This document shows, in pieces, positions 1 to 21,955 of a stretch of DNA of 21,955 bases; the stretch's first letter is position 1, and each line of letters starts with the position of its first letter. Source of the stretch: a virus; IMG/VR virus record IMGVR_UViG_3300046754_000073, positions 1 through 21,955 of that record, one strand, 5' to 3'. The notes beneath the pieces are model-generated. The model was not told where the DNA came from. It did not search any database and was given only the letters and a program-made list of their open reading frames with translations. The position numbers and the translations under genes were made by a program.

Positions 1-1746
1 GGCGGTGCGGCACTCATGGGTATTCCTGCGGGTGGTTATTTTGGTTCTGCGTTGTTAGGTATGGCTGAAGGAACTTTAGCTGAATTAATTAGTAGTAGAT
101 TAACCAGTAGCGTTTTTAAAATTTTTGATGTTCCATTAAGCGCATTAGGCGGGATTTTGGGTAAAGCGGGAATGGACAATGCGGCTAAAATTCTAGGTGG
201 CATTGTTTCTAAATTAAAATCAAAACCGTTTGAAGTAATAGACAAAACAACAGGCCAACTAAAAACATCAGTACAAGATAATTTAAGGGCAAATGGCATA
301 GACCCTGATGGTGTAAGTGAAGCTTTAGCAAAAGAAATAAATGAAAAAGTTGGCCAATCAATAGACGCGCAGGCGGCGGCCTCAGTTACCGAAGCGGAAA
401 GTCTGCCGATACCAGTTCCGTTGACTAAGGGGCAGGCAACAGGCAACCCAAGCGACCAATTATTTGAAGATGCGATTACAAAAGGAACATACGGCACAAC
501 TAATAAAGATAAAATAGATGACATTATTACTAAACAAACTGACCGTATAAATGAAAATGTTGGTGCTATAGAAACTTCTTTGGGTGGCGGTGCGCCTAAA
601 CCTTCCACAATAGAAGTTGGCGAAAATATTCAAGGAACCTTGAATAATATAAGGCGAACTGAAAAACAAAGGGCAACGCAACTTTTTACAGAAGCGGGTG
701 AAAAAGGTTACGCATTTATACCAACAGAACACGCAGGGGAAGTAAGTGACATTTTAAGAAGAAGTGTTGATGGCTTTCCAAAAACAGAAATAGAAAATGT
801 TTCTAAGCTTATTGATGAAATGGAAGAAATATTAAGTTCTGGTGGCGATGTTAAAAGTTTGTTTAATATTAGAAGGCAGTTAAACGGCTTTCAAAAAAAT
901 TCACCCGCACAAGCGGCGGCAATAAAACTTAAAAATACACTAGACAGCGTTTTGGACGGCTTAGTAGAGCAAAAATTACTTGACGGTAATCCTGAAGCTG
1001 TAACCGCGCAACTAAAAGCTATAGCTAATTATAGAGATTATGCCTCACGTTGGAAAGATAAAGGCATTTTGCGAACTTTAACAGAAGTTGAGCCAAATAG
1101 TGGAACTTTTCAACTTAAAAAAGACCCCGCCGAAATAGCTAACTTTTTATTTAATTCATCAGGCACAAGATTAATTAAACAGCCCAAACTAAGAAACGAT
1201 TTAAGAATATTAAAACAAAATTTGCCAGAAGATGTTTGGAACCAAATACGCCAAGAAGCTTTTATGACTATTGTAAAACAGGCTAATTTACCACAAACAG
1301 GCACAGACCAAATAAAATTATCTGGCGTAAAAATGAGCAATTTTTTGTTTAAAATGACGCAAGATAATCCAGAAGTTATGCGCGGGTTGTTTTCGGCAGA
1401 TGAAATAAAACTTTTAAAACGTTTTGCATCAGTAGCAAGGCGAGTTACAGACACAACAAAAAACGTTTCTAATACAGCATACGCCGCGCAAGGTATCTTA
1501 GCCCAACTTTATAGAAGTTTAGATATGAGTAGGTTAGGTCGAGCAGTAAACCAGATACCTATTATAAATAGCCTACAAAGGTTTGTGGCGGGTGAAGCGG
1601 CTGAGGAGGCTAGCCCCATAATGTTTAGAGGACCAAGCGCAGGCGCGGGAGCAGGCGGTACTGTTGGAGGTTCTGAGCAACTTAACCCAATGCAAGAAGA
1701 ATTAAATAGACTTACTGGCAACCGTTCACCGAACGCATATTATTAA
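1..1746 (+). CDS. Probable internal virion / DNA-ejection protein (5' end outside window)
   Basis: The frame is open from base 1 and no ribosome site can be seen before the first ATG at 16, so the gene probably begins upstream; at least 576 residues are present from that ATG. The first ~75 residues are rich in Gly, Ala and Leu and look amphipathic or membrane-active. The rest is mostly charged helix, with a VPLTKGQATG segment near residue 135 of the kind I associate with large structural proteins encoded beside podovirus portals, and a Gly/Ala-rich tail near residues 535-555. It lies 11 nt before the portal gene in the same direction. Position and composition suggest a protein packaged in the capsid and ejected with DNA. 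No catalytic motif is visible, so the role is inferred from context. The stop before the portal is clear. Confidence 0.6.
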   Translation, partial: GGAALMGIPAGGYFGSALLGMAEGTLAELISSRLTSSVFKIFDVPLSALGGILGKAGMDNAAKILGGIVSKLKSKPFEVIDKTTGQLKTSVQDNLRANGIDPDGVSEALAKEINEKVGQSIDAQAAASVTEAESLPIPVPLTKGQATGNPSDQLFEDAITKGTYGTTNKDKIDDIITKQTDRINENVGAIETSLGGGAPKPSTIEVGENIQGTLNNIRRTEKQRATQLFTEAGEKGYAFIPTEHAGEVSDILRRSVDGFPKTEIENVSKLIDEMEEILSSGGDVKSLFNIRRQLNGFQKNSPAQAAAIKLKNTLDSVLDGLVEQKLLDGNPEAVTAQLKAIANYRDYASRWKDKGILRTLTEVEPNSGTFQLKKDPAEIANFLFNSSGTRLIKQPKLRNDLRILKQNLPEDVWNQIRQEAFMTIVKQANLPQTGTDQIKLSGVKMSNFLFKMTQDNPEVMRGLFSADEIKLLKRFASVARRVTDTTKNVSNTAYAAQGILAQLYRSLDMSRLGRAVNQIPIINSLQRFVAGEAAEEASPIMFRGPSAGAGAGGTVGGSEQLNPMQEELNRLTGNRSPNAYY

Positions 1747-1757
1747 AAGGATAAGCC

Positions 1758-3902
1758 ATGAAAATCGAGGCAATGGATGACGTAACAGTTCAAGGCATTA
1801 TACAAAAGGCCGTGGAAGATGCCGTTGATTTTATAGAAGCTGAAATAACTGAGCCAAGATTAAAATCACAGCGTTATTACGATGGCGAAGTTGACATAGG
1901 ATACGAAGACGGTCGCTCAAGAGTGGTAGCTACAAAATGCCGTGAAGTGGTAAAAAGTTTAAAACCATCTATCCAACGTGTTTTTCTAAGCACTGAAAAC
2001 GTTGTAGAGTTTGTTCCCAGAATGCCAGAAGACGTTCAGGTTTGTGAGCAAATGACCAAGTTTGCTAATTATAAATTTATGCAAAATAACGGCTATAGAT
2101 TGCTTAACGATGTTTTTCAAGATGCAATGGTTAAGAAAACTGGCATAGCCAAAGTAATGTTTGAAGATATTGCAAAAACTGAAGTACACGAAGCGCACAA
2201 CCTGACAGATGACGAGTTTGCTTATTTAACAGAACCCGACAATGTAACGGTTTTAGAGCATACAAAAAATTCTATAGGAACTTTAGATGAAGAAGGCATA
2301 GGCACTGAAACAATTATGCACGATGTAAAAATGAGCATCGAAATAACAAACGGTGATATTACTATAACTTCTATACCCCCAGAAGAATTTTTTGTAGATA
2401 GAAACGCTCGCAGTATTGATGACTTTTTTGTGATTGGCCACAGAACAGATATGACTATTGGCGATTTGCTTGCAATGGATTTTGACCATGAAGAAGTTCA
2501 TAACTTGCAAGGCAATATGTCAACGTTTGAAGCTGAAAGCGAGTTTGAACGTAGAAATTACGCTGTTGACGAGGACGATGATGAAAGTGCCGACCCAACA
2601 AGTAGAAAAGTCGTTGTAACAGAAGCTTACATGAAAATAGATAAAGAAGGCACTGGAAAGCCTTTAATGTATCGTTTTATTCTAGGCGGTTCTAGTTACA
2701 AAGTTCTTTCGTGTGAATTAGCAGATGAAGTGCCGTTTGCAATATTTGAAGTTGACCCCGAACCTCACGCCTTTTTCGGTAGCAGTTTGGTTGACTTAGT
2801 TATGGACGACCAAGATGCGGCAACTTCCATGCTTCGTGGCGTTTTAGATAACGTTGCGTTGACTAACAATCCTGGTCTCGAAATAGTAGATGGCCAAGTT
2901 TCAGTTGATGATTTGCTTAACAACGAAATAGGAAGAATAGTGCGAGTAAAGCAAGCGGGTTCTATTCGTGAGCAAGTTGTTCCTTTTACGGCGGGTTCAA
3001 CCCTTCCCGCCCTACAATATTTTGACCAATTAGTTGACAATAAAACAGGTATAAGCAAAGCCTCACAAGGCTTAAACGCTGATGTGTTGCAATCAGCAAG
3101 TGCAACAGCAATAGCGGCAACAATGCAAGGAGCGGCAGGCCAAGCAGAAGTAATAGCGCGAAATTTAGCAGAAGGCGGTATGCGAAGATTATTTAAACTT
3201 ATAGCGCACTGCATAATAAATAACGCAGATAAAGAAGAAATAATAAGATTAAATAATGAATTTGTTGAAGTAGACCCACGCAGTTGGAACGCTGACGCTG
3301 ATATGATTGTAAACGTTGGCATAGGAACAGGTCAGCAAGCCGAAAAATCAGCAGTGTTGCGCGAAACTTTGCAAATGCAAATGTCAGTTTGGCAACAGTA
3401 CGGAGCGCAAAATGGCTTAGTAACCATGACAAACGTTCGAAATACTTTGGCTGATTTATTAGGTTCAGTAGGTTTAAGAAACACAGACCGTTACTATTTA
3501 CCAGTAACTTTTGAAAAAGAACAAGAGTTAATAATGGCAAAACAAGAAGAAGCGCAAATGCAACAGCAAATGATGCAACAAGGTCAACAACAAACTGACC
3601 CGAACCAAGCATTTATGGCAACTGAGCAAATGAAAGCACAGACAAGGGCGCAAGTAGATATGGCCAAATTGCAACTTGACGCGCAGAAAGCGGCTAGTGA
3701 TGATAAATTTAGAATGCACGAATTAGCTATGAAAGATGATTTACAGCGTGACGAAATGGTTCAAGACTTGGCGGTTAAGGTTGCGGAAATATTGGGTAAA
3801 TATGAAACTGCGGTTGACACAACGGCAATAAAAGCCGAACAAGATAAGGTAAGACCGCATAATGAAGAAATGATGAATGGATTACAAGAAAAGAGCTATT
3901 AG
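1758..3902 (+). CDS. Portal protein (P22-like)
   Basis: A 714-residue protein close to the length of P22 portal (about 725). Portal rings form the dodecameric DNA gate at one capsid vertex and bind terminase during packaging. The N-terminal ~150 residues (YYDGEVD, then a helical stretch ending near FVPRMPEDV) and the central segment near residues 430-475 (TGISKASQG, followed by an Ala-rich helix) match the P22-type marine podovirus portals I know. The C-terminal ~120 residues are Gln/Met-rich and helical, as expected for a barrel or crown extension. The start is supported by AAGGATAA just upstream of the ATG at 1758. It is followed by the scaffold and capsid genes in the usual head-module order, and its last 26 nt overlap the next gene. 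Assignment to the portal family is firm; the precise subfamily is less so. Confidence 0.9.
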   Translation: MKIEAMDDVTVQGIIQKAVEDAVDFIEAEITEPRLKSQRYYDGEVDIGYEDGRSRVVATKCREVVKSLKPSIQRVFLSTENVVEFVPRMPEDVQVCEQMTKFANYKFMQNNGYRLLNDVFQDAMVKKTGIAKVMFEDIAKTEVHEAHNLTDDEFAYLTEPDNVTVLEHTKNSIGTLDEEGIGTETIMHDVKMSIEITNGDITITSIPPEEFFVDRNARSIDDFFVIGHRTDMTIGDLLAMDFDHEEVHNLQGNMSTFEAESEFERRNYAVDEDDDESADPTSRKVVVTEAYMKIDKEGTGKPLMYRFILGGSSYKVLSCELADEVPFAIFEVDPEPHAFFGSSLVDLVMDDQDAATSMLRGVLDNVALTNNPGLEIVDGQVSVDDLLNNEIGRIVRVKQAGSIREQVVPFTAGSTLPALQYFDQLVDNKTGISKASQGLNADVLQSASATAIAATMQGAAGQAEVIARNLAEGGMRRLFKLIAHCIINNADKEEIIRLNNEFVEVDPRSWNADADMIVNVGIGTGQQAEKSAVLRETLQMQMSVWQQYGAQNGLVTMTNVRNTLADLLGSVGLRNTDRYYLPVTFEKEQELIMAKQEEAQMQQQMMQQGQQQTDPNQAFMATEQMKAQTRAQVDMAKLQLDAQKAASDDKFRMHELAMKDDLQRDEMVQDLAVKVAEILGKYETAVDTTAIKAEQDKVRPHNEEMMNGLQEKSY

Positions 3903-4125
3903 AGCCAGAAATTTATTAAATAACGAAGAATTTCAAGGCATTATAAAAGATTTGCGAGAAGACCAATTACGGTTAATCGCGAATACGAGCGCGTCAGAGG
4001 TGGAAAAACGTGAGGATGCTCACGCCATTTATCGGGCGTTAAATGAAATTGAGTTTTTATTAAGGGCTGATGTAGATGCTGAAAAACTCATAGAACGAAA
4101 GGCAAGGGACGCTCATGAGCACTGA
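3877..4125 (+). CDS. Small head-module protein of unknown function
   Basis: An 82-residue, highly charged and almost certainly all-helical protein with no Cys and no membrane segment. Its ATG at 3877 lies inside the end of the portal gene (26-nt overlap), and its last 11 nt overlap the start of the scaffold gene, so all three are probably translationally coupled. I do not recognise the family. Small helical proteins between portal and scaffold occur in several podoviruses, but no function can be read from the sequence. The conserved frame through both overlaps supports it as a real gene. Confidence 0.8.
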   Translation: MDYKKRAIRARNLLNNEEFQGIIKDLREDQLRLIANTSASEVEKREDAHAIYRALNEIEFLLRADVDAEKLIERKARDAHEH

Positions 4126-5116
4126 ACCTAACAGTGGCAGTATTAACGATATTGCGAATTTAATATCTGAACCGCCACAAAAATTAGAAGATAATCTAAA
4201 CGAAGTTACTGAAGCTGTTATTGAGGAACCTCAGGACACTGAGACTAAAGAAACGGTTGAAGTAGCCGAAAGTGAAGATGTCGCTGACCACGAAAGCGAT
4301 GATTTAGAAGAAATCGTGGATGAGGATGGGCTAGATGAGGATACAGCCGTTCCCTTTGAACTTTCTGATGATATGGAGCTTGAGTATAAAAGCGATGGCG
4401 AAATTAAGAAGGCAACCATTGGGGAGCTAAAGCGAAGTGCCGCAGGACAAGACTACATCCAAAAGGGTATGGAAGATAATGCAAAAGTTAAAAAACAACT
4501 TGAGCAAACTACCCAAGAATTGCAGGAAGACCGTCAAAAACTTACTGCAATATTACAAGCGTACGAAAATGGCGACGCTCCAAGACCACCAATAAAACCA
4601 ACCAAGGAGCTACAAGATAGTGACCCTATAGGTTATTTGGAGGCTATGGAGCAGTATCGGCAAGACGTTGAGCAATTTGGTAAGTTTAAGGCAGAAGCCG
4701 AAGAACAAGCTAAAGCTAATGAACGTATAATGTACGAACAAGACCAACGATATGCGGCAGAACAAGCTGAAATATTGAAAAAGGAAATGCCAGAGTTAAA
4801 TGACCCCGAAAAAAGTAAAAAACTTTTGGAGGATATTCAAACTGTAGCTGTTGATTATTATCAAGTTCCTGTTGAAATATTAGGTAATCTGAAACATACT
4901 TGGGAATTTAAAATTGTTCGTGATGCTGTAGCCTACCGCAAACTACAAACTTCTAAAACTAAGGTTGTAGAAAAAACCAAAGGCGCAAGGCCAATGGTAA
5001 AAGCGGGAGCAAAAAGAACTGCTAGTGGTACAAAAGTGATAAAGCAGAAAGAAGCGCGGTCTAGAATGCAAAAATCTGGGTCACTAGACGATGTGACTAA
5101 TTATCTCTTGTCTTAA
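4115..5116 (+). CDS. Capsid scaffolding protein
   Basis: A 333-residue protein with the composition of a phage scaffold. Residues 1-90 are extremely acidic (runs of Glu/Asp). A short YKSDGEIKKATIGELKRS segment follows near residue 90. Residues ~115-225 form a long Gln/Glu/Lys-rich predicted coiled coil, and the last ~60 residues are Lys/Arg-rich. In P22-type phages the basic C-terminal helices of scaffold bind the inner face of the coat protein and the scaffold leaves the procapsid before packaging. Position directly between portal and major capsid gene gives the strongest support. The ATG at 4115 overlaps the preceding gene by 11 nt. No protease motif is visible, so there is no sign of a fused maturation protease. 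Confidence 0.85.
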   Translation: MSTEPNSGSINDIANLISEPPQKLEDNLNEVTEAVIEEPQDTETKETVEVAESEDVADHESDDLEEIVDEDGLDEDTAVPFELSDDMELEYKSDGEIKKATIGELKRSAAGQDYIQKGMEDNAKVKKQLEQTTQELQEDRQKLTAILQAYENGDAPRPPIKPTKELQDSDPIGYLEAMEQYRQDVEQFGKFKAEAEEQAKANERIMYEQDQRYAAEQAEILKKEMPELNDPEKSKKLLEDIQTVAVDYYQVPVEILGNLKHTWEFKIVRDAVAYRKLQTSKTKVVEKTKGARPMVKAGAKRTASGTKVIKQKEARSRMQKSGSLDDVTNYLLS

Positions 5117-5131
5117 AGAAAGGACTATATC

Positions 5132-6124
5132 ATGGCCGTGACGGCAAATACCAACGAAACATACGATGTTTCTACAATTAGGGAAGACCTATCCGAAGCG
5201 ATGGCTTCCATCACCCCAACAGAGACTTTACTTATGTCCTCTATTGGAACACGCAACGTTGACAACACTTACTTTGAGTGGAGTGAAGTCGACCTAGCCG
5301 CAACTGGAGCGAACCGCCAAATCGAGGGTGACGTTGGACTATCCAATACTGCCCCGACTAACGCTGTTCGAAAGGGTTCCTACACTCAAATCAGTGCTAA
5401 AGTCGTGGAGGTCTCCTCAACGAACCAAGCAGTGAACGGAACGGCGAATGCTCAGACTGTCGCAAAACAAGTAGCTTATAAATTAAGCGAGTTAAAACGC
5501 GATATGGAGGCCATGCTCTTGGCGAATGTACCTTCAGCGGTAGGAGCGTCTGGTACTGCTAGACAGACTGCGGGTTTGCCTGCTTACCTAACTACTAACG
5601 TTTCTCGTGGTTCTGGTGGTGCTAACGGCACAACATCAGGTTCAGGCGAAAGCGGTTCTGTAAATGCGGCGGCAACGGACGGAACATTGCGTCCGATTAC
5701 TGAAGCACTTCTAAAAACTGTTATTGCTAGTTGTTGGAACTCTGGTGCTACACCAAAAATTGTTATGTGTGGTTCAGCGCAAAAGCAAAAAATTTCAACC
5801 TTTACTGGCAACGCTACACGCTACAAAGAAGCGGAAGACAGCAAGCTAAATGCGGCTATTGATGTCTATATTTCTGACTTTGGAGAAGTGCAAATCGTGC
5901 CAAATCGCCATATGCGAGTTCGAACAGTGTCAAGTGTAGATTATACACCTGACGTTCTTGTTCTAGACCCATCATATGCTGAGGTTGCTTACTTGCAAAC
6001 TGCAAAGCAAGAACCACTTGCGAAAACTGGTTTGTCTGAGCGTAGACTAATTTCTTGTGAGTATGGCTTACAAGTTACTTCGCAAAAGGCACACGGTATT
6101 GTAGCGGACATTAACGCATCATAA
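5132..6124 (+). CDS. Major capsid protein (DUF5309 / SU10-like family)
   Basis: A 330-residue protein recognisable as the DUF5309 capsid family, named for similarity to phage SU10 coat. The N-terminal signature includes ETLLMSSIG near residue 32 followed by a FEWSEVDLA strand; a long helix (AKQVAYKLSELKRDMEAMLL) lies near residues 110-130; a Gly/Ser-rich insertion sits near residues 157-177. The C-terminal half (ISDFGEVQIVPNRHMR, then PLAKTGLSERR) is typical of the HK97-like fold of this family. The start follows AAAGGA at a good distance. The 5' part of the gene seems richer in C-ending codons than its neighbours, as is common in highly expressed capsid genes; this is by eye. A stable hairpin follows the stop. 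Confidence 0.9.
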   Translation: MAVTANTNETYDVSTIREDLSEAMASITPTETLLMSSIGTRNVDNTYFEWSEVDLAATGANRQIEGDVGLSNTAPTNAVRKGSYTQISAKVVEVSSTNQAVNGTANAQTVAKQVAYKLSELKRDMEAMLLANVPSAVGASGTARQTAGLPAYLTTNVSRGSGGANGTTSGSGESGSVNAAATDGTLRPITEALLKTVIASCWNSGATPKIVMCGSAQKQKISTFTGNATRYKEAEDSKLNAAIDVYISDFGEVQIVPNRHMRVRTVSSVDYTPDVLVLDPSYAEVAYLQTAKQEPLAKTGLSERRLISCEYGLQVTSQKAHGIVADINAS

Positions 6125-6129
6125 GAATA

Positions 6130-6151
6130 GGTGGGGCAGAAATGCCCCATC
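6130..6151 (+). terminator. GNRA-loop hairpin after the capsid gene
   Basis: Positions 6130-6138 pair with 6143-6151 in a 9-bp stem (eight Watson-Crick pairs and one G-U) closed by a GAAA tetraloop. It lies 5 nt after the capsid stop codon. There is no T-tract after it, so it is not a canonical intrinsic terminator; it may be a partial terminator or a 3' block that stabilises capsid mRNA. The next gene's ribosome site (ACGGAGGAC) begins just after the stem. Confidence 0.65.
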
Positions 6152-6166
6152 ACTACGGAGGACATT

Positions 6167-6424
6167 ATGAAAGTTAAAATTACAACTGACAGGCGACCTT
6201 TTGTGAACGGTGTTGCTACTAATAAAGGCGAAGAAATAGAAGTTGATTCTGAAGAAGGTGCTATTTTGTTACAAGCAGGATTTGCATTAGAGTTAGGAGC
6301 TACTAAGCCAAAACGAGCAAGAACGGCAACTGGCAAATTAAAAGCAGATGACCCTTCAACTCCAGATGTGAATGAGGCTTGGGAAGGCGGCAAAGCTCCC
6401 AAAAAAAAGAAAGGTAAAAAATAA
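6167..6424 (+). CDS. Small protein with Lys-rich tail, unknown function
   Basis: An 85-residue protein beginning MKVKITTDRRPFV. I chose the ATG at 6167 rather than the in-frame GTG at 6131 because a strong ACGGAGGAC site sits 5 nt upstream and the GTG start would translate the hairpin. The first ~45 residues look like a small beta-rich domain; the C-terminal ~40 residues are disordered and basic, ending KAPKKKKGKK. Small proteins with basic tails beside capsid genes are common in marine podoviruses. The tail could touch DNA or the capsid interior, but that is inference. Its TAA overlaps the next ATG by one base. Confidence 0.8.
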   Translation: MKVKITTDRRPFVNGVATNKGEEIEVDSEEGAILLQAGFALELGATKPKRARTATGKLKADDPSTPDVNEAWEGGKAPKKKKGKK

Positions 6425-6576
6425 TGACTATTGGAAACATACCTAAAGAAGAATATCTAGAAATGCTGAAAAAAATGTTAAAGATGCAAACTGGCGGTGC
6501 GGCGGCATTAGCTATAAAAAAAGAAATGGAATCACTGGGATATAAAGGAAAATTTAACTGGGATAAAGAAAAATGA
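6424..6576 (+). CDS. 50-aa protein, unknown function
   Basis: The ATG at 6424 shares one base with the TAA of the preceding gene, and its TGA overlaps the next ATG (ATGA at 6573-6576). The 50-residue product (starts MTIGNIPKEEYLEML, ends NWDKEK) is charged and helical with a short GGAAALA segment, with no signal or membrane span. The perfect coupling at both ends is the main evidence that this is a translated gene. No family is recognised. Confidence 0.75.
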   Translation: MTIGNIPKEEYLEMLKKMLKMQTGGAAALAIKKEMESLGYKGKFNWDKEK

Positions 6577-6848
6577 GCGTACAAACAAAATATTTTGACG
6601 AAGACGGTAAAATTGTAATTAACCGCAGTCAGGATATTCAGCGCATTTTAGATTTTAATAAAGAGCGCAACATAGATGGCCACAACCGTAAATCTGATAT
6701 GCGGCTTGCAGGGTCTATTCCATTTGTAGTTATAGAAATGTGGATGAAAGAATGTGGCGCAAAATTAGGTAGTCCAGAGCTAAATGAGTACATTAAGAAA
6801 AAATTAATGTCGGGTGAATTTAGCAAGTTGGTAGCTAATGGGTATTAA
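6573..6848 (+). CDS. 91-aa head-region protein, unknown function
   Basis: A 91-residue soluble protein (MSVQTKYFDEDGK...) coupled to the previous gene by a 4-nt ATGA overlap. The central segment (RNIDGHNRKSDMRLAGSIPF, near residues 30-49) followed by an amphipathic helix with WMKECG resembles a small family of unknown proteins I associate with marine podovirus head/neck clusters. No enzymatic residues are apparent. The following gene begins immediately after the stop, so it belongs to the same operon. Function is not assigned. Confidence 0.75.
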   Translation: MSVQTKYFDEDGKIVINRSQDIQRILDFNKERNIDGHNRKSDMRLAGSIPFVVIEMWMKECGAKLGSPELNEYIKKKLMSGEFSKLVANGY

Positions 6849-7265
6849 ATGGATTTGCCCAAGGTAAATATTGCTGTTGCCGCTTCTGCGGTGGTCGCAA
6901 TAGTCTCCACAGTCGGAGGAGGCATTTGGTATGCTTCTTCGCAAGCATCAGTTATAGAAAGCCTGACACAACAAGTCGAAACTCTCACAATAGAAAATAA
7001 CGCAACTGACCGAACAAATTTAATTCGTGATGTAGAACATAACACAGAACAAATAGAAGAAATTATAGATTACATTATAGAAGTCGAAGAAGAAGGCGGC
7101 GAAACTATAGATGAAATTTATCAAGAGTTCGAAGATGTTTACGAAACGCAAGAAGGCTTCTTGCTTCAGTTTAATCAAATAATACAATTACAAGCTAGAG
7201 TAAAATCCCTAGAATCTACACTAGACTTTTTAGTAAAACGCCCATCACTTTCTGACGGTAGATAA
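6849..7265 (+). CDS. Membrane-anchored coiled-coil protein
   Basis: A 138-residue protein starting directly after the previous stop. Residues ~7-27 (VNIAVAASAVVAIVSTVGGG) form a membrane segment. Residues ~30-130 are a long acidic heptad-rich coiled coil (for example LTQQVETLTIEN, then many Glu). One N-terminal membrane segment with an extended coiled coil is the layout of an inner-membrane spanin, but the gene lies upstream of the holin rather than after the endolysin and no outer-membrane lipoprotein partner is visible. It could equally be a virion or tail-associated membrane protein. The family is not recognised. Confidence 0.75.
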   Translation: MDLPKVNIAVAASAVVAIVSTVGGGIWYASSQASVIESLTQQVETLTIENNATDRTNLIRDVEHNTEQIEEIIDYIIEVEEEGGETIDEIYQEFEDVYETQEGFLLQFNQIIQLQARVKSLESTLDFLVKRPSLSDGR

Positions 7266-7266
7266 A

Positions 7267-7722
7267 ATGGACCCGATAACAATTCTCGCAGGCATAAAAA
7301 CAGGTCTTGCGGCAGGAAAATCCGTTGCAGGGCTAAGTAAACAAATCGGGCAATTTTTCGATGCAACCGATAATGCAAAAAAGCAACTACAGAAAAAAGG
7401 TGTTTCAAGTAAAAGTGTGAACGCTATAGCGATGGAACGATTTCAGAAACTCAGGCAAGCGGCTGAAGCTGAAGAAGAACTGAAAAAATTTATCTGTGAA
7501 TCGCTTGGACCTTCTCACTGGAATACTTTGTTGAAAATGCGTAGGGAAGTATTAGCCGAAAAACGCGAAGCAGAGGCTAGGGCGAGGCGTGAGGCACAGG
7601 AAAGGGCAGACTTGGCACTTACTGCGGTTTCTATTGTTTTGCTTCTCACGGCGGCTCTGGTCGGCTCTACGGCCTATTTGCATCATATGGGTTGGCTCGA
7701 TGTTCGGGATTATTTGCCGTGA
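7267..7722 (+). CDS. Coiled-coil protein with C-terminal membrane segment
   Basis: A 151-residue protein with an N-terminal Gly/Ala-rich helix (DPITILAGIKTGLAAGKSVAG), a central Lys/Glu/Ala-rich coiled coil (residues ~40-115) and a C-terminal membrane segment (ALTAVSIVLLLTAALVGSTA, about residues 117-136). The pattern (MDPIT... start, GPSHWNTLLKMRRE mid-region, Arg/Glu-rich coil) resembles a family of unknown function repeated across marine podoviruses and cyanophages. It is probably a structural or membrane-associated protein. It starts one base after the preceding stop and its TGA overlaps the next start codon by 4 nt. Confidence 0.8.
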   Translation: MDPITILAGIKTGLAAGKSVAGLSKQIGQFFDATDNAKKQLQKKGVSSKSVNAIAMERFQKLRQAAEAEEELKKFICESLGPSHWNTLLKMRREVLAEKREAEARARREAQERADLALTAVSIVLLLTAALVGSTAYLHHMGWLDVRDYLP

Positions 7723-7889
7723 TTTATGTTTTAGTATTCTTGCATTTTATAAATACTGATAATTTAAAATTTTATCAAATAGCTACATTTTCGGATAAAC
7801 AAGAATGTCTAAGCCAAGCGGAGAAAGCAAAAATTCTAGTAACTCACAACTCCATGAAAGTTTCGTGCTTGGAGATTACGACCCAATAG
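7719..7889 (+). CDS. Small signal-anchored/exported protein in lysis region
   Basis: A 56-residue protein. I chose the GTG at 7719 because it makes a GTGA coupling overlap with the previous stop; a TTG at 7692 is the alternative. The N-terminus (IYVLVFLHFI) is hydrophobic like a short signal anchor. The remaining ~40 residues contain two Cys (in QECL and SCLEI), consistent with a periplasmic domain that could form a disulphide. There is no lipobox, so it is not an Rz1-type lipoprotein. Tiny exported proteins with an Asp-Lys-Gln-Glu-Cys type motif are frequent in phage lysis regions, but their role is unknown. Confidence 0.6.
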   Translation: MIYVLVFLHFINTDNLKFYQIATFSDKQECLSQAEKAKILVTHNSMKVSCLEITTQ

Positions 7890-8005
7890 TAATAGAACAT
7901 GGCAAAAAATGGGCGGCATACGATAAAAATGGACGTTTAATAATTTTAGGATATAATAGGCGCATATGTCAGGAGTACGCAAATGACAGAGTTCGACAAG
8001 CTTGA
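7805..8005 (+). CDS. 66-aa protein in a heavily overlapped frame
   Basis: This frame runs from an ATG at 7805, inside the preceding gene, to 8005, inside the EF-hand gene. The product is soluble. Its C-terminal ~45 residues (YDPIVIEHGKKWAAYDKNGR, then LIILGYNRR) look like a small beta-hairpin domain, while the first 20 residues are low-complexity Ser/Asn. A GTG at 7865 would drop the low-complexity part and is an alternative start; no strong ribosome site supports either. It fills the only gap (7890-7982) between recognised genes, which favours it being real, but the family is unknown. Confidence 0.55.
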   Translation: MSKPSGESKNSSNSQLHESFVLGDYDPIVIEHGKKWAAYDKNGRLIILGYNRRICQEYANDRVRQA

Positions 8006-8297
8006 TAAGGATAAGAACGGCAACCTTAGTAAGAAAGAGTTTCAACAACTCGAAATAGAAGACCGTAGATTAAAAATAGCTGATGCAGACGAGAAAAGAA
8101 ACACGGAGCGATTGCTCGTTAAAGCGTGTTGCGCGGGAATGTTGTTATACCCTTTTATTATTTTATTAGCATCTGTTCTTGGCTTTGAGGTGGCGGCAAG
8201 TCTTATAACAGATATTGCAAGCGTTTATGTTGTGGCGGCTAGTGGAGTCGTTGTCGGTTATTTTGGGTTTAATAGCATAAGGGATAAAAACGCATGA
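7983..8297 (+). CDS. EF-hand membrane protein, holin-like
   Basis: A 104-residue protein with a textbook EF-hand calcium loop at residues 8-19: Asp8, Asp10, Asn12, Gly13, Leu15, Ser16 and Glu19 occupy canonical positions 1, 3, 5, 6, 8, 9 and 12. A charged linker (~20-45) follows, then two hydrophobic segments (about residues 48-68 and 74-95) and a short basic tail. The layout suggests a cytoplasmic calcium-sensing head on a two-span membrane protein. It overlaps the 3TM holin gene by 4 nt (ATGA), so a lysis role (holin, antiholin or regulator) is a reasonable inference. Similar EF-hand plus two-TM proteins occur, as I recall, in marine phages. Only one EF loop is present, so a functional pair would need dimerisation. 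Confidence 0.8.
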   Translation: MTEFDKLDKDKNGNLSKKEFQQLEIEDRRLKIADADEKRNTERLLVKACCAGMLLYPFIILLASVLGFEVAASLITDIASVYVVAASGVVVGYFGFNSIRDKNA

Positions 8298-8671
8298 TTG
8301 ACAAGTTAATAGGTACAGTTAGCGGCATTCTTGACAAGGTAATTCCTGACAAAGACCAAGCGGCAAAATTGGCTCACGAAGTTGCCACAATGGCAGACCG
8401 CCACAGTCAGGAGCTTGCATTAGCACAGCTAGAAATATTGAAAGCTGACGCGAAGGGCAACTGGTTCCAATCGTCTTGGAGGCCACTTATTGGATGGCTC
8501 GGAGGAATCGGCCTCGGTGTAAATTACATAGTAAGCCCAATTTGTGCGGGTTTTGGTGTAATTATTCCTCAAGCAGATATGTCAGTAATGATGCCCCTTT
8601 TATTGGGAATGTTAGGAATGGCAGGCGCAAGAAGTTTCGATAAACTAAACAAAACGGATACAAAAAAATGA
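8294..8671 (+). CDS. Holin of 3TMs (GTA_holin_3TM family)
   Basis: A 125-residue protein matching the gene-transfer-agent holin family (PF11351). An N-terminal helix (MIDKLIGTVSGILDKVIPDKD) is followed by a charged helix (ELALAQLEILKADAK, ~43-57), the conserved NWFQSSWRPLIGWLGG motif (~59-74) that opens the first membrane region, and further hydrophobic segments to about residue 113. Holins of this type permeabilise the inner membrane so that the endolysin can reach the wall. It overlaps the EF-hand gene (ATGA at 8294) and the endolysin gene (ATGA at 8668), forming one translational unit. The family is common in alphaproteobacterial phages. Confidence 0.88.
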   Translation: MIDKLIGTVSGILDKVIPDKDQAAKLAHEVATMADRHSQELALAQLEILKADAKGNWFQSSWRPLIGWLGGIGLGVNYIVSPICAGFGVIIPQADMSVMMPLLLGMLGMAGARSFDKLNKTDTKK

Positions 8672-9135
8672 GTTTTAAATTATCAAGTAGGTCTTTGGGT
8701 AAGCTAGAGGGTGTTCACCCTGATATGGTTGCTACAGTAAAAAAGGCCATAGAACGAACTAAAATTGACTTCGGCGTGACGTATGGCGTTCGAAGTGTCG
8801 AAGAACAACAACGGCTTTTCGATATGGGTAGAAGCCAAACAATGAAATCAAAACACTTAATGCAAGATAGCGGTTTTTCACACGCTGTCGATTTGGTGGC
8901 ATATGATGGGTCGGAAGTTGTTTGGGAAATAAATGTATATGATGACATAGCTGATGCAATGGCTAGTGCGGCCAAGGAAGTAGGTTGTCGGCTTAGATGG
9001 GGCGCGGCATGGCATATAGACGATATAGGCGACTTTGAAGGCACTATGGAAGATGCTATGAATGAGTATGTAGACCTTAGAAGGTCACAAGGGCGCAGGC
9101 CGTTTATAGATGGTCCACATTTCGAATTAAGGTAA
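8668..9135 (+). CDS. Endolysin, M15 family peptidase (L-Ala-D-Glu / VanY-like)
   Basis: A 155-residue single-domain zinc peptidase. Probable zinc ligands are His63 (SKH at 61-63), Asp75 (HAVDL at 72-76) and His151 (GPHFEL at 149-154), with Asp148 as catalytic-region acid; TYGVRSVEEQQRLF (38-51) is the usual preceding segment. Phage members cleave peptide cross-bridges of murein. The usual SxHxxGxAVD spacing is stretched: about five extra residues (around MQDSGF) separate SKH from HAVD. There is no signal peptide, so export depends on the holin just upstream, with which it overlaps by 4 nt. It is the last gene of the rightward late block and is followed directly by a terminator. Confidence 0.9.
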   Translation: MSFKLSSRSLGKLEGVHPDMVATVKKAIERTKIDFGVTYGVRSVEEQQRLFDMGRSQTMKSKHLMQDSGFSHAVDLVAYDGSEVVWEINVYDDIADAMASAAKEVGCRLRWGAAWHIDDIGDFEGTMEDAMNEYVDLRRSQGRRPFIDGPHFELR

Positions 9136-9159
9136 GGGGGCTAACTGCCCCCCCTTTTT
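9136..9159 (+). terminator. Intrinsic terminator after endolysin
   Basis: GGGGGC at 9136-9141 pairs with GCCCCC at 9147-9152 around a 5-nt loop; two more C and a run of five T follow (9155-9159). It begins at the endolysin stop and ends the rightward late operon. The stop codon of the leftward gene at 9158 lies in the T-run, so the element also separates converging transcripts. Confidence 0.88.
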
Positions 9160-9484
9160 ATGCCGCCTTTTTGTAAGTGTTGGGGTTTACCTCTATGGCT
9201 TGCTCTTCGTAAAATTCTTTACTGCGCTCGTCCATATCGTCAAGAACGGTTTGCCATTCTGCATAAGTTCTAACGCTTCTTACAAACTCTTTATGGCCTA
9301 AATTGTTAGTGGTAACTATCGCCGCCACAAAAGCCATAGCGTCTTGCTCGCGCTCCAAACCTTGCACAACGTAATCGTCGCCACCTTTATACTTCCAACG
9401 GTGTAGCCCCTCTGCAAACGCTCCAGAACCTACTTCTGCGCCATCATTTTCTAAAATTTGTGTGCTTACAACATATACATTCAT
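9158..9484 (-). CDS. 108-aa early protein, unknown function
   Basis: A 108-residue soluble, acidic protein (MNVYVVSTQILENDGAE...), alone on its own transcript: an early-type promoter lies just upstream (9504-9560) and its stop lies in the T-run of the convergent terminator. The ribosome site GAGGATTTT, 9 nt or so before the ATG, is identical to that of the next leftward gene. The N-terminal half looks like a small alpha/beta domain (WKYKGGDDYVVQG near residue 29), followed by a long helix. I do not recognise the family. The separate promoter suggests an early takeover-type function, which is inference. Confidence 0.8.
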   Translation of the reverse strand: MNVYVVSTQILENDGAEVGSGAFAEGLHRWKYKGGDDYVVQGLEREQDAMAFVAAIVTTNNLGHKEFVRSVRTYAEWQTVLDDMDERSKEFYEEQAIEVNPNTYKKAA

Positions 9485-9503
9485 TTTTAAAATCCTCTTT
9501 TTT

Positions 9504-9560
9504 GCTTATACGTTAATTATAAATTAATAAATTGTAAATGTAAAGTATTTTTTTTGTAAA
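9504..9560 (-). promoter_or_regulatory. Early promoter A
   Basis: On the minus strand: upstream TTTACA (9555-9560), A-tract, -35 TTTACA (9539-9544), 17-nt spacer beginning TTTACAA, -10 TATAAT (9516-9521), then the box TTAACGTATAAGC (9504-9516), which overlaps the -10 by one base. It is the closest of the six to a sigma-70 consensus, and drives the 108-aa gene. Confidence 0.8.
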
Positions 9561-9574
9561 AAGTAAAATAAATT

Positions 9575-9600
9575 AAAAAGGGGGCTATTAACCCCCTCTA
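9575..9600 (-). terminator. Intrinsic terminator, leftward
   Basis: On the minus strand GGGGG (9592-9596) pairs with CCCCC (9580-9584) across a short loop that can add a G-U and a T-A pair, followed by five T (9575-9579). It lies just after the stop of the 100-aa gene and upstream of promoter A, making the gene at 9605 a self-contained transcription unit. Confidence 0.85.
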
Positions 9601-9604
9601 GCTT

Positions 9605-9907
9605 TTAAACATTTAATGTCATACACACTTTAGTTTCTGCTACTTTAACCGCCATTCTAATAGTGTCAAAAGGTCCACACTCTTCCAATACTTTTGTATT
9701 GTTATCGTGTTCGTAAATTGTAGTAAGGTATCCTCCTTCAGCAAAATCTTCTATGGTAACATACTGTGCGGCATTGCCGCCTTCAGAAACTGGCTTTGCC
9801 TTCCAAAACGTGTTTATGTGATGTCCGTCAATATACTCGTCAACTTGGTCAAAACGCATAATACCATAATCAAATTTTGCGGGTTGTTCTTTAAAATAGT
9901 TACTCAT
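9605..9907 (-). CDS. 100-aa early protein, unknown function
   Basis: A 100-residue soluble protein (MSNYFKEQPAKFDYGIM...) with an aromatic, beta-rich N-terminal two-thirds (GGYLTTIYEHDN near residue 58) and a C-terminal helix containing Cys. It has its own promoter (9927-9983) and its own terminator (9575-9600), so it is a single-gene transcript. The leader from the promoter box to the ATG is nearly identical to that of the 108-aa gene. The family is not recognised. Confidence 0.8.
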   Translation of the reverse strand: MSNYFKEQPAKFDYGIMRFDQVDEYIDGHHINTFWKAKPVSEGGNAAQYVTIEDFAEGGYLTTIYEHDNNTKVLEECGPFDTIRMAVKVAETKVCMTLNV

Positions 9908-9926
9908 TTTTAAAATCCTCTTTTTT

Positions 9927-9983
9927 GCTTATATGTAAACATTACACTATAAATTTGTAAGTGTAAAGCACTTTTTTTATAAT
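9927..9983 (-). promoter_or_regulatory. Early promoter B
   Basis: -35 TTTACA (9962-9967), 17-nt spacer beginning CTTACAA, then a weak -10 (TAATGT, 9939-9944) overlapping by one base the box TTTACATATAAGC (9927-9939). The upstream hexamer at 9978-9983 is degenerate (ATTATA). The weak -10 with a perfect box suggests the box contributes to recognition or control. Confidence 0.65.
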
Positions 9984-9997
9984 TTTTTAATTTATTT

Positions 9998-10204
9998 TTA
10001 CCAAGGTCTTATTTTAGGTTTAGTTAATTTAGATAAAACATCGCTTACATCGCAGTGTCCAGAAGTTGCATTTAATTTATCGTAAATAGTGTTTTTGTTT
10101 GTTAAAATATTCCAACAATCGTTTTCCGATAAAAACCAAACGCTAAACTGTAATTCATGTTCTGCTATGGGGTAAAATATTGTCAAAAGCGTATAATATT
10201 CCAT
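9998..10204 (-). CDS. 68-aa protein, unknown function
   Basis: A 68-residue product (MEYYTLLTIFYPIAEHE...) with a mildly hydrophobic start too short and polar for a sure signal peptide, an aromatic core (FSVWFLSENDCWNIL) and a basic ending KPKIRPW. No Shine-Dalgarno site is evident before the ATG at 10204, and 69 nt separate it from the previous gene. It probably sits at the 3' end of the leftward operon from promoter C. I do not recognise it; the lack of a ribosome site lowers certainty. Confidence 0.55.
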   Translation of the reverse strand: MEYYTLLTIFYPIAEHELQFSVWFLSENDCWNILTNKNTIYDKLNATSGHCDVSDVLSKLTKPKIRPW

Positions 10205-10273
10205 TGTGTTTACTGCTCGTTTTTTTTATAAGAAATTAGGGGAGGCAAATGCCATTATTTAAGTCGGTGTCCA

Positions 10274-10549
10274 TTAGTGTCGTTTAATATCCTCCCCACG
10301 AATATCCCAAGGAACTTTTGGTAAAGTTATTCTTTGGTTTGCTACTTTTTTAGCATCTGTTTCTATAGAAGTTTTGCCGCCATACTGTTTGGCAAATTCA
10401 ACGCCGAACCTAAATGCGTGAGTTCTTAGCGAGTTTGTATCTATGCCCATTGCCCTAGAGGCTTCTACTATTGTTAGGTGGCTGAATAATTCAAAAAGTT
10501 CTTTTACTTCTATAGCCTGCTTTTTTCTTAATTTCTCCCAAGGTTTCAT
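10274..10549 (-). CDS. Putative HTH DNA-binding protein
   Basis: A 91-residue basic protein. Residues ~8-28 form a Glu/Leu helix, and TIVEASRAMGIDTNSLRTHAF (~26-46) has the spacing of a helix-turn-helix, with EASRAMGI as the first helix and TNSLRTHAF as the recognition helix. The C-terminus is basic and disordered. This suggests a small DNA-binding or regulatory protein. Its ATG overlaps the TGA of the upstream 59-aa gene (4 nt). The HTH assignment is by eye and the family is not named. Confidence 0.65.
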   Translation of the reverse strand: MKPWEKLRKKQAIEVKELFELFSHLTIVEASRAMGIDTNSLRTHAFRFGVEFAKQYGGKTSIETDAKKVANQRITLPKVPWDIRGEDIKRH

Positions 10550-10725
10550 ATTCTAACTCCTTCCTCCCTTAGTTTTTTAATTAATACCGCCATAGCTTCT
10601 TTTGCTTGCCTATAGTCTTGTTTAACTGATGGCGGTGCTTCTGGTAGTAAGGCTAGAGGTTCTAACCTATCTATATCGCGTTTTATACTGTCTCGAGTGT
10701 CCCTATCTTCTGGTTTAATTTCCAT
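10546..10725 (-). CDS. 59-aa helical protein, unknown function
   Basis: An ATG at 10725 preceded by AAGAGG gives 59 codons ending in a TGA that overlaps the next start (ATGA). The product (MEIKPEDRDTRDSIKRDI..., with a PLALLPEAPPS turn near residue 23) is charged and two-helical. Good ribosome site, coupling overlap and coding-like composition support it. No function is assigned. Confidence 0.75.
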   Translation of the reverse strand: MEIKPEDRDTRDSIKRDIDRLEPLALLPEAPPSVKQDYRQAKEAMAVLIKKLREEGVRI

Positions 10726-10736
10726 TTTTGCCTCTT

Positions 10737-10958
10737 TTACTTTTGTTTTAAATTATGTTCCTTTTCAAATACAAACCATTTATTTCTAAAAGAGTTTGTA
10801 AACTCGTCCATTCTAGTTCTAAAGAGTTCTGGGTGGTGGTCAAAAGTATTTTTTTCTTCGTTTCGTACTTCTTGGTCGTTTTCCACCCATGTCGCTATAT
10901 GCTGTAAAACAAAGTTTTCTAACTCTGGCCATGTCAGCGGGGTTGTTACTTTATCCAT
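10737..10958 (-). CDS. 73-aa helical protein, unknown function
   Basis: A 73-residue, Glu/Asn/Phe-rich helical protein (MDKVTTPLTWPELENFV...). It overlaps the end of the upstream gene by 13 nt and is followed after 11 nt by the 59-aa gene, so it is part of the coupled leftward operon. It has no membrane segment or known motif. The family is not recognised. Confidence 0.7.
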   Translation of the reverse strand: MDKVTTPLTWPELENFVLQHIATWVENDQEVRNEEKNTFDHHPELFRTRMDEFTNSFRNKWFVFEKEHNLKQK

Positions 10959-11131
10959 TCTTTGTGTCCTTTATCCATTGCATCTATTGCGTTATTTATA
11001 ACGTAGTTTTCAGTAGCCATATCTGAGTCTACAAACTCAGCACCCATAATATCCAAGCAATGTCCTTGCAATGCTTGAACAACTGCAAAATATTGTGGTT
11101 CAGTTAATTCTATTTTTATCTTTTTACTCAT
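10946..11131 (-). CDS. 61-aa protein, unknown function
   Basis: A 61-residue protein (MSKKIKIELTEPQYFAVV...) with a short strand followed by helices and one Cys. The ELTEPQ-type start followed by an amphipathic helix is common among small phage proteins. Its ATG at 11131 overlaps the TGA of the 31-aa membrane gene (ATGA), and its end overlaps the next gene by 13 nt. Confidence 0.72.
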   Translation of the reverse strand: MSKKIKIELTEPQYFAVVQALQGHCLDIMGAEFVDSDMATENYVINNAIDAMDKGHKEWIK

Positions 11132-11223
11132 TGCATCACCATAAAGCTGTCTATGTTAAGGGCGGCTATAACCATCATTATAATCATAGCCACAAAAATT
11201 ATTTTATCTTGCCAATCAATCAT
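11128..11223 (-). CDS. 31-aa single-span membrane peptide
   Basis: An ATG at 11223 opens a 31-residue frame (MIDWQDKIIFVAMIIMMVIAAL then NIDSFMVMQ) consisting almost wholly of one membrane helix with a charged N-terminus. It overlaps the upstream gene's stop by 8 nt and the downstream start by 4 nt, so it fills an otherwise empty 84-nt gap with perfect coupling. Tiny membrane peptides of phages can modify host membrane proteins, but there is no direct evidence of function here. Confidence 0.6.
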   Translation of the reverse strand: MIDWQDKIIFVAMIIMMVIAALNIDSFMVMQ

Positions 11224-11473
11224 TTTTAGCACCAATCCAAAGTTTATAAACATTATTGTTTACAGTGCTTGTAAAATCGCCAACATATTTAGCACCATCT
11301 TCAACGTCCATAATTGGTTTCCAATCTAATCGGCTCATATCAGGGTTTCTAGTTCCATCTGAAACAGCTTCGAAACAACCGATGTAGCGCATCGAACCAT
11401 TGAAACGTGTGCAATAAAACTTATTGCCTTTTTTGGTAACCCATTCTGATAATATTGAAGTATCATAATTCAT
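11216..11473 (-). CDS. 85-aa protein, unknown function
   Basis: An 85-residue soluble, beta-rich protein (MNYDTSILSEWVTKKG...). I chose the ATG at 11473 over the one at 11491 because GGAGG lies just before it and its ATG overlaps the upstream TAA by one base (TAATG); the longer start would translate the ribosome site. Aromatic residues are well spread (FYCTRFNGSMRYIG, near residue 19; KLWIGAKND at the end). The family is not recognised. Confidence 0.72.
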   Translation of the reverse strand: MNYDTSILSEWVTKKGNKFYCTRFNGSMRYIGCFEAVSDGTRNPDMSRLDWKPIMDVEDGAKYVGDFTSTVNNNVYKLWIGAKND

Positions 11474-11754
11474 TAGAAATCCTCCTTCCATAAGTCATAA
11501 GCAGTGTCATCAAATTCGATGGATTCCATAGATAAAGCTTGTTCTATTGCCATCATGTATTCGTTTTCAACAAAAGCTTTTACATATTTTGGAAGTTCTT
11601 TTTGCTGTTTAGTAACGTAGTTGCTCCAAAACATCTCTATGTTGTCAGGGTGGCCATCTCTGTCCACGTCAGCGTAAATTTCAATTTTAAACTCGTCACC
11701 GAAGCCACCTTTGCTTCTAATGTCAACGGTTAATTCAGTTGATATATTACTCAT
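11473..11754 (-). CDS. 93-aa acidic protein, unknown function
   Basis: A 93-residue acidic protein starting MSNISTELTVDIRSK. The ATG at 11754 is preceded by AAAGGATTTTAAAA, the leader also used by the genes at 9484 and 9907; a longer in-frame start at 11805 would run across this ribosome site and the preceding gene, so it is not used. YADVDRDGHPDN (about residues 27-38) resembles a calcium-loop-like turn but lacks the spacing of a full EF-hand. The start overlaps the upstream gene by 8 nt. Confidence 0.75.
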   Translation of the reverse strand: MSNISTELTVDIRSKGGFGDEFKIEIYADVDRDGHPDNIEMFWSNYVTKQQKELPKYVKAFVENEYMMAIEQALSMESIEFDDTAYDLWKEDF

Positions 11755-11905
11755 TTTTAAAATCCTTTCTTGGTACATAACCGAGTTCTTTGAGGTAATA
11801 CTCACGCCTTACAAGGCTTTCCCTAACCCATCGCTCTATAACTTCTGGAGCCTCGTTTGGGTGGTCTATTCTAAGTTCTATTCTTATTTGTTCTTCTATG
11901 TTCAT
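11747..11905 (-). CDS. 52-aa protein, first gene of the promoter C operon
   Basis: An ATG at 11905 with GAGGATTTATAAA upstream gives 52 codons (MNIEEQIRIELRIDHP..., ends RKDFKNE). The product is charged and helical. It directly follows promoter C and overlaps the next gene by 8 nt. Its position as first gene of the longest unknown operon suggests strong early expression. The family is not recognised. Confidence 0.75.
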   Translation of the reverse strand: MNIEEQIRIELRIDHPNEAPEVIERWVRESLVRREYYLKELGYVPRKDFKNE

Positions 11906-11924
11906 TTTATAAATCCTCTTTATT

Positions 11925-11981
11925 ACTTATATGTAAGGTATAATATATAAAAATGTAAATGTAAATAGTTTTTTTTGTAAT
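11925..11981 (-). promoter_or_regulatory. Early promoter C
   Basis: Upstream ATTACA (11976-11981) and an A-tract, -35 TTTACA (11960-11965), 17-nt spacer beginning TTTACAT, -10 TATACC (11937-11942), overlapping by one base the box CTTACATATAAGT (11925-11937). It drives the operon starting at 11905, which may run to about 9998. Confidence 0.72.
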
Positions 11982-12994
11982 TATGCTATTTTTTTTGTAG
12001 GTGTCCAATACTGCTTTTTAAAGCCAAATGCGGGGTGGCCTGCCCAATACCCTTCTATCCATGTGCGCCACTGGCCATCCCTTAAAACAGATTTAGGGTG
12101 ATGTTGTTCGGCTCTTTTCCAATGGCCTTTATTAAAGTGTAGCGGCATTTTGTGAAAAGTTTCATCAAAAGGTTCTCTAGCATTAACAGGTTTATCAACA
12201 TTCCAAGAAACTCTATGCCAAGCATCTACAGCGAACCCCATGCCCCTATTCAACCCCCTGCGCCGTTGTCGGTTGCCTGAGGGCGTGGTTTTAACAAACC
12301 GTGGCTTGTTAATCACTTTAAGAAAAGAAGCAACGTGTCTAAGCCATGTAGAGTCCGCATCCCGCGCCTCTTGTGTTTGGTTTTTAAAGGTTTCTAAATC
12401 GTGGCTAAATTTAAAAACATCAATTTTGCAATCGCAATCGTCCTGTGGGCAAGCGGTCTGAAAACATTCTATTGCGCCCATTGGGTGCGGCATGGTGTTT
12501 GGGCTGAGCCAACAAGATAAAGCCACAAAATTTTTATAAAAAAGTTCTGGGTATTCTACTTCTTCGTCATCATTATGTTCAACATAACCCACAACAGGTT
12601 TATTATTTTTTATTGCCGCAGTTTCGGGTATTATTTCGCCATTTACCTTTTTAGTCATAGGCATCAGTAATATTAAATTATCTTGTGTGTTTTCCATAAC
12701 AGAGTCTGGTTCATGTTGTCCGTTATGAATAACTTTGGTTTTAACATCTACAAAAAGCCCTATAGCGGGTGCAGGCAAAATAGTGTCTATAGAAGGTGGT
12801 ATGCTAAAGTCTGCGCCATATTCTGAAAGGCTTGCCTCGTAGGTGTATTCTGATATTCCCCTGCAATCATAATAGTGAACATTTCTAAGCAGTTTTCCTA
12901 TTTCTGGAACTGTTACTGAAGAAGTTCCAATTTGCACATCAGGCCAAGCATCGTAATATTTAGCTAATTGTTCAACGTATTCCATCATTTCCAT
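11981..12994 (-). CDS. 337-aa protein, unknown function
   Basis: The largest unassigned early gene. GGGAGA lies before the ATG at 12994. The N-terminal half (1-170) is mixed alpha/beta. A Cys cluster, CFQTACPQDDCDC, lies near residues 175-187 and could bind metal. The C-terminal ~100 residues contain a His/Trp/Arg-rich block: MPLHFNKGHWKRAEQHH, then WIEGYWAGHPAFGFKKQYW. I have the impression that this ending recurs in unannotated phage proteins as an HxxxGHxRxxxxHHP...W-type motif, possibly nucleic-acid-binding, but I cannot name a family. It follows the DUF932 gene after a hairpin and may share its promoter. Confidence 0.8.
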   Translation of the reverse strand: MEMMEYVEQLAKYYDAWPDVQIGTSSVTVPEIGKLLRNVHYYDCRGISEYTYEASLSEYGADFSIPPSIDTILPAPAIGLFVDVKTKVIHNGQHEPDSVMENTQDNLILLMPMTKKVNGEIIPETAAIKNNKPVVGYVEHNDDEEVEYPELFYKNFVALSCWLSPNTMPHPMGAIECFQTACPQDDCDCKIDVFKFSHDLETFKNQTQEARDADSTWLRHVASFLKVINKPRFVKTTPSGNRQRRRGLNRGMGFAVDAWHRVSWNVDKPVNAREPFDETFHKMPLHFNKGHWKRAEQHHPKSVLRDGQWRTWIEGYWAGHPAFGFKKQYWTPTKKIA

Positions 12995-13046
12995 AATATT
13001 TCTCCCTAAATTTATTCAATAAAAACAGGCACTTACCCAGGTCTTT

Positions 13047-13064
13047 CGGGGGGTTTCCCCCCCG
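13047..13064 (-). other. GC hairpin between DUF932 gene and 337-aa gene
   Basis: C plus G6 (13047-13053), TTT loop, and C7 plus G (13057-13064) form a very strong 7-bp hairpin, starting 7 nt after the DUF932 stop on the minus strand. No T-tract follows in the leftward direction (AAAGACC), so termination would be inefficient; it may protect the DUF932 mRNA 3' end or lower expression of the downstream gene. Confidence 0.6.
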
Positions 13065-13070
13065 ATTTTC

Positions 13071-13898
13071 TTATAAAGTCTCCCATACTTTCGTATTTAG
13101 TAACTGGCCAACTGCTCTTTCTCTTTCGCGAGTTACATTGTGCGGCCTTTTAGTGTCTGTTGTATGGGTTGCCCAATGCGTCATGCAGTTGTAAACCGCC
13201 CATTTGTTTTGGCCTAAGTGTTTAAACTCTTGGTGTAGTTGCCCCATAAGGTTTTCTAGTTGTTTTTTGTTATGGGTTTCTTCAGTAGTTTTAGAGTTAA
13301 TTTTAACTAAACGTTTTCTAAACAGGTTTTCTACTTCTTCCTTTTCTACTTTGGTTTTCATCCAAGCTTGCCATTGTTCTTTTTGATTCCAAAATGTTTC
13401 CAAACCTAGTTTAATTTTTTGCTCTATGCCTTCTACTGAAATGCTGTTGGTGTGTCGTTGCCATATCGCGGTAACGCTGTCAGGTGTAACGCAACCATTT
13501 TTGCACCATAGTCTAAAAGCATCGGCCACTGTTTGATATGCCCAATGTCCGTCATAAGAGTTAAAGCCTTTTACTCTAAACATTACATGGTCACCAACTT
13601 CAGGCTCAGTAACAAGGTTGTTAAACTTAATATCTATTTCAAGCTTCTTACCTTGCTCATGGCAATAAACATTAAAGTCATAATCACTTGATATATTAAC
13701 AGCCTTTAGAGCGTCTTCGGTGGCCTGCACTACGTCAGCGTGTGGCAGTACCTTATAGCTTGCCTTGTGAACGTGTAGGTGTTCGCCAGTGTCTTCGCGT
13801 ACCAGTAGCTTCCAACCGTCCACAGGTGTTGTCATGCCTTGTGGTATTAGTGGCAGTTCCAAAATGTTAAAATCATAATCGTTTGTAAAATCTAGCAT
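13071..13898 (-). CDS. DUF932 family phage protein
   Basis: A 275-residue protein recognisable as the DUF932 (phage/plasmid-like) family. A beta-rich N-terminal half (WKLLVREDTGEHLHVHKASYK near residue 28) is followed by the typical core FRLWCKNGCVTPD (~127-139) and a long helical C-terminal half. It resembles the family's usual length of about 270-330. Many phages and plasmids carry one near replication or SSB genes; the biochemical role is unknown. It is the first gene after promoter D, with AAAGGAG before the ATG at 13898. Confidence 0.82.
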   Translation of the reverse strand: MLDFTNDYDFNILELPLIPQGMTTPVDGWKLLVREDTGEHLHVHKASYKVLPHADVVQATEDALKAVNISSDYDFNVYCHEQGKKLEIDIKFNNLVTEPEVGDHVMFRVKGFNSYDGHWAYQTVADAFRLWCKNGCVTPDSVTAIWQRHTNSISVEGIEQKIKLGLETFWNQKEQWQAWMKTKVEKEEVENLFRKRLVKINSKTTEETHNKKQLENLMGQLHQEFKHLGQNKWAVYNCMTHWATHTTDTKRPHNVTRERERAVGQLLNTKVWETL

Positions 13899-13923
13899 AT
13901 ATATCTCCTTTATTGCTACGTCA

Positions 13924-13968
13924 GTTATAAATTAAAAATTTGTAAGTGTAAACTCCTTTTTTTGTAAA
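13924..13968 (-). promoter_or_regulatory. Early promoter D
   Basis: Upstream TTTACA (13963-13968) plus A-tract, -35 TTTACA (13947-13952), 17-nt spacer beginning CTTACAA, -10 TATAAC (13924-13929). It lacks the intact downstream TTWACRTATAAGY box of the other five copies, keeping only a partial TGACGTAGC, so it may escape whatever reads that box. It drives the DUF932 gene. Confidence 0.72.
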
Positions 13969-13985
13969 ATATTAATTTATTTTTA

Positions 13986-14138
13986 TTATTCGGTTATTCT
14001 AATTCTAAAACTCATGTCTTGCGCTACTGTGCTTTTTATTAAATTAACCAACTCGTCACGCAAGGCTTGCCCTTCTGGCGTGTTGTTGTTTTCCAAAGCA
14101 ACTCTAATTGTTGCCAAAATTTCTTCATTAAGTTCCAT
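13986..14138 (-). CDS. 50-aa protein, unknown function
   Basis: An ATG at 14138 with AAGGAAAAATAAA upstream opens 50 codons (MELNEEILATIRVALE..., ends FRIRITE). The product is an amphipathic helical peptide with an N-rich turn (NNNTPEG). It is third and last in the promoter E operon. No family is recognised; the ribosome site and codon pattern support it. Confidence 0.68.
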   Translation of the reverse strand: MELNEEILATIRVALENNNTPEGQALRDELVNLIKSTVAQDMSFRIRITE

Positions 14139-14171
14139 TTTATTTTTCCTTCTAAAAATTTAAATTGTGGT

Positions 14172-14187
14172 GGGGCTGTTAAGCCCC
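14172..14187 (-). terminator. Hairpin overlapping the stop of the 86-aa gene
   Basis: GGGGCT (14172-14177) pairs with AGCCCC (14182-14187) with a 4-nt loop containing the stop codon. On the minus strand it is followed by ACCACAATTTAAAT, AT-rich but not a T-run, so it is at most a partial terminator before the 50-aa gene. Confidence 0.5.
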
Positions 14188-14439
14188 TCCCTCGTCCCAA
14201 GATTTTGGGTCTATTTTATAAGTGTCGGCTAGTTCGTCATTAACTGCCTTTACCGCCGATGCAAAAGCATCTTCATCATCTTCGAAAAGTTCGAAGGGCA
14301 TAAAGGTGCAACTGGCTTCACTAGCCATAAAAAGATATGGGCGGTTTAGCCAAACATCGAGTCCGCTTGGCTCAACATCAATATCAGCAATCATATGCCG
14401 ATACTTTTTGTTGATGAGGTTAATGTTACGTTTAGCCAT
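14179..14439 (-). CDS. 86-aa acidic protein, unknown function
   Basis: An 86-residue protein (MAKRNINLINKKYRHMI...) with a basic N-terminus and a strongly acidic rest; MPFELFEDDEDAFASAV lies near residues 47-63. AGGAG precedes the ATG at 14439. It lies between two hairpins in the promoter E operon. The bipolar charge hints at a protein-binding or DNA-mimic surface, which is speculative. The family is not recognised. Confidence 0.75.
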   Translation of the reverse strand: MAKRNINLINKKYRHMIADIDVEPSGLDVWLNRPYLFMASEASCTFMPFELFEDDEDAFASAVKAVNDELADTYKIDPKSWDEGGA

Positions 14440-14454
14440 GTGAGGCTCCTTTCT

Positions 14455-14471
14455 GGGGGGTTGCCCCCCCC
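14455..14471 (-). other. G-tract/C-tract hairpin before the 86-aa gene
   Basis: G6 (14455-14460), TTG, C8 (14464-14471) form a 6-bp all-GC hairpin 13 nt after the 68-aa gene's stop and right before the ribosome site of the 86-aa gene. Like that at 13047-13064, it has no leftward T-tract. Confidence 0.55.
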
Positions 14472-14484
14472 GCTAGGGTTAAAA

Positions 14485-14691
14485 TTATGCTACGTTCATT
14501 CCGTATTTAGGCACTTGCATCTCTAGTGCGTATTGCGGTGCGGTAAACTCATCGTCAAACATTCCAACTTCGTCAAAACCTGATAGCCAAAAGCCTTCAT
14601 CTGGGTCTCCGTTTTTTTCGTAAACAATCAGGTTTCCTTCGATAACTCCTTCAAAAGTATTTATGTTTATGTCTACTATCTTGGTTTGCAT
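14485..14691 (-). CDS. 68-aa acidic protein, unknown function
   Basis: A 68-residue protein (MQTKIVDININTFEGVIEG...). The ATG at 14691 directly follows AAGGAGATTAAA and lies just after promoter E; the longer frame to 14799 would cross the promoter and is rejected. The product looks like a small beta-rich domain (NLIVYEKNGDPDEGFWLSGF) and is acidic. It is first in its operon, so likely abundant early. The family is not recognised. Confidence 0.78.
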   Translation of the reverse strand: MQTKIVDININTFEGVIEGNLIVYEKNGDPDEGFWLSGFDEVGMFDDEFTAPQYALEMQVPKYGMNVA

Positions 14692-14705
14692 TTTAATCTC
14701 CTTTT

Positions 14706-14762
14706 GCTTATACGTTAAGGATAGCATAACTTTTTGTAAGTGTAAACTCTTTTTTTTGTAAA
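14706..14762 (-). promoter_or_regulatory. Early promoter E
   Basis: Upstream TTTACA (14757-14762), A-tract, -35 TTTACA (14741-14746), 17-nt spacer beginning CTTACAA, -10 TATCCT (14718-14723), overlapping by one base the box TTAACGTATAAGC (14706-14718). It is divergent from promoter F: the two upstream hexamers form TGTAAA-N14-TTTACA. Confidence 0.75.
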
Positions 14763-14776
14763 TAACGTAACGTAAC

Positions 14777-14833
14777 TTTACAATTTTTGGAGTGGACATT
14801 TACAAATAAGTGTGCTATTGTTTACATATAAGT
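14777..14833 (+). promoter_or_regulatory. Early promoter F (rightward)
   Basis: Upstream TTTACA (14777-14782), -35 TGGACA (14793-14798), 17-nt spacer beginning TTTACAA, -10 TATTGT (14816-14821), overlapping by one base the box TTTACATATAAGT (14821-14833). It is the only rightward member of the six and drives the 82-aa gene and probably RusA. Confidence 0.75.
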
Positions 14834-14852
14834 TAAAAAAAGGAAAAATAAA

Positions 14853-15101
14853 ATGGCGAAAATTAATGCAAAAATAAATATGGAATGTTTGGACGTAACA
14901 TTTTTAAAAAAGCAAATTAAAGTTTTAAAGGAAGTTACAAGACAGCAAAGCAAAATTGAAGGATATGAAGAAGTTTCAACAGCAAGATGCCATAACGATA
15001 AAATTGACGCTTTAGTTGGACTTGAAATTATGTGCGAAAACATACTTGAACAATGCGGTGAAACGCCAACGAATGTTTCAGTAGAATTTTTTGCAAGTTA
15101 A
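14853..15101 (+). CDS. 82-aa protein, unknown function
   Basis: An 82-residue helical protein with four Cys (MAKINAKINMECLDVTF...). A Lys-rich helix (LKKQIKVLKEVTRQQSK, ~19-35) is followed by a segment with CHNDK and later Cys residues (ECL, ARC, IMC, EQC). The Cys spacing does not form a standard zinc finger. AAAGG lies before the ATG at 14853, with promoter F upstream and a strong hairpin after the stop. The gene stands with RusA as a rightward island within leftward genes. The family is not recognised. Confidence 0.78.
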   Translation: MAKINAKINMECLDVTFLKKQIKVLKEVTRQQSKIEGYEEVSTARCHNDKIDALVGLEIMCENILEQCGETPTNVSVEFFAS

Positions 15102-15108
15102 AAATAGT

Positions 15109-15126
15109 TAGCCCCTTCGGGGGCTA
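15109..15126 (+). terminator. UUCG-tetraloop hairpin before rusA
   Basis: TAGCCCC (15109-15115) pairs perfectly with GGGGCTA (15120-15126) around a TTCG loop closed by C-G, one of the most stable RNA tetraloops. No T-run follows (TCTGCTATTC), so read-through into rusA is likely; it may act as a partial terminator or RNA-processing boundary. Confidence 0.65.
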
Positions 15127-15144
15127 TCTGCTATTCTTAGCTTT

Positions 15145-15579
15145 ATGGAGTTAATAAAGGTAGAAATAGAAGTGACAGGGCAACCTCAGGGCAAGGGGCG
15201 GCCTCGTTTTACCCGTCAGGGCAGAGCATACACTCCCGAAAAGACTAGGGAGTATGAAACAAGAATACACGCCGCCGCATGGCAGAAAATGCACGAATTA
15301 AAATTAGACCCAACAGCTAAATTTTGCCATGTTGATATAATAGCGTTTATGGAAATACCTAAGTCGTGGTCTAAGGTTAAAAGACTAGAAGCCGAATACG
15401 GTGCTATTTTACCAACAACTAAACCCGACATAGATAACATTATAAAATCAGCTTTAGACGGCTGTGAGGGCGTTGTCTACTACAGCGATAACCAAGTCAC
15501 TAGCGTCAATGCCAAGAAAGTTTACTGCCACCCAGAGCGCGGCGCAGTGCTTTATATGGCTGTATCTTGGACAATATAA
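15145..15579 (+). CDS. rusA: RusA family Holliday-junction resolvase
   Basis: A 144-residue protein of normal RusA length (~120-145). GQPQGKGRPRF (12-22) is the basic N-terminal motif, KPDIDNIIKSALDG (93-106) carries the acidic metal ligands Asp95 and Asp97, and SDNQV (114-118) gives a third Asp at about 115. RusA dimers cut four-way DNA junctions, resolving recombination or replication intermediates before packaging. No clear ribosome site precedes the ATG at 15145; translation may depend on the hairpin upstream. The last 28 nt overlap the end of the convergent HNH gene. It works with the SSB, NinB/DUF1367-like and HNH genes encoded on the other strand. Confidence 0.93.
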   Translation: MELIKVEIEVTGQPQGKGRPRFTRQGRAYTPEKTREYETRIHAAAWQKMHELKLDPTAKFCHVDIIAFMEIPKSWSKVKRLEAEYGAILPTTKPDIDNIIKSALDGCEGVVYYSDNQVTSVNAKKVYCHPERGAVLYMAVSWTI

Positions 15580-15884
15580 GACCAATCAGCCCCATATTTT
15601 TCGCGCCATGCCTTTTTATTGTCATGTATAGCTAATTTGGATTTATCCCATAACCCTTGATGATGGCCTTCACAAAGCGGTATGGCCTGCGAGTCATCTG
15701 CTTTTTTAGTGCTAAATCTATCGTGAATAGGGTGGTGCGCCGTTGTTGGGCTATATTGCACCTCACCAAACTTTTGACAAACACAACAAGGCATTTCCCT
15801 GACCCTGGTCAAGTGCTTGTTTTTATTGGTTTTTTTTACTTTGTTTTTTAAACCTAAAGGCGGTCTATTTGCTAGGTTGGTCAA
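15552..15884 (-). CDS. HNH-type nuclease, Ref/DUF968-like
   Basis: A 110-residue protein with the zinc/HNH layout of the Ref (RecA-dependent nuclease) / DUF968 recombination group. CCVCQKFG (33-40) is the first Cys pair, TTAHHPIHDRFS (~47-58) carries the catalytic His region, IPLCEGHHQGLWD (~68-80) the second metal site, followed by IHDNKKAWREKYG. The N-terminus is basic (GLKNKVKKTNKNK). Such nucleases act in phage recombination, often near NinB. It is the last gene of the leftward recombination operon, overlapping the NinB-like gene by 20 nt and the 3' end of rusA by 28 nt on the other strand. The exact subfamily is uncertain. Confidence 0.82.
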   Translation of the reverse strand: MTNLANRPPLGLKNKVKKTNKNKHLTRVREMPCCVCQKFGEVQYSPTTAHHPIHDRFSTKKADDSQAIPLCEGHHQGLWDKSKLAIHDNKKAWREKYGADWSYIVQDTAI

Positions 15885-16272
15885 GTGGGTCGTATCCTAT
15901 TGCTTCAGCTAGTTTTTCCATAGCCAGTTCGAAGTAATCATTAAACTCTTTTTGGCTCATGTCATCAAAAGAAATACTGTCCATTATACGCATATGTGCG
16001 CTCGCTAGGCTGTTCCAACGCATTTTGACATAACCACACGCCCATTTTAGTTCGCTATGTAAATGCTGTTCAGTAGGCCATCGGTTAGTAGCCTCGCAAA
16101 CATTTTTAAGTGTAGCCCAATATAAATTATGATGTGGGTTGGAGCGTTTGCCTGTTGGTTGTAAATTAAAAACTTGACCTTCTTTGTATTCTTCAATTTT
16201 TTTAGCATCGTATTCAGTAGAGGGCATAAACTGCCCCCCACTTTTAATTACTTGTAAATTTAATTTGGCCAT
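15865..16272 (-). CDS. NinB / DUF1367-like recombination protein
   Basis: A 135-residue protein. The central segment HHNLYWATLKNVCEAT (~47-62), with an N-terminal region like EGQVFNLQPTGKRSNP, matches the NinB / DUF1367 type found near replication and recombination genes of lambdoid and marine phages. ISFDDMSQKEFNDYFELAMEKLAE near the C-terminus also fits. NinB (Orf) of lambda helps load recombinases onto SSB-coated DNA; that role is known for lambda, only inferred here. It overlaps the HNH gene by 20 nt and the HTH gene by 13 nt. I cannot separate NinB from DUF1367 by eye. Confidence 0.7.
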   Translation of the reverse strand: MAKLNLQVIKSGGQFMPSTEYDAKKIEEYKEGQVFNLQPTGKRSNPHHNLYWATLKNVCEATNRWPTEQHLHSELKWACGYVKMRWNSLASAHMRIMDSISFDDMSQKEFNDYFELAMEKLAEAIGYDPLDQPSK

Positions 16273-16490
16273 AATTCTTTATTCTGGTCTAATGAATATT
16301 GCGCCCAATGTTTTTTATTGTGCTTTATAATGTCAGTATGGATTGGCCACCCTTGCTCTTTTCTAAGCCTATGCACAACAGCCGCTAATCTAAAGCAACC
16401 AAATTTGTTTAAAGCTTCTATAGGCGTTATCGTTTGGCCTGATTTAAGCAACTGTAAAACGTTGCCATCTTGTGTTGTAATATCTTCCAT
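16260..16490 (-). CDS. Small HTH (HTH_39-like) protein
   Basis: A 76-residue protein: VLQLLKSGQTITPIEALNKFG (~11-31), then CFRLAAVVHRLRKEQGWPI (~32-50), is the typical helix-turn-helix pattern of the HTH_39 family (PF14090), ending in a short wing (HWAQYSLDQ). Such proteins are common in phage recombination/replication operons. AAGGAG lies before the ATG at 16490, 14 nt after the ssb stop. It is likely a DNA-binding accessory factor or regulator; the target is unknown. Confidence 0.8.
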   Translation of the reverse strand: MEDITTQDGNVLQLLKSGQTITPIEALNKFGCFRLAAVVHRLRKEQGWPIHTDIIKHNKKHWAQYSLDQNKELWPN

Positions 16491-16504
16491 AAGTTTACTC
16501 CTTC

Positions 16505-16870
16505 TTAAAATGGTATTTCATCGTCAAAATCTTTGACTTCGTTATTGCTTTCTATTTTTTGCCCTTCGGCTAGTCTTTTATTTTCGGTGTTTTTACCTCC
16601 TAATAATTTAACTTCGGTTGCGTTTATAGATAAATACGTTTTGCCTTCGTATTCGTTCTTTTTTAAATCGCCTGTTATTGCCACAAGTTTACCCTTCAGC
16701 AAGTAAGGTGAAATGTTTGTTCTAAAGTAACGTGCGCCGAAAAATATTGTGCCTTTGTTTTCCCCATAGCCATCGTCAACGGCTATAGAGAATTTTACAA
16801 AAGAACTTTTTTCGTTTTCAACAACTTCGCAATCTTTAGTTAGATAGCCAACGGCAGTTATATTTTTCAT
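16505..16870 (-). CDS. ssb: Single-stranded DNA-binding protein
   Basis: A 121-residue SSB. An OB-fold start (MKNITAVGYLTKDCEV) is followed by VKFSIAVDDGY (~25-35), an FGARYFRTN strand and the LVAITGDLKKNEYEGKTYLSI segment (~62-82). A disordered linker leads to the canonical acidic tip DFDDEIPF (114-121), which binds partner proteins. It coats ssDNA in replication and recombination; phage tips can recruit host or phage partners. It overlaps the preceding gene by 4 nt. It is slightly shorter than E. coli SSB because the linker is short. Confidence 0.93.
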   Translation of the reverse strand: MKNITAVGYLTKDCEVVENEKSSFVKFSIAVDDGYGENKGTIFFGARYFRTNISPYLLKGKLVAITGDLKKNEYEGKTYLSINATEVKLLGGKNTENKRLAEGQKIESNNEVKDFDDEIPF

Positions 16871-17457
16871 GAGTACAACTCCGCTTTTCTTTTATCGTGC
16901 GCTTCCACAATTTTGGCGTATTCATTTTCGCCTATACCAACAGAGTTAAGCATTTTTTCGTATCTTTTTTCTGCCGCTAGAAAACGCTCTAAGTTGCATT
17001 CTTCGTAAAATAAAAGCATTGCTTCAACACGCTCATCTAAACTTATACTTAAATTAGGTTCGCTGTTTTTTGGCTTTTCGTTTTTAAACTCGTCAGCTTC
17101 TTCTTCGCTGTAAACATCACCACTTAACTCAAGCAACTTTAATATTACCCTGTCCTTGGCTCTTTTTTCTGCCATAGCATAGGGATATTTATTTGTTGTG
17201 TTGTAAGGTGCGGCCTCGCCTATCGACCAAGCTGTCGCATCACCTTTATGGCCTGTCACACAGATAGCAACGTGTTTGTCCTTTATATTGCTTTCTATAA
17301 TAGTTGGCGCATCAAAAACTATATTTTCTTTTATAGCTATTTTTTCTAATGCTTTGTGTAAAACCACTGGCGTACCGTGGCAATTCCAAGTGGCTTTATT
17401 TTCTGTTAAGCCAACTTGTTTAATTAAATCAATTAATCGTTCTGGTATTTTAGTCAT
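16867..17457 (-). CDS. Probable DNA recombination protein (single-strand annealing candidate)
   Basis: A 196-residue protein. A compact alpha/beta N-terminal domain (KIPERLIDLIKQVGL, then GTPVVLHKALEKIA) leads to the segment WSIGEAAPYNTTNKYPYAMAE and KRAKDRVILKLLELSGDVYSEEEA (about residues 77-120), which I recall from unannotated phage genes placed beside ssb. This block resembles the loop-helix region of Rad52/ERF-like annealing proteins, but the match is loose. The remaining ~70 residues are a Glu/Lys helix. Direct coupling to ssb (4-nt overlap) and the neighbouring NinB-like, HNH and RusA genes fit a Red-like recombination set. Other possibilities are a checkpoint-like ssDNA-binding factor or an exonuclease partner. 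Confidence 0.55.
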   Translation of the reverse strand: MTKIPERLIDLIKQVGLTENKATWNCHGTPVVLHKALEKIAIKENIVFDAPTIIESNIKDKHVAICVTGHKGDATAWSIGEAAPYNTTNKYPYAMAEKRAKDRVILKLLELSGDVYSEEEADEFKNEKPKNSEPNLSISLDERVEAMLLFYEECNLERFLAAEKRYEKMLNSVGIGENEYAKIVEAHDKRKAELYS

Positions 17458-17642
17458 TTGTTTTCTTTCTCACAATTATTTCTAATAAATTTAAATTCAT
17501 GATATAAAGCCCAAAAAGCGGTTTCTATATCTCTTACATCTGAAAGCCATAAATCTTGGCAATCAGAAATTTGGTTTGATGTACTTCTTAAAGTTTTAAA
17601 TACTTTCCAAATAGTCTCCTTTTCTTTGTTATTTAAAGGCAT
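17454..17642 (-). CDS. 62-aa helical protein, unknown function
   Basis: A 62-residue Lys/Glu/Asn-rich helical protein (MPLNNKEKETIWKVF...) with a Cys near the middle and one near the end. It overlaps the recombination gene by 4 nt and the previous gene by 14 nt. No known motif or membrane span. Operon position suggests a DNA-metabolism accessory. Confidence 0.7.
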   Translation of the reverse strand: MPLNNKEKETIWKVFKTLRSTSNQISDCQDLWLSDVRDIETAFWALYHEFKFIRNNCEKENK

Positions 17643-17856
17643 TGGCTAACCTTTCTAATTCGATTTCTATGTTACCCATTTCGCTACTTGCATAATTGTC
17701 GTAAGCTTTATCTATAGCCGCTTCTACAACCTTATGCCAACCAGTAGGAAAATGCTCATGCTTCGGAGCATTTGCTCCAAGCTTTTGTGTAAATTCCCAA
17801 ACAGCTTCAGTTATAGCGTGTTTAACTGCAACAGGGGGTGGTCTTAGTTTTGTCAT
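17629..17856 (-). CDS. 75-aa protein, first gene of the recombination operon
   Basis: A 75-residue protein (MTKLRPPPVAVKHAI...). I chose the ATG at 17856, preceded by AAAGGAGAAATATT, over a longer frame to 17883 that lacks a site and enters the operator. It is helical, with Trp/His near the centre (FPTGWHKVVEAAID) and an acidic end. It begins the operon that runs through to the HNH gene. The frame also holds competing hairpins at 17750-17778. The family is not recognised. Confidence 0.72.
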   Translation of the reverse strand: MTKLRPPPVAVKHAITEAVWEFTQKLGANAPKHEHFPTGWHKVVEAAIDKAYDNYASSEMGNIEIELERLANAFK

Positions 17857-17882
17857 AATATTTCTCCTTTTTGCTAAAAACA

Positions 17883-17911
17883 CTTTACAAACTATTTTTA
17901 ACGTTGTAAAG
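17883..17911. promoter_or_regulatory. Shared operator/promoter between recombination operon and regulator gene
   Basis: An inverted repeat CTTTACAA-N13-TTGTAAAG lies between divergent genes. Each arm can act as a -35 for one direction with a 17-nt spacer: minus strand TTTACA (17905-17910) with TAAAGT (17882-17887); plus strand TTTACA (17884-17889) with TAAAGG (17907-17912). The arms match the TTTACA hexamer of promoters A-F. The overlap implies mutual interference and control by one protein. Confidence 0.62.
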
Positions 17912-17946
17912 GATAAAAATAATAAATGTAAACAAAAGAGGTTAAA

Positions 17947-18150
17947 ATGGATAACAAAGTAATTTTAAGTTTAGATGAAATAAGACATAAACTACGAGAT
18001 AGGAACTTAACAAAGGTTGCAAAAAATGCTAACGTGTCAAGACCTGTTTTATATCAGATAATAAATAATGAAACTGACCCTAAATTTTCAACGGTAGAAA
18101 GGCTTTCTGATTACTTACAAGAAGATTCCGTTACATGGGTTTCAACATAA
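17947..18150 (+). CDS. Small Cro/XRE-type HTH regulator
   Basis: A 67-residue protein: DEIRHKLRDRNLTKVAKNANV (~10-30), then SRPVLYQIINN (~31-41) gives a clear helix-turn-helix with TKVAKNANV as scaffold helix and SRPVLYQII as recognition helix, followed by the DPKFSTVERLSDYL tail of XRE/Cro-type proteins. It lacks a C-terminal oligomerisation or cleavage domain, so it is Cro-like in size. AAGAGG precedes the ATG at 17947. It faces the leftward recombination operon across a shared inverted repeat and is the best candidate reader of the TTTACA motif found at all early promoters, though that link is inference. Confidence 0.85.
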   Translation: MDNKVILSLDEIRHKLRDRNLTKVAKNANVSRPVLYQIINNETDPKFSTVERLSDYLQEDSVTWVST

Positions 18151-18153
18151 TTA

Positions 18154-18185
18154 AACCCCCAGAGGATTTCACAACTCTGAGGGTT
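18154..18185 (+). terminator. Imperfect hairpin after the regulator gene
   Basis: AACCC and CAGAG (18154-18164, one unpaired C) pair with CTCTG and GGGTT (18175-18185, one unpaired A) around a 10-nt loop. It starts 4 nt after the regulator's stop. No T-tract follows (ATAAGCAATAAAG), so it may attenuate rather than end transcription into the replication genes. Confidence 0.55.
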
Positions 18186-18246
18186 ATAAGCAATAAAGAA
18201 GAAGTATTTTGCAATACTAATAGATTACAAGGAGTAACCTAAAACA

Positions 18247-18948
18247 ATGAGTAACCTAGTTTCAAACGTAATTCAAACAAAATTAATAGGTTCACCCACA
18301 AAAAAAGCAATTTTAATGTATATGGCAGATAAGGCCAGTGACGATGGAAGCGGTATTTGGGTGAGTAAAGGCAACATGGCGGCAGATTTAGAAATGTCTA
18401 GCCGCGCTGTTCGTCAGCATATAAAAGAAATGTTGGCAATGGGTGTTTTAAAGGTAACAGGGCAAAAAGAGTGCCGCCACGGTTACACGATAGATTATCA
18501 AATTAATTTACAAATAGTTAGCCAATTACCTTCAACTAGACCACCCCTGAATGACGTTCACCCCTACCACGGCATGACATTCAGCCCTACCCCTGCACAC
18601 GGTTCACCCAAACCACCCAAAGAACCACCCAATGAACCTATTATATTAGTACGGTCTATTGATGTGGTTGTAGAACAGTTTAATAAGTTTTGGGAAAAGT
18701 ATCCTAGAAAAACAGCAAAACAGCCTGCACAAAAGGCATTTCCAAGAGCAATAATGAAAATTAGTTTTGAAGAACTTATGGAAAAATTAGATGTTTTTAT
18801 AAAATTTCATAAAGATACAAAGAAACAATTTTTACCTCACGCCAGTACATGGTTAAATCAAGAGCGTTGGTATGATGAATATGAACAGCCAAATAATAAT
18901 TTAGATTTACAAAAAACAGTTTTAAGCGAGATGTTAAATGCGAAATAA
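18247..18948 (+). CDS. Replication initiator, lambda O-like (winged helix)
   Basis: A 233-residue protein with the layout of phage replication organisers. Residues ~18-85 form a winged helix-turn-helix (KKAILMYMADKASDDGSG, then WVSKGNMAADLEMSSRAVRQ), a Pro/His-rich linker spans ~93-131, and the C-terminal domain (~140-215) has FWEKYPRKTAKQPAQKAFPR and LPHASTWLNQERWYDEY, a block seen in many phage O-like proteins. Such proteins bind origin iterons and recruit a helicase loader. The linker DNA holds 23-nt-spaced repeats (18531-18625). The ribosome site AAGGAG is unusually far, about 14 nt before the ATG at 18247. It overlaps the next gene by 11 nt. Confidence 0.82.
   Translation: MSNLVSNVIQTKLIGSPTKKAILMYMADKASDDGSGIWVSKGNMAADLEMSSRAVRQHIKEMLAMGVLKVTGQKECRHGYTIDYQINLQIVSQLPSTRPPLNDVHPYHGMTFSPTPAHGSPKPPKEPPNEPIILVRSIDVVVEQFNKFWEKYPRKTAKQPAQKAFPRAIMKISFEELMEKLDVFIKFHKDTKKQFLPHASTWLNQERWYDEYEQPNNNLDLQKTVLSEMLNAK
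18531..18625 (+). repeat. Direct repeats in the replication gene, candidate iterons
   Basis: TTCA-initiated repeats begin at 18557, 18580 and 18603, exactly 23 nt apart, sharing TTCANCC then N-W-ACC; a weaker copy starts at 18531 (26 nt before). Units 1 and 2 agree at about 15 of 23 positions, 1 and 3 at about 14. Because 23 is not a multiple of three, the repeat cannot be explained by repeated amino acids. The tract is C-rich within an AT-rich gene and AT-rich DNA lies on both sides, resembling iterons within lambda O. Confidence 0.45.
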
Positions 18949-19399
18949 TGAACTTAAAGAAAAAACGTTAAAAATGTTGGGGCGGTTAAATGCTCCTAGA
19001 GCGGTGCAAAATAACGATGAAAACATGAAAAGCGAAGCTGAGTTTCTATGCAACCAAATTATAAAATTAGCACCAAGCAAAAATTATATTGAATGGTTTC
19101 AAGACTTTGAGCAAAACATACTTTCTAATTTAGAAACTAGGACTTGGCCAACTGCAAAAGAAATTAGCAAATCAGCAAAAGCAATAGCACCAAAGCGGCC
19201 TGAATTTAGGGAACTATCACCTGAAAAATACGAACCCAACGAACTTAAAATTAACGCCGATAGAATAAATAACGGTGAGCCAGTAGGCGAAAATTATGTT
19301 TTTGGTTCGCTTGCTGAACAAATGGTAAGGGTTGGCCTTGTTGCAGAAAAACAACTACAACCATATAAAGAATACTTGAAACGTATGAAAAATGATTAG
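18938..19399 (+). CDS. Putative helicase-loader / lambda P-position protein
   Basis: A 153-residue charged helical protein (MRNNELKEKTLKMLG...) encoded directly after the O-like initiator with an 11-nt overlap. The central ETRTWPTAKEISKSAKAI segment (~66-83) recurs in phage replication proteins of unknown type, and the C-terminus (QPYKEYLKRMKND) is basic. There is no Walker motif, so it is not a DnaC-type ATPase. Position alone suggests a helicase loader or primosome adaptor in the P or DnaT sense. A start beyond 18938 is not supported: no later in-frame ATG lies near the beginning. Confidence 0.6.
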   Translation: MRNNELKEKTLKMLGRLNAPRAVQNNDENMKSEAEFLCNQIIKLAPSKNYIEWFQDFEQNILSNLETRTWPTAKEISKSAKAIAPKRPEFRELSPEKYEPNELKINADRINNGEPVGENYVFGSLAEQMVRVGLVAEKQLQPYKEYLKRMKND

Positions 19400-19410
19400 A
19401 TTATGTTACA

Positions 19411-19524
19411 CAGGTAGCGAGGTCACGAACTCCTCCCTGTTCGACATTGTTCCGCTTTATACTGCTTTTTTACGGACTCAATACCTCGCCAACTTTCCCC
19501 TGCCTTGCGCGGGGGATTTTTTTT
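19411..19524 (+). ncRNA. Putative structured small RNA with three-way junction
   Basis: A 159-nt gene-free interval folds by inspection. P1: GCGAGGT (19417-19423) with ACCTCGC (19483-19489), 7 bp. P2: CGAAC (19426-19430) with GTTCG (19439-19443) around the loop TCCTCCCT. P3: ATTG and TCCG (19446-19449, 19451-19454) with CGGA and CAAT (19473-19476, 19479-19482), and an 18-nt loop. Junction strands are CA, AC and zero nt, so P3 and P1 can stack. A terminator follows at once. A possible promoter, TTGAAA (19376-19381), 17 nt, GATTAT (19399-19404), would start the RNA near 19411. It is tRNA-sized but has no T-arm. Could also be a riboswitch-like or antitermination element. Confidence 0.5.
19497..19524 (+). 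terminator. Strong intrinsic terminator before the methyltransferase gene
   Basis: CCCCTGC (19497-19503) pairs with GCGGGG (19509-19515) via a G-U and a loop of about 5 nt, giving a 7-bp stem, followed by A and eight T (19517-19524). It is the best terminator in the window. It ends the replication operon and the RNA at 19411, separating them from the packaging genes. Confidence 0.9.
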
Positions 19525-19532
19525 GTTATAAT
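19505..19532 (+). promoter_or_regulatory. Extended -10 promoter for the methyltransferase/terminase operon
   Basis: TGTTATAAT (TG at 19524-19525, TATAAT at 19527-19532) is a perfect extended -10. The best -35 is weak (TTGCGC, 19505-19510, 16-nt spacer) and lies in the terminator hairpin. Extended -10 promoters need little -35. The start would be near 19539, about 20 nt before the ATG. Confidence 0.6.
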
Positions 19533-19558
19533 GAATAAATAAACGAAAGGGCGCACCC

Positions 19559-20812
19559 ATGAGTAATGGACGGTCTTGGCCTGCTGATAAGGTTGAGCGA
19601 AGGGACATTAAAACGCTGATACCTTATGCACGAAACAGTCGCACCCATAGCGATGAGCAAATAACACAAATTGCGGCAAGTATAAAAGAATGGGGTTTTA
19701 CTAATCCTATTTTGGTTGATGCCGATAACGAAATTATTGCGGGGCATGGTAGGCTCCTAGCGGCAAAAAAGCTTAATTTACAAGAGGTTCCGTGTATTTT
19801 GGCCGATGGTTGGTCGGAAGCACAAAAGAAAGCTTATGTAATAGCAGATAACAAACTGGCCCTAAATGCAGGGTGGGACACTGATATGTTATCAATTGAG
19901 TTTTCAGAACTTAAAGATTTAGAATTTGATTTAAGCCTAACGGGGTTTGATGCCGACGAGTTGGCTAAATTATTACAAGAGCCAGATAATGAAGGCTTGA
20001 CCGATGAGGACGATGTTCCAGAGCCTCCGCAAAAACCTAAAACGGTTGAAGGTGATATTTGGGTTTTAGGCAATCACAGATTAATGTGTGGCGATAGCAC
20101 CGACATAGATGCGGTTGAAAATTTAATGGACGGTTCAAAAGCAGATATGGTTTTTACCGACCCGCCGTATAACGCTGATTACAAAAGCCGTGGCTCAAAC
20201 GAACTTTTAAGGCAGGGTATAAAAAACGATGCAATGAGCGACGATAAATTTGAGGATTTCATAAAAGGTTTTTTATCAACAATTTATGCAAACGTTAAAA
20301 GTGGAGCGGCATATTATATTTGTTGCAAATGGAAAGATAGCTATCCTCGGTTTTATTTAAACCTGTCAACTTCGGGTATTAATGTTTCAAGTTGTATTGT
20401 TTGGAACAAAGGCTCTGGGGGTATGGGTTGGCAAGATTACCGTTACCAATATGAATTTATAATATATGGTTTCAAAGAAGGGTCAGCGCATTCGTGGTAT
20501 GGTGGTCGCACGGAGACTGACATATGGGAGCAAAAAAGAGAGGCGCGGCAAAAATACGTTCACCCAACGCAAAAACCTGTGGAGCTTATCGAGAGGGCAT
20601 TAAACAACAGTAGTAAGGCCGACGATGTTATTTTAGATTTATTCGGGGGTTCTGGGTCAACGTTGGTGGCTTGTGAAAAGATTCATCGATACGCCAGACT
20701 TATGGAACTCGATCCCCAATATTGTGATGTTATTATTAAACGTTGGCAAGATTACACAGGGCAAGAAGCAATAAACGAACAAACAGGCAAAACTTATGCA
20801 GAGTCAAACTAA
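19559..20812 (+). CDS. ParB-domain / DNA methyltransferase fusion
   Basis: A 417-residue two-domain protein. The N-terminal ParB/Srx-like domain (~12-110) has NSRTHSDEQI (26-35), the GHGR motif (62-65) and AYVIADNKLALNAGWD (92-107). The C-terminal class-beta amino methyltransferase (~165-400) has motif IV DPPY (201-204), target-recognition region between, then HPTQKP (335-340) and the SAM-binding FGGSGST (362-368), i.e. the permuted beta order. DPPY favours N6-adenine, though N4-cytosine is not excluded. This fusion is common in alphaproteobacterial phages beside terminase; it probably marks phage DNA against restriction or for packaging. AAAGGGCG precedes the ATG. Target sequence cannot be read. 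Confidence 0.92.
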   Translation: MSNGRSWPADKVERRDIKTLIPYARNSRTHSDEQITQIAASIKEWGFTNPILVDADNEIIAGHGRLLAAKKLNLQEVPCILADGWSEAQKKAYVIADNKLALNAGWDTDMLSIEFSELKDLEFDLSLTGFDADELAKLLQEPDNEGLTDEDDVPEPPQKPKTVEGDIWVLGNHRLMCGDSTDIDAVENLMDGSKADMVFTDPPYNADYKSRGSNELLRQGIKNDAMSDDKFEDFIKGFLSTIYANVKSGAAYYICCKWKDSYPRFYLNLSTSGINVSSCIVWNKGSGGMGWQDYRYQYEFIIYGFKEGSAHSWYGGRTETDIWEQKREARQKYVHPTQKPVELIERALNNSSKADDVILDLFGGSGSTLVACEKIHRYARLMELDPQYCDVIIKRWQDYTGQEAINEQTGKTYAESN

Positions 20813-21005
20813 AATTATGAGTATGGTTGAGGCAACAACAAATGTTGCTGTCGGATATATTGTAGCAACGGCGGCAACTTATGTTATATTGCCTTTGCAC
20901 GGTTATGACGTAACTACATATGATGCACTATCTATTTCGTTAGCTTTTACTTTTATATCGTTAGCACGTTCCTACATATTAAGAAGGTTTTTCAATAGGT
21001 TATAA
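20796..21005 (+). CDS. DUF7220-like two-TM membrane protein
   Basis: A 69-residue protein. The first membrane segment spans ~16-33 (NVAVGYIVATAATYVILP), the second ~46-60 (LSISLAFTFISLARSY), with the basic ending ILRRFFNRL. The EATTNVAVGY start and RSYILRRFFNR ending are the signature of a small protein family (DUF7220) usually placed just before or near terminase in phages. Function unknown; a small holin is one guess but unsupported. It overlaps the methyltransferase by 17 nt and ends one base before terS. Confidence 0.82.
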   Translation: MQSQTKIMSMVEATTNVAVGYIVATAATYVILPLHGYDVTTYDALSISLAFTFISLARSYILRRFFNRL

Positions 21006-21006
21006 A

Positions 21007-21384
21007 ATGTCTGAAATAAACAAAGGCGGAAGGCCAAAAATAGTTTTAACGGATGAGCAAAAACGTGAAGTTGAAACATTGGCGGCAGTTTTAACAACAG
21101 AACAGATAGCTGATTATTTCAGTATAAGCAGGCGTGTTTTCTTTGATATATTGGAAAGGGATGAGGAAGTTTCTGCACTATATAAAAAGGGAAAAGCTAG
21201 GGCTGTTGGATTTGTAGCGCAAAATTTAATCCAAAAAGCTAGGTCGGGTGACTTGGGCGCACAAATATTTTATTTAAAAACTAGGGCAGGGTGGAAAGAA
21301 ACGCAACGCATCGAAGGCGCAGGCGACACAGGCGAACACGTTATAGCTTATAAGTGGTTGGACGATGACGACGAGGACGATTAA
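21007..21384 (+). CDS. terS: Terminase small subunit
   Basis: A 125-residue protein. GGRPKIVLTDEQKREVETLAAVL (~7-29) and TEQIADYFSISRRVFFDILER (~31-51) form a helix-turn-helix DNA-binding domain of the usual small-terminase type. A helical region follows (QNLIQKARSGDLGAQIFYLKT, ~71-91), the oligomerisation part, and an extremely acidic tail DDDDEDD. Small terminases recognise the pac/cos site and regulate the large-subunit nuclease. It is immediately followed by terL, overlapping by 20 nt. Assignment rests on both sequence and the adjoining terL. Confidence 0.88.
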   Translation: MSEINKGGRPKIVLTDEQKREVETLAAVLTTEQIADYFSISRRVFFDILERDEEVSALYKKGKARAVGFVAQNLIQKARSGDLGAQIFYLKTRAGWKETQRIEGAGDTGEHVIAYKWLDDDDEDD

Positions 21385-21955
21385 CTACCGCCCCCGAAAG
21401 CTAGTAAAAAGTTTTCACAAACGCCAAGAAAGATTTGCTGTAATTGTTGCTCACCGTAGGTTTGGCAAAACAGTGGCGGCTATAAACGATTTAATAAAAA
21501 CGGCATTAACCACAGACCGCAAAAATGTCAGGGTTGCTTATATTGCGCCATACTACAGACAAGCCAAGGCAATAGCGTGGGATTACCTGTTAGAATATAC
21601 AAAAGACGTTGAAGGGGTTGTTTACAATACTTCCGAACTTCGTGCCGACTTTCCTAATGGGGCTAGATTTAGGCTATTTGGGGCTGACAACTACGATGCT
21701 ATGCGTGGTTTGTATTTTGATAGCGTTGTACTAGACGAGCCTGCCGACTTTCCCGCAAACGCTTGGCCAATGGTTATCAGGCCATCATTAGCAGACAGGC
21801 AAGGTAAAGCGACTTTTATAGGAACGCCAAAAGGAAAAAATGATTTTTGGGAAATTTATAACAATGCACAAAAAAACGAAAATTGGTTTTGTGCCATGTA
21901 TAAAGCAGATGAAACCGAAATATTAGATAAATTTGAATTAGAAGAAGCAAAGGAA
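21365..21955 (+). CDS. terL: Terminase large subunit, N-terminal part (truncated by window)
   Basis: An ATG at 21365 opens a frame that continues to the window edge (197 codons visible). HRRFGKT (~30-36) with preceding Ala is the Walker A ATPase loop of the large terminase, and VVLDEP (~121-126) is Walker B with catalytic Glu. FIGTPKGKNDFWE further on is the coupling segment (motif III). The nuclease domain lies outside. It pumps DNA into the procapsid through the portal. The start is chosen because it is the last in-frame ATG before the Walker region and overlaps terS by 20 nt; the ribosome site is weak, so coupling is likely. Confidence 0.93.
   Translation, partial: MTTRTINYRPRKLVKSFHKRQERFAVIVAHRRFGKTVAAINDLIKTALTTDRKNVRVAYIAPYYRQAKAIAWDYLLEYTKDVEGVVYNTSELRADFPNGARFRLFGADNYDAMRGLYFDSVVLDEPADFPANAWPMVIRPSLADRQGKATFIGTPKGKNDFWEIYNNAQKNENWFCAMYKADETEILDKFELEEAKE

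Follow-up and report, generated by a model that had tools for sequence, protein, structure and literature searches.

The window analyzed here, meaning the whole stretch of DNA examined, is a 21,955-base viral contig with a G+C content of 38.9%. Its left part carries structural genes, among them an SU10-type portal, a capsid, and a GTA-type holin, and its early genes, which include one for SSB, run leftward. The rightward genes are, in order, a Cro-like regulator, an O-like replication initiator, a 153-aa gene with no family match, an RNA gene of about 115 nt, a ParB-N/N6-N4 methyltransferase, and TerS. The placement of the RNA given in an earlier note on this DNA was correct: it lies at the border of the replication and packaging operons, between a replication gene and the DNA methyltransferase/terminase operon. 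The best isolate matches of the portal are from phages of Octadecabacter (45%), Sinorhizobium (35.5%), and Pelagibacter (31%), and an alphaproteobacterial host is therefore likely. The coordinates of the RNA gene, the adjacent promoters, and the candidate targets are listed in Table 1.

Two further features of the window are recorded here. The start context of the methyltransferase gene, GAAAGGGCGCACCCATG (19545-19561), is kept in the distant phages L016, L017, and L040 and reads AAAGGTTGCACCCATG in L021; it possibly forms a small hairpin directly 5' of the start codon. On the minus strand, an identical 25-nt leader, ATAAGCAAAAAAGAGGATTTTAAAA, occurs at 9485-9509 and 9908-9932, each time upstream of a different small gene (9158-9484 and 9605-9907, respectively).

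Table 1. Positions of the RNA gene, its parts, the neighboring promoters, and the candidate targets in the window
Feature	Position	Strand	Description
sRNA gene	19410-19524	+	Putative transcript of ~115 nt; start placed by promoter spacing
Putative sRNA promoter	19376-19404	+	-35 TTGAAA (19376-19381), 17-nt spacer, -10 GATTAT (19399-19404); 9/12 consensus
P1 5' strand, GCGAGGU	19417-19423	+	Pairs with 19483-19489, 7 bp
P1 3' strand, ACCUCGC	19483-19489	+	Partner of 19417-19423
P2 hairpin, CGAAC-UCCUCCCU-GUUCG	19426-19443	+	19426-19430/19439-19443, 5 bp, 8-nt loop
P2 loop, UCCUCCCU	19431-19438	+	Anti-Shine-Dalgarno seed; invariant in core set
P3 hairpin	19446-19482	+	U-rich loop; 4+4 pairs: 19446-19449/19479-19482, 19451-19454/19473-19476
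Conserved P3-loop segment, UACUGCUUUUU	19460-19472	+	Inside U-rich loop
Possible competing fold	19410-19441	+	ACAGG (19410-19414) and GAGG (19419-19422) base-pair with CCUGU/CCUC in the region of the P2 loop and would hide the seed
Rho-independent terminator	19496-19524	+	8-bp stem 19496-19516, loop CUUGC, U8
Methyltransferase/terminase operon promoter	19505-19532	+	Possible -35 TTGCGC, 16-nt spacer, -10 TATAAT (19527-19532)
Candidate target, 91-aa gene, ribosome-binding site AAGGGAGGAAGGAG	10274-10576 (gene 10274-10549)	-	8-nt perfect complement to loop
Candidate target, 337-aa gene, ribosome-binding site TTTAGGGAGAAATATTATG	11981-13014 (gene 11981-12994)	-	(A)GGGAG kept in 7/7 homologs examined

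Structure and covariation of the RNA

Refolding recovered every element of the three-way junction (P1, P2, and P3) and terminator described in the earlier note, except that the gap between P1 and the terminator is 6 nt and not 7. The 114 nt at 19411-19524 have a minimum free energy of -36 kcal/mol (z = -4.06), which none of 200 shuffles equaled; once the terminator is removed, the other 85 nt have a z-score of -2.57, and 1 of 200 shuffles was as good. The structured RNA at this locus is real and above chance. A tRNA-like reading was ruled out using ARAGORN, which found 0 tRNA or tmRNA genes. The interval has no conserved open reading frame; the mechanical 61-aa frame on the minus strand (19423-19608) is broken in homologs.

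Searches with DNA patterns, the methyltransferase, and the gene upstream of the RNA yielded 19 distinct core versions of the RNA and one further version, L234, from marine IMG/VR contigs. These roughly 20 homologs share one fold, with compensatory changes in each of its helices, P1-P3, and the junction is common to nearly all of them; in L114, an alternative fold is favored or tied. At one P1 pair of a MAFFT alignment, 9/18 homologs have C-G and 8/18 have U-A; at one P2 pair, nine have G-C and nine have A-U. Because these P1 and P2 changes divide the core set almost identically, independent covariation events are few, and each of the two helices is supported largely by one two-sided change. 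L234 carries a third version of the P2 stem (UCCAAC/GUUGGA). The arms of P3 are the most variable, and they pair better with their own partners (mean of -8.3 kcal/mol) than with swapped ones (-6.2 kcal/mol); 0 of 20000 arm-swap permutations matched the own-partner pairing. In a model-fitted alignment, which is built on the structure and leans towards covariation, every covariation measure exceeded all 500 shuffles and every slid register. The independent MAFFT alignment gave covariation above controls in most measures. The check proposed earlier, a search of related phages for covarying pairs, thus found P1-P3 re-formed by compensatory changes, in agreement with the suggestions that this is a new structured RNA and a small RNA.

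The P3 loop contains the conserved motif UACUGCUUUUUU, and the diverged L247 also keeps ACTGCTTTTTT. This motif is a possible Hfq site or second pairing site. A complement of the motif within the 337-aa gene (12009-12019) was taken as a chance match, since its AAGCAGTAT form is missing in L255, L257, and L258.

The anti-Shine-Dalgarno loop and its recurrence

The earlier note made no mention of the P2 loop, which is UCCUCCCU in every core sequence while the P2 stems differ in sequence. UCCUCCCU is complementary to the extended Shine-Dalgarno (SD) sequence AGGGAGGA and is similar to the 3' terminus of 16S rRNA. Such an anti-SD (aSD) loop is able to pair with a large number of SD sequences in the host, which would explain its invariance.

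Hairpins of the form AAC-UCCUCCCU-GUU with terminators and unrelated stems are also present in other phage contigs. In L104 and L107, the hairpin follows a Mu gpT-like capsid gene; in L198, it lies between terminase and portal genes; and in L125 and L184/L206, it separates primase-like from structural genes, with gene names in this last setting assigned by eye. We examined 84 non-core viral occurrences of the 14-mer AACTCCTCCCTGTT, split by stem length. A terminator was found 3' of 6/18 occurrences with a stem of at least 5 bp, compared with 1/66 of those with shorter stems (Fisher P = 0.0003); when related pairs were merged, the former count became 4/16 (P = 0.005). On the opposite strand, terminators accompanied 0/84 occurrences. 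No aSD hairpin was detected 3' of the capsid gene in MinM2, DSL-LC04, and CRP-901, which are relatives of L107, and a descriptor search of Octadecabacter virus 2, the best portal relative, yielded no aSD hairpin with a terminator. A BLASTN search of GenBank phages with the element returned a sole match of 33 nt, at chance level, in a Lactococcus phage. The pattern GAGGTN{2,4}AACTCCTCCCTGTT matched twice in bacterial genomes (Atopobiaceae and Terrimicrobiaceae), both times without a downstream terminator, and no host copy was therefore found.

More distant phages carry other RNAs with C-rich loops at the methyltransferase locus (CUCCCUCCCU in L016/L017/L019 and UUCCUCCC in L030), and L243 and L247 carry C-rich-loop RNAs downstream of the 153-aa gene. 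When all 5-mers in hairpin loops upstream of methyltransferase genes were considered, CTCCC was among the top words, in few cases (4/41). In the phage contigs L140 and L152, GTAAAAAC-TCCTCCCT-GTTTTTAC hairpins precede a long-looped stem that resembles a terminator but failed the strict terminator criterion. In L104, the Rfam RNA Mu-gpT-DE (60.5 bits; 11934-11986, minus strand) lies just 3' of the UCCUCCCU hairpin and terminator, placing an aSD hairpin next to this previously published orphan RNA motif. The contig L198 also encodes two type II hammerhead ribozymes (2230-2304 and 3773-3839, minus strand).

The window had no match in Rfam at gathering thresholds. With permissive thresholds, the best match was anti-hemB (RF02837; E = 0.0022, 22.3 bits against a gathering threshold of 49.5), aligned on the CUCCUCCCUG loop and terminator. 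The suhB/mmgR model (RF00519; E = 0.18, 17.1 bits against 41) aligned to the 3' half, with the aSD segment outside the alignment. Anti-hemB, from Burkholderia, resembles the phage RNA in having a hairpin with a CUCCUCCCUG loop and a terminator, but it is a cellular gene and lacks the three-way junction. suhB/mmgR, or alpha-r8, which includes SisA-D of Caulobacter, likewise has an aSD motif and a terminator; SisA-D share a common aSD 10-mer (PMC12559287).

Another close parallel is the alphaproteobacterial cuckoo/alpha-r14 group, in which NfeR1 base-pairs through its CCUCCUCCC loops with ribosome-binding sites and so silences the mRNAs (PMC10746234) and the loops of SmelA075/A099 carry the same motif (PMC3927594). 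Like these RNAs, the phage RNA has a C-rich aSD in a hairpin loop, variable stems, and a length in the range of ~115-123 nt (PMC10746234, PMC3927594). In contrast, it is phage-encoded, has unrelated stems, and presents a single aSD loop in a three-way junction, whereas cuckoo RNAs have three (or four) separate aSD hairpins. Of the cuckoo motif it contains UCCUCCCU (CUCCUCCCU with the closing C), and the full 9-nt CCUCCUCCC is absent. We therefore do not class it as a cuckoo member, given its one aSD loop in a junction and Rfam neighbors that score below threshold, although by analogy we infer a cuckoo-type action. The phage sRNAs lambda 6S, PreS, VpdS, and OOP are short, and several act on host or phage mRNAs; no aSD-loop phage sRNA is described alongside them in the part of the source cited here (PMC12197685). 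Our search of the open-licence literature found no description of a phage-encoded aSD-loop sRNA. We regard this RNA as representing a new family of anti-Shine-Dalgarno sRNAs that are encoded by phages.

Promoters and a possible gating fold

The weak promoter predicted earlier just before P1 is present and overlaps the 3' end of the upstream gene. Since a scan returned one match where 1.8 were expected by chance in shuffles, the match alone is not significant, and the promoter is accepted solely on the strength of its conservation: all homologs retain the -35, and the -10 is a perfect TATAAT in L021 and degraded in L085. At the other end of the RNA, the TATAAT directly 3' of the U-tract is found in nearly all homologs and also in the junction-less relatives L024 and L028. 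TTGCGC, a possible -35 as read from the sequence, falls within the loop and stem of the sRNA terminator, 16 nt before this TATAAT, so the terminator and the downstream operon promoter appear to overlap.

Folding of the first 39 nt, corresponding to a nascent piece of the RNA, predicted a loop-hiding fold in the core sequences tested. In the full-length RNA, the forced loop-hiding fold was 0-5.9 kcal/mol less stable than the loop-exposed fold. L243 and L247 have ACUGG and CCAG(U) in place of ACAGG and CCUGU, which is a compensatory change. These models suggest a possible co-transcriptional switch that hides the aSD loop.

Proposed function and alternative explanations

We consider it likely that the RNA is a phage-encoded, trans-acting sRNA that pairs with SD regions and blocks translation. 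Its transcription would start at a dedicated promoter where the replication operon ends and stop at a dedicated terminator, and the three-way junction would present the P2 hairpin with UCCUCCCU single-stranded. The loop would then pair with the purine-rich SD regions of mRNAs, covering the ribosome-binding site, and would probably promote mRNA decay too, as the CCUCCUCCC loops of NfeR1 do. In this way, chosen host or phage messages are probably turned down at translation during infection.

The most likely targets would be several host messages together with early phage genes that have AGGGAG(GA) sites; within the phage, early genes whose ribosome-binding sites read AGGGAGGA/AGGGAG are the best candidates. 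The site of the 91-aa gene (AGGGAGGAAGGAG) has the strongest predicted loop pairing in the phage (-15.9 kcal/mol); it overlaps the end of the upstream coding sequence, and its full complement is present in 9/14 relatives. The site of the 337-aa gene (AGGGAGAAA) ranks second (-11.3 kcal/mol). A close relative of the candidate target gene is present on IMG contig 2778261329. The candidate SD sequences are imperfectly conserved, with exceptions in L255, L258, and L260. Among relatives, no co-evolution of loop and target SD was found, and the loop never varies; late phage genes have no clear lack of loop-matching SD sequences. These target predictions are weak because an aSD sequence matches almost any SD.

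The location of the RNA at the early/late border, its terminator immediately before the operon, and its own upstream promoter would also suit a cis-acting leader, either a late leader of the lambda 6S/tR' kind or an attenuator gating read-through into the methyltransferase/terminase operon. Its placement is similar to that of lambda 6S RNA. However, the downstream operon is served by a separate TATAAT just past the U-tract, the terminator and this TATAAT persist in L024 and L028, no antiterminator pairing with the terminator stem was seen, and UCCUCCCU hairpins with terminators occur at unrelated loci as well, so we regard a cis-acting leader as unlikely. Attenuation of the methyltransferase is disfavored because L024 keeps the terminator and downstream promoter without the junction. 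For that reason, and for want of an Rfam match, the riboswitch-like attenuator of a SAM-dependent methyltransferase raised in the earlier note is unsupported: SAM and other riboswitch models gave no gathering match on the window and none at E ≤ 5. The other suggestions made there, an HK022 put-like element and a phi29-like packaging RNA, fared no better. HK022 put consists of two tandem stem-loops at the start of the early transcript that modify polymerase to pass later terminators; here, the junction ends in its own terminator, and a new promoter follows. Rfam includes a phage pRNA model, and the phi29 packaging RNA gave no match at gathering or permissive thresholds. Only the neighborhood (TerS and the methyltransferase) speaks for a packaging RNA, put-like element, or metabolite riboswitch. 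With no gathering-level match in the whole Rfam library and a loop hairpin that recurs elsewhere in phages, near a capsid gene, terminase/portal, or primase, we give these readings almost no credence.

The loop could instead act as a sponge or decoy that captures another RNA, such as a host sRNA with an SD-like sequence, or a protein, and not mRNA ribosome-binding sites. Phage-encoded sponges are known, with AgvB and AsxR given as examples in the part of PMC12559287 cited here, and the U-rich P3 loop could bind Hfq. However, the unpaired sequence that is conserved matches an aSD exactly, and the data suggest no non-SD partner, which makes a sponge improbable. A large share of the folding energy comes from the terminator, as would be expected if the locus were simply a strong terminator with incidental upstream structure and an RNA without function. 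The compensatory changes, the invariant 8-nt loop, and a fold that beats shuffles even without the terminator render that explanation very improbable.

Beyond the trans-acting sRNA that we favor, we tentatively raise a broader scenario, which we think may well not hold. Unrelated phage lineages would carry interchangeable aSD-loop sRNAs that mimic host aSD sRNAs and reprogram translation at the switch from early to late, with the loop gated in this family by the 5' ACAGG...GAGG fold.

Phage redirection of host translation is known mostly through proteins. If our interpretation is correct, a compact RNA copying the anti-SD of the ribosome would be a simple, general selector of translated messages, and it would provide a link between the biology of phages and a large alphaproteobacterial class of sRNAs. 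The loop sequence makes such RNAs searchable and readily tested.
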